Assembly: GCF_030253575.1 (NCBI RefSeq)
Contig: NC_080568.1
Location: 1,195,501 to 1,259,500, forward strand
Source: Rhododendron vialii
Lineage: Eukaryota; Streptophyta; Magnoliopsida; Ericales; Ericaceae
Direction of reading: 5' to 3'
DNA: 64,000 bases
Under the pieces are notes generated by a model. The model had not been told where the DNA came from. It saw only the letters and a list, made by a program, of their open reading frames with translations, and did no database searches. The position numbers and the translations under genes are program-made. Positions 1 through 64,000 of the stretch are shown here, one piece after another. Positions within the stretch are counted from its first letter, which is position 1, and every line of letters begins with the position of its first letter.

Positions 1-203
1 TGAGAGATATGCATTGGGGTAATTGTTCCTTGCAAAATTATTTATGTTTTTGAGGATGGTGCATTGGTGTGAGGAGTCTGTTTTTCATGGCAAAACTTCT
101 ATTTCCTGGCAAAACTTCTATTTCCTGTTTCCGTACTATTCAAATTCTTTAGCTTGATGGACTTGTTTGGGATAACCTAGGAGTTGTGGTTGTCATGGAA
201 CAG

Positions 204-3200
204 GGGTGAATGTAATGGCTGGAGTTGGGATTTTGTCTACACCCTACGCATTGAAAGAAGCCGGCTGGGCAAGCTTGGTTGTGCTTCTTCTTTTTGCAGT
301 GGTTTGTTGTTATACAGCTTCGCTTATGAGACACTGCTTTGAGAGCAGAGAGGGCATCATAAGCTACCCGGATATTGGAGAAGCTGCATTTGGAAAATAT
401 GGGCGTCTTTTCGTATCTGTAAGTTGTTTTAGCTTTTGATTGCAGCTCGTAACTTGTTTTATAGGCCAGATGACATGTCAATCAGTCCATGAGAGCTTTA
501 GTGTCTTCGCTATCTAATTGTCCTATGAGCGCAAATTTAAATAAGTCAATTAAATTTTATAGATAAATCGGGTATGCATTTTACTGATATTATATGGGGA
601 TATTCATGTGTTTGTATGACTCCAAGCTGTCGTAGTAGGTGTTGATTACAATTGAAGGATGCCACTCTTTCATTATAGACTCACATTGCTCTACTTCTAT
701 CGACCATGATTTTGTACATTTTCCTTAACTCTTAATGCTTGGAAACTCATTCAAATAGGTTAGAAAAGCAGAGTGCAACGGTTAAAGTTTAATCCTTCCT
801 CCAACAGCCCAGCTCTTTTCCTATAGTCAGTTGAAAAACAGAAAAATAAAAAGGGAAAAAGTGAACAGATTGCTCTAGTAAGTTTAATCCTCTTTTTTCT
901 TGTTTTATAAGTTGCTCATATTATCTTCCTCTTGGATATTGGCGCAGATTGTTCTGTACTCGGAGTTATATGTAAGTGGACCATTGATTGTTAGTCTTGT
1001 AATCACTTGGACTGTACTTTTCCTATTTCTGACATTTATAACCTGCCTGTGCAGACATATTGTGTGGAATTTATTACTTTGGAAGGGGATAATCTCGCTA
1101 GGCTATTTCCTGGTACGTCGTTGGATTGGGCTGGTTTTCAACTGGATTCCATGCACCTCTTTGGAATAATAACCGCCCTACTCGTTCTACCAACTGTTTG
1201 GTTGCGGGACCTCCGCGTCATATCATATCTTTCAGGTGCTTCATACCATCTGTACTTCTGTCCACTGCAGCAATCCGAGTTTAGATTGTCTTATATTTCT
1301 TGTACTTTATTTTTTTTATTTAAATTTCTTTTAGCTTTTGGTCAAAACAATTTACTCTTAAAAGTCCCAACACCTATTCCGCTCATCGAGAGTCGAGATG
1401 AGTAGGAGAAGTCGGAAATATTGACCAAAACAAAATTAAGTCGTTCAGTTTTAGACAGTCAAATAAAAACCTTTTTGATATGCATTTTGCCTGATTTTTT
1501 TTCGCCTTGCAGCTGGAGGGGTCGTCGCGACAGTAGTGATACTTCTTTGCTTGATTTTTGCTGGTACAGTGGATGGAATTGGATTTAATCAAAAGGGTGA
1601 AGTCGTAAACTGGAGCGGCATTCCTTTTGCCATTGGTGTATATGGGTTTTGCTATTCCGGGCATTCTGTATTCCCAAACATTTACCAATCCATGGCTGAT
1701 AAAAGAAAATTTACCAATGCACTTATAATATGGTATGGAACTACTTTCATCATGATATGGGCGTTTTAGTTTCACCTCTTCTAAATACCTTCTCTTTTTT
1801 AATGTGCAGCTTTCTTTTGTGTGTTATATTGTACGGGGGTGCTGCAATCCTTGGATTTCTCATGTTTGGTCAAGGCACGCTGTCGCAGATAACTTTGAAT
1901 ATGCCACCTCATACTGTAACCTCCAAAGTTGCGTTGTGGACAACAGTATGTATCAGATTTCCGTCGTCCCTCGCTATCTTTTTATATGCTTTTGTATGGG
2001 TCCATATATGTGTGTGCCACTAGAAGCATGGATATGGATATGCAGAAAATTATTATTGCTATCAAAGTAGGATAAAAAACACAGATGTTAATATCATGAA
2101 GAATTCGAAGGCAAGAGGTACTGAATATGAATTCATGACCTAAGCATACATGACAACTTTTACAGTGGCTCGACTTTTAGAACGTGTGCCTAGTGTGTCC
2201 CTGCGTACCCCCAACGTGACCTAGCATGTCCTTGTTGTGTATGATTGACAAACACATAAGGAAAACTGTACGGTAGGGCGTGGCTCAACTTTTAGAATTC
2301 CATTCTGACTTCTTAATGTGTTGAAGGATACCTAGTGTGTCCCCACGTGCCCCATACGTGACCTAGCGTGTTCCTAAGGTGTTGGATTAACAAAAAAATA
2401 ATGAAAAACCAGACTTGTATTTAGGAGTATCCGACACATGTCTGACAGTCTGAGTGGAGTGCTCTGTTGTGTCCATGGACATGAATATGTGAGACCTATA
2501 GATGTGTCCATGCTCTTGGTGGGGCGCTATCCATTATATTTTGTGCATAAAATGCCGCATGGGGAGGTTTTCAGATTTTTTGACTTTATGTCATCTCTAG
2601 CTGCACAGATGTTGCTTTTGGTCTGATCTTTTCTTTTGTTTGTGTGCAGGTGATCAACCCATTAACTAAATATCCTTTTCTAAATACTTCACTTGGGGAA
2701 AGTAAATATCATTTGTCTTTATCATGTTTTCCAACTGATTATGTATACTCTTGTTTTTGCTTCCTTGACAATGTACAAATATGCCTTGCTGATGAACCCA
2801 CTTGCAAGAAGTATAGAGGAACTGCTTCCTATCAGAGTCTCTAGTAGTTTCTGGTGTTTCATTCTCCTGAGGACAGCACTCGTCGTTTCTTCTGTTGGGG
2901 TTGCATTTATTATTCCTTTCTTCGGTATGTGATCTATACTTATGTTTGTTTGCTTTCCGTATCCATTATACAGTATAACAGTAAGAACCACCATATCTAT
3001 GGGGAGATGGCTCCACATGGATAAAGTGACTACCAATTTCTGGTCATGAAGTTTCCTGAGGAGATAAGGCAACCAAAGAAATTTCTCAATCTTTTTTGGG
3101 CCTTCCTGAAGAAAGAAAATTGTCTGCCAGCATAGTTCACTTGGATAATATTTGAGTTTAGCAGCACAAGTCATTGTGGTTCGTTGATTCTTGGGATAGT

Positions 3201-5723
3201 GAGCTCCCAGGGCAAGAAGCGATGCTCTCCTGTGGTGATCATGTTAAAAACGAAAAAAAAAGAGAGTGACTATGAAACAAAATCGGTGTCTACAGTATTC
3301 ACAGTCCACGGAGCAATACTGCGGTTAACCATGGGGATAGAGTGGCAAGAGTGCATTGCTTCTTAGTGTCGTAGTTGACATAAGGCGTTGAGTCAATCAC
3401 CGTAGTAAGAAAATGCGACCTTTTTGGCCTAGTTTAGTTGGTTGATGTTATAGTATTCAGCGATTTAAACGATGCGCCAGATTTCAGCTCAAGTGTAGCA
3501 AAGACAGATAATCACGTTTATGTGCAAAGTTTTCTTGAACTGATTGTAAGGTTTGTAAAGGTAATGGAAGTGTAATTCTTGTATGAAATGTAACACTATG
3601 ACAGTATCTCTTCTTTTATTGCATAACATGACCAACTTCTTAAATTCAACTTCATTCTTTTCGTTGCAGGTCTTGTGATGGCTTTAATTGGTTCTCTTCT
3701 CAGTGTACTAGTGGTAAGCATGAACCTTTGATTCTGTTTTAAATTGCATGTTTTAACTTATGTTGACTGTATACTTTGTGTGTAGACACATTGTCTTATT
3801 GATCTTAAATATAGGAGAGAATCTAGAATGGATTATCCCTAAATTTGTCAAGTAATCTGTGGAATATCTTGTGTAGGCCAAAAACATAATGATCATTTGC
3901 GTTTTACTTTGTTTGGTTTTGTGAATTGATTGATTCTGTTTGCCTCCCTAAATTTCCAGAAGAGGTCTCTTCGAGTATTGTAATGGCATAATCCTGGAAT
4001 ACTCGGATTGACTACTAATGTTGAGCTGCTTTGGTGGCGTTGTTTACTCTTGGATATTCAATAGAAACATCAGAGTAGTGTCATTGTTCTGGGGAGTTTT
4101 CTTTGGAAAATAGAGTTCAAAATCCTTAAGTCTTACCGTTTTGGTTAAAACTAAATTCAATTGAACTCAACAACCTAGTCTCAATTAGTTGGGGTCAGAA
4201 AACCTGCATACAGAAATTGGTTCATACCTATAGCCTTCGTTAAGGCTAATACAGTCATGAAACAATAAAAGTTTCTCATGATGTCCAGAAATCTTCTTAA
4301 TCCTTTGAATGAATTAGCTAGAGCCTAGAGTATTAAGGACGTCACAAGAAACTAAAAGAAGAGATACCTCGGAAACCTTGAAGATCTTTTAAATTCATAA
4401 AAGTCTCTCATGAATTCATCTGCTTTCCAATCCATAAGCTTTCCTGTTACCTATCAGATGCTAGGTCGGTTTAAAAAAGAAACTTAGTTGCTTACGCATT
4501 GTGCATTGTAGTTATGCAAAAGGAAAACATTAGGGATGGTCTGGATGGATAAAGGGCAACCAGATGGTGTCCTAATGGCCTTGATAACAGTTTTACTTCA
4601 CTTGAGAATCTTGAGATAATTCTTGTGACACTTTGTTTAATAGACAGCAGGGTTGTCAGAAATTTGAACCTGTTTAAATAAGAAAAAAAGTTGTAGTTAA
4701 AGGAGAGGAAAAAAACAGTCTTGAAGACAAATAATTTAACCTTGGTACTATGTTAACTTCATGTTTTCGGTGCATAATGCATTTGTTGTTTGGATAACAT
4801 CGCAGTTGTCAAATGGAAAATCTTAATGATGAACTGAGTTCTAATAGGAGAATGTGAAAGCCAAGACAAAAACAAAGTGATGTATTTAGACCTTCTAAAT
4901 ATTGTACATCATCGCCAACTTCTCTTGATGTCAGTGTTGTCTTTGGGATTTTGTTTTTTTTTTTTTTTTCCGATCAGCGTCTTTGGTTCATTTTTTTTTT
5001 CTAGTTTGTTTAGGTATATACATGTTTCTGTATGTGTTACTTATGCTGATCAAAGGTGCATTTTGGTGTGATTCAGGCAGTAATAATGCCAGCTTTATGT
5101 TTTATTCGAATTGTAAAGAAGCCGACAACAACTCAGGTAATGTACCTCAATGCACAATTCCAAATTTCCAATCCCTGCAAACTAAAACTCTCTCCGTCAA
5201 TGCAAGCAAACAAAATGAAAACTGACTGGTATTTGTACCGGAGAACTGCCACCTATCAGTGAAGATCATGTTGAAGGATTGAAAATTGGCTAATCAAAAC
5301 GGTTTTATTGTCTGAAAGCGTTTCTTGGATATAAAACATAATCTCTCCCAACGTTTTTTACACAAATTTCTCAATTTAAGAACTTGAAGGTTCAAAATTT
5401 TTTGCCGTGTTTTGTGATTTCCTCTTCCTCGAACAAGAAAAAGGCTCCCATAAAGAGAAATAAACACACAACAAGAACAGGAACAAGAACAAGGACAAGG
5501 ACAGGAACAAGAAAACGTTGCCGGTTGTTGTGTGTTATGACACATTTTTATTGTTCTCATGTTGCTTCGTTTGTGGTATTCATGTCCCTCTACCTTTGCT
5601 CTTTACTCGTTTCTGTTTTCACAAATGCAGGTTGTTCTGAGTACCGGAACAATTGTGTTGGGGGTCGTTAGTGCAACCCTGGGAACATATTCTTCGCTTT
5701 CGGAAATCGTGAAGAAGTACTAA
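204..5723 (+). CDS. AVT1: Vacuolar amino-acid transporter, AVT1-like (3' part)
   Basis: C-terminal 378 residues of an AAAP-superfamily amino-acid/proton transporter expected in the vacuolar membrane. Exons: 204-418, 948-971, 1055-1235, 1513-1732, 1810-1945, 2650-2669, 2779-2924, 3670-3713, 5077-5136, 5631-5723; the summed length closes in frame to a TAA stop. The family signature [16 protein letters not shown] sits at the start of the first visible exon. It is followed by repeated hydrophobic membrane segments, the GIGFN loop, the [12 protein letters not shown] motif and the terminal block ending [10 protein letters not shown]. The first visible exon enters with a split codon, so the N-terminus (cytosolic acidic tail and first helix) lies left of the window. 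The symbol gives the family; which AVT1 paralogue it is cannot be told. All junctions are GT-AG except the sixth intron (2670-2778). No stop or frameshift breaks it. Confidence 0.93.
2160..2530. repeat. Intronic dispersed repeat with GTGTCC/GACACATGTC motifs
   Basis: Inside the AVT1 intron (1946-2649), phrases such as 'cctagtgtgtccc' and 'gtgacctagc' occur twice (near 2190-2225 and 2330-2365). A GACACATGTC-like stretch lies near 2433. A related GTATC/ACACATGTCC phrase occurs near 37600 and 39650. It looks like an old interspersed repeat; the class is unknown. Confidence 0.35.
2670..2778 (+). other. Probable U12-type (minor spliceosome) intron in AVT1-like gene
   Basis: No GT donor fits between the codons for TNPLTK-like residues and the following YALLMNP block. 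The exon is instead followed directly by ATATCCTTTT, the U12 donor consensus. TTCCTTGAC, a near-perfect U12 branch-site match (consensus TTCCTTRAC), lies at 2761-2769. With the intron at 2670-2778 the frame closes and gives ...[10 protein letters not shown]. That makes it AT-AA, with about 10 nt from branch adenosine to acceptor. A terminal AC two bases upstream (2776) would break the frame. The donor and branch matches are direct observations; minor-spliceosome use is inferred. Confidence 0.7.
5468..5515 (+). repeat. Hexanucleotide minisatellite in last AVT1 intron
   Basis: About eight imperfect units of CAAGAA/CAGGAA/CAAGGA run through the last intron (5137-5630), about 115 bp upstream of the terminal exon. 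No coding role is seen. Confidence 0.7.
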
Positions 5724-6219
5724 GATGATCAAATACCGTAAATGCGTCAGCTATACGGGTGCTTCATTGGAACGTTATGGCCTGCACAGCGTTGTTTGAT
5801 TGCGTCTCTTTTTCTTCATCGATCTTGTTAATTTTCCTTTGAGAGAGTCTTTTTGGATGCTAAAAGTACCTTTTCTTAGTTTCATTCACAGAGAATGTGT
5901 TGAAAACATGGTCAAAGCTATTCAATTCCATTTGCCGGTTGTAGTGGTGGATTAGGTGTAAAGCCCTGGTCTCCTGCTAACCTAACTATCCATGTAGTCC
6001 CAGATAAAACCCAACTTACAGAATTTGTGTTCGTGAGAACCAGGATTGAGAGCGAGAGGGCAGAGAGGAAAAAAAAACAGAGTCGATCTCGCTTTTGTCC
6101 TTTGAATTAACAGAGGGGGCCGCGAATATTCAGGTGCTTGAGTTCAGATCAATTGCGTCACTCCCATGAATTTCCTAGGAAAGCTAAAACTCTTTTGCAA
6201 TCAGTATCGCTATATCAGG
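5724..6219 (+). other. AVT1 3' flank; no gene seen
   Basis: Presumed 3' UTR of the AVT1-like gene followed by unassigned DNA up to the F-box pseudogene remnants. No clear AATAAA signal directly after the stop and no ORF with recognisable content. Confidence 0.5.
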
Positions 6220-6553
6220 TTAGAGAAGAAAAGAAGAGTATTTTAGCAGAAAAAATAAATACACATGGAAGGAATTCAATGGGAGATTACAAAAGGAAAC
6301 ATTGAAAACATGCCTACAAGTCGACAGAAACAAATCAACGGGAGGAAATAATGACAAATTGGTTTTTGAAATTTTAGCGATATCATCTCTTCCTTCTTTA
6401 CCTTTCCTCTTATTGATTGTCTCCCAAGAAGGGAGACTTACCACGCGACGGATTGTTTTCCAGTTCTTCCGCCTCCCGGCTAAGGAAATGCAATCGCTAA
6501 AAAATGATCCATCGGGTTCTAGTAAGAGTGAATCCAAAAATTAGAGTAACCTA
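6220..6553 (-). pseudogene. 3'-UTR homology of the F-box pseudogene
   Basis: Reverse-strand sequence (GAxCCCGATGGATCATTTTT... GCGATTGCATTTCCTTAGC) matches DNA just after the micro-exon of the F-box fragment at 34376 and, more weakly, after 31459. All three F-box copies therefore share a 3' flank. The 105-residue frame here is an untranslated relic, not a gene. Confidence 0.65.
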
Positions 6554-8330
6554 CTACACATAAAAATCAAGGACCTGCAAAAATTGAATACCAATTGAAA
6601 AGCATCACTTAAACTATTGGTTTTGAGACACTAGTGCTGTTAAACAAGGTATCTTCCTCAAAAAAAGGCCATCACTTCGACTATTTTGGTTTTCAATTTA
6701 ATGATATGGGATAAAATCGGACTTCTCTTCTAGTGAAATTTTTTTGGTGGTCTTTTTTTTTTTTTTTTTTTTTTCACCAGCCTTTTCGCGGAGAAGAGTT
6801 TTCCCCTTCCTCACTGGAGTTGTCCGCTTCTTCTTTGGCGGATAACTCTCCCATCAGTATAACAGTGGTGACTCGAAGAGCCCAGATGACTCATACAATG
6901 GAGGAAATTCTGGACATCAGGCCCTTTCACTATCCAATCTTCCTCATGACCATAAGCAATAGGAAACTCTCCTCATATGAAGCTTCATAAAATATGGTAA
7001 TATTGATCAGCATAGTGCTTTAGCCGATGGTGTTCTTCCTAATCTCTACGCATTTCACCTTTCCACCCGATATGAATATTCCTTTGCGACATCTTATTGA
7101 GATCATACGCCAATAATCTTTTCTCATTCAATGAATAAAGAACTTCACCATTCTTTGTAAAGCACAATGGCCACAAGATCTTGTGCCAACTTAGGAAACA
7201 TCCAAAATTATCAGACATGATGGAAACACTAGTCCAAGACTCTCCCACACCATGTTCCTTCATCACCAACACCTCAATAAAATCAGCTTTAAACATATCA
7301 ATAAAATTGTAACCAGGTGCAACTTCAGAATTATAATCGTGTTCAACTTCATCGAGACATTATGGAAACACTAGTCCAAGACTCTCCCACGCCATGTTCC
7401 TTCATCACCAACACCTCAATAAAATCAGCTTTAAACATATCAATAAAATTGTAACCAGGTGCAACTTCAGAATTATAATCGTGTTCAACTTCATCGCTTG
7501 TATAAATAGGTTCAACTTTATCACCAGTTCCCTAGACACAGCGTGCCATACAAAGACATCCCTCTACAACTCCCAACCCCAGTATTTTACTCTTGTGTTT
7601 CCTATTGCTGGGTACTAGTGGCATTTGTAATTCTACAAATTCATCGGTAAGCGGATCGAAATACACAATCCTCCTGTCGGGTGAAGAGTCGATATTACGA
7701 TTTCCAAAGCGAGTGCTCACCCAGTGCAACTTTTCATTCTCACTACTGGTCCAGAATCCAATATCATTCCATTGTCCTCATTAGCGAAGCTGCAAGTCTT
7801 GGTAGTATTTTCTTTTTAAACTAACTACTGTGACTAATCCACGATGTACCATGACTGCCTTGTAATCATCAGAGTAGGGGTCATAACAGAGTCCAGATTC
7901 AGCAATAAAACAATATTTGAATGGCAAATCTATCTTAATCGAGAGCATTTTCGTGGATTGCCTAGTTGTAGGGTTCTACAAGTACAAAGTGGCAAAGCGG
8001 CTTACAAGCAACAAGCCATTGCACGAACCTAAGATCTTAACCCAATACCCAATACGAGGAGGTCGACTCCGTCATTGGTTTTGGAAGAAGAGCATTGCTT
8101 GACGAAGCTTCTCCGCCATTGACAGAGTACAAATAGCAAGATTTAAAGGCGATTCGAAGGCGCCTTAGGGACGAAGAAAGTGTGAATTTAGGATCGGAGA
8201 TTGAAGATCACCATACCTTTGAAACGCACTTGAATCGCAGCAGGGATTCGACTGGTAGACGCGAGAGGATTTCGATGACAATTTCTTCTGGAATGCTTCG
8301 AAGATGGCCATTAGAGCTGGGCGATTCCAT
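6554..8330 (-). pseudogene. Degenerate F-box/FBA gene (paralogue of 29492-31459)
   Basis: Reading leftwards, an ATG at 8330-8328 opens a 40-codon frame holding a clean F-box start (IPEEIVIEILSRLPVESLLR, then FKCVSKVW). It stops at TGA 8210-8208, where the intact relative has CGA (Arg), so this is a nonsense C-to-T change. Downstream homology continues with frameshifts: KILGSCNGLLL-like DNA near 8030-7990, the block FDPLTDEFVELQMP (7729-7532), the block DFIEVLVMKEHGVGESW (7296-7039), and a decayed tail near 6990-6890. The tiny terminal exon is still present at 6574-6554, after a TTTTTGCAG acceptor, and reads VLDFYV-stop. A 142-bp tandem duplication (7214-7497) further breaks the body. F-box proteins recruit substrates to SCF ubiquitin ligases; this copy cannot make a full protein. 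Confidence 0.88.
7214..7497. repeat. 142-bp tandem duplication inside the F-box pseudogene
   Basis: Copy 1 (7214-7355) and copy 2 (7356-7497) are almost identical; seen differences are 'gacatgatgg' versus 'gacattatgg' and 'cccacacc' versus 'cccacgcc'. Near-identity means the duplication is recent relative to the decay of the gene. Confidence 0.93.
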
Positions 8331-8527
8331 CAGAGAGTTGCGATTGTATCGCCTGTGTCTTTCTCTTCGATTTTCTATAGCTTTCTCGAGCCTTTTTTTA
8401 TTTTTTCTTCAATTGCTCTTATTAGGGTTTTTTTTTGGTTCGTGGGACTCGTAGTCCATGTATGAGCGGGAAGACTACCCTCCGAAATGTTCGTTATGCG
8501 TAGGCCCGGGTAAGATTTCCTCGTCAG

Positions 8528-8790
8528 TCTTAAGCAGGCAGTAAACGAGCTGAGTCGAGCTTTGTCGAGTTTGAGCTCGACGGCTTGTTTACTAAACGAG
8601 TCTAAAATTAGAGCTCGAGCTCGGCTCAAGACTTAATGAGCCAAGAGCTTAGTCATTTACTAAACGAGCCTCTTTAATCGAACCGAGCCTCTCTTAACGA
8701 GCCCAACTCCACTCGACTTGTTTACTAAATGAGCCGAGCCGAGCCAAACCGAGCTCGTGAGCTTCTCGATTTGTTTATGGCCCTAGTCTT
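8528..8790. repeat. GAGCCGAGC-type dispersed repeat, copy 1
   Basis: Interspersed element full of GAGCC/GAGCTCG words with the phrase 'tttactaaacgag' repeated three times. It has self-complementary blocks (gctcgagctcggc). Related copies lie at 19430-19640 (worn), 49428-49630, 50916-51143 and 52587-53130; a distant relative end is at 9480-9665. The most complete copy (50916-51143) is bounded by inverted ends. Confidence 0.75.
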
Positions 8791-9895
8791 AGGGGTGTTT
8801 CCACGAAAAATTTATGGGTGAAAACATAGGCGTTTTTATCATCTCGTTCACATTAATCAACAAGTTTTGGCATTTTAACTTCTTGTTCAACAATTTTTTC
8901 ACTTACATATCCCTCTACGACTTGTTCACCGTCGGAAAAACCAAACAACTTGATTGCAACAGAAATTTTCTCAAAGTTTATTCGCTAACGGAACACCTCC
9001 TAATGCAAGGTTTCTGGAGAGTCATGTAGTGAGTAGGTTGAGCTAATCTTTGTATTTTCTCTCCCTCTCCATAATCTTCTTCTGGTTCTCACTTTCGAGC
9101 TGACACTCATACTGTAATTCGTATTTTTCATTTCGTAGAGATCATTACGTGTTCGAGTTTTTTTCTCTTTTCTCATTGAGTTGTTGATTACACTACTACG
9201 GACTTGTTTGTTTAGAGGTCTCAAAATTCCATGCGCACGGTTCTACCTCCCCAAAACCTAGAATGAACAGGGTCTACGTGACTTTGTGTACGGTGTCCAA
9301 ATTTACGAAACTAATCCCGAGTATTGCATAAGTTAAAACACTACGGGCATGTACATATGTATCAGCCAAAGTTAAATTATACATTGACGATGTGTATATA
9401 ATTGTGATTATCGGATAAACAATTTCCTATTAGTACCAATTTCGCTTCCTTTTTTTATCTTATTGTATATGTGACACAGGGAAAGAATTGAAAGTTTAGA
9501 ACCGTGGATTAACCGTGAACCGAATCGCAAATCCACGGATTGATTTGGTTCAGTTCAGCCCGTAAGATTTTTGTCCGATCCCGGATTTCAATATATTTTG
9601 GAATTGAGATCAAGATCATTAAAGTAGGACACAACCGAATCAATCCGAACCATTTGCACCCCTAGTATCAACCAACCTGAGTAACACCGAAGTAATGTAC
9701 CAGCCCGCTCCTTAGGTTTGGGCCTTTCATCAAAACCAGGATAAATTACTGGCCAATCCAGGTAATTAGCTTATATTTTCAAGAACTTCAGCCCAATTTA
9801 AGAATGCACCATCAAGGAAAGGCTCGTACTTTCTTACCTAAACTTGCAAGTAAATAAAAATGGACAATATTAATTAATGGGCAATTTTTGGACTG
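8791..9895. other. Intergenic; no gene seen
   Basis: No recognisable coding sequence. Around 9480-9665 there is a remnant ending 'aaccatttgcacccctag', resembling the end of the GAGCCGAGC-type repeat family. Confidence 0.5.
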
Positions 9896-9905
9896 ACCGT
9901 AATTT

Positions 9906-10286
9906 CCGAAATGCTACTGGTACATATAATCTGTGCACAGATTTTGTGGTGGGGCCCACCATGGGTCCCACACAAATGATCCAAACCGTTTATTAAATGT
10001 AAAATATTTTTTCAAGGGTTCATATAAAAAATCAGCTCAATCTAATACCTATAGATGCTTGATATAATCATCTAATTTTTCATTATCCAGAAATCTGAAT
10101 GAAAATTTAGATAATTGGATCGAATACTTATAGGTATTAGATTGAGCTGATTTTTTACGGAGACTCTTGAAAAAATATTTTACATTTAATGAACGGCTTG
10201 AATCATTTGTGTGGAATCCGTGGTGGGTCCCACCACAAAATCTGTGCACAATCTATGCACAGATTATCTGTACCAGTAGCATGGTT
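9906..10286. mobile_element. Hairpin MITE with 10-bp target duplication, upstream of SPT5
   Basis: A 381-bp element whose two halves are inverted copies of each other (arms about 170 bp). The ends share ATGCTACTGGTACA and TAATCTGTGCA. It is flanked on both sides by the identical 10-mer ACCGTAATTT (9896-9905 and 10287-10296). Long inverted repeat, no coding capacity and a 10-bp target duplication point to a Mutator-type MITE. It ends about 195 bp before the SPT5 start codon, so it lies in the promoter or 5' UTR. Confidence 0.88.
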
Positions 10287-10480
10287 ACCGTAATTTATCC
10301 TCAAAAGCACCAGGCCCAGTCGATCTGTACGCCACTGTGCGTGCGTGGGAAAGAAAAGGCCGGTGCGCACAGACCTTGTGCACAGACCAGCACATACGCT
10401 CATGCACAACACGTACGATCACGCCTGTAAAAGCAAAACCCTATTGAAACGTAGCGATCGCGAACCCTTTGCCGTACAAC

Positions 10481-13400
10481 ATGTCTCACCGGCGTCGAGA
10501 CGACAGCGACGAGGAGCTCGAGCGAGAGGAAGACGAGGAGGAGGCTCTGGACGAGGAGGACGGAAAGTGTGGCCGCAAGCGTCGGAGATCTGAGTTCATA
10601 GACGACGTGGCGGAGGAGGATGAAGACGAGGATGAGGAGGAGGAGGACGGTGAGTTTTACGACGGTGGTGGTGGTCGTCGAGGAGGCGACCGCCCCAAGA
10701 GGCGGGCAGGGTCTCTATACATCGACGAGTATGCGAAGGTGGATAGCGACGGGGAAGAAGACGATGATGATGGCGGCGAAGAGGGTTAGGGTTTCTTTGC
10801 TTCTCCTTCCTTCACATGTTAGTTAATGTCATCCGTATGCGTATACGACATTTGCGTATGAAATTTGGGTTCCCCGTGTGTTTTTGCGGTTTAGACGTGC
10901 ATGGATTTGTTGTTTTCAATGTTGTTTGGCTGAAATAGGTTTCGAAAACTTCGGAATTTGGGATGCTTATAGGAATTGCGTGCGGGAAAACTAAGTTGAT
11001 TTATGTGATATTGGTTTGGATTTGTAGGCTGGCCCCTTGATGCCTTTTTGCTTTGATTTGATGGCATAGTTTGGTAGCAAAATGTCCCTTTGCAAGTCAG
11101 TTCTTGGAGGTATGGGGGAGCTACTATTTCAGTGGTAATTTGACAGTAGCCACTTGGTGCAAATATTGCCAAATGTTGTCTTCAATCCTCCCTTGCCCAT
11201 TCGCCAATGATTGGGGACTAGATAGTTTCTGTTATTGCCATTGTTGCTGGGAATGTATTTAAATTCTGAAAAAATGGACCAACTTTTTGGATTTTAGTTC
11301 AGTTGTTTGTTAGATTCTATTGGTTTGTCGATTGTGCGAGCCTTTGTGTTTTCGGAGCCTGAAATATTTTGTCAAAATCAATGAATTAGGGGTGGGTTAG
11401 GCCAACACTACAATTTTAGTTTGACTGAAATCTCTGTCCTAATTAATTTCTACATGACTCTGTGATGTTTGGGAGCAGTGGTTTCTTAATTCGACAGGTC
11501 TAAGTTGTCTAAAGCATCTTGGATTGATTTGGACGATTGACACCTTGCCTTCATACCCGAGTTGTAACGATTATGTATCTGTACTTAAGGTTCAGGATCC
11601 ATAGAGTGATGTTTACTGGTTTGGCTGTATTTTTTTCCTAGCGAACTTGAAATATTGAAGTATGAGGAAGAAACCACAGAAATTTTGGAAATAAAATTAG
11701 GACAGTGATGCAGATGAATTTTTACTTATATTCTGTCATTTTACTAGTTTCGTTAGAAATTAACTGATATCATAAAATGTGTAAGACCTTCTGGCAATGG
11801 ACACAAGGAGTAGCAAGTGTAACTGAGTGAAATATGTAGCAAGTGTAATGGAGGCCTTCTCTTTTTACATACTGTTTTTTTTTTGTTCTTCCTCCTCTGC
11901 TTCCTTTTTGATTTTCGTGGTGATGGTTTGTGAGGAGAATATTAACTTATAGCATTCATTTCGCTCTTAAGATATTGGTGTCTACTGGTCCAACGTAATT
12001 TGTATTCTTCATCTTTGAGCATGAAATATTATGGTAGTGGCAGTCATCAATTCTGCATGTGTTGTTGTTTTCTTGACGGAAATTGGACATTCCTATTCTT
12101 TTTGAGCTTGGTGATTGTCCTGAATTATTGTGTTAATGTTCTTCTGAATCCAATGAAAAATTCGACATCCTTTGGCTTGCGTATTTTGTTTCAAGTGGAT
12201 GTTTCACTATGCTCATAGTCGTGCAGGTTTCCTTTTTTCCAAATCATTTTTTTATTTAGCTGGTTTAAACCTGGCTTACATTTTTATTGCTGATTGTTTG
12301 GGCTCCTGAACATACAGACTTCATAGTAGATCATGTGACTGATCTACAAGATGAAGATGACGTTAGAAGGATGCACTGCCGCTCATTGTCGCCAAGGGAG
12401 GATGACCAAGAAGATGTTGAAGCTCTTGAGAGAAGTATTCAGGCAAGATACGCCAGATTGAGTCACACAGAATATGATGAGGAGAGACAGGAGACAACAG
12501 ATGTAGAGCAACAAGCTCTTTTGCCATCTGTTAGGGATCCGAAGTTTTGGATGGTGAAATGTAAGGTATGGTTGCTAATGCTTTGCTGTTCATTACCTAT
12601 AATGACACTGATAATCATTATAACAATCTCTTCAAATTCTGTTTGCCTGCACTAGACTGGTCATGAGCGGGAGGCAGCTGTTTGCCTGATGCAGAAGTAT
12701 CTTGATGAAGGATCTGAGTTGCAAATTAGGTCAGCCATAGCTCTTGACCATCTCAAGGACTACATATATGTTGAGGCAGACAAAGAAGCCCATGTGAAGG
12801 AGGTACACAACTACTGATGTGTTGTTTGTTTGTGTTGCTTGATGAGCTCCGCATAAATGCTTTATCATATATTGGGACGTTGTATAATGTGACCAGAACT
12901 GATCTTATTAGCATCTTTATTCAGGCTTGCAAGGGTATGCGCTTAATTCATGGGAATACTAAAATAATACTCGTTCCAATCAAAGAAATGACTGATGTTG
13001 TCTCAGTGAAAAGCAAAGCAATTGATCTTTCCAGGGATACTTGGGTCAGAGTGAAGAAAGGAGATTATAAAGGGGATCTCGCTAAAGTAAGGACTGTTTG
13101 ATCCTCTTAGTCTAAAATATGCCATTGTTCCCTAAAGTATTCAATTTGCGTCATTTTGATCATCAATGTACCAATTTTTAATTTTGATATCTTTATTATG
13201 TAATTTGTTTCGTATTTTTGCACGGAGCTTCTAATATATCCACCACATGTGGAGATGAAAACGAACCATCTTTGGGTTTAAGTAGGGACCAGAGGGACTA
13301 AGGGTTTGCTGTATAGCTTGACCGAATCAAGCATCAGAGTGCATATGGATATGGCTTGACGTTGTTAGTATCTATCGTGAGCACGAGTGAGTGAGTTTTT

Positions 13401-16400
13401 CCTCCATTTGAGCTAATATTGGCAATTCAGTAAGCTTCAATATGTAAGTCTAATAAGGATACAGTTCCTTATTAGAAGCGGGGTTGGTCTGAGGTTCAAA
13501 ATGTTCAAGGCGCTATTAACTTTCGTGGGACCATCCATACGGAGGTTTGGTAGACAGTGAGATTGGTCCCCGAAGGTTAGCCGAGATGCGAGTAGGGCAA
13601 ACTCGGACACCTCGAGTTATCAAAATAAAAAAATTCCTCATTGGAGATATAGTTCTTTGTTGTGTTCAATAATGGTGTTTTCTGTTCATGATCAAATTGG
13701 ATCCATTATTCATAGCAAAAGTGAATCACTTGTGATTAAAGAGAACTGGGGTTCCCTCCTAATTGCCTTCTCCACTTTCTTTCCATAGACATCCTTTGGT
13801 TGAGTCATAAATAACTCAATGTGCCATTTGTCCTTCACGGTATCCACTATCCAATGATTTAAAAGGTGGATTAGAGATTGGACCACATACAAATCACATG
13901 CTTAAGACAACAAAATGATAAAATTGGTGCATTGAGGACCAAAATGAGACAAACTGAATACTTTAAGGACCATGGGAATCTTATACTCTTCTTATCTCTT
14001 TCCTGTTTTCATTCTTGCGGTAGTTGTTCCATTTTTAATTCGAACACTTCGGAATTTGGTTGCACATTTTTTGCCCCTGCATTTTAACTAAGCTTAAGAT
14101 TCTTTGTTTATAGGTTGTGGACGTGGATAATGTGCAGCAGAGAGTTACAGTAAAACTAATCCCACGGATTGACTTACAGGCCCTTGCAAATAAATTGGTA
14201 AAGTTCCCGCTTACTAATGAGATTTTTGCTTTAAGAAGTTGAAGTTTCTGCATTTAGTAAGGGGATTTGTATTGTTTTCCTTATGTGAATTTATTTTTGG
14301 AAAATTCTAAAATCAGCTCAATGGGCTTATAATAGTAAGTCTGTGAATGTGTATTAAATGGTGTAAAGAGTGCAAAGAAATATGTATTTTCCTTTTCTTC
14401 TAGAGTGCTTATCGTCAGTCCAGTGGGTTGACATTAGCAAGACCGTTTATTTTTTACACGGAAAAAGAATTGAGCCAAGGATTCTCATAGACTGAGAAAA
14501 TCGAAGGATTCCCAACATTGAGCTTTGAATTTGGTATCAGTAGATTGTGGGTTCTTACAAGTCTGATTCTTTCTCTTTCAGGAAGAAAGGGAAGTCCCAA
14601 AAAAGAAGGGATTTGTTCCACCTGCACGTTTTATGAATGTTGATGAAGCTAGGTAGACATTCTTTTATCATCTCTAATTGGATCTGTGATGGAATTCCAT
14701 GTGTTTCTGCTGTAAGTTTTAGTGTGCATTGCTTTTTGTTGTATCTTCAGAGAAATGCGTATACGTGTGGAGCGTAGATATGACCCAATGACCGGCGATT
14801 ACTTTGAGAATATAGGTGGCATGATGTTCAAGGATGGTTTCCTTTATAAAAATGTCTCCATCAAATCAATCAGCACTCAGAACATACAACCAACTTTTGA
14901 TGAATTCGAGAAATTTCGGCAACCCGTCGAGCATGGAGTTGGAGATATGGCTAGTTTGTCAACAGTGTTTGCAAACAGGAAGAAATGCCATTTTATGAAG
15001 GGTGATCAAGTTATTATTGTGAAGGGAGATCTCAAAAATTTGAAGGGATGGGTTGAGAAAGTTGATGAAGACAATGTCCACATCAGATCAAATGCGGAGG
15101 GCCTCCCCGTAAGACATCACGGAAAACTCTCTGTATTTGTTCTTTAGTCTGAATTATTTTTTCTCTGGTGCTCCTTGTCATTGTAAGTTTGCAACAATTT
15201 CCTACTTTCTTTCTCTCTTTTTTTGCAGAAAACTCTTGCTGTGAATGAAAAGGAGCTTTGCAAGTACTTTGAACCTGGGAATCATGTGAAGGTTGTCTGT
15301 GGTGCTTCAGAAGGCGCAACTGGTATGGTCATAAAGGTCGAGGGGCATGTAGTTATCATAGTGTCCGATACAAATAAAGAAGATGTAAGCTTTTCTGTTG
15401 AACTTTCGAATATCTGTTATTTCTTAATGAACAAGTGATGCAACTGTTTGTTGTATTCAGATACGTGTCCTTGCGGATAATGTTGCAGAGAGCTCTGAGG
15501 TGACTTCTGGTGTTACCAGAACCGGGGGATATGAGCTTCACGATCTTGTGGTTGGTAGATCATGTGGGAACGGCAAAAGAAATGTACACTGATCTACGGA
15601 TTGTTCCTTATGTATTCTCCCGAGCTCTTGTTGCTGTTATAATGAGTCTTGGTCTTGCATCTTTCCTCTAGGGTGGTACACTGGCTTCAAGATTTTCTCA
15701 TCTCAGAACTCCAACTCATGTTCTGCAATCCCTAGGGAAATTTCCTAGAGGCGCTCCAATGGACTGTATGTTGGTGATATCATGCTGATTGCTGTTTTGG
15801 ATATTTTTGTTCTTTCTTTCTCTGTCTGAACACTCCTTTTCCTGCGTCTCCGTTCCTTCCATTTTTCCTTTTCACATTCTTGCCTGACACTTTCTGTTAT
15901 TCATTATGATGTCATTCAAGAAGTAGAACTCTGTTTCCAATGCTACTTATGTCTTACAGCTGGAGCAAGGCATAGAGGTGGTAGAGGACATGATCCATTG
16001 GTCGGTACCACAGTAAAAGTTTGTCAGGGGCCTTTCAAGGGATATCGTGGACGCGTCGTTGATTTTAAAGGCTCATCTGTGAGGATCGAGTTGGAGTCGA
16101 AAGTAGTAGCAGGCATGTTTACCTATTTAGGAACTTGTCTTCCCTCTCTTTTTTTTTGTTTTCTGTTTTGAGCATCATATAAAACTTCTACTTTTTTTTT
16201 GGTAATTTTCTTTGAACAGTTGATCGTCATCATATTTCTGATAACACGGTTGTTTCGACTCCTTATCGGTAATTGTTCCTTTTCCTTGGTTTCCTCCAAG
16301 TAGCATAGATTTTTAGACTTGCTAACTAGTTCTTTTCCCCCAGTAGTGGTACGGGTAGTGAGACCCCCATGCATCCTTCACGCACACCATTGCATCCATA

Positions 16401-19109
16401 TATGGCTCAGATGAGAGATCCTGGAGGTTTGTTTTTCAAGCTTATTGTGGACTTATGTTGCTCAGACTTATGTATGTACTTACCAATCAATTTGTCTTTG
16501 CTATTACCACAGCAACTCCTATTCATGATGGAATGAGGACACCTATGCGTGACAGAGCATGGAATCCGTACACACCAATGAGTCCACCTAGGTCAGTTGC
16601 TGAATTGCATTAATTGGTTTGTTGTTTAGAGAAAATAATTAGGGCCTAGAAAGTGAAGAGAATTTTTGGTTTGCAAATATGTTTCCTGGCTGCATGTTAA
16701 TTTACATAGTGAAGAATATTTGGTTTGCAAAATATGAATTAACATGCAGCCAGTAATCAAACCAAATTGATTATGGATGTAGATTAGTTCTCGTGTAGCA
16801 TGTTATTTAGGGGTTGCTGGGTTGCATTGGATTTTTGATTTCTGGTTGCGCCATTTGGTCATAACAGATCTAAAAGATTTGTGTTTTTCTTGAATGCAAA
16901 ATTAGGGATAACTGGGAAAATGCAAGCCCTGGTTCTTGGGGAACAAGTCCACAGTATCAGGTCAGAATGATTGTCACTTTGGTTACCACTATCCAAGTAA
17001 GTTTTTTAGTACGTGGTGACAGCTTCTTGTTATCTTTTTCTCAGCCTGGAAGTCCTTCAAGGAGATATGAGGCGCCTACTCCTGGTTCAGGTTGGGCCAA
17101 CACTCCCAGCGACATTTATGGTGAGGCTGGAATGCCAAGGGGTAATAGTCACACCTACGGAAATTATACATTGAGTTTTCCTTTTTCCAGTTACTTTACT
17201 TACGCCGCCCCCTTTCGCTACACAATACTAAGTTCTTCATTCCTTCTTTTCTGTACGCGCAGCAAATGCCCTGAGCCCATACCTGCCATCCACTCCTGGT
17301 GGACATCCGATGACACCAAGTTCAGCTTCATATCTTCCTGACACTCCTGGTTGGCAACCAATGACACCTGGAAGAAGTGGGTTGGATGTAATGTCTCCTG
17401 CAGCAGGTCTGTTTGCTCTTTTTAGTCATCAAAATTTATTCGGTGGATGTAACACTTCATCTATTTGATGAAATATGGAGTTTACTTCAGGGCTGTGCAA
17501 GGTTAGGCTTCAGTAGCTAAAACCTTTTTATACGCATATACTTTTGAATTTTGATGTTACTACTACAAGCCTCTGCTTGTAAAAACTAATTATGCATTTT
17601 CATTGCCGCATGGAAGTACAATCTTTTCACTTTGTTGATGTGCTGGGAAGCACAAAATTCTACACTATTGTTTCTAAGCTTATTTTATTTCTCTTTATCT
17701 TGAATGTTGCATATCTGCTTTTGAGTTTCTGCAAGTAGGACGTTTGATGTCCACTTCTTCACAGGTGGGGATGATGAAGAACTTTGGGCACTTCCAGACA
17801 TATTGGTTAATGTACGCAGGTCTGGTGAAGACACTGTCATTGGAGTTGTTCGAGATGTGCTTTCGGTATGTATTTTTGTTAGGCAGGAATGAGAGTATTA
17901 TTGCATTTATATACTTTAGCACAGAAATCGATTTGTTGCCTTAGTAAATGCTTTAGCACAGAAATCGATTTGTTGCCTTAGTGTAAAGGAAAGATGTTGG
18001 CTCCAATCAGAAGTTTTGGGAATTAGAAACATCAGGTTGCCTTGGGTGGGCAATTCAGAAGGACATCAGTAACAGGGAAGCAGATTAAAGAGGAAATTCT
18101 GAGAAAATCAGTGCTTGAAAGAGTTATTTGTGTGAGTACATTTTACCTAATAATGGAACTTACCAAGGGCATGACCATCCCACCCTGTATTTCCTCCTCT
18201 ATTCGAATGGGTCTGGTTTCACACTCCAAATATGGAGTATGGAAAAACAAATGGATGATCCTCCAAATTCACCTTTTGAAAATGAAAATAAGGAAAGTGT
18301 TAGATGTCGACGGAAAGTGGATAATGGTTGAGAAAAAAGTGAGGAAGTATTTGAAACATAGATGAGATATGAAGATACATGTTTGTGATTGGAGTTTGTA
18401 TCAACAGTGGTATCCTCTATATCCACTTTTGGATTATACATATCATGTTAATTTCATTCTCTCATCGGAGAAATAGAGGATATTGGGTTGGAGAAACTCA
18501 GAAATTGCAGGGTTGGAGAAACTCAGAAATTGCAGATTTTGGCTCGCAAATTTTCTAGGTAAAGAGTCTTATGGTCATACTATTTGGAATTCTATGACGT
18601 TTTCTCATTTTATTTAACTGTACACAACTGCCGAAAAAGGAAAAAAAAATGAAGAAAAGAAATCTTTGAAAGCCATTAGAGTGACCTCTTGTTCTTGGAA
18701 TGCAAGAAGCTTCGTAGTTTTGTTTGTGAAGTAGTTCTCCAGAAACGCACTTGGATTGCATATGTTTCTATGCAGAGTATTTCGGAGCTGATGCGTCTTG
18801 TGTATTTGGCTCTGAAACATTGTTGGAGGTAGACTTGTGACACGTTTTTTTTCCTTTTGTCAGGATGGTTTATGCAGGATAAACCTTGGATCAAGTGGCA
18901 ACGGCGATACAGTGATTGCTCATTCCAGTCAAATAGATTTAGTGGTACCAAGGAAATCAGACAAAGTGAAGATAATGAGCGGTGCACTTCGGGGTTCTAC
19001 CGGTAAGCTGATAGGTGTTGATGGTAGTGATGGAATTGTCAAGCAAGATGCAACTTTTGAGGTTATGATATTAGAAATAAACATTCTGGCCAAAGTAGCT
19101 CAATCTTGA
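10481..19109 (+). CDS. SPT5: Transcription elongation factor SPT5, internally shortened
   Basis: SPT5 pairs with SPT4 (DSIF) on RNA polymerase II in the nucleus. Nineteen exons: 10481-10784, 12318-12565, 12656-12802, 12925-13086, 14114-14197, 14582-14652, 14751-15108, 15229-15384, 15461-15583, 15672-15765, 15960-16112, 16220-16268, 16344-16426, 16513-16591, 16906-16960, 17045-17141, 17263-17406, 17765-17865, 18864-19109; together 918 codons, in frame to TGA. Order: acidic N-terminus (1-101), NGN domain (about 176-265, FWMVKCKTGHERE), KOW motifs (DTWVRVKKGDYKGDLAK, FMKGDQVIIVKGDLKNLKGW, FEPGNHVKVVCGA), a later KOW (VKVCQGPFKGYRGRVVDF), a Pro/Thr/Ser-rich C-terminal repeat region (TPSSASYLPDTPG), and a final KOW (VKIMSGALRGSTGKLIGV). 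Exon 9 passes from ELHDLV straight to VGRSCGNGKRN, so a linker/KOW block of roughly 100 residues normal in plant SPT5 is absent. Intron 11 appears to be GC-AG. Confidence 0.9.
13478..13633 (+). mobile_element. Au-type SINE in SPT5 intron 4
   Basis: Carries the plant Au-SINE phrases 'gcgctattaactttcgtggg', 'ccatccatacggag' and 'ggtccccgaaggttagccga', and ends in an A-rich tail. Flanks TTCCTTATTAGA (13465-13476) and TTCCTCATTGGA (13634-13645) look like a worn 12-bp target duplication. The 5' part with the Pol III A box seems partly deleted. Family naming is from memory. Confidence 0.65.
15461..15583 (+). other. SPT5 exon 9: site of lost KOW block
   Basis: This 123-nt exon encodes the conserved TSGVTRTGGYELHDLV and then, with no splice site between, a segment matching the end of the normally distant VVGGS.ANGDRN region. 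Family members carry a further ~100 residues with a KOW motif between these two blocks. The fused exon keeps the frame. The repeated GTGGTT-type codons at the join would suit a microhomology deletion (inference). Confidence 0.7.
16113..16219 (+). other. Likely GC-AG intron of SPT5
   Basis: Exon 11 must end ...GTAGTAGCAG to join VDRHHISDN in frame. The next bases are GCATGT, a GC donor, and the acceptor is GAACAG. GC-AG introns are a known minor class of U2 intron. Confidence 0.65.
16686..16755. repeat. Small inverted repeat in SPT5 intron 14
   Basis: CTGGCTGCATGTTAATT and its reverse complement are separated by about 35 bp, and 'tttggtttgcaaa' is repeated nearby. It could form a short hairpin; function unknown. 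Confidence 0.6.
17914..17982. repeat. 37-bp tandem duplication in SPT5 intron 18
   Basis: 'ctttagcacagaaatcgatt' and the following 12 bases occur at 17914 and again at 17951. A second short tandem duplication ('ggttggagaaactcagaaat' plus 6 bases) sits at 18485-18510/18511-18536 in the same intron. Confidence 0.9.
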
Positions 19110-20360
19110 TAGACTACATAGATTAGGGGTTTTTCCTCTTTTGCAAATCCCAAGTGCTCCTCACAATTTCTGCTGTACATGGTTTTTCTTTAACCATAGA
19201 TGGGGCAGGGAAAGAAAGAGAGTTTTCTTGGCTTTATATTTTTTTCTCCTATTTTGGGTGACTTCTCTATTTCTCCTAATAATGAGAATAATCCCTTTTC
19301 GCTTTTGTCCATGTTTTTCTCGTGGCTCTTCTTTTATTCATCTTGTATCAAACCGAAGGGATTTCGTTACAAGAGACTTGTAAAGGGACTGTAGTGGCAA
19401 CTCTAGAAATGTCTAAGTGTGGGGTCAATCATCGGGTTGAAGCGAATTGAGCGATTCCCAAGTTCAACTCATTAGGTTTAAGAACAAGCTCGAGCCATAA
19501 CGTTAAGCTCCATTAGTAAATTAGCCGAGCTCAAGCAACTCGAAGCTCGACTAGGTTTGGCTCAATAATTACTCGATAAATGATTGATATGCTCAATAAA
19601 AGCTCGGTAAAAATATGATAAGGGCTCGATAATAATTTGACAAGGGCTAGAGTACTTAATGTTTGATGTACAATCTTAATAAAAGAACATAAAATTTTCA
19701 ATTTCATTAGAATAGAGCATTTTCTTAAACTTTTATATGTATTTATACATCTAAATTACTTGTCTATGTCGTTAGTGCTCGTAAATTGTGAAGGCTGTAT
19801 TTTCCGCGTTGTGTTTAACTGCGTTTTTAGCAAGATTGTGAGCGATGAATTTTAAGAGCGAGAAATAATCTAATGTAGTGTCAGTCACAAGTTTTTTTTG
19901 GAATCATTTACTATTAATTGAGAAGAATTTTTTGTACAATAATAAAGTAAAGACAATTCCCATGGGGTCGCGCGACCCCACACCCTCAAGGGTGGAGTCC
20001 CCTCTGAAAGGTAGCACAAAGACTTGTAAAAGGAGCGCACCTCTAAAGCTCGAGGTGCGGCTGCTCTAACCTTTGAAAATTTACGAATTTTTGGGCCCCT
20101 CGTACTTTGAAAAAGGCTTCATCTTTAATCTTCACTTTAAGCCCTCGAAAAATCTGGGCCGACCTTGGTAAAAAGGGAGGGAAGATTTCCAACTTCAACT
20201 GCATTGCCATTTGGTCCATGGTTCTTAGGTGGAAAGATGAAGCCATGAAGGTATCACGTTAAAACATGGGGGAAATTCAATTCGGGGCTGTTCTGCGGAC
20301 AATCAATTAAACACCTAAAAAAACACCACAAATCTCAATCTCATAGTTCCCGATCAAATT
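19110..20360. other. SPT5 3' flank and worn repeats; no gene seen
   Basis: The 3' UTR is expected to begin at 19110. A diverged GAGCCGAGC-type repeat lies at about 19430-19640. The perfect palindrome GGGGTCGCGCGACCCC sits near 19965-19980. No coding region can be supported. Confidence 0.5.
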
Positions 20361-21100
20361 CTTGCTTCTGAGTTAGAAGTGCAAATCGGGTCTTCTTACA
20401 AGGACTTGTAAATGGACTTAACGAAAAGGTGGCTATCGATCCGAAAATGCAACTGATTGTGGGTGATTCAAAATAGTTCCCGAGTGGCTATATAAGCAAT
20501 GCCATGCAAAAAAAGGTTTTTGTAACTGCGGATGAGGCTAGTTTGATTGCGCGTGGTGAAGGCATTTGGAAGAATTTTTCCTGCTGTATGGGTTGTCCTT
20601 GTTTAGGGGTAGAGGGACGTCCTTGGAGAATCCATAGGTAATGCTATCGTCAACCATCAGTAAATTCTTTTTGCAGATTACGAAATGGTATCGCAAATTT
20701 TCATTTGATTTTGTCTAATTGTCATGCATTGCAGTCTACAAGGGCAAACGTCTGCTGCAATTTCTACGATTTCCCAGCCTAATAATACTGTATGAATGAA
20801 TAATTGAATCGGATGATCTAAAGAGGGCACAGAAGATAAAGTTATTTTCTTTTGTTGCATTTGATGCTCCACGATGTAAACTGATTATTTATTTTATTTT
20901 TATTTTATTTTTAATTCCAGCCTGTGTAGCTTGTTCACTTCTGATACTTGCGGAATTTGATGGAATTTTTTTTATTTTCCTTTCGGAAGCTGTACTTTTA
21001 ATATACGGCCTTCTATAATTGGAGACGCTTTGAGTGGTATAGATTCAAGATTTCCGCTGAGTGGTATGGATTCAAGATTTCCGCTAAATAGGACTTGAAA
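20361..21100 (+). repeat. Dispersed ~0.75-kb repeat (family R2), copy 1
   Basis: Begins 'cttctgagttagaagtgcaa' and runs through 'gtggctatcgatccgaaaat', 'cagattacgaaatggtatcg', 'ttttgttgcatttgatgct' to 'tgtacttttaatatacggcc'. Copies lie at 32575-33290 and 35650-36530 (+), and a tail copy at 37141-37330 (-). All frames carry stops. It resembles a scattered non-coding relic of a spliced transcript, identity unknown. Confidence 0.7.
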
Positions 21101-21235
21101 TTAGGCAGTTAGAGCATGAATATGTGGATATTTACGTGCATAATTTTGTGTACACGCAATTGGGTTTTGGTGCGTTTATGGATTCAAGATTTCTGATAAT
21201 GTTTTCAAAATGCTAATTCTGAGTTTCTAACCTTA

Positions 21236-21345
21236 ACCCAACCTTAGGTTATTTTGTTTCAGTGGTAAAAAGACTAAGAACAAACAAAAGCAAATGACTA
21301 GAATCGGAGTCACTATGAATAAAGGAGGAGAAAATGAGAAAAACT
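21236..21345 (+). repeat. 110-bp direct repeat, copy 1 (copy 2 at 23738-23853)
   Basis: Shares 'caaacaaaagcaaatgacta' (or close variant), 'gaatcgg.agtc' and 'aataaaggaggagaaaatga' with 23738-23853. The unit is non-coding. Confidence 0.85.
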
Positions 21346-21947
21346 GCTAAGCGGAACGGGATCTTAGTAATTATAATTTATAAGCAACCTTCTTGTGAAT
21401 CAACACGATTGACTTCGTTAAAAAAAAAAAAACAACCAAAAAGACCAGCACGTTCGAAAAAGGCATTTATATACTAAAAGTAGACTAAAACGATGTCATA
21501 TTATTACTAGTATTATCCACACTAAGGCCTCCATTGGAGAAATTTTTCGGTATTGGGTGGGTACCACGTGGCCATGCACACGTAATGCTCGAGCAGCTCA
21601 TTCAAACCGTCCAAACATGTATTTGGCGGCTCAGATTGAAACTCTTTCCCTCCTCTCACCCCAACACTCTCTCCCCTTTTTTTTTTCCTCCAAATCCACT
21701 TTGTCTAAAACCGAAATGGACGGCCCGGATGCGCTGCTCGGACACTACGTGGAGCCCACTCAGCACCCAAACTCCTTTTTGACCAAGTCTTTTAAATGGT
21801 TTCTCATTATTTTTACTTTTACTAAATTCGGGTCAAATTTTTATGGATTAATTGCTTGTCTCGAGAAAAAAAAATCAAAAAAATATAAAAATATATGCCA
21901 AATTCAAAATTACTAAAGACAATCTTTGTCTTTAGCATCATTTTATA

Positions 21948-22071
21948 GGGAAATGATATTGTCACTCTAAAAATTGATGCAGACACTCCAAAAACAAAAG
22001 AAAATGGCATTAGAATTACATTGATTTTGGAGTGTCTGCATCAATTTTTAGAGTGTTAATATCATTTCCCC
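21948..22071. mobile_element. 124-bp hairpin MITE with 8-bp target duplication
   Basis: The ends GGGAAATGATATT and its complement are followed by long matching arms (CACTCTAAAAATTGATGCAG then ACACTCC) around a ~30-bp loop. The 8-mer ATTTTATA flanks both sides (21940-21947 and 22072-22079), which suits a hAT-type MITE. Confidence 0.9.
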
Positions 22072-22784
22072 ATTTTATATGAATATATATATTTTAAACT
22101 TTCGTTTAAGTTAGTGTAAACAGGAACATCACGATGCTTAACAGAAACTGAGTTCTCGTTGCTACAGCAGCTCGCCACACCACCAGGCGTCACTGTTCAC
22201 TCGGCAGCCCTCTCTTTCAGCGCCTTCACGGCCACTAGATCCACTTCGGCGGAGGCGGCGTGGAATGAATGCGAGGGTTGGGGAAACCACCGTTTTTTTA
22301 CCCAATTCCAGCTGCTATAGAGGCATTATCTCTTCGCACAGGCTTCTCCGGCGTCGTTGAGAGAAGGTGAAGTGTGTGATTTTGGTTCGCAAAGGGTCTA
22401 ATTAATTTTGGTTTTTTCGTTTGGTGAAGCGATTCGATCTGTTTTGGCCGGTGAACTGTTTTGAATCTTTAATCTGATTTTTGGTCGGTGAAGTGTTTTG
22501 GCAAAAGAAGCTCTTCAGTATTGTCATTCACCTAGATCAGTTGTAATCCATATGATGTATTTTTCTTCCTATGTTTACTATTTTTACTTTGGTTCTATTT
22601 TTTTCATTTATTCTGGTCTTGATTTCCCTTACCAGTGATGAAGGGAGCTAACTTCTTCTTCTTCTTTTTCCCTGGTACAACAGAAATAGTTAAAACATTA
22701 AGGAGATAAAGTATTACAGACCTGAATCATAAAGATAAAATAGCTTACTAAGGACACCATCCTCCAGAAGTACAAGACACTTAC
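22072..22784. other. Unassigned DNA; no gene seen
   Basis: GC-richer patch at about 22140-22340 (5'-UTR-like) followed by AT-rich DNA. No ORF with recognisable content. Confidence 0.4.
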
Positions 22785-23050
22785 ACTTGGAGATGACCTA
22801 TCCCCAGGGAATCGTTACGGCTGAAAGGCATAGTGGCTGCCAGAATCTCGTACGTTATCGCCAGATCTTCTTCTTGTTCAGCTCACCTTACTTGGAGATG
22901 ACCTATCCCCAGTGAATCGTTACGGAAGAAAGGCATAGTAGCTGCCAGAATCTCGTACATTATCGCCAGATCTTCTTCTTGTTCAGCTCCAATGTGAGCA
23001 AGGTTGTCAGCACATTGGTTGGCCATTCGGTACACATGGTTTAGAGAGAG
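22785..23050 (-). pseudogene. LINE-type RNase H C-terminal fragment, tandemly duplicated
   Basis: On the reverse strand the frame reads MYRMANQCADNLAHIGAEQ, then a block EEDLAIMYEILAATMPF. The 'R.ANxxADxLA' pattern is typical of the end of the RNase H domain in plant non-LTR retrotransposons. The last ~105 bp are tandemly repeated (22785-22889 and 22890-22994) with an intervening stop. No upstream reverse transcriptase is seen. Confidence 0.55.
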
Positions 23051-23059
23051 AAAGAAGTC

Positions 23060-24530
23060 TAGAGAGAAGGGGGAGAGGAAGAGTCGCTCCCAAGTCTACA
23101 TTACAGATCCGGTGCTTGATAAGATCAGCTTGGAGTCTTCAATCAAAGCTGCATATTGATGTGAACTTGCATTTCTCCATCACTGTTAAGTGTTGAGCTT
23201 ATTTGGTTATTGCAGTATTTTAAGTAGATAAGCAAGGGAACCGCACAGGTTCTAAAGCACATAAATGTACATTTTCCCCATAAAACTTTACAAGAAAGGA
23301 TGAATAAGTGAAAGGAGTTTCAAAGGAGGGTTTAGGATTCAAAACTCTGGATTGCACATTGTAGATTTTTGTGTTAAAAATCGTAAAAAAAAATTGGATG
23401 AGATATCCAGTATCTTTGGGAGCATAATCTGAAAAATACAGACAACCAGCAAGTCTTGCATTGTGGATGATGATGTGATGCTTGCTGGTGGTTTCAAGTC
23501 CGTTGCAGTTCGACTTGGATGCCAATTGCCAAGGCAATTGGAAATGGTGGTTGATGGTGCGCGGTAGAGGAACAAATATGGGCATAGCCAAGTGGGTGGC
23601 CACGAATACAGGGCGTTCATCATGGAAAGAATGGCAAATGCTCCATATTCGCTTTATCAGCATCACATGGACTGGAAGCGCTGGCAATGTCCGGTAGCAA
23701 TCATATTCCGATGGGCCCAACAAGGCAACATAATCAACCCAACCGTAGCTTATTTTGTTTCAGCAGTAAAAAGACCAAGGACAGACAAAAGCAAATGACT
23801 AGAATCGGGAGTCGCTATGAATAAAGGAGGAGAAAATGAGAAACAGTCATGCTGGTGCACTGAAGTTACTGTTGCATGTGAAATAACAGCCCTAAAATGT
23901 TTCGTACAAGTATTTTTGGATTCTATGGGTACCACTTTTCCAATAATAAATTACTCTGTGGGTCAGATGTAAATTATGCTATAGAAAGGGGTGCAAAATC
24001 GAATTTCCACGTACATACGGTTAATTAAGGCGGTTCAAATTGCCCGGGTAAGAAAAAGTTGGGGGACCAAGTTCTGGTCTGATGTGGTCTAGATTTGGGC
24101 CAATGTGGGCCCATTTTATTGATGATCGGAACCGTTTATATCACGAAGACGATATTCTTGTAAGAAAAAAGAAATTTAATCGCACCGATAACAATGGTTA
24201 ACACTCTCATTTGTAAAGGACAAAATGAATGAAAAGTTAAGATGGTTTATTATGTCCTCCTGATTTGAGCTCAGTCTGTTGGGCTTAAATCAGTACCTCC
24301 ATATGGTTAGGAGAAGAGGGTCTTGGGTGGTCATACCGGTGTACCCAACAAACATATTCTGTTTGACATTGTTATTTGTGCCCGATCAACCTAATCTTTC
24401 CCAGAAACCTGTTTTCTTTTTCCGTAAAAAATATAAACGATTTCGATCATTATTGATAAACCGAAATGGACCCACAATGACTCAACTAGACCATACTGAA
24501 CGATGATGTACTCACTGTACCAGAACTTGG
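23060..24530. other. Unassigned DNA; no gene seen
   Basis: Holds direct-repeat copy 2 (23738-23853). A 167-codon reverse frame at 23220-23723 and overlapping forward frames resemble no known family. No splice-supported gene. Confidence 0.4.
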
Positions 24531-24974
24531 TCCAAGTTGGCGTCTGGCTGTGGTGCTCCCAAGCGGTTTGGGAGCACCATACTCCCATTCTCTCTGAGCC
24601 GTCAAATGCTATGGATTTAATCTCAGCCATTAATATAAAACTTCCACCCTCTCTCATTCACCTCCTACTCCCGGTTACCTCTGGCACTTAAAAACTTTCC
24701 CAAGCCCTTATCCTTTGCCCTTCCTCCCTCCCGCCTCTCTCTCCTCACGCCTCCACAGTCAAAAGAGGCAAAAACTCCATAGCTCCCCAAATGCAGCTCT
24801 ACAACTCCTCTTCCCAACCACAGCTCTACTGCTCTTTCTCTCCATAGACACCTAGACGCCTCTCTTTCTCCTCTGCTCCTCTTTTTTTTTTTTTATCAGT
24901 TCTCTGCTCCTCTGAACAATGGTGGAAACCTCCTACACCTACTGACCTCCACAGCCTTAAGCCAACGACAAGGT

Positions 24975-25019
<45 letters not shown>
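24975..25019 (+). repeat. (CT)n microsatellite
   Basis: Uninterrupted CT dinucleotides for about 44 bp, in a pyrimidine-rich leader-like region of the Mutator-like element. Confidence 0.95.
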
Positions 25020-25023
<4 letters not shown>

Positions 25024-25529
25024 GACAACAATGGGTTTACTCCTAGTCTGCCATACTAGGGTTAAAAATGGGTTCGTAAACCTGCAACCCTTTGACAGCC
25101 AAGATTAAATTGAAAGTATCTTTCCCTGCCAGTGAATCACGTGGTTCAGTAGAAATTGCGAGAAAACAGGCGTGAATGTGTTCCGGTTACTTGCATAAGC
25201 AAAATAAAAGATATTTGAGAGAAAAAGAAATTGCAATGTACAGCATATTTTTTACGTAAAATTGTTTTGCATTTTTTGTCACCATTGTTTCATGCCTAAT
25301 CCTTTAACCACAATTTGCCAATTACTAAGCAGATTTCAGTGGGAACTAACTCTCTCTCCTAACATTCTGAGCCAATATTCTATGCTAATTAGAAATGGTG
25401 TTGTAGTTAATTCCAACGTTCCCTTCCAGCTGAGATGACTTGGATATTAATGACTTCTTCCTAAAAGTTGCATGTTGATGCTGAATATGATGAATCTTAA
25501 TACTAATGACATCTAGTTTTTGTTTGTAG

Positions 25530-26143
25530 TCATTCATAGCACTAACTGTCAATATGGTGGATCTAGTCGATATACAGGGATACTCGAAGAATTGGAATGG
25601 GTGTACATCCCAATCAATGATAACAACATTCATTGGTTTATGTGTGTCGTAAATTTCAAACATGCAATTGTATATGTACTTGATTCATTACCTTCTCTGA
25701 GCAAACTCAAAGTACAAAACGAGAAGGTCCTTCGTGTGCTTCAATACTTGGATGATCTAATTCAACACTTGGGGAATAATGGATGTGTCAAGAAAGCCCA
25801 TAAGCTACCAATTAAAAGACTGAAATGGCTTCCAATTCAAGAACCAGGTAGCGATGATTGTGGTGTGTACACTGCCAAGTACTTTGATTTGAAGCAATTT
25901 AATGAGGAAGAAGCCGCTAAGGTATGAAATTAGTCTTTTTATTCATCTTATGGTTACAATTCGTTTGGGCCACTCATTATTTCTAATCTTTGGTTATTTT
26001 ATTAAATGTAGTTGAAATTCACTTCTGAAGAGGGTAGGAACAACTTGATTTTGGACTTGATCCTTTGTGGGGAGAACATAATCAGGAATGAAGTCATCCG
26101 AAAGGCTCAACAAAAATATCGCAACACTAGAAGGATAACTTAA
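25530..26143 (+). CDS. ULP1-like cysteine peptidase (C48) segment, 3' exons
   Basis: Two exons: 25530-25921, entered through the acceptor TTTGTTTGTAG, and 26012-26143, ending in TAA. The product has the ULP1/SENP catalytic order: His in NNIHWFMCVV, Asp in YVLDS, and Gln plus Cys in PIQEPGSDDCGVYTAKY. ULP1 peptidases cut SUMO precursors and conjugates. Only the catalytic domain C-terminus is here; no start codon or N-terminal region was found, so it is partial or its upstream exons are lost. It lies inside the inferred Mutator-like element and is most likely transposon-borne rather than a host SUMO protease. The active-site residues look intact. Confidence 0.72.
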
Positions 26144-26415
26144 TAGCAATTGGAGTTCTTTTTTATGACAAATGTAGTTAAAATTCAGTTATGGAGACAA
26201 ACAATGATATGGCAAATGCTGCCTTTTTGTGAACTTGATGATATGGCAAAATTCTGCCATGTTGTAAACTTGATGAATGTGAGGTGCCTTGGTGGCTTTT
26301 GTTGTAAATTTGATATGGCAAATGCTACATTTTTGTAAACTTTGTGGCTTTTGGTGTTTGGTAAATGGTGATCTTGGTTAGTATCTTTTTGGTGTTATTT
26401 CGTGTGCTATGAACA

Positions 26416-27025
26416 GGTTGTACCATTTCAATACCCATATGTACAGAAATCTGGGCACACCCATACTTACAGAAATTCGGGCAGACTTCTTATTTCTATA
26501 GCAATACTTACCATATAAACAGGGTATGCTTACTAAAATCTGGGGATTCTTACCATTTCAATAACCGTACTTATAGAAAATCTGGGGACACCCATACTTA
26601 CAGAAATCCGGGCATACTTCTCATTTCTATAGCAATACTTACCATATAAATAGGGTATACTTACTAACATCTTGGGATTCTTATCATTTCAATAAACGTA
26701 CTTACAGAAATCTGGGCATAGATCTCATTTCCATAGCATTACTTACTATATAAACAGGGTGTGCTTACTAAAATATGGGGATTCTTACCATTTCAATAAC
26801 CGAACTTACAGAAATCTGGGCATACATCTCATTTCCATTGCATTACTTACCATATAAACAGGGTGTGCTTACTAAAATATGGGGATTCTTACCATTTCAA
26901 TAACCGCAATAATCGAACTTACAGAAATCTGGACATATTTCTCATTTCCATAGCATTACTTATCATTTGAACATGGTATGCTTGCTAAAATTTAGGCATT
27001 GTTACCATTTCAATAATACTACTCA
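26416..27025. repeat. Tandem array, ~104-131-bp units
   Basis: About five and a half units. The marker 'gggattcttaccatttcaat' or near variants recurs at about 26543, 26674, 26778 and 26881, and diverged near 26993. Each unit also holds 'cagaaatctgggcata' and 'acttaccatataaacaggg'. The motif CTTACCAT recurs through the array in this orientation. Confidence 0.9.
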
Positions 27026-29300
27026 CTACCTTACCACGACTATAGATAAGTTCTTATTCAGATCATTGCCTTAGTTTTACTGAATTAAAAGATTACAATA
27101 AACTTCTTATCCCTCTACTCACTGACTTAATACAAACAAAAGGTTACATTTATCCTTCACAATCCTTGTCTGAAATCATCTTCCCATCCTCCAATGTTAC
27201 TCCCATGGAACTGGACTTGCACACTATCGGGATTTGTTGACAGTTCAACTTTGAAAATTAGTGAATGGACAAATAAATAATAGTCTATCAACTAACTAGA
27301 TAGTAAGAGGCTTACCACGAATACAGAGAACTTATTCTCCTAATACTTCCTAAATACGATTTCATCTGTGATAAAAATACCATAAAAAGAGGTATAAAAC
27401 GCAATAGGCAATGGTAAGTATAACCATAAAAAACATAAAAACCTGGGAAGCTTTAGATTATTGTAAAACACTTATTCGAGATTCTTCAACTTATGATCTT
27501 TTGGTAAGTTCGTATGAGGTAATTATCATCACAACTACATTCAGTTTGTTCTTCAAAAAAACTTACTTGGTGAGCTTCTTCAACTACTTATGGAGGTTCT
27601 TCTTAAATCTTCATTTTTTTTTGGACAAGAAGAGAGATGAATGGGAGTTAGAGTGGATAAGTTTGCAGGGAGATAGAGGAGTTACAGTGAATAAGTTTGC
27701 AGGGTTTAAGGTAGGTATGGAGAAACCTAGTACCATAAATGTCATAATTGGTGGTAGGTAAACAAAGCAATTGGCAAAGCGTGATCAGTTTGTGTGGTAA
27801 GAATGGTTTAAGCATATAGTCGTTTTGCCCTTATTTCATGGTAAGTATTGTCAACCACGTAGTAAGTATTATCAACGAATATTAGTTCATCGTAAAAATT
27901 CAGTTGTTGTGGTATCTCTAGCCTTGTACTTTGGTTAGTAAACTATTTTCCATGGTAAGTATGGCATTAATGACGTGTAGGTATACATTTATGTATATCA
28001 TCATTAATATCATATTACCTACCACATGAAATTTTATTTGGATCTATTTTATTACTTTTATGATAAATTAAATAAAAGCATTTATATTAATAAAATTACT
28101 TTTAAAAAATGATCAAATAAATGAGATATTTCAATTTACTGGCTCACTAGTGGTTACTCCTACATTAGCCAAGTGATCAATGTTAACCTCAAAGACTGTT
28201 ACTCATTCATTTGCTAAGTGATCAATGTTAACCATCAAATAACCATTTTTGAAATTTACTAATTGTGTAACTTGAAAGATTACTTGAAAGATTGAAATAG
28301 ATAAGTCTGTCGTTAAGCAATTAAACAAATTAGCCAACTTACTTTAGCCAATTATATTAATTTTCACTAATCACTATCAATCAACATCATTATTAACTAT
28401 CCTATCTGCCAAATATGATCTTAATTGATTCAAATCGTTTGATCAATTGGCTGAATATATAACCAGATCAATCAATTACAAATGAATCAATCTTCGTTGA
28501 TTGATTGCTGCCAAGTATATTAGTATCAACATTATTAATTGTTAAATTTGCAAAATATATCATATTGTTCACTATAAACTATATTAATGAAATTGAATAG
28601 CCTAATTTCATTAAATACTACCAGAAATTTAATTAAGAATCCTACAAAATTATTCAATAGCTATTAAACAAAAATATATTTATTGTTCAATTATGTTGTG
28701 ACAATCAACTTGTAGCGTTATTTTATAATATATATTCATTAAATTTGTAAGCTATCAAATTATTAAATACATATCTTAGTTTTTTCATAATATTTAAAAC
28801 TAAGTTACTTAAATATATCTATAATAAATGACCATTTAAAAATTAATTAATTAAATACATTTATAATGTCATTTGGAAATTATGAAAAGTATTTTTCAAA
28901 TTTTTTTTAGAAAATTCTTCTAATTATATTTTCATAACAAATTAAAATTTTAAACTAGATTTATAAATGAACACCATTTTTCAGATAATTCTTCTAATAT
29001 ATAAATCCCTAAAATCTCTAAATTTTCTCGCCAAATAAAAAGTTACTATTTTTTTTTTAATTTCATGGTAACTTGTTACCGGACCAACCGGTTTAGTAAG
29101 TATGCCTGTTTGTATGGTAAGTTTTACCTTATACAATGGTAAGTGTTGCCTTACCAATAGTAAGTATTTCCTGTTTCTGTGGTAGGTAATCTTCCGTTTT
29201 TTTGGTCAAAACCACATCGTTTTTACCAAAACCACTCTACTTTTAGTTTTTGGTTTTCATCCAACGACTGTAATTTATCTATTTTCAATCCAAAGGCTAT
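27026..29300. other. AT-rich interior of the Mutator-like element
   Basis: Very AT-rich, with no supportable coding region. ATGGTAAGTAT-like words recur at about 27411, 27837, 27954, 29096, 29119, 29139 and 29157, in the opposite orientation to the CTTACCAT words of the tandem array at 26416-27025. Confidence 0.6.
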
Positions 29301-29389
29301 AATTCATTGGGAGTATGGTGCTCCCATACCACTTGGGAGCACCACAGAAGTTTTGTCCAAGTTGTGGCGGTTGCCCTTCAAATTTTCCC

Positions 29390-29399
29390 TTTATATATT
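29390..29399 (+). promoter_or_regulatory. TATA box of the F-box gene
   Basis: TTTATATATT lies 93 bp upstream of the ATG, followed by a pyrimidine-rich stretch (29400-29450) suited to a transcription start. It is only about 25 bp to the right of the transposon's target duplication. Confidence 0.6.
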
Positions 29400-29491
29400 C
29401 CCTCCCCGTTTGCATCTCTCTCTCCTTATTTTTATTCTCTCTCTCGTCAAGCTTTCCCGCTTTCTTATACTTCAATTCTAAAAACCTACTT

Positions 29492-31459
29492 ATGGCAGCA
29501 GTCACTTCCGATACCAACACCAACGACGACGACAACGGCTGGCAAAAAGTGTACTCCAAGCGCAACAGGAAGAGACTGTCCAACTCTCTTCAACACCACC
29601 GAAACATCCCTTCCAACTCTCTGCAACACCTCCACAACATCCCCGTCGAAATCCTCTCCGAAATCCTCTCGCATCTACCAGTCAGATCCCTATTCCGATT
29701 CAGGTGTGTTTCCAAGGTATGGCGATCTCTGATCTCTGATCCTAAATTCGCTCTTGATCACTATTCCTCCCAAAAGCACCAAAAAATAGCCATTAATATT
29801 AGATCTCCTTCTGACTCACATGATAAGGGTTCGAGTGTCGTTTACTCTGTTGAATATGATAGCACAGCGTATGCTTCTTCTTCGTGGATAAAACCAATGA
29901 TCAACGAAGATAATATAGAGTGGTTTCAGATCTTAGGTTCGTGCAATGGCTTGTTGCTTGTGAGCTATTACATGGATTTGTATTTGTGGAACCCGTCAAC
30001 TAGACAATGCACTAAAACGCTGTCGCTTACCTGTTATTGGCCTATGGGACTTATTACGAAAGAAATTTCTGCTAGCTCCGGACTCTGTTATGACTCATCC
30101 GTTGATGATTACAAGGCAGTAATAGCCTACCGTGGCAAGGTCAGCGTAGCTAGTTTTAAAAGGAGAATTTGGGCTACCACCACTTGTTGCTTCGCAGACG
30201 GTGGAGAGAGAGTGATGAATTCTGGGCCTGTAGTGAATGGGAAGTTGCACTGGGTGATCAATCAATATGAAAATATTGACTTTTCAAACCAGATTGTTTA
30301 TTTTGATCCGATAACGGATGAATTTCTAGAGTTACCAGTACCACCACAACCCTACAATTTCTGGGAAAGGAAAACTGTTATACTAGGGTTGGGGGTTTTA
30401 GAGGGATGTCTTTGTATGGCACGTTGTGGTTGTGAAAGTGGTACTGAAGTTGAACCCGATTTTATTGAGGTTTTTGTCATGAGAGAATATGGTGTAGGGG
30501 AGTCATGGAGCAATATTTTCATCATGTCTAATATTATGGGATTGTCGAGGCCGTATGTGTATGGTAACTTTGTGCCATTGCACTTTACAAAGAATGGTGA
30601 AGTTCTTATTGCAGTGAATAGAAACAAATTATTTGTGTACAATCCCAACAAGATGCCACAAAGGGAGATTCTTATCTCAAGTGGTCGTTACGAAATACAT
30701 GTAGCTTCATACGCAGAGAGTCTGGCTTCACCTGCTGCCTATGGTCACAAGGAAGATTGGGTAAAGGAAGGGGAAGATGCTCTTGAATTGGCCGATGATG
30801 GATGCGATTGGAGTTCCTGTTTTGACAGTTATGGCAGAGATTGGGAGTGGTTATATGTTGGTGCCGACGACGAAGACAACAATTGGGTGTGGAATGTATT
30901 CTGGAAAAAAGAAGAGAACCAAGAAAAGTTTAAAAGAAGGTATAAAGCCCGACTTTATTTTTTAGCAGCAAAAGAGAAGAATAAAAAACGCCAGAAGAGA
31001 ATTAGAACTGAAAGTGGAATAATATTCCTAAGAAAGAACAAACAGGAAAGCAAGCATGGCAAAAATATGGAGGTAGACGATCTGCATAAACAGGTATTCC
31101 TCATCAGAACTTGTTTTTTATTAGTGTAATGTCTGGAATGACTGCATGAACTGCATACCTTTTGAAACACAAGCTTTCCTTAACTGTCAGTCGAGTTGGT
31201 TGGTCAATTATCAGTTGTTTAGGTTCATTTATACTCTTCACATGCATGTTAGCAAAGATGACAAGACGATGTGGTAATGTTGTATCGGTTTGTTTGGTGA
31301 ATAATGTATGATACTTTGCCTGAGATCGCTAGCCTATCGTCTGGATTAGTTGTACCCTATTGAATTTTTAGTGTCTGGATATAATAAATAATGAAATTAG
31401 ATGCCCATTTTAACTTTGAAATCCTATTATTGCAGGTGCTTGATTTTTTTGTGAAGTAG
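29492..31459 (+). CDS. F-box protein with FBA-type domain
   Basis: Substrate-recognition subunit of an SCF E3 ubiquitin ligase (family role). Two exons, 29492-31093 and 31436-31459, give 541 residues. The F-box is at residues 50-82 (NIPVEILSEILSHLPVRSLF then RFRCVSKVWRSLI). An F-box-associated domain follows: GSCNGLLLVSYY, LWNPSTRQ, GLCYDSSVDDYKAV, KLHWVINQ, FDPITDEFLELPVP, FTKNGEVLI. The tail is acidic and then Lys/Arg-rich (KKRQKRIRTES), with nuclear-signal-like clusters. An in-frame duplication, NSLQHHRNIP/NSLQHLHNIP, precedes the F-box. The ATG at 29492 is chosen because upstream codons run into the transposon end and TATA box. The second exon codes only VLDFFVK-stop; the same micro-exon occurs at 6574-6554 (-) and 34376 (+). 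The target is unknown. Confidence 0.92.
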
Positions 31460-32574
31460 GCTATCTAATTTCTGGATTCATTCTGCCAGAGTGATCATTT
31501 TTAGCCATTGCTTGGGAGGAGGATGAGATGAAATAAAAACCATCATGTGGTATGTTTCCTTTTGGAGGCAATCAATAAGAGAATGAGTTGGGTTTGAATG
31601 CGAGAGAAAGAAGCGTGTTGGAAGTAGGTGGAAATCTAATTTGTTTTTATTTCCTCTCTTCTCTTTGTTTCCCATTGACTTACCTTGTCACTGTTTTAGT
31701 GATTCTCTCAAACATTGGAGCGATACAATTTATTTTCACACTCTTTGACTGGAAATAAAGCGGAGGCTTTATCCCAGATTTAACTCATTTAAGCAATAGG
31801 AAAGGGATGACTTCCTGGTTCCGTACATCTTCCAGTCTTAACATATTTTGTTTGTCCTTCTGCTGTTTTTGCATTCTGATGCATCCCAGTTCAATCAAAA
31901 GTCAAAACTCCATTCTTGAAAGAATTGTTCCTTTTGTACACTATTTTAGTACCAGTCTTCCGTTGGTACTTTCCATTTCCATTTCTCCTTATTTCATTGA
32001 TTGTATATCTTATGAGCATCTTCTTTTGGCATGCCAAGTGAACCTGAACGGGGATGGATTGTTCAAAAAAAAATTCAACAAGGAGGATATTTAGGTTTGC
32101 ATTTTGTTATGTGGATTTCAAGACAACTAGTTTGGTGTTTGGTAATGACAAATAGAGTTATAAATATTTCAGTCGTGTGGAGTTTAGAAATAAAACATGG
32201 AAGATGAGCAAATTCTTGTTTGTTACTATTTCGTTTGAACTCTGGCAGGAGATGGTGACAAAGTTGGCAAGTACCGATTACTTCAATAGCAAGTACCGAT
32301 TACTTCAATAACAATAGCAGGTATGTGTGAGACCCCAACTCTTAGTCCCACATTGGTGGGTTAAGGGAATTTGTTGTGGTATATAAGTAAAGGCCGACCA
32401 GCTATTATTAATTTGAGGTTAATTTTTTGAGCTACGTGGTTTGGCTAAAAGTTAAGTAGGTCAGTCGGAGCAGGCCATTACAATATGGCTCTCTCTCTCT
32501 CCCTAGCTCGTTTTGGTTTTTTGAGTTTTGGTCCCTTCAATAAGCTAAAGATTATGGTGCTTTCCATTTTAGAG
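31460..32574. other. F-box 3' flank; no gene seen
   Basis: 31460-31680 matches the 3' flank of the other F-box copies and is presumably 3' UTR. The rest shows no supportable coding region. Confidence 0.5.
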
Positions 32575-33290
32575 TGGACGTTGATTAGCTTTCTTCTGAG
32601 TTAGAAGTGCACATCAGGTCTTCTTACAAAGCCTTGTTAATGGACTTGGCAAAAAAATGGCTATCAATCCGAAAATGCAACTTATTGTGGGTGATTGAAA
32701 AATAGTTCCCAAGTTGCTTAGTAATGCCATGCAAAAAGGTTTTGCAACTGCTGATGAGACTAGTTTGATTGCGGTGAAGGCATTTGGAAGAATTTTTCAT
32801 GATGTATGGGTTGTCTTCGTTTAGGAATTCAGCACATCCTTGGAGAATCTATCATCAACCATCAGTCAATTCTTTTTGCAGATTACGAAATGGTATCGCA
32901 AATTTTCATTTGATTTTGTCTAATTGTCATGCATTGCAGGGTAAAACTTGTCATGCATTGCACAGTCTATAAGGGCAAATGTCTGCTGCAATTTCTACGA
33001 TTTCCCAGCCTAATTATACTGTATGAATAATTGAATCGGACGATCTAAAGAGGGTTATGCCGAGATAGAAGGTAAATTTATTGAGCTTAGGAGAAGCTCC
33101 CATCCCATGAGATGGAAAAAATTATGAAGGGGTGTTCTAGAAAGATTTCTAATTTCTTTTGTTGCATTTGATGCCGGCCAATGTAGCTTATTCGCTTATG
33201 ACACTAGTGGAATTTGATAGAATTGTTTATTTTCCGTTTGGAAGGTGTACTTTTAATACGCGGCCTTGTATGTTTGGAGACACGTTTTTT
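32575..33290 (+). repeat. Family R2 repeat, copy 2
   Basis: Collinear with 20361-21100 from 'cttctgagttagaagtgcac' to 'tgtacttttaatacgcggcc', with small indels. It contains an extra 'ggagaagctcccatccc ... gaaggggtgttctag' segment also present in the 37141-37440 reverse copy. Confidence 0.75.
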
Positions 33291-33659
33291 CTTCAATCCG
33301 TTGCAATGCTGCCACCTACTGATGTAATGGTCTTGGTACAAGATTATTTAGTTCTTAAAGAATCATTTAGTTACTGTGGTTTCAATTTTGTCAAACCATA
33401 ATGTAATCGGGCCACACATAGCTGTGCTTAAAAAATCCTTTCCAGTGGTTTGTCTTGTTTTCCTCTGCATAAATGTGAGCAACGCTTCGGTCTCAACTTA
33501 CATGTTTGGACCAATCTATTCTGAAAAACATCACTAGAATTGTGCCTATTCGATGCATGGAAAAAAAAAAAAATCAATGTGAACCTTTTTTTTATTGTTC
33601 CGTCCATTAAACTGGCACAACCCTTGTCTATCTATCTATTTATATACTAAGCAAATGTG

Positions 33660-33752
33660 TTTTTTCATCAAAAGCTTCCAAACCTTCAATTCTAATTTTC
33701 TACATTTTTAATTTTTTTGTTTATAAAAAATAAAGAAAGAGAGAGAAATGTG

Positions 33753-33814
<62 letters not shown>

Positions 33815-33895
33815 TCAAAAGCTTCAATCCTAATTTTTTACATTTTAAATTTTTTTGTTTAAAAAAAATAAAGAAAGAGAGAGAAATGGGGATGG
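33660..33895. repeat. Tandem duplication with (GA)n tract
   Basis: Two ~75-bp copies containing 'aaataaagaaagagagagaa' flank a (GA) run of about 55 bp at 33756-33810. Confidence 0.85.
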
Positions 33896-33907
33896 GGGGT
33901 GGTTGAG

Positions 33908-34083
33908 TGCACAGCACCGTGCTGCGTATCTTCGAGCCGTTGGATTGTGCATCCGACGGCTCAGATCTCATTTTGACAACCAATGATCAAGAGCCATTCA
34001 TTACCGAAATGAGATCTGAGCCGTCGGATGCACAATCCAACGGCTCGAAGGTGTGCAGCACGGTGCTGCGCATACCACTGCAC
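33908..34083. mobile_element. Foldback MITE with ~70-bp arms
   Basis: The left arm (33908-33978) and right arm (34009-34083) are near-perfect reverse complements, sharing CAGCACCGTGCTGC, TTCGAGCCGTTGGATTGTGC and ATCCGACGGCTCAGATCTCA, around a ~30-bp loop. A target duplication was not clear. Confidence 0.85.
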
Positions 34084-34367
34084 AACACTATCCCCCAATT
34101 CGGGAGGGAGGGAGATGGTGGGTTGAATACGGAGAAAAAATTATTCTATGCCCTTGCAAGGGTACCGTCACGTGGTACTCTAAATTTATTTTTCACCACA
34201 CACATCTTCTAGTGCATAGAATGAGATCAATGCTAGCGTGCATCGAACACGGGACCGAAGAGTAGGACCTGATGGATCGAAGAGTAGGACAGCACATCGT
34301 ACGAATGAGTCTGACTGACTATATGCATTGAGAATGTTGATGACCTTTCTAATTGATAAATTCAATT

Positions 34368-34690
34368 CTTGCAGGTCCTTGATTTTTCTGTGAAGTAATG
34401 TTCGAATTCGCTTTCACTAGGGCCTGATGGATAATTTTTTTAGCGATTGCATTTCCTTAGCACGGAGGAGGAAGAACTGCAAAACAAAATGTCACATTGT
34501 AAGTTTCCTTTTGGAGACGATCAAACAGAGAAAGGGTGGAGAGATCATACCGGTTAAAAGTAGAAAATCTATTTCTTAGTATTTCCTCTCATCGTTTCAT
34601 TTCCAATGATTCATCGCATGTTTTCAATGTCTCCTTCCGGTTTATTTTTCATGTATGCGACTTCTGGCTTTCGTTCCAACCTCTATTTTT
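34368..34690 (+). pseudogene. F-box 3' fragment (micro-exon plus 3' UTR)
   Basis: After the acceptor TTCTTGCAG the sequence reads VLDFSVK-stop from 34376. Then comes DNA matching the 3' flanks at 6220-6553 (-) and 31460-31680. No F-box body precedes it, so it is a detached 3' end, probably from local duplication. Confidence 0.75.
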
Positions 34691-35385
34691 TAGCTTTTTG
34701 AGTAGTGCTTGTGCCAGTTTGATTTGCATTTTGATTCATGGCAGTTCAATGACAACTCGGCTCTGCTAAGTATCGTGATGTTCCTGTGGTACGCTATTGT
34801 AGTTCAAATCTCCCATTGAATTTCCTCCATGTGTATATATGTTGTTCTGCTAAAATAATCTTCTTTTCTTCTCCACCCTGATATCGTGATATTCATTGTC
34901 AAAGAGGTTAGCTTTCCTTGGAGATCCTTTAGGACTTGGGAGCAATACACCCGTTCTGAACTCAGGCGCCTAAATATTTGCGACTCTCTCTGTTTCGAAG
35001 TACAAAGCCAGCCAAACCAACAAATCATTCCTTTGTCTCGTTATATCTTGTCAACATTGTTTTGTTGCGTGCCCTGTAAATGAGGAGATGGAACAAAACC
35101 AGATCGTATGAAGGAACTCTAAGTTGCATAGTGGCCGATAATGACGAAGAAGGCGGTGGCATGGGTACGGAGGACCACAACAATGACTGTCAACGGGTAT
35201 CACTCCCTCCCTCTCTTTTTGATCTGGTTTTTTGAGGGGGGCCCTTCAACAAATTTTGTAAGGTTACAACTTTAGTTTGTTTTATATTGTGGACAATGCG
35301 GAGCAGAAACGGAAGCACTTGTGGGCTATGGTGGGCCAAGGCTCTCGCATAGTTTCGGTTTATTTATTTATTTATTTAAATCTCA
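34691..35385. other. Unassigned DNA; no gene seen
   Basis: No coding region or clear repeat can be supported. Confidence 0.4.
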
Positions 35386-35389
35386 ATAT

Positions 35390-35690
35390 GAATACTTCAA
35401 GTTCACACTAATCATGAAGTATTTTCAGAATTTGGAAAGTTTCAAACAACATTTCCAAGAATAGACCTTTATCATTTTGAGCATAATGTCGTTCGACATC
35501 CAAAATTCAAAGAATTGGAAAGTATTGCCAGGCTATGTCAATGGTTGATTGGGATTAGAAGACAACCTACTTTCTTGTTTACAAAGTGGTGGTACTTGTG
35601 TTTACTCTTCATAGTTCAGCTCCCCGTTCAGAAAATCCTAGTTCCGTCCATGAATTGTTGAGGCTGACATTTGGTTGAGAACCAAGTGCA
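35390..35690 (+). pseudogene. Possible hAT-family transposase C-terminal remnant
   Basis: One frame reads HFQE, then RIDLYHFEHNVVRHPKFKEL, ESIARLCQWLIGIRRQPTF and later a PV-containing block. This resembles the segment before the dimerisation motif in plant hAT/TTF-type transposase-derived proteins. Frameshifts break it. Recognition is by eye only. Confidence 0.4.
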
Positions 35691-36530
35691 AAGCTAATCT
35701 TACTTACAAGGCCTTGCTGATGAACTTAATGAATAAAATTGTGGTCATCTAGCTGAAAGGGGGACTGATTGTGGGGGGGAAATGACGGCCAATGACGTGT
35801 TTTGATAATTAATGCCCGCCAAGGACATTTTGTTCATTAACAAATGCTTTTAGCATGTCCTTAAAAGACATTAATTATCAAAACATGTCATGGGCCGTCA
35901 TTTTCCCAATTGTGGGTGATGAAGACGGTGCCCAAGTTGCAAAGTTCATAGCCTGCAAAAGGTTTTGTAACTTTTTTTTTGGCAACCCCCTTGGGCATGA
36001 CCATAGGGGCTCTCTACCCGCTAGTGGAATGTCCGGTTCAAGCCATAGCTACTGTCCGTGAAGACAGATTGTCACTACGGCACCATCTGGGTACAAGATG
36101 ACTTAGACTCCACCCCCATTATCGGTGAGACTCAAACCCGAGTCTCTGCTAGGGGGTGTGGTGAGCTGAGCCATCCAGGCTATCACCTTGGATGGTGTTT
36201 TGTAACTGTTCATAAGACTGTATTTGTGGTGAAGGTATTTGGAAGTATTTTTCTGCTCGACGGGTCGTTCTATTGAGCACATCCTTGGAGATTTCATTTT
36301 CCATGTTAGGAATAATATGGATACGTTATGGTTTTGGTGCTTTAATGGGTTGATGCTACCCTCAACTATTTGCTCGGCGGATTTCTGCAGATTACAAAAT
36401 GGCATCGCAAACTTTCACGTAATTGTTTCTGACTGTCGTGTATCCAGCCAAGATTTAAATAATTATGTGTTCTAGTCTAAAAGGGCAAACGTCCATTGCC
36501 ATAACTATGATTTCCAAGATCTTTTTTTTT
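35650..36530 (+). repeat. Family R2 repeat, copy 3, split by a SINE
   Basis: Matches copies 1 and 2 ('acaaggccttgctgatgaac', 'cagattacaaaatggcatcg', 'aaaagggcaaacgtcc'). The SINE at 35973-36196 interrupts it at 'gcaaaaggttttgtaactg', which is uninterrupted in the other copies. Confidence 0.7.
35973..36196 (-). mobile_element. SINE (minus orientation), 11-bp target duplication
   Basis: Read on the minus strand: 'gatagcctggatggctcagc' (A-box-like), 'cgggtttgagtctc' (B-box-like), 'cattccactagcgggtagag' and an A tail. The target duplication GTTTTGTAACT lies at 35962-35972 and 36197-36207. The body matches the SINE at 39954-40224. Confidence 0.88.
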
Positions 36531-36551
36531 TTGTCCAAGTCCAAGTGCGAT

Positions 36552-36554
<3 letters not shown>

Positions 36555-36616
<62 letters not shown>

Positions 36617-36625
36617 ATATATATG
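36555..36625. repeat. (AT)n microsatellite
   Basis: About 70 bp of alternating AT with two ATGT interruptions near the right end. Confidence 0.97.
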
Positions 36626-36629
36626 TCTA

Positions 36630-37140
36630 TGTCTCTGTTATGGAGGCATCAACATAAATAATCAACACTTACAATTAAATTTATCCATTACAAATGAAGG
36701 TGCACGAGAATGACAATAGAAAATAGTTATACCATTATGAGTTGAAGTAACCACGACAGAGTGGACCTAAGTTTAATTGAAGATGTCAATCAAACAAGTT
36801 AAGAGGTTGGCATGTGCTAGAAAAATATCAAAGAGAGCATCAAGATTGGAAGAAACCTACAAAATGTCCTTTGAAGATAAACTAAGTTGTTGAACGCATG
36901 TTGATATTGAAGAAAAAAGTGTCTCGAAATACAAAAGGCCGCGTATCAAAAGTAGCTTCGAAAAGGCATTGGCACTCTACTGCAGGGGTATAAGTGCTTT
37001 AATTTATCATCACTCTCGCTTGACTAGTGACCCTATCCACATGAAGGAGAAACAATCCTTTTCAGAACTTGACTGTGGTCTCAACTTTGTTGTGGTAACA
37101 CCAAATCAGTAGTGAGCCAGTGAACTTAAAACAAAACAAG
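36630..37140. other. Unassigned DNA; no gene seen
   Basis: No supportable coding region or repeat. Confidence 0.4.
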
Positions 37141-37440
37141 CATTAGTAGCCCTAAGAAAAAGACAGATGACAAATTCCATCAAATTCCAAAAGTATCAGA
37201 AGCGAACAAGCTACATTGGTCAGAGTACAAAACATCAATTTACGTCACGGAGCATCAAATGCAATAAATGGAAACAAAATTCCTTCTATAACACCCCTTC
37301 ATAGAGTATGACCCATGGAACCTTCCCCTTCTCCTAAGCTGAATAACTTCATCTTCCATTTGGTGGTTTCCGGGAACTCTTCTTCGATCCACTCTCCTCG
37401 CTCCTCCCGGAGACCTGCACACAAGGCATAGGGCTGTGGA
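37141..37440 (-). pseudogene. R2 tail fused to a possible terminal exon remnant
   Basis: On the minus strand, a GTGTGCAG acceptor (about 37415) is followed by the frame VSGRSEESGSKKSSRKPPNG, Arg, stop. Then come the R2-tail phrases 'cagcttaggagaaggggaag', 'gaaggggtgttatagaa' and 'ttgcatttgatgctc'. This suggests R2 repeats are the 3' end of a spliced host or transposon transcript. The protein family was not identified. Confidence 0.45.
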
Positions 37441-37552
37441 CAGCCTTACACCCCTCTGCCGATCAAGTAAGAACGTGAAGGAAAAGGGGAAAGTACTGTA
37501 ACTAGGAGAAACGGCGTACCTCTTCTAGGGTTTATCCTCTAGTACTATAGGC

Positions 37553-38582
37553 AGGATGTGGGACACAGGTACGACTTGATACAGACATGTGGATACAAAG
37601 AGTATCAGACACATGTCCTAAAAGTATCGATCTCCGATCGTGTCAATATGAACACATCTCGCTTATAATAACATGCATGCATACATCCCTTGCAATTAGA
37701 CAAATAAGGCAGGCACGCTTGCTCCCCTAGTAAAGCGTGCGTGGCACTCGCCCATGACGTCACCCATAACCACTACGGTCATGCTTACTCCAAACAATAT
37801 TTGAAATCTATAATACAAACGAAGTGTTTGGAAGAGATATGTCATTCTTCAGACATTCAATCACATGCTTATACCCTAGCTGTAGAAGCACTGAGGGCAC
37901 AGGACGAGCATCACCGTCTAGCGGGACTAGGTGTTTCCCACCCCGCACCAACACAGGATGTCACATGTTAGGAGGAGGTCCATCACAGCTACAAAGAGCT
38001 GGAGGCAGCAACCAACAGGGGAACATGACGTCAATGTTGTAGAAGATGTGGACGAGATCCAAGCAGTGGAGGGGCAGGTAAAGGAGAGGTTAGCGGAGAA
38101 ATCACAGGTAGAGGAGGAGTCACAGGTAGAGAGGATTATAGATATGGAGGATGGGGGCCAATTAGGTGAGAGTGGGGCCTATACGTTATACGGAGGGGGC
38201 ACCCAGCGAGCAGAAGGGGTAACTCAGGTTAGGAACGCCAATCAACCCATTTCATGGCCCTCCGATTCCATTGTGGCCCAAAGTTGGGTGATTTCACTAA
38301 TGGATGCTTTTGATTGGGGATCTAAACATCTATCCCCTTTGGAATTCCCTTCATTATTACCCGTCCAAGTGTTTGACAATTTAGTACTTTCTGCGTCTAA
38401 AATCCTCCATAAGGAGCCCAATTGTGTTACCGTTGACGGGTTGGGTGCCCATTCAAGCATTGTGGTGGTTGGGGACATTCACGGGCAGTTGCATGACTTG
38501 CTTTTTCTGCTACAGAATGCGGGTTTTCCAACAGATAACAATGTTTTTGTTTTTAATAGAGATTACGTGGATAGGGGGGCTT
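37553..38582 (+). pseudogene. PP7-type phosphatase fragment, left arm of a palindrome
   Basis: An open frame to 38620 reads PISWPSDSIVAQSWVISLMD, then FDWGSKHLSPLEFPSLLPVQ, then VVVGDIHGQLHDLLFLLQNA and FVFNRDYVDRGAWG. These are the N-terminal and first catalytic motifs of plant PP7/PP7-like Ser/Thr phosphatases (PPP family). The second metal-site motif GDYVDRG has become RDYVDRG, and the frame ends soon after at the palindrome centre, so most of the catalytic domain is missing. Non-coding flank from 37553 is also part of the arm. It is not a working enzyme. Confidence 0.75.
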
Positions 38583-38618
38583 GGGGTTTTGGGACAATCT
38601 GCATAAAACAAAAACTCT

Positions 38619-39710
38619 AAGCCCCCTATCCACGTAACCTCCATTAAAAACAAAAATCATGTTATCCGCCGGAAAACCCACATTCTGTATCAGGCAAATC
38701 AATTCATACAACTGCCCGTGAACGTCCACAACCACTACAACGCTCGAATTGGCACCCAAGCTGTCAACGGTAACACAATTGGCTCTTTATGGAGGATTTA
38801 AGACGCCGAAAATACCATATTATCAAACACGTGGACAAGTAACAATAAAGGAACAAGTAACAATAAAGGAAACTTCGAAAGGGCTAAATGTCTAAATCCT
38901 CAATCAAAAGTGTCCATCGGTGAAGTCACACAACTTTGGGTCACAAGGAAATCAGAGGGTCGTGAGATGGGTTGACCGGCATTCCCAACCCGAGTTACCC
39001 ATTCTGCTCCCTGAGTGCCCCCTCCGTTTAACGTATAGGCCTCATTACCACCTAATTGGCCCCCATCCTCCATCTCTATAATCCTCTCCACTCCTCATCT
39101 ACCTCTGATTCCTCAGCCAACCCCTCCTCTACTTGCCCCTTCATTGCCAAGACCTCGTTCACATCTTCTACAACATTGATGTCATGTTTCCCTCTTCTAC
39201 CTATGTTGTTGTCTCCTGCTCTTCGTAGCTGTGATTGACCTCCTCCTGACATGTGAGGTCCTGCGCTGGTAGGGGTGGGAAACACCTAGTCTCGCCAGAC
39301 GATGATGCTCGTCATGTGCCCTCAGCACTTCTACAACTAGGGTATAAGGATGTAACTGAACATCTAAAGAACAACATCTCTCTTCCAAACACTTCATCTA
39401 TATTATAAGTTTGAACTATTGGTTGGAGTGAACACAATGCCATAACCGAAGTGGTTATGAGTGACGTCATCGGCGTGTGCCACACACGCCTTACTAGGGG
39501 AGCTAGTATGTCTGCCTCGCACGCCTTACTAGGGGAGCTAGTACGCTTGTCTTGTCTAATTACAAGGGATGTAAAGCTGAGAAGCACGAAAACTTCAAAG
39601 AAGGTGACGTATTCATATTGACATGACCGGAGATTGATACTTTTAGGACATAGGTTTGATACTCTTCGTATCCAAATGTCTGTATCAAGTCGTACCCGTG
39701 TCCTATATCC
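38619..39710 (-). pseudogene. PP7-type phosphatase fragment, right arm of a palindrome
   Basis: An inverted copy of 37553-38582 separated by a 36-nt spacer. On the minus strand it reads SSVVVVVDVHGQLYELICL and FVFNGGYVDRG, then ...RIIEMEDGGQLGGNEAYTLN and PTSAGPHMSGGG... in several frames. GDIHG has become VDVHG and the metal-binding Asp of GDYVDRG has become Gly, different lesions from the left arm. An extra ~45-bp duplication (gccttactaggggagctagt) lies near 39485-39545. Confidence 0.75.
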
Positions 39711-39953
39711 ATATCCATGCTTCTTAGAAACCATGCTTTGAGGGAATTAAGCCAACTCTCTGGTTGCAATCATTATATCTACTGTCACACACTAATTCAT
39801 TGTATGTGAACATAAATTCAATTTATGCTTCAGCTTATTGTGCTTTGTTCATAGTTTGTTGTTTCCATGTGTTTTCCATACTTAATACTGCTGATAGGAA
39901 CCTTAAATTGGCAAAATGACATGAAATACAAGGAATTAAGAATGTAAAGAACT

Positions 39954-40224
39954 ATCACCGATGGTAGTAGCCTCGTTGGTTGGGCCTCCCCCTTTCCGTA
40001 GGCAGGACTCGGTTTTGAGTCTTGCAAGTGGCATGGGATTGGGGACTTTGTGCTTCCACCAACGTGTATCTAGGTAGTGCCGTGGTGACAGCATGTTCTC
40101 ACGGATAATAACTATGGCTCAACCAGACATTCCACTGGCGGGTAGGGAGCCTCTATGGTCACACCCAATGGGAGTTGTTACGCTGATTGCCCCCTCCCAC
40201 CCTTTTACCCAATCAAAAAAAAAA
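39954..40224 (+). mobile_element. SINE with perfect 16-bp target duplication
   Basis: AAGAATGTAAAGAACT occurs at 39938-39953 and 40225-40240. The element carries 'tagcctcgttggttgggcc' (A-box-like), 'ggttttgagtcttg' (B-box-like), the body phrase 'gacattccactggcgggtag', and an A12 tail. It is the same family as 35973-36196. Confidence 0.93.
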
Positions 40225-40299
40225 AAGAATGTAAAGAACTGAATTAGTAATTGAAATTTGAATGTGACCCACCAAAGAAGAGATTAGGTGATTTCATCC

Positions 40300-40400
40300 T
40301 CCTCCTTCAGGTGTGGGCATGGGAGAGGTTACCATATATTTCTCCACGTCGTTTGGGAAAGTTGCAGATACGGTATTGTCGTACCACATGAGTCGCAACC
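40300..40400 (+). pseudogene. Plant mobile domain (PMD) remnant
   Basis: After a CTTCAG acceptor-like site the frame reads QVWAWERLPYISPRRLGKLQ and then IRYCRTT-stop. The (L)LQ.WAWERLP motif is a hallmark of the plant mobile domain found in MAIL1-like proteins and in transposons. Only about 35 residues are preserved. Confidence 0.5.
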
Positions 40401-43090
40401 AGCACCACTGAAAATATGTCATGCCAACTGCAAAAATTGATGTTCATTATGCGAAATCATACAAGGCTCGTGCTTGGTACCTTAACCAACAAATAAATGG
40501 ATATGTGTGTGTGTAAATAACTCCATAATGACGTACTTCTTAAACTAAGACAAGTTTAATATTTTATTTATTGTTCATACCATGCAATGAGAGGATCCGG
40601 TTGCACTGGAAGAAGGTGACATCGCAGTGGAGCCATAAACGGAAACCTTTCCCACACCCAAACCTGGAAGAGGATGAGGCAACCCCCCTATCTCGTGTGT
40701 GGTCGGAACAGTAGCGCGGCGCAAGACCCTCTACAACCAAGCCAGTGCTCCACTCCCTTAGCCATACTGTCCTGCCACGTCTAATAGTGGCAAAAACAAA
40801 ACATTAGGGGGAGATATTGGAACGACTTGTCTAAAAAATACTCCCTTCCATAAGATGCAAAATATGAGCCCTGTCATGTATCCTTTGCGTGACAAGTGTA
40901 AATTTCTACCTGTTACATAAGATAACTTCTTAAATACACGCTAGGAAACAAGTCTAATTATGAAAACAAAATACTTTGGTTCTCTATCTTAATGCAATCT
41001 AAAATACCACAAGTACTTTAATTACCTGATACTCCAAGTACATTCCTGTGACTTTGCCCCCATGTAACCTATTGCACTCCTTAGGCCAGCTATAGTCTGT
41101 TCTCCTTGTAATTGGCATACCGTTAACTCTCAGCCCCAATTGGATGCTTACATCCTATACGACATGTGGAACGTGTGCATCTCAGGTCGCCAATGCTCTA
41201 CCAATGCTGTTATGAGATGCCAATCGGGTTGTATAAAAGGGACCTACAAAGACTTATCTAAAAGCTGCCTCGCAGCGTTGATAAGTTAGAGCCATTGAGT
41301 CTTCCGGCCCTAGAATTTCAATAACACAAATAAATAATCAAATAAAAATACATTTATCAATAACCATGATTATCTAAAGCAATGCATACATTTAAATCTC
41401 ACACTACTGTTGATCAGTGTGACGCCTGTCGTGTCAAAACAATCATTGCCTGCATAACATTCAAGTCAATCAATTTTAGAACAATAATAGCTATTCAATG
41501 CTAGGTTTACATGCCAAATTGCCACATAAACCCTCAAAACAATTTGTCATCCCTATATTTGAAGCAAATATTGGAGATGCTCTTAGACTCTATCTAGGAA
41601 CAGTCATGTTAAAAAGTTGGTCACGAGTCCATGTGTCCCAAACCTTGTCTTTAAGATCAGCCCTTGGATCGATGCGACATTTCTTCCAAAACTGTGTTTA
41701 TGAATTTGTTGGCACCAGGGAGGAAACTGCGTGCCGATTCGACGTGGTTGAAGAGATGCAACTTAGGACACACGAACAACAGCCAATTTTTGAAGTATGC
41801 CATATGGGGAAGTTACCATAATGGGATACATATCTTGTATTCTTTTCTGAATCCTATGTACTGCATCGAGATACACATCGGCTACTGCTTATTGTAAGAT
41901 ACGTAAACAAGAGTACATACACGTTTCAAAGAATACTTATTCCCAATCTAACATGCAAGATGTACTGCATATGTTAAAAAATGAACTTCGACGAAAATAT
42001 TTTTAAGTAATCAACCACAAAACATGATCCAGCAACAAAATTTATGGTGTCATGTATGGCGTAATGAAAGGTATCACAATCAAAGAAATTAAGCCTAAGA
42101 AATATTTAGAGATACGTATCTATTTTACCACTAAACGTACCGAATCCTAAGACACATATTGTATGCGTATCATAAGATTTCCTTTACTTAAGATACGCAT
42201 CGGATTGCAGATTGTATCGAATCACACGATGCTTGTCTTGATTTGTAAAATTTAGGCAACACATGATATAGGAGCAAGACAAATTTTGAAGTATCTGCGT
42301 TTTATAGGTTATTCAATACTTATGGTTGGGATAGAGTGTAACGACATGATATCACCGCAAGCTTTCCATAGTAAGGCATTAAAACGAACTAGTGTGGGCA
42401 GCTAGGCAAGTAAATTGAAATGTAGAGGAGAACAGAATTAATCAAAGACAATTTATACCATTTTCTCAAATCAGCAGCCTAGGCGACCAATGAATCGGCG
42501 CATGTGACATTGATACATACGGGTCATCGCGATGCATAACACCATCATATGTCTCACCCTGAACAATGTGATATCCCCGATTATCCCACATGGCGATTGA
42601 CGCTCCGTGGGTCTGCGCCCAATCATTCGCTCCCCCTCTCAAATCAACACCGTGGGGTGCATCAAATGACCAAGAAGAGGATGGAAGACAGTGGCGTCGA
42701 GGTGCTCTCTGCAGCTCTTGTTTGGAAATTGAGGAAAGTAGGAAAAAGTGAGAGAAAGGAAAATGAGGGGAAATGGGATGATAATAAGAGGAAAATTGTA
42801 CTATTCATAATTCTAGAACCAATTCTAAATCCTTCTATTTTCTCTACTCTTTTCCTCCCAACCAAACAATGGGGGAGATTTTTTTTTAATCTTCTCTTCC
42901 TTTCCTTTCTCATATTTTCCGGAAGTTCCAAACAAATCGTAAACAATAACCGTTCCAAAATCATCCTAATAGAATATCGGTCCCCTACCAATAATTCTAA
43001 ACAAATTCGAATATTGATACATATTTCACGAATATTAATACAATTTCACATATAGCAAGATATTTTTTTCAAATATCAATGCATATTTTA
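40401..43090. other. Long unassigned region; no supported gene
   Basis: Frames at 41498-41821 (107 codons) and 42549-43055 (168 codons) have no recognisable domains or splice context. Scattered PMD/transposon debris is possible. Confidence 0.4.
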
Positions 43091-44040
43091 CATATTATTC
43101 TCCGCCTTAGTGCGGATGTTAGCATTTTCTATAGGTTTACGATCGCAAGACTAATCTGATGCTGTTTCGGTCACAAGGAACCTGCTTTTTGAAGACGGGA
43201 GTTTGTAACAAAAAGAAAAATGATGAATATGACGTCGTTTTGGTAATTTTCAACACACGTTTTGAAGATGGGAGGTTGGTTAAAAAAAAGCAGAGCTGAC
43301 GACGACGTTTGGATCCTATTTTGATCAATAAGTCAAAATTATGACTTATTGGTTTGTCTTTAATTATTGAAAAGAAAATCGCACTTGTTAGTTTTATGTA
43401 TCAATTTTTTTTTTTTGACTTACAGATTCGTCTTGAACGAGAAAAATTGAAAAAGTAAAAAATTACTATTGAAACCCATAAATTTTTGAATAAAGACAAA
43501 AATAATTAAAAAAGTCTAAAAATTTAAAATTTGTTCATAATTTTTACTTTTTCAATTTCTTTCGTCAAGTCGAATCATTAAGCACAAAAATTCAACGCAA
43601 AACTAACAAATACGTAAAAAATTTGAATAAAAATGAAAAAAATAAATCGCTCAACTTTTTAATCCAAAACAAGTAAGCTCGATCACATCAGTAAGAAAGA
43701 GCAGAGCCCCATTGTTTTTGTTTTTGTTGTGGCCCTTCCTTCTTTGTGAGCCATTGGTTTTCCCTATTTCATATTATATCATTTCCCCATACCTGTCTAT
43801 TATTATTGTTATTAAAATGAAGGAATTTGACTTCTTTGCACAAAGCCTAAGTCAAACTTGGGTTCTTGATCGATGCCCCTTCTTCCCATGCATGGTCCTG
43901 ATATCACATTTCAGGAATAGGCGGCCTATTACAACACTTGGATATTTTTAATTGTGGCATGTAAAGCGAAGTCGGTTGATTGAATTAATTGAGTGCATCT
44001 TAGGTTTGGAGTTTGAGAATATAGAGAAATGTCGAAAGTC
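43091..44040. other. Unassigned AT-rich DNA; no gene seen
   Basis: No supportable coding region. Confidence 0.4.
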
Positions 44041-44041
44041 A

Positions 44042-44690
44042 ATTTGACCGACGTCTAACCTCCTGAAAGACAAAAACGAAAAAAAGTTATATACTCCGAA
44101 AGAAAGTATCAAAACCCGTCGTCTCCCATTATCTAGCTAAAACCCACTATCATGTACTAAAACACGGAGTTGAAAAAAATTGGTATAGTATTCTGTGTAT
44201 ACTACTACTATTTATTAAAACATGCCTCACCAAACATTACATGCCTTGCATGCAAGCTTACTATGGTTTTTTTTTTTTTTTTTTTGTGCTCAATAAAAGT
44301 GCGGAGGATCATAAGGATTTCGGGGCAGACCTTGCGAGGGACCAAGCACCAAAAAGTTTGACTAATGTCTAACCACCTGAAAGACGAAAAATTATATACT
44401 CCGAAACAAAGTATCGGAACCCATCGTCTCCCACTATCGATCCCTGGAACCCACTATCATGTAGTATAACACAGAGTTGACAAAAATTGGCATAGTATTT
44501 TTTTGTATACTATTTATTAAAACACGCCTCGCCAAACATTACATACTTTGATTTTTTTTTTTTTTTTTTGTGCTCAAAAAAAGTGTGGAGGAACTGACCG
44601 GCTATAGCAACTGCATGCTCTCGCCATGATTATAAGGATTCCAGATCCGAGGTAGACCTCGCGAGGGACCAAGCACCAAAAAGTTACTAA
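44042..44690. repeat. ~315-bp tandem duplication ending in poly-T modules
   Basis: Unit 1 (about 44042-44356) and unit 2 (about 44357-44690) share 'tatactccgaaa.aaagtat', 'cccactatcatgta', 'tatttattaaaaca.gcctc', a T-run, 'tgtgctca' and 'gagggaccaagcaccaaaaa'. The T-run plus adjoining sequence may be the tail of a minus-strand retroposon duplicated with its flank. Confidence 0.8.
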
Positions 44691-44769
44691 TTTCTATCGT
44701 TCCACGGAGGGCTACCGGATCAGAGGCCACCACTGGGCTAGTTAGTTGGCGTCCAAATTAAGGCACGTT

Positions 44770-45390
44770 TTTATACGACTTTTACACATGGAGGGAGAGA
44801 GAGAGAGAATATGAAAACAAGCAAAGTTGAGAGTTTTAGGAGGACAAGCAAAAGCAAATGTCAAAAAGTCTATGCTTTGACATTATACATGGACAGAATA
44901 ATAGACAATTGCCATCTTTTTATGTAATTATGCAAAAAGACAGATCTGTAATGGAAAAGCTCATTAGACTTTGCATTGCTCCAATGTCCTTTTTCTACCT
45001 CCAAGAAATAAGCAGTACTCCATATTTTTTTTCTTTTTCATTTGTCAGGAGCCGGTTAAAGCCGGAACAATTGCTTCATACGGACTGATCCTAAAAGAGT
45101 CCGTCAAACGGCTGCTACGTTTTTTCCTCCCTTCTCTCTCTTTCTAATTTTATTTAAAAAATAAATAAAATTGTAAGAATTTAGGATTGGATGTTTGGAC
45201 TTTGGAGTATTTTGAGCCCAACTACATTTGCTTATAGTATCGTATAGATGTGCAAATATGGTGGTCAAGTCCTTAACATTTAAGGGTCTGCTCTGTCTTA
45301 AGATATTGAGAGAGGCGGGGTAGAAATTTGAGTACTTTCCTATTCTCTCTCTCCACTTCCTTCAACCGACTAAGTGGAGAAGTCCATCTT
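44770..45390. other. Unassigned DNA; no gene seen
   Basis: No supportable coding region or repeat beyond short low-complexity runs. Confidence 0.4.
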
Positions 45391-45393
45391 TTA

Positions 45394-45706
45394 GTGCATC
45401 TCCACCTGGCCAACCTTAACTCTTATTTTACGCAAACTCAAATTTTGAAGTAAAACCATCTTAAAATCTACCCCACCGACTCAAATATATACCAAATTGA
45501 ATGATACTAAAAATTTCATCAAATCGAAGGAAGACTCAAGTCTTTACTCATATTTTGCAAGATAATTTCCAAATTTATAACTATGTCGTTAATGAAGCTT
45601 TTACTCAAATTTATGCTTATTTGAGTTTTCTCATTGGAGTAATTCATATTCAAATGAAGCTTTACTCAAATTTGAGCTAAAATATAAGTTAGGGTTGGCC
45701 ATGCTC
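45394..45706. mobile_element. PIF/Harbinger-type (Tourist-like) MITE
   Basis: A 313-bp non-coding element with related inverted ends (GTGCATCTCCACCTGGCCAA; GAGCATGGCCAACCCTAAC read from the right) and inner 'ctcaaattt..agtaaa' repeats. It is flanked by TTA on both sides (45391-45393 and 45707-45709), the target duplication of this superfamily. Confidence 0.75.
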
Positions 45707-46184
45707 TTATACACCCTTAGTCACATAATCCTTGAGAATTAATGCATGTCCTCCATTCTCGCTCTCAATCATTGCTCTCCGTTTGAGTTGTCGCAAAATA
45801 TTTTAGTAGTTTGAGATGTTTATTATCAAAGTCGCTTTCAGACTCGCACCCCGCTCACGCAAACACGTGATGCGAACTATGTGACTTTACTATCTCAGAA
45901 ACAGTAGAAACTCGATCGTTACTTGAATGGACAAAACTCTAGTTATTGAGTTCTGGTTTTACACCTCTAAAGTTGGGTGAGACCATGATCGACGTAGTGA
46001 ATCTTTAAAGGTGGATTTCTGTGGCAATTTCTTCAACACGCCAAAATACCCATTTTTACGTGTCTATATAATCCTTGTTAGATTTTCACATCTAGCCACC
46101 CAAGAAAAGTTAATATAACCGATCGAGAAGTTCCCCGTGGTAACTAATTTTAAGAAATTTATTGAACTAAAAACTAGCACAACT

Positions 46185-46316
46185 GGTTCAACATCGGCGT
46201 TGAGCAGCTTTTCTTATTTTGTTTTGTTGTTTCTGTTGTATTTTGTATGGTTGTTGTAGTTATACATTATTTTTCGTATTAATATAACTGAAATGATCTT
46301 ACTTGTCGGGAAAAAA
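46185..46316 (+). mobile_element. 5'-truncated LINE 3' end with 16-bp target duplication
   Basis: AAAAACTAGCACAACT occurs at 46169-46184 and 46317-46332. The 132-bp insert ends 'cgtattaatataactgaaatgatctt...' plus an A tail, like plant L1-type 3' UTRs. Confidence 0.85.
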
Positions 46317-46619
46317 AAAAACTAGCACAACTTATACTGAATTTGGAGAGTCGATTTTATCAAAGGATCTCCATACTGTCTAGGAGGACAATTAATTTCA
46401 TCCAATGTCGGTGAGCATTCCTTAAGATGGGCACAATAATTTCATATACCTACAGGCGATAAATCTAAAAACACAAAAACCCATAAAATTAAGTAAGAAC
46501 TATATATAATTGGGAGCTAATTAATATTAGAGAAAATAAGTATGGTCTATCATTAGTAAAAACAAAAGGAAGATAAAGGCCATTATTCTTATGAATATTA
46601 TAGCTTGTACAATGTTAAG

Positions 46620-46740
46620 GGCGCCCCGTTCCGCTAAGGTTAAACTTATTTTTCGTTTTACGAGATAGGTCATTCTTTCACAATACATGACTTTTAATTC
46701 AAAAAATAAGTACTTATTTTTGTTATGCAACGCATCCTAA
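46620..46740 (-). mobile_element. Fragment of a CCCGTTCC-ended MITE family
   Basis: Reverse-strand 'gtattgtgaaagaatgacc', 'tctcgtaaaacgaaaaataa' and 'cggaacggggcgc' match 48535-48620 and 50020-50110. The shared end resembles the TIR of the element at 52684-53031. Confidence 0.5.
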
Positions 46741-47120
46741 GAACGTGAAATAATCTCTTTAATAAACTTTATTTCCCCTGTGTTTAATATTCAAATAGGG
46801 GTAGCTAGCAAACTAGGGTTGATCCAAGCTTGCTCGTCTCTTGTTAATAAGATCGACTTAGGAATTCAAAAAGTGACAAACCTTTACGTACAGAAGAAAA
46901 CCAAAACACAAAAGTGGCCGGGGAATTCAAAGTCACATGCATGGGAAAGGAGACAAGTTTGCTCAATTGGTGGGAACACTTTTACTCATTCAAAGGTCTT
47001 GTATTGAAGCATAACTATATTATATAGTATGTAGCATTATTTTAGTCAATACCATATTCCAAATGGTCCAATATCACCCATGCAATGCAACAAGAACAAC
47101 AAATTAAGAATTAACTAAGG
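46741..47120. other. Unassigned DNA; no gene seen
   Basis: No supportable coding region. Confidence 0.4.
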
Positions 47121-47680
47121 AAAATATTGTTGGAAATTAAAATACAACACCAACACTAATGGCTTTGACGGCAACGGCATGTTTGTCTGCTCCCAACAAT
47201 TGAGACCCCCTTTCTTTCTCTTGTCCCCACCCCATACATACATAGGCATAGCTAATATATACTACCTAGCTATGACCTACGTACGTATTCGCCAATCGAT
47301 AGAAGTATGGATAGATTCAAGAGAATTTTGGAGACAAACTTAATTTTTGATAATGTCTGTACAAATTAGTACGTAGTTGCTCTAAAAAAAATATTGTTGG
47401 AAATAAAAATACAACACCAACACCAAGGGCTTTGACGGCAACGGCATGTTTGTCTGCTCCCAACAATTGAGACCCCTTTCTTTCTCTTGTCCCCCCCCCC
47501 CCCCCCCCCCCCCCCCATACATACATACATAGGCATAGCTAATATATACTACCTAGCTATGACCTACGTACGTATTCGCCAATTGATAGAAGTATGGATA
47601 GATTCAAGAGAATTTTAGAGACAAACTTAATTTTTGATAATGTCTGTACAAATTAGTTCGTAGTTGCTCTAAAAAAGTTG
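47121..47680. repeat. ~267-bp tandem duplication with a poly-C expansion
   Basis: Copy 1 (47121-47387) and copy 2 (47388-47680) are nearly identical through 'aaaatattgttggaaat', 'ggctttgacggcaacggcat' and 'gtagttgctctaaaaaa'. Where copy 1 has 'tgtccccaccccatac', copy 2 has an uninterrupted run of about 30 C. Confidence 0.93.
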
Positions 47681-48250
47681 TCACTGATCAACAAGCACCC
47701 CCCAAATAACTTCGCTAATTAAGCTAATATATCATATAGTTTTGAAGGTAACATCTTAAGCACACCTCAACTGATTTTAGAGTCTTGATCGGAATTATTG
47801 ATTAGATACACTTTCAATAGCTTTGAGGGTTGTTCGCTGGCGGTGAAAATCGAATCGAACCTGCTAATTAAATTAGCGAAATACATCTGTCTGCATCAAG
47901 GCAGACATCCCCTACTACTCTTTTGATTATTCATTTCTTTTTTTTTTTTTGGGGGGGGGGGGGTGTGTGTTTGGTGAATAAAAGCTTAGTCATGAAGATT
48001 AAAGTTTATGTTCCCATTTTTCATATAGGTGTTCTATCAGCAATCTGCAATCGAAGATTAGTCATTCGTAGTATATTGAAATTAATTAAATATATAAATT
48101 CACTGTGCAATTAATGTCTAACATTAACTAATTAATTTCATTTATTTCTTACATTACCAAACAAAAATGCGAACATCAATAGGAGCCCGACCATCTCTTT
48201 TTTGTCTTCTTGTAATGGAAATTTACAATGTTGTCCTTCTATGTGTGGAT
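47681..48250. other. Unassigned DNA with a G-run
   Basis: A T-run followed by a G-run lies near 47940-47963. No gene seen. Confidence 0.4.
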
Positions 48251-48254
48251 GTGA

Positions 48255-49630
48255 GTATATAAATGAGAGAGAGTATTTAGAGTGGGACGTCAACTATCAC
48301 TTTCAGGTTCTCTCTTGCCATTCTCTAATTTCTCTTTTGTTTAAGGCCATTTTTTAATTAATGCTTTAATTTATACCCAACTTTGTTCTTCATAGCTCAA
48401 GTTTCATGACTTGGACTATTTGTTGTGCCCCAGGCGGCCAACTGCGAGGCCCACCATGACCTGGTGATACGATCAGACTCGTTCGCGTGTGTTCCATTAA
48501 TTCAGATAAGTAAATATTTATTTTTTAAATTAAAGGGGAGATATTATGAATGAATGACCTGTTTCGTAAAGCGGATAATGAGTACTTAAAAATAAGAACC
48601 TCAGCGAAACGGGACTTATATTTGTCGTCTTGGTCGTTGATAAATCAGATTAATCACATCAAAATTACGTGGTATCTATATGCTAATATGATGCTAAGAT
48701 CAACTTTATAAATGCATAACGATCACGTTCATAACTACTGATGTCTGATAAACATTAATTTCTTTTATACGATTGACTCTCAACGAGTCGAAACAAATAG
48801 TAATATTCATGAAATCGAACACCAAGTGAACTTCCACGAAAGGATTGGATCAAGTTGAGAAATAAAAAGATAATCCAAACACAGGCGTCTAAACTATTTA
48901 CATATATCTTCTTACACATTTGGATCAGACCACTAATGAAAATAGTAGTTCGTATTGTCATGTTTGGCTTCTGGCTAAATTTGGGGTTTGGATCTTGGAT
49001 GGACATAGGATTGTTCCTAGTGATGTTTACTCGGTTGGGTCTCGTGTTAGGAATTTGATATCTTCACTCCCTGTTCCAATTAATCTTTATAACAATTTCA
49101 GAGATTAATGAATTATTTTTGCCTTTCAAAACAATTACTAGTTCGTATAGCTTTCACGTATTGCGTAATTGATATGCACTTGTAACAGCATACTTTGGTT
49201 GACTAAAATTTATTAGGTTGTTGAAGCTCTTAAGTGATTTTCAAAAGAAAAAAAAGCTCTTAAGTGCACACCAATTAATGACATCATTAATTACTTGTTT
49301 CCCATTATATGGGAAATCCACATTTAGTTAATATGTCGCCCTATTATGAAAATATGTGTTCAACTTGTTTACCACTCCCGTATTCTTAGTAAATTTTGGG
49401 TTATCAAAATCTTACTCTACAATAGGACTGTAAACGATCTGAGTCGAGCTTTGTCGAGCTCGGCTCGTTTACTGAACGAGTCAAAAATTTGAGCTCAAGT
49501 TTGAGCCTTAACAAGCCGAACTTAGTGATTATTTACTAAACGATCCTCTTAAATCGAGTTGAGCTTAGCTCCACTCGGTTTGTTTACTAAATGAGCTGTA
49601 AACTTGAGCTCGAGATTAATTAAAAAGAGG
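48255..49630. repeat. Segmental tandem duplication, copy 1
   Basis: Homologous along its length to 49712-51143: 'gtgggacgtcaactatcac', 'gccccaggcggccaactgcg', 'caattaatgacatcattaat', each followed by a GAGCCGAGC-type repeat (49428-49630 here). This copy also holds a LINE insertion (48956-49138) absent from copy 2. No coding content. Confidence 0.9.
48956..49138 (+). mobile_element. 5'-truncated LINE insertion with paralogous empty site
   Basis: Target duplication TAGTTCGTAT at 48946-48955 and 49139-49148. One frame across the insert reads YCHVWLLAKFGVW ... SLPVPINLYNNFRD-stop, followed by 'gattaatgaattatttttgc' and a short A-rich end, as at the 3' end of plant LINEs. The duplicated copy at about 50530 has the uninterrupted site 'aaaatagtactagttcgtat'. 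Confidence 0.78.
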
Positions 49631-49707
49631 AAAGTGAAAATTCATTAGCAAAATAATATCCTAAACGCACTTCTATTTTTGTCATTGACGTCTCATGGTG
49701 AATTAAA

Positions 49708-49711
<4 letters not shown>

Positions 49712-49758
<47 letters not shown>

Positions 49759-51143
49759 TGAGTGGGACGTCAACTATCACTTTCGGGTTCTCTCTTGCCA
49801 TTCTCTAATTTCTCTTTTGTTTAAGACCATTTTTTAATTAATGCTTTAATTTATACCCAACTTTATTCTTCATAGCTCAAGTTTCATGACTTGGACTATT
49901 TGTTGTGCCCCAGGCGGCCAACTGCGAGGCCCACCATGACATGGTGATACGATCAAGCTCGTTCGCGTGTGTTCCACTTACTCAAATAAATAAGTACAGT
50001 ATTTATTCTTTGAATTAAAAATAATGTATTGTGAGCGAATGCATGACTTATTTCGTAAATCGGATAATAGGTACTCACAAAATCAGAATCTTAGACGAAC
50101 GGGGCCTAAATTTGTCATCCTGGTCGTCGATAAATAAGATTGATCAGACATCAAAATTACAAGGTATCGATTTGCTGATACAATTCTCAAAACGGCATAT
50201 AAATGCATTACGATCATGTTCATAACTACTAAAGTCTAATGAATATTTCTTTGGGAGATTTAGTGATAAGTCCACTCAACGAGTAGAAAAAAATTAAAAG
50301 GTACTGTTCATGAAATCGAACACCAAGCCTATATGTTTGGTAACACTGCCACATTTTTAATTCCTGTTTTCTATTTACTGAAATCAATTTCTACTTGTCC
50401 TAATTAAGAAAAAAGTGAACCCCACAAAAGGATTGGATCGAGTTGAGAATTAAAAAGATAATTCCAAACACAGGCGTCTAAACTATTTACATTTTCTTGC
50501 ACAATTGGATCAGACCATTAATTTTATTATTGAAAATAGTACTAGTTCGTATAGCCTTCACGTATTGCGTACGCATATGCAATTGTGACAGCATACTTTT
50601 GATGACTTAAAATAATTTTTAGTTTGTTGAAGTTCTTTAATTGCACACCAATTAATGACATCATTAATTACTTGTTTCCAATTACTACATGGGAGTCCAC
50701 ATTTAGTTAATCTGTCGCCCTATTACGAAAATATGTGTGTTCAACTTGTTGACCACTCCTGTGCTATCTTGGAAAGCACTTCAAAAATTGATGAAAGGGT
50801 TCCAAAAACACGTCGTTTTATGTATTAACACAGTTCAATTTTGAAGCCCCTCTATTAATTTTTAGAGTAAAATCACAATCCTTTGGGTTATCGATAAATA
50901 TATCTTAATCTGCAGTATAGTAGGATTGCAAATGAGCTGAGCCGAGCCGAGCCGAGTTTTGTCGAGCTTGAGCTCGGCTCGTTTACTAAATGAACCAAAA
51001 ACTTGAGTTTCAGCTCGACTCGAGCCTTAACGAGTTGAGCTTAGTCATTTACTAAACGAGCCTCTTTAATCAAGCCTTAAATTCAAAGTCGAGCTCGCCG
51101 AGCTTTAACGAAAGCTGTTCGGATCATTTGCATCCCTACTATG
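49712..51143. repeat. Segmental tandem duplication, copy 2
   Basis: Starts in a (GA)n tract (49712-49753), matches 48255-49630 with indels, and ends in the most complete GAGCCGAGC-type repeat. Two copies about 1.4 kb long lie almost head-to-tail. Confidence 0.9.
50916..51143. mobile_element. GAGCCGAGC-type element with inverted ends
   Basis: Left end TATAGTAGGATTGCAAATGAGC-like and right end (reversed) CATAGTAGGGATGCAAATGATCC-like are inverted repeats around the GAGCCGAGC/GTCGAGC/TTTACTAAA interior. This suggests the dispersed GAGCC family is a terminal-inverted-repeat element rather than a simple satellite. Confidence 0.6.
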
Positions 51144-51640
51144 CAAAAGACTACTTGGTGGTCAGGTAATATGAATAATCCCTCGTAAATGAGATGGTTC
51201 TATAGAATTCCAAACTCGAACTAAAAGGTCCAAAATGAGTACCATTGAAATTTCCAAGTCAATATGAGACCGTATGAGTTGTTAAAGATAATCATGATTA
51301 AAGCGTGTGGTAAGTAATAAAAGAGAGGTCTAAATTTAATATTATATTAAATGGCAAAAAGAGTCAAATAAAATATGTCATCCCGTATTCTAAGGTCAAA
51401 TCCCCTTCCCATGTTAAAACCTATCACTCCTCGTCCTTTCTCTATCTGTATCTTCTTTCTCTCTCTACAAATGGTCGGTCAAAGTTATAGGAGTACTTAA
51501 ATCTTTTAATTAATTAGTGGCAAACTTAAAAAGTATACTAATAAATTCATTATAGTAAAAATATGTGTAAGCTAGTCTAGACACATAGTTATAAAAAAAA
51601 TTGATTTTTGTTGTATAAATAGTTGGCCAAATATATATTT
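51144..51640. other. Unassigned AT-rich DNA; no gene seen
   Basis: No supportable coding region. Confidence 0.4.
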
Positions 51641-51649
51641 AAGTCCATT

Positions 51650-51920
51650 AGTTTTTTTTTTGAGCTGTGGAAAAAGATTTCATTAATCTTTGAGAAATGA
51701 CATAAAAGTTAAACGGATTACGGACACACCAACATAAAAGCCACTCAAGAACCAACCCCAATAGAACAATAAGAAGTCAACCAAAACACAACAAGCCTAA
51801 AACAACCCAACAAACATACAAACATAGCAAACTAAAGCCAAAAGAAACAAAAAAAATCGCCAAGAGAAATCGACCAAAACACCTCCATACCTTGGAATTA
51901 AAATTCCATATAAACGGAGG
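51650..51920 (-). mobile_element. LINE 3' end (minus orientation)
   Basis: Begins with a T-run (the A tail of the reverse strand). The reverse strand reads 'gattaatgaaatctttttcc' directly before the tail, and T/G-rich 3'-UTR-like DNA upstream. It is 5'-truncated; a clean target duplication was not found. Confidence 0.5.
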
Positions 51921-52194
51921 CTCCTTAATTGGAGACCAAATTTAAAGAATATAGTTACATATATCATCCTATTATAACTAGTTTTGGCTCATTTGTCAAT
52001 TAAATAAATGGCCAATGATCTTAATGGATGAATGATAGGGTCGATTAGAGATAGTTTTTGAACCGATTGGGAGTGAAATAAGGCAAAAAGATCGAAAAGG
52101 AAAGGGAGGGGGAAGGAACGCAAGAAGACCCTATAACCACTCTATTGCATTTAATATCCAACCACAAATGGAAAAGTAAGTAGACCCCAACGCT

Positions 52195-52520
52195 ATGCAA
52201 ATACTTTCACCTTGTTCGGTGGTTTTTGGAAAAAAAATTTCAACTCAAAAAATACTCATTAGCCATACTTTCAATCATTACTCTTCAATCATTATTTTCA
52301 TTTCTCTCTCTATCTCTTTCAATTCATTACCCATACTTCTAATCATTACTTTATTTCTCTTTCCACTCATAACTCCAAGAAATTTATCAAAAATTCATCC
52401 AAATACAACATTTAGCATTTCTCTATATGACCCTACAAACTACTCGAAAATAAGTACTTTTTGTTGCGCTAAGAAAAATAAGTGCTTACAAAATAAGAAC
52501 TTTAATAGAACGGGGCCTTA
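52195..52520. mobile_element. Probable MITE or nested MITE fragments
   Basis: 'caccttgttcggtggttttt', many 'aatcattac' repeats and 'catccaaatacaac' resemble one MITE type. The right end 'aagaactttaatagaacggggcc' matches the CCCGTT-ended family at 46620, 48535, 50020 and 52684. Confidence 0.4.
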
Positions 52521-52586
52521 AATAGCTGAACACAATATTCGAATACTGATGTTCGGACACTAATTTGTCTGGAACTGTGCATCATG

Positions 52587-53130
52587 TAGGGCTGTAAACG
52601 AGCCGAGCTTTGTCGAGCTCAAGCTCGGCTCGTTTACCAAATAAGCCGAAAACTTGAGCCCGAGCCTTAACAAACCGAGCTTAGCCCGTTTTAGAAACCT
52701 TCTTAAAAAATAAGTATTTATTTTGGAACTTCTCAAAGAAAAATAGGAAGGGTTGTTCCACAAAACCCAAATAAGCAGTTTATTTCACATTTTCAAACTC
52801 AAAAATAATGTAAATGAAAAATATTTTTTTAATTTTTTTTGCACCGTATTAAATATCTCAATGAGATCTATCAATCAAGATCCATATTGATAAGAAAATT
52901 ATTTGCGTAAGCACATAATTTTTGAGCTTAAAATTATCTTTTTAAAAAATAAGTTCTTATTTATCATTCTGTGGAACATCTCTTATTATTAGACAAAAAA
53001 TAAGTTCTTAAACCCATTCTTAAACGAGGCCTAATCATTTACTAAACGAGCATATTTAATTGAGCTAAGCCTCTTTTAACGAACCGAGTTTTTTTCGAAT
53101 GAGACAAGTCAGACCAAGTTCGCGAGCTGT
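52587..53130. repeat. GAGCCGAGC-type repeat, copy interrupted by a MITE
   Basis: Left part 52587-52683 and right part 53032-53130 join to match other copies at 'cgagcttag.tcatttactaa'; the MITE at 52684-53031 sits in between. Confidence 0.8.
52684..53031. mobile_element. 348-bp MITE nested in the repeat, TA target site
   Basis: Ends are GCCCGTTTTAGAA and, reversed from the right, GGCCTCGTTTAAGAA. TA flanks both sides (52682-52683 and 53032-53033). AT-rich and non-coding. The TA duplication suggests a Stowaway (Tc1/mariner) type. Confidence 0.7.
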
Positions 53131-53717
53131 TTTGTTCGTTCACAACTTTATGTGCATGAAGGCTCACACGAAGCATTTGGAATTAAAGTCATCAAATTAT
53201 TACGAACTTATCTGTGTTCGTCCGTGTTGGATTATGTATCGTGACATCTGCGTCAAGTATACGGTTCTTGATGTGAAAATAATACTACTACCACTACTGG
53301 GAAGCCGCGTTTATGACCAGAAGAGCAATTCAAAGTCTTCAAACATGAATTCCACAAGATGACCAATGACCAAGGATTTCTCTCATGTGCTACCACCCTC
53401 TCTCTCTCTCCTCTCTCTCTCCACTTTTTAGAGGTCCATTTCTGGGTTTCAGCAACAACTCCCTTACCTCCCTCCACCTACAACTTCTGTTTCTGGGTTT
53501 TTTTCTTGATTAGAATACTCCACCTGCTCCATCTCCAACACATTTTTCCCATCCTTTTTCCTGGGTTTTCTCAAAATTTGTTTTCCCAATAAACCCTTTT
53601 GTAATTTAACCCAAATCTTCTCACTCATGTCCTAGTTCTGAATTTTGACACACCTACACTCAATCGATTTCCCATAGCTATTCTACTATTCCTGGCAAAG
53701 TTACCTCATTCCCAACA
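53131..53717 (+). promoter_or_regulatory. Upstream region of the aspartic protease gene
   Basis: Contains a CT-rich pyrimidine patch at about 53395-53425 and a pyrimidine-rich leader up to the ATG. No convincing TATA box was located; no separate gene. Confidence 0.45.
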
Positions 53718-55397
53718 ATGTTCTTCCAAAAAAAGGAAAAACCCACCAAGGCGATGGTGATAAAGTTCTTCCTTTTCATCATATCCCTTTCCCTTTCTTC
53801 TGTTGGCGTTCATAGCCTGAAAGCCAACGCTTCTAGCCTACACAGCGTAGAATTTATGGATCATTTGAGCTTCAATGCTGTTTCTGTTTCATCCAATTCC
53901 GGTTGTGGTCTTGCATCTAAAAACCCACAAACCCAATCAGAAATCCCAACAGAAGGAGAAGAAAAGGATGGAATTTTTGATACCCCATCTGTGAAACTTC
54001 AACTGAAGCACCGGTCAGTTAGTCAAGAAATGAAGCCCGAGGACTCAGTAACTGAGTCAACAATCAGAGACCGAGTCAGAATTCAGACACTTCATACCAG
54101 AATCATTGAGAAAAAGAACCAAAACTCCTTGTCAAGGCTACAAGTGAAAGACTTGGGGAAATCTGAATCTGGGAAGCAAGAATTCAAGCCGGTGATTGCT
54201 CCGGCGGCTTCGCCGGAGCATTCCCCATCCGGGTATTCTGCCGGCGGACAGCTGACGGCGACACTCGAGTCGGGGGTGAGTCTTGGATCGGGAGAGTACT
54301 TCATGGACGTGTTTGTGGGTACACCTCCTAGACATTACTCTTTGATACTTGATACTGGTAGTGATCTCAATTGGATTCAATGTGTTCCATGTTATGACTG
54401 TTTTGAGCAAAATGGACCTCATTATAATCCCAAAGAGTCTAGCTCTTTTAGCAATATTAGTTGCCATGATCCCAAGTGCCACCTTGTTTCCTCCCCTGAT
54501 CCTCCTCAGCCTTGCAAGGCAGAGAACCAAACCTGCCCTTATTACTATTGGTATGGAGATAGTTCCAATACCACCGGCGATTTCGCCCTGGAAACCTTCA
54601 CTGTTAACCTGACCACACCCGCCGGGAAGTCAGATCTCCGGCGGGTGGAGAATGTGATGTTTGGATGTGGACATTGGAATAGAGGTTTGTTTCATGGGGC
54701 TGCTGGGCTGCTAGGGCTTGGAAGGGGTCCACTTTCATTTTCATCACAGTTGCAATCTTTGTATGGCCATTCCTTTTCCTATTGCCTTGTTGATAGAAAT
54801 AGCAACTCAAGTGTTAGTAGCAAGTTGATTTTTGGTGAGGACAAGGACTTGTTAAACCACCCTCAACTGAATTTCACTTCATTGGTAGGTGGGAAAGAAA
54901 ATCCAGCTGATACATTCTACTATGTGCAAGTGAAATCGGTGATCGTGGGAGGAGAGGTGGTAAAAATCCCTGAGGAGACGTGGAACTTGTCGCCGGAGGG
55001 GGCTGGGGGTACAATCATCGATTCGGGTACTACGTTAAGTTATTTTGCTGATCCGGCTTACAAGGCCATTAAAGAGGCGTTTTTGAACAAGGTGAAGGGT
55101 TATCCAGTTGTGGAAGACTTTCCTATACTGGAACCTTGTTACAATGTTTCTGGAGTGGAGAAACCTGAGCTACCCTCTCTTGGAATTGTGTTTGGGGATG
55201 GAGGGGTGTGGAATTTCCCGGTGGAGAACTATTTTATCAAGCTTGAACCGGAGGAAGTCGTTTGCTTGGCAATACTGGGGACTCCTCGATCTGCTCTGTC
55301 GATAATCGGGAACTATCAGCAGCAGAATTTCCACATACTGTATGACACAAAGAAATCCAGGCTGGGTTTTGCACCAACAAGGTGTTCAGATGTTTAA
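53718..55397 (+). CDS. Nepenthesin-type aspartic protease (A1B family)
   Basis: A secreted or vacuolar pepsin-like protease of 559 residues, single exon. The hydrophobic segment VIKFFLFIISLSLSSVGVHS (about 14-33) is a signal peptide. The second Met (codon 13) is an alternative start that gives a cleaner signal. A polar propeptide (34-190) follows. The catalytic domain has both active-site aspartates: D212 in DTGSDLNWIQC and D435 in DSGTT. The flap tyrosine lies in the YYYWYGD block. The Cys-rich nepenthesin insertion (CVPCYDCFEQ, CHDPKC, PQPCKAENQTCPY) is present, as are FGCGHWNRGLFHG, GLLGLGRGPLSFSSQL and the C-terminal SIIGNYQQQNFHILYD. Asn-X-Ser/Thr sites are frequent. Length and motifs are complete. 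The natural substrate cannot be inferred. Confidence 0.95.
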   Translation: MFFQKKEKPTKAMVIKFFLFIISLSLSSVGVHSLKANASSLHSVEFMDHLSFNAVSVSSNSGCGLASKNPQTQSEIPTEGEEKDGIFDTPSVKLQLKHRSVSQEMKPEDSVTESTIRDRVRIQTLHTRIIEKKNQNSLSRLQVKDLGKSESGKQEFKPVIAPAASPEHSPSGYSAGGQLTATLESGVSLGSGEYFMDVFVGTPPRHYSLILDTGSDLNWIQCVPCYDCFEQNGPHYNPKESSSFSNISCHDPKCHLVSSPDPPQPCKAENQTCPYYYWYGDSSNTTGDFALETFTVNLTTPAGKSDLRRVENVMFGCGHWNRGLFHGAAGLLGLGRGPLSFSSQLQSLYGHSFSYCLVDRNSNSSVSSKLIFGEDKDLLNHPQLNFTSLVGGKENPADTFYYVQVKSVIVGGEVVKIPEETWNLSPEGAGGTIIDSGTTLSYFADPAYKAIKEAFLNKVKGYPVVEDFPILEPCYNVSGVEKPELPSLGIVFGDGGVWNFPVENYFIKLEPEEVVCLAILGTPRSALSIIGNYQQQNFHILYDTKKSRLGFAPTRCSDV

Positions 55398-55603
55398 CAT
55401 GTTCTCAAGAGTTTGGGTGCTTTAGACTTTAGGAGGGGAACTAAACTGTACACATGATGGGTTGAGGGTCAGATTTTTCATTTTTCCTTTGTCAAAAGAA
55501 GTTAGTAACATACAAGGCATAGGAATCTTATTATTTCTTTCTTTTTTCTTCTTGGGAGGTTCATGTGATTATATATTGATTAACAGGGAATCTGTTTGAC
55601 ATA

Positions 55604-55609
55604 AATAAA
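55604..55609 (+). terminator. Possible poly(A) signal of the protease gene
   Basis: AATAAA about 205 bp after the stop codon, in AT-rich 3' DNA. Confidence 0.45.
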
Positions 55610-56440
55610 ATACATGGTTTTACATATTTGGGCTGACTGCTGAGTTTCAATTATGGAGTACATAATTTCCATTTTCGATTTTGTTGTTCTATGCATAAGA
55701 TCTACGATATCGAATTTGGTTAATGTGTCTTCTGCTATCTTAATGTGTATTCTGCTATCCATAGCTGAATTCGCAGGCTGTGCTTTGACTGACGATTTGT
55801 GTGAAGGTTTTATCAATGGAAAGGGAATCAAAGAAGCAAATTTAGCTTCTCTATTACTTCATGTTTCCTTTTCCTCCATAACTCCCTCCACAAATCCATG
55901 TCCATGGCCTCAAAGTCAAGGATACAGCCTATATTATTGTGAAGCTTGTTTTCAATCAAATTACTACTCCTATAACTCAAGGAATTGTGGTCAGGTAGTC
56001 TGTCTGGGGAAGGTTTTGAGGAAATTGTGAACGCCGCGACATGAATCATATCCTTTGTTCTGGACAACTAGGGCCTGTGTTTCCCTTTCAAGTCATAAAA
56101 CTGAATTGCCAGAGTCTAATGGTGATTTCAGTTGTTTTGAGTGACTAGGGTTTCGTCATGACTAATTTTTATATTTGAGTTTCTTTGTCAATGATTTTGG
56201 TGGTTGTGTTTTTACTATTATTCAGTCTGCCTCTCATGTGCTATCTATCCAGTCAAACTTGATGACCTAATTGTAATTACAAAATTCATTCTGTTAACAT
56301 CATTTTCAGTTATGACTCATCTTTTTTCTATTTGCTTCTGTATACAAGTCACCTGAAGCCTAATTAAAACACAAGTTAGAAGTTATGCTAGTCAACCTGC
56401 GTGTTCAGTTGAAATCAGTTCTATGTCTATGTGGTATGGG
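55610..56440. other. Intergenic; no gene seen
   Basis: A 125-codon forward frame at 55653-56030 has no recognisable domain. No splice or repeat support. Confidence 0.4.
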
Positions 56441-56444
56441 AAGA

Positions 56445-56705
56445 CTACAATACACACCTCTTATTTGGGTGTGTATCTTATGCACCCCCAAAATGTTATG
56501 AATTATAGAGAAAATGTTACGAATCGTATAAATGTTACGAGATACACCAACATGTTATGAATCATAATGAAAATGTTACGAATCGTACTGCTGAAAAGTT
56601 ATGAATTATAGAACAAAAATTACGAAACACGTTAAAATATTATGAACGAACCATAAAATAGGTGCATATGGTAGACTTTTTTAAGGGGTGTGTAATGTAG
56701 ACTTT
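56445..56705. mobile_element. Probable MITE with ATGTTACGAATC internal repeats
   Basis: Ends GACTACAATACACACCTCTTA and, reversed from the right, GTCTACATTACACACCCCTTA-like form an inverted repeat of about 20 bp. The interior holds five or six imperfect 'atgttacgaatc/atgttatgaatt' units. Target duplication unclear. Confidence 0.65.
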
Positions 56706-57970
56706 CACCTGTCGTATATCGTATATCTTTTGTTAAAGCTGTTTCAATTTTCTTCCCTCGTAAAATATCTGCAAAGATAGACTAGATTGATGCCAGTTGC
56801 ACAGAATATTTCATAGTGGTGGGCGGTACTCAACCTCATGCATTGAATTTGACTAGGAAAAAACCTCATGCATTTAGAAAGAAACACATTAGGGGAAAAA
56901 AAAGAATATAAAAAAGAGGAGCGTAGACGTTAAATGGTGAGCATCAAGGTTTTGAATAAAGTACTTGTAGAGGTACCGTTTTTTATTGGTACCTACCGGT
57001 GTACTAGTATAATTTTGAATACCTTTTCGGATTGCGCTATATAAATATTATACATGAACATGTATACTTATACATATGCTTAGAAAGCTCAAAAACTTCA
57101 CCCAATATGAAAATATGTACCATGAAATTTTTTTCCTAGTCATGATTATGAAGCTCAAACATTAAGAAATAAAGAAAATTAGTATGATTTTTTTAGACAA
57201 AAGTCTTATTTGTGGAATTACCTCCTAAAACACAACCCCGCAAACCACACCCCCCCCCCCCCCCCAAAAAAAAAAAAAAAAAAAAAAACCTAGTATCACT
57301 GGTATTTGAACTAGAACGAAATTAGAGATTGGGTACCAATTTAAGGCTAATCCAGCACGTGGCGGCCAGTATAGGATTCAAAACCTTAGCAAGGATTGAA
57401 AATAATTCATAGTTTCATACAGTAACCTCGAGAATTGCCAATAGTAACAACACAAGTTCTTTGGTTTTATAGGAAGCGGTATTTCATGACTTTTTTTCTT
57501 TTTTTTAAAAACTTTGAAGCATTTAGAAGGGGAGTGCAGAATCAACATCACCATTCTATGCTTTCCCCCTCCCCTCACCGTCCACCACCCGGTTGACTCT
57601 CCGTCTTCCGCTGACAAAATTATTATAGAAGGAAAGCGGAATTCCTCTTCCCCATCACTGACATAAACGCAAGGGTTCAATTTTTATGACGACGGAGGAT
57701 AGATGATTCAGATTGTTGTCATTCAATCGCAAGGGTTCAATTTGTTACTTGCATTAAACTCTGGAGTCAATTGCAAGTTATCCCAAGAAATGTAAACTAA
57801 AGCTTATATATACACCAAAACAGAATACATGCTTTTTCCTTCCCTTTACCCACTAGTTTTTCCCGTCTTTGACAATTCGAAAACACCAATGAAACTGAAC
57901 ATACAACATCAGCAAGCTCAACGCAACACACCAGAAAAGCTCACAAGGAAAATAATGGAGAGAGCAAAGG
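56706..57970. other. Intergenic, low-complexity tracts; no gene seen
   Basis: Includes a poly-C/poly-A run at about 57249-57289. The downstream (3') flank of VPS16 lies at the right end. Confidence 0.5.
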
Positions 57971-60900
57971 TTATGAAATGCCTTGAAACGACAACCGGTC
58001 TTTAAGTGTATCGAATATGGACGAAGCTGCTGCATTTTGTGCAAAACTTAACTTCAATCTACCGAGCAATTCACCATCTTTGGCTTGAGATGCAGCATCC
58101 GCCGCTTCTTTGGCCATGCCAATTCGAGCGTAAGCCTGTGCACAATTTACATAAGCGATACATGAGATATAAACATAATCAGAAAAATGAATGTATTGTG
58201 TGGCATCAATCAATGATCTAACTAGTCTGTCAGAGGAGAAGAGTAATTGGAGTTAAAACGATAAATACTCCATGCCAGATTGTGCCAATGGCACTCAAGT
58301 AAAGCATTAAACCCTTCTGGTAACAAGAATGAGTGAAACTAGGAATTCCTTGCCGTTCAAAGAAAAGAAACTAGGAATTCCCCAATTATGCCTGGTATTT
58401 TCTACCACAAGAAGATGAATTTACCTCTGCTCTCTCCCTTGGATCTGCTAGTTTTGGGATATATTTCAAAGCTTCGCCTTTCTCATCTGCGTCAACGCAT
58501 GCCTCCACAAAAGGTCGATAACCTATTTTACAATAAAAGATGTCCAATCCATCAATTCACCAGCAAATCAAGCACATGTTTGTGTAAATGTCTCTATCCC
58601 TAACGTATCGAACAACACAAACAACTGGGAATGAAATAAGACATGCAACATGCATGTTTGAGGAATTTAATAGTCTGCCACTACAACCGAAATGTAGTGT
58701 CCGTGCCTCATAGGTCACAGGAAGATAAATTAAATTAATCTCCATCTTACATTCTCATTTAGAAACACCGAAATAAGCGTTAATAAAAATGAAGAAACTT
58801 AATAGCCAACGAACAAAAATACACTTTATTTTCCAGTAATCTTGTGCTTTCTTTCCTTCTTTATTATCTGTTGTTCTGTTTCTAGGTGGGGAGTGTGGCT
58901 CCATTTGTTAAAGCTAAATCTTCTAACCACAAAAGATCATAAGACAAAACATCTCCTAAATGACATCATGATTCTTGACTGTGATAATTTAGAGTCGTCA
59001 AATTATCTAATCACAAGGCATTCAAGTGGATACCCTACCCACCCCTATCAGATATGATCAGGTTTGGATCCTCAAAACTAATCTCTTTACAAATGACAGC
59101 AAAGCCTTTGTAACTCATTCTGACGGGTTTCAATGAACATTGATCAATGGCTATTGAAAATAAAACACATTGAATTGCAGAAGTAGTGATTTGACATAAT
59201 GATCGAGAAATCGAACAAAAAAATTCTGAATTGACCAATTTTTTGTGCATTGAAGACAAAAGACAAGTAGAGGATACTTGAACCAAAGACAGCTCTCTGT
59301 GAACTTAATAATGTGGCTCACCAATTGGTGGTCTTTTCTCCTTCGAAAACTTTTCTAGGGCATCCCAGTCCCTGATCGTAGCCAAAGCAAAAACTTTAAG
59401 CCAGTACCATCTCTTTTCCGAAACCTGTGACAAGGTAACAACATACGATATTCATGATACAAATAAAAGATGCTGGGTACTTGAACAAAGAAAAGAACGC
59501 AAAGCACCAGAGTCATAAGCATCAAGGGTATGAATTATTGCTGCATCAAATCAACATCAATCACAGAGGCACAAAAGTAACCCAAACAACCTTGAATTCT
59601 GTTCTGACTTTCATTGCAGCTCGATGATTTCCCAGCACAATACATGTGCGAATGGTATCACTAATACTTGAGTCAACAAATATGGGTTGCTTTGTCGTCA
59701 CTTCTAATTCATGTTGCATTCTGTGGCAATAGGAGAGCTAGTGATGAGAGATGAGACAGTCACAAAAGCAATAGAGAGACTAAAGTCAAAGCATTCATGG
59801 GGACCTCAGATTCAAAGCATCCGAGATTTTCTATTTTGAAGTAAAACGTCATGACAAGATATAGTGAAACTCCCATCCAAAAGATTCATTCAATTTTAAA
59901 ATGAAGTACGTAAAGAAGACCTCCTCCAAAGTTCTCTTAATGACTAATCTTATGTTACATAGACCTCAAAATTGCTTGCACAAAAGCAGAACCAAGGAAA
60001 CTCATTGATATATCTGAAAAATGCAAAATACAGTATACATGAGTAACAGATTCACCTTAGCAATTTCGCATGCTCTTCAGCAGCCTTTGACTCAAATGTA
60101 TGTTCCTTCGTCTCCGCAAAAAGACTTTGTGCTTTTTCAATAAGTTTAATGCGTGGACCATGAAGGGGAGATCCTTTGCTTGCCATCGGATTTTTTGCTA
60201 GTTCCCATGACTCTTTCCATAATAAAAATGAGACATCCTACGAAACACCAAATAACCTTTGAGAAGAGCAGTAGAACATAGCAATGAGCAGACAATAGAC
60301 CAGATTCTTAATCAGCAATTCAGATTTGAATAGGCTACATCCGGCATCTTTTCAATTTTGGTCGAAAACTTTCTAGGTCCAAATCCCACAGCTATTTAAA
60401 TGCTTACTATTAACTGAACGGAATTCATAACGTGTTGCAGAAAAGATGTTAAAGAGTATTCCCTAATATTTGTTTGGAACACAGAGAGAGACCCTGCTCC
60501 CTATCCCTATATTAACTTACATGCTCATAGCAGTTAATTGAAACAGATTAGTAAGACCACTCAATATACAACTCCTTACGCCTATATTAATTTACATGCT
60601 CATAGAAATTGAACCAGATTAGTAAGACCACACAATATATGACATACCCCAACTGTTGTCTAGTGGCAAATACAATTCCAGAAACAGCAACGCAGAAAGG
60701 AGTTCTGGTCATAATTTTAACAAGTAAAAATTACGCGAGAAACGGAAGAATCCATGTCTATTTATCCATTCCGTAATCCATTCATATAATAAAAAATATA
60801 GCAATTGAATAACCAACTATACCTCCCTACTCATGTCCACATGTCAGCATATTGCAGCATCATACGATGGCTTCATGAGTTTTGAAAAAAAAAAATCACC

Positions 60901-63900
60901 CAGAAAAGACAAAGAACATACTTGCAGCTGCCCAGTTGAAAGAAAGAAGTCCTTCAGAAATTCATGTTTATAGCATCTGCACAGAAGACAGCCATAAGTT
61001 CGCAGCCCAAGAGCCCCAGGTTAAAGAAACTACCTCACCACAAACTGTGAAATAGATTACACCTACCGTGCATAACTTATGAACAAGTCCCGCGCCAGTG
61101 GTCTAGCCTGTATCGTTCCGAATAACTCCAAAGCTGGCCTCTGTAGTCAACGAATGTAGGGGAAATAAATTACAACACAGGAAAATATGTTTCCACACTG
61201 CCTATGCTAATTGATTTGATGTATCAATGAATGTTGCAACATAAACATTTGAAAAATAAACATTTCTTTTCAAAAAAATCAAGTGATACCTTCTGCCAGA
61301 TATGAAACAGAACAAGATAAACAAGGTCAGTGTCACCACTTTCAGTTGCCTTTGTCAGAGCTGTATCTTCTTCTCCAATGCTCAACAGTAGAGGAACCTG
61401 GAGACAAGGATCAAAGTCAACACTGTTTTTTAACCAACTTCTCTGGAAAATGACTGCAGCTGTCCCTCTTTTTCAATGTTAAGTTAATCTACCAACAGGA
61501 AATGGAAACCAACACAACAACAATTAAAGATACTTGTGTCCATTAAAAAGATAAAAAGAGAAGAACCTGCTTAGAAGAACGCGGTTCATGTTCAATGAGC
61601 ATAGCAGCCAATTTCCGTCTGCCACTCTTATCTGCATGCGCAGCAACTGCTGCATAAGATATGCCTTTGCATATTCTCAACTGAAACACCAGGGGAAAAA
61701 AAATCATTTCCTGACTTTAAAACGAGACGAAATGGAATAAGCAGAAAACAAAGCACTCTCATACCAAATTAAAACCTACAAAAGACGACACAAACCTTAT
61801 CAAGTAAAATTTCAAGGAGGGAGGCATCAGGAATTGCTAAAGAAGCTGTTATCTTTGCACATGCCCAGTGCATTATCACCACTTCCTATACACACCCAAC
61901 CAAACAAAAATAAGTATAGGAATGATGTCACAGAATCCGGTGCAAAAGAGGCAGCAGTTAGGACAAACTACGAAGTTAACTCGTTGTCAATAAGAGTATA
62001 AGACAACAGCTACAAAAACATAACAGATACAAATCATCTATAGGCCACCAAATTAGCCTGCATGTTATTGCAATCTTAGTCTCAAAAGCGTTCAAATAAA
62101 ATGCTTATGGATGGGGTTAAAATATTCTTTGCACCCTGCATTCTACCACATATCCCACTTCGGTTCGGAACCTGCTTTCTCGATTGGAATGATGAAACCT
62201 TTTACTTAAGGTCAAGTTGCAATGTCAACCTTCTGTTTGTAACAGCTGCATGTGCTCAAGAAAAAAGTCCATGTGATCCCAAGAAACTTGATATGTGTTT
62301 TACGCGTGCATTTCCAACCTGCCAATGTGATGGCAACGACAAAGAGTTGACATTGGCACATTGCAGCTTGATCGGAAGCATATGGAGTAGACTACTTGAA
62401 AATTATGGGAGCAGCGCTGAATTTAGAGTATTGTGCAGGGGCGCAACCTGGATTTAACCATTGCTTATCTGCCCTTTTTGTTGTTCCCGGCATTTCATTA
62501 ATGGACAAAAATAATATCACCCACTCCATACGGCGTAGGCATATGGAACTACATAAAGAAGGACTCATTAGAAAGGAGAATAAAATGTAACAAGGCTCGT
62601 CTAGCTAAAAAAAAAATTCTTAATGGCTTTCCAATACATAAATGATATAATCTAATCCCAAACGTCATTTGTATGAAATAGAGAAATACTATTCCTGCAC
62701 GAAACGAGAGGTAGAGAGTATAAACAGATTATTCTACCATATATTCAATTAAAGACCATTTGAGAACATAATCTAGTAAACAGTATCCTAATAGTTTTTG
62801 TAAAAAAATGAGTACAAATCACAGTGCATATGCATAACTCCTCCATAGTTCATTTAAATCACAAAACTAAATTATGATATGGACATCCCAAATCAGCGAG
62901 ATGTCTACATGAGATGCTGAACGTGAACCACATGACTTCTTTGTTCCAGTTGGGAGTGGAGGAGAGCAGCTATGTCCATATGCCATTACATCAGCATGCC
63001 TCATACTTTTGCAATCTTGCATGTTCATCACATCTGACATCGATCCTTTTTCTTATCTCTAAAGGTGCATATTTGCCCAAAAGAAAGTATAACCCTAACG
63101 TGTCAACCTGCAATCGTATCCAATTAGTAGTCACATGGTTTCAAATATAGGTGATACGTATCGGCCGGTAGGTACCAAGTCCCGAAACGACTGATATTGC
63201 AGTGTGAATGCGTATCAGTGATACATAATGGTAGCGGCCGATACGTAACAGTGGTATCAATCCGTTATGGCCGATACGGTCAAAATTATGGCCAATATGG
63301 ACCGATAAGTAACAGTGGTATTGGTGAAATGTTGTGCCAAAATTTTAAAAAATTCACACCTCCTCCGCTCACGATACCGTTGGCTACAACTGATATGCCC
63401 CGAAACCATGACATCGCATCTGATACCGTTACGGAGGCCGATAGCGATATTTTGAACTGGAGAACCTTTACTTCATAAATTGGTGTCCGTAGTGCCCACT
63501 TTACTTCATCTATATTGTCCTATCATTCATGCAGTGATGGTGTCTATAGCACGCCTATTTTACTTAATCTATCTGTTCACATCTTGATTTTTCATTTCTG
63601 CAGCTTCAAATATCACTAGAACTTATTTCCTCTGTTTGTTCATAAGTTGGAGTCCTCAACTTCAAACAACACAAAGGGAAGAGCACAAGTATTGAAATGA
63701 ATACTTCTCATTAACCAGCAACAAGTAGGAGTAAACTACTGCCAAACATCGCTATTGCAAAAAAAAAAATAAACATGCATTTTGTCGGCCCAAAAATGAA
63801 AAGCAACTAAACTAATAGTCCATACGAACTGCAGATGAAGAATTAATAACATTTGACACAGGAACTTACTTGGCTCATACCAAGGTACTCTGATATCCGA

Positions 63901-63962
63901 AGAGCTAGAACATGTTGATGGGCATTTATCAAACGACCAACCAGAACGGATGGTGTTAGCAG
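57971..63962 (-). CDS. VPS16: VPS16 (VACUOLELESS1), C-terminal eleven exons
   Basis: Core subunit of the HOPS/CORVET tethering complexes, needed for vacuole fusion and biogenesis. Reading leftwards the exons are 63962-63870, 61885-61796, 61680-61567, 61397-61290, 61140-61067, 60976-60922, 60237-60056, 59720-59591, 59424-59322, 58522-58425 and 58135-57971; they total 1212 nt, in frame to TAA (403 residues, about half the usual protein). All visible introns are GT-AG. Recognised blocks: ALRISEYLGMSQEVVIMHWA, CAKITASLAIPDASLLEILL, KGISYAAVAAHADKSGRRKL, LFGTIQARPLARDLF, RWYWLKVFALATIRDWDALE, EACVDADEKGEALKYIPKLA and the end SIFDTLKDRLSFQGIS. These form the alpha-helical VPS16 C-terminal domain. 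The N-terminal beta-propeller half lies beyond the right edge. No lesion is seen. Confidence 0.95.
61886..63869 (-). other. Large VPS16 intron with repeat insertion
   Basis: A 1984-bp intron, far larger than its neighbours. At about 63140-63470 it holds an interspersed repeat rich in 'gccgatacg', 'gtatcagtgatac' and 'gtaacagtggtat' words. No coding content is supported in the rest. Confidence 0.7.
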
Positions 63963-64000
63963 CTGAAATAGCAAGCATATAGTGATATTAGCTACATAGT

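Follow-up and report, generated by a model that had tools for sequence, protein, structure and literature searches.

The near-palindrome described here lies in a relic of a PMD–PP7 gene copy, in which a transposon-derived plant mobile domain (PMD) was fused to a PP7 phosphatase, and the exon that carries the PP7 start was probably (at odds that we put at about two in three) duplicated there in inverted orientation by break repair. The inverted exon duplication in this scrambled relic is real and old and belongs to a known kind; what stands out most is that such duplications recur within one gene family. By the window we mean the whole stretch of Rhododendron vialii DNA that was analysed, 64,000 nucleotides long (C12:1195501–1259500), and the genome searched comprised 532.6 Mb in 13 contigs. 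The PMD–PP7 parentage, the extent of the relic to ~42.7 kb, and the other palindromes on C12 go beyond the preliminary description of this DNA.

The arms and their closest relative

The two inverted arms occupy positions 37554–38590 (left arm, plus strand) and 38611–39710 (right arm, minus strand) of the window. Their alignment contains 874 identical columns out of 1023 (85.4%), with 149 substitutions (102 transitions and 47 transversions) and 25 gap events amounting to 91 nt. The K2P distance between the whole arms is 0.165, and the longest exact run from arm to arm is 25 nt. We randomised the whole window 20 times with a Markov-1 model and found no inverted repeat with arms of at least 60 bp and a spacer of at most 500 (BLAST E ≤ 1e-6). 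The near-palindrome of ~2.1 kb with 2 opposite arms, as first reported, is real; its spacer, previously given as 36 nt, is 20 nt (38591–38610) by the arm alignment and 17 nt by the inverted-repeat search. Smaller self-palindromes are present in the window at 9911–10282 (arms of ~190 bp) and 33908–34072 (arms of ~80 bp).

The left arm consists of (i) an insertion; (ii) segment B of a repeated element, X (both described below); (iii) a probable PMD C-terminal tail and a linker, identified by eye; and (iv) the PP7 start, which extends to GDYVDRGAWG, here RDYVDRGAWG. The right arm is an inverted copy with stops and frameshifts. Pfam Metallophos matches were found in both arms (E 1.3e-7 in the left and 1.7e-4 in the right), which identifies both as PP7-type fragments, in agreement with the preliminary description. 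Both contain the start of the Metallophos domain with its motifs, whose names we take to be GDIHG and GDYVDRG in a PP7-type exon, and motif residues are changed in each arm. The motif readings given earlier were right, that is to say, RDYVDRG in the left arm, and VDVHG and GGYVDRG in the right.

Of the two arms described as inactivated, the right one has frameshifts, and a single matched stretch of it (query residues 2–156) contains 6 stops. The description of the left arm needs a correction, because a frame of 229 codons (37931–38620, plus strand), containing the Metallophos match of E 1.3e-7, is open and crosses the break into the spacer and the right arm. In simulation, 44% of frames of 138 codons with 21 changes and 24% of frames of 229 codons with 35 changes stayed free of stops by chance, and the open frame of the left arm thus shows neither function nor death. 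When the changes in the PP7 part were polarised with the relative L008 (described below) as the outgroup, with 2 ambiguous sites and the gapped columns dropped, the left arm received 21 of them and the right arm 48 (p = 0.0016). At codon positions 1, 2, and 3, these numbered 10, 3, and 8 in the left arm and 17, 14, and 17 in the right, the latter without codon bias. Neutral decay of both arms starting at one moment would not be expected to give such a difference; constraint may have persisted in the left arm, or this arm may have been converted, and the right arm has no sign of conservation. Over 138 codons, the left arm and L008 differ with a dS of 0.35 and a dN/dS of 0.28, and these values indicate that both copies were constrained during at least part of their separate history. 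Because this dS exceeds the divergence between the whole arms (0.165) and between their PP7 parts (0.204), the palindrome probably arose later than the gene copy.

Alignment of the arms to the PP7 genes of the genome, which had been proposed, gave C10:9443503–9443920 as the best other match (87% for the left arm and 78% for the right). This match lies in locus L008 (C10:9438500–9448400; gene at L008 2594–8768), where the sequence at L008 5004–5421 is 86.6% identical to left-arm positions 38178–38595. In the L008 gene, PMD exons (Pfam E 1e-62 and 5e-20) are followed by one open frame, which starts with sequence common to the neighbouring PMD copies (L008 4568–4869, 91%) and ends in the PP7 start, and then by a second PP7 exon. 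The exons of both domains stand in their expected sequence on a single strand of L008, which reads as a PMD–PP7 fusion gene; the window copy has its pieces shuffled and spread over both strands. The second PP7 exon of L008 contains RGYHE, and its paralogs L009 and L010 have RGNHE, presumably a catalytic motif. On account of this replacement, the predicted L008 product may not be an active phosphatase. Three related PMD copies lie close together at C10:9358000–9458300, and a PP7 part was detected in only one; genome searches with the arms and with the PP7 protein found no PP7 exon in the 2 PMD copies beside L008.

The flanks and the formation of the palindrome

The left flank (37361–37552, plus strand), which is outside the palindrome, is segment A of the moderately repeated element X, with matches on C1 (two places), C6, C7, and C13. 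In every one of the 5 other X copies found, segment A continues into segment B with 7–33 bp between them. Segment B lies at 37707–37784 in the window; in the two C1 copies, it begins only at the position equivalent to 37751. An insertion of ~154 bp (37553–37706) separates A from B in the window and occurs in none of those 5 copies. Both arms hold this insertion and segment B, and in the left arm the insertion is flanked by a short repeat recognised by eye (TATAGGCA / ATAAGGCA). Because X runs continuously from A to B in all 5 copies, the left arm still stands where it belongs next to the left flank.

The right flank begins with PP7-gene intron 1 (39683–40270, plus strand), which aligns to L008 6157–6452 once a SINE-like insertion is set apart and shares 28 bp with the right arm; beyond that arm, ~0.3 kb from intron 1 of the relative stands on the plus strand. 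The ~0.74 kb at L008 5421–6157 (the exon end and the 5' part of the intron) have no counterpart at the junction between right arm and intron. A genome search with 39650–39960 revealed the C10 fusion gene (C10:9444656, 79%, 260 query bases) and the PP7 gene at C12:1748919 (75% over 96 query bases), the match to the latter overlapping a piece of ~51 bp also present at three other places; the other matches were pieces of 42–57 nt, namely the left arm itself and two more short pieces. The SINE-like insertion inside the intron (39954–40224) is A-rich at one end and bears terminal 16-bp repeats, and a related SINE-like copy is present in inverted orientation at ~35983–36194, to the left of the palindrome.

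Beyond the intron are (i) a PMD exon 1 piece (40279–40388, plus strand; L008 3331–3442), joined out of order to intron 1, of which 87 bp are 89–91% identical in three C10 copies; (ii) older, weak PMD exon 1 fragments (40577–41243, minus strand; tblastn E 4e-5 to 2e-15); and (iii) PMD exon 3 with the following intron, of the C10 type (41583–42686, minus strand), 85.6% identical to locus L026 and 86.3% to locus L032 over 1.1 kb and 85% to L008 over 654 columns. The relic of the PMD–PP7 gene extends to ~42.7 kb, and the PMD pieces in both orientations to the right of the palindrome show that more than one rearrangement took place.

The right arm is the intruder in this arrangement, since the left arm fits the left flank and intron 1 fits the exon of the left arm; the native exon is thus probably the left arm, of which the right arm would be an inverted copy. 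At the outer edge of the palindrome, positions 37541–37581 resemble, when inverted, a short stretch of intron 1 in the C10 PMD–PP7 gene (L008 6157–6195). The local score of 37 compares with a maximum of 32 in 300 shuffles and with 18 in direct orientation, and this inverted homology of ~40 bp sits where the right arm meets intron 1. The boundary homology, the arm ends at nearly the same codon, and the short central filler are in keeping with break repair in which one end copied the other side backwards. The layout and the boundary homology fit fold-back or template-switch repair better than a transposon. In the proposed mechanism, a break near the exon end would leave a right-hand DNA end, which would anneal to the inverted homology and copy the left side back to the break; alternatively, a 3' end would fold back and copy itself. 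The copied end would then be joined, and both arms would decay afterwards. A formation model for human inverted copy-number variants has reportedly been published. In yeast, fold-back and template switching at breaks are documented, with much shorter insertions (PMC11724301).

Two features of the junctions speak against this mechanism. The central junction is not that of a clean fold-back, because the 20-nt spacer, past its first few bases, is unlike the relative's exon when compared by eye with L008 5421–5450. In addition, each arm has at its outer end a version of the motif GGATrTrGGACACrGGTACGACTTGATAC, which belongs in part to a repeat that is also present on C7 and C9, and the boundary homology therefore need not be causal. 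A loose pattern of this motif had one match in the sequences scanned, in L012, and it missed the palindrome itself, so the pattern is a poor one.

An alternative origin, in which two convergent gene copies were joined by deletion of the DNA between them, would be in keeping with the unequal change between the arms and with the C10-type PMD exon 3 at 41583–42686, whose minus-strand orientation is that of the right arm. However, the 154-bp insertion is common to both arms, their breakpoints fall at almost the same codon, and the DNA outside the right arm is plus-strand intron 1 rather than the upstream part of a minus-strand gene, which together make this origin improbable. Even less probable is a Foldback or Pack-MULE-like transposon whose terminal inverted repeats of ~1 kb carry a captured PP7 exon. 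The similar, partly recurring motif at the outer ends of both arms and the 154-bp insertion with its short flanking repeat at the left end agree with such an element, but (i) among the matches listed in the genome search, the whole arm matched its own locus only, with no second copy, as a multicopy element of this kind would have; (ii) the left flank is continuous with arm-internal X in 5 of 5 copies found; and (iii) the right flank is the gene's own intron. Furthermore, inspection by eye of the sequence on either side of the complete palindrome revealed no target-site duplication. The suggestion of transposon capture is thus not upheld for the palindrome in its entirety. Finally, palindromes are a familiar long-read artefact, but an artefact of assembly, such as an inverted chimeric long read, is extremely improbable here because the arms differ mostly by substitutions (149 against 25 gap events, with transitions twice as frequent as transversions) and the outer flanks are unlike each other, each matching other genomic loci.

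Palindromes elsewhere in the family and hairpin potential

A search of the genome with the PP7 protein revealed five PP7 loci, of which three are in single orientation and open and two are inverted pairs, the window being one of the latter. The three open exon-1 loci (C10:9443520, C10:36850940, and C12:1748417) bear out the expectation of PP7 genes elsewhere in the genome; six further matches with E of about 0.002 are presumably other phosphatases. Leaving the window aside, one of four PP7-exon loci is palindromic. This palindrome (C12:1883101–1884477) has arms of 692 and 673 bp with a K2P of 0.138 and a 12-nt centre, and on its own strand its parts follow each other as in the window (5' flank, exon 1, inverted exon 1, exon 2), which supports the break-repair model. 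Its centre is located ~75 nt upstream of that of the window palindrome in the same exon, and it is thus probably a separate event. Beside it, PP7 exon 2 forms a smaller inverted pair (142 aligned columns, 78%), so that L023 3791–4099 and 4202–5578 (C12:1882690–1884477) are adjoining palindromes of PP7 exon 2 and exon 1. A 57-bp direct repeat (L023 4126–4182 / 5568–5620) brackets the exon 1 palindrome and is left unexplained by the break-repair model.

A third palindrome (C12:1892537–1894920; L024 3737–6120) is located ~8 kb further on. Its arms of 1.1–1.2 kb have a K2P of 0.207, with 75% identity over the whole self-match and 82% over the aligned columns, and contain PMD pieces (E 3.9e-16 and 5.3e-11). 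The closest relatives of L024 among the best 40 of 147 candidates, C5:5987399 and C12:1912357, are in single orientation, which makes one palindrome in three. The three PMD/PP7 palindromes lie within 0.66 Mb of C12, with arm divergences of 0.14–0.21 substitutions per site.

As a background, we examined 20 loci (188,706 bases), 5 of them random (50,000 bases) and 15 chosen for other reasons. The only palindrome with arms longer than 300 bp in these loci was that of L024, a PMD locus, and the next largest arms were 207 bp; in L008, L009, and L010, which contain open PP7 exons, no palindrome had arms over 126 bp. The window itself was chosen for its palindrome. These counts suggest that the PMD/PP7 family is prone to palindromes, with a 20-locus background too small to prove enrichment. 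PMD matches in the genome number at least 136 with the Pfam model and at least 150 with the L024 piece, many of them without stops in the match. Among the best 150 of 1291 candidates found with the L024 piece, no PMD inverted pair within 3 kb was seen by eye, an inspection that missed the second L024 arm too. Two PMD matches on C13 (16883731 and 16889387) lie on opposite strands, 5.2 kb apart.

RNA of the central 1001 nt (38100–39100) is predicted to fold as one long hairpin at −643 kcal/mol (a value for the native sequence alone), and the hairpin potential of the earlier proposal is thus borne out. Neither an Rfam family at the gathering thresholds nor a tRNA was found in the window. The arms and the C10 exon have exact runs in common of 29 and 24 nt (left arm) and 23 nt (right arm). 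Exact 21-mers in the C10 exon number 13 of 1027 for the left arm and 3 of 1080 for the right; with up to 3 mismatches to that exon (L008 4701–5450), they number 300 of 1027 and 148 of 1080. The corresponding near-matching 21-mers number 100 (left) and 41 (right) for the L009 exon and 42 and 3 for the L010 exon. Since the shared exact runs are 23–29 nt long, siRNAs from a putative hairpin could act on the C10 gene, in the way proposed for Mu killer.

A working hairpin-siRNA locus, in which read-through transcription would yield a double-stranded RNA of ~1 kb and siRNAs against the C10 PMD–PP7 gene and its relatives, would be compatible with an origin by break repair. The predicted fold, the exact and near-matching 21-mers, and the two further PMD/PP7 palindromes on C12 argue for it, as do the 175 PHAS loci at PMD genes reported for tea (PMC10673657). 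However, identity between the arms is only 85%, 25 gap events separate them, no exact run that they share exceeds 25 nt, their identity to the candidate target is modest (87% left and 78% right), and the right-arm changes have no codon bias. We consider such a locus unlikely; most likely, the locus has no dedicated function today, and its best reading from these sequence comparisons is a decaying repair scar with putative hairpin potential. A wider proposal, that PMD and PMD–PP7 relics repeatedly made palindromes that were kept as siRNA hairpins holding down the PMD/PP7 family, is more doubtful still.

The C12 palindromes share a genome with open-frame relatives. It is known that siRNA and microRNA genes can start from gene pieces duplicated in inverted orientation, but such duplications tend to be noticed only after a phenotype. 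In Arabidopsis, the module of MAIN, MAIL1, and PP7L silences transposons. If small RNAs arise from the palindromes, they would be an example of a plant building silencing against, or inside, a family that is itself active in transposon silencing; if none arise, the palindromes are scars of inverted repair that differ in age, and as a set they help explain how palindromes form in plant genes. Were the wider siRNA proposal true, the palindromes would be a primary source, so far unrecognised, of PMD phasiRNAs such as those reported for tea or, alternatively, an anti-silencing device aimed at a module of the MAIN/MAIL1/PP7L type.

Comparison with known systems

In maize, Mu killer is a partial inverted duplication comprising ~1.3 kb of mudrA, whose transcript would fold back, and a model without a hairpin is also offered in the same paper (PMC3440606). 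The window palindrome is likewise a partial inverted duplication able to fold back. By contrast, Mu killer derives from MuDR and silences MuDR, and the window arms derive from a PMD–PP7 gene and are 15% diverged. Rice miR820, which resides in CACTA elements, targets OsDRM2, a host silencing gene (PMC3459959). The parallel holds only if the PP7 hairpins act on a putative PMD/PP7 silencing module, and miR820 is a microRNA with a tested target, whereas the window locus is a candidate hairpin.

In tea, as here, PMD family genes are concerned, there as sources of small RNAs; tea is another species, and palindromic sources for the PMD loci are not described in the portions of that paper used here (PMC10673657). 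Among the matches listed in our literature search, this paper was the only one that ties the plant mobile domain to PHAS loci, phasiRNA, or inverted repeats, and no paper was found that mentions phosphatase 7 long form in connection with inverted sequence.

Fusions of PMD and PP7 were described by Nicolau and colleagues in a study of 30 eudicots, namely MAIL3 of the Brassicaceae and VvMAIL2.2 of grapevine (PMC7156037). Like these, the C10 relative has a PMD and a PP7-type phosphatase domain in one gene, a likeness of domain pairing rather than of a tree, and the window copy differs in being broken. In the Y region of Populus euphratica, 24-nt siRNAs and target methylation were measured for inverted partial duplicates of ARR17 (PMC9636151), whereas siRNAs from the window locus are putative; the arrangement there, inverted exon fragments with an intact gene copy elsewhere, is the one found here.
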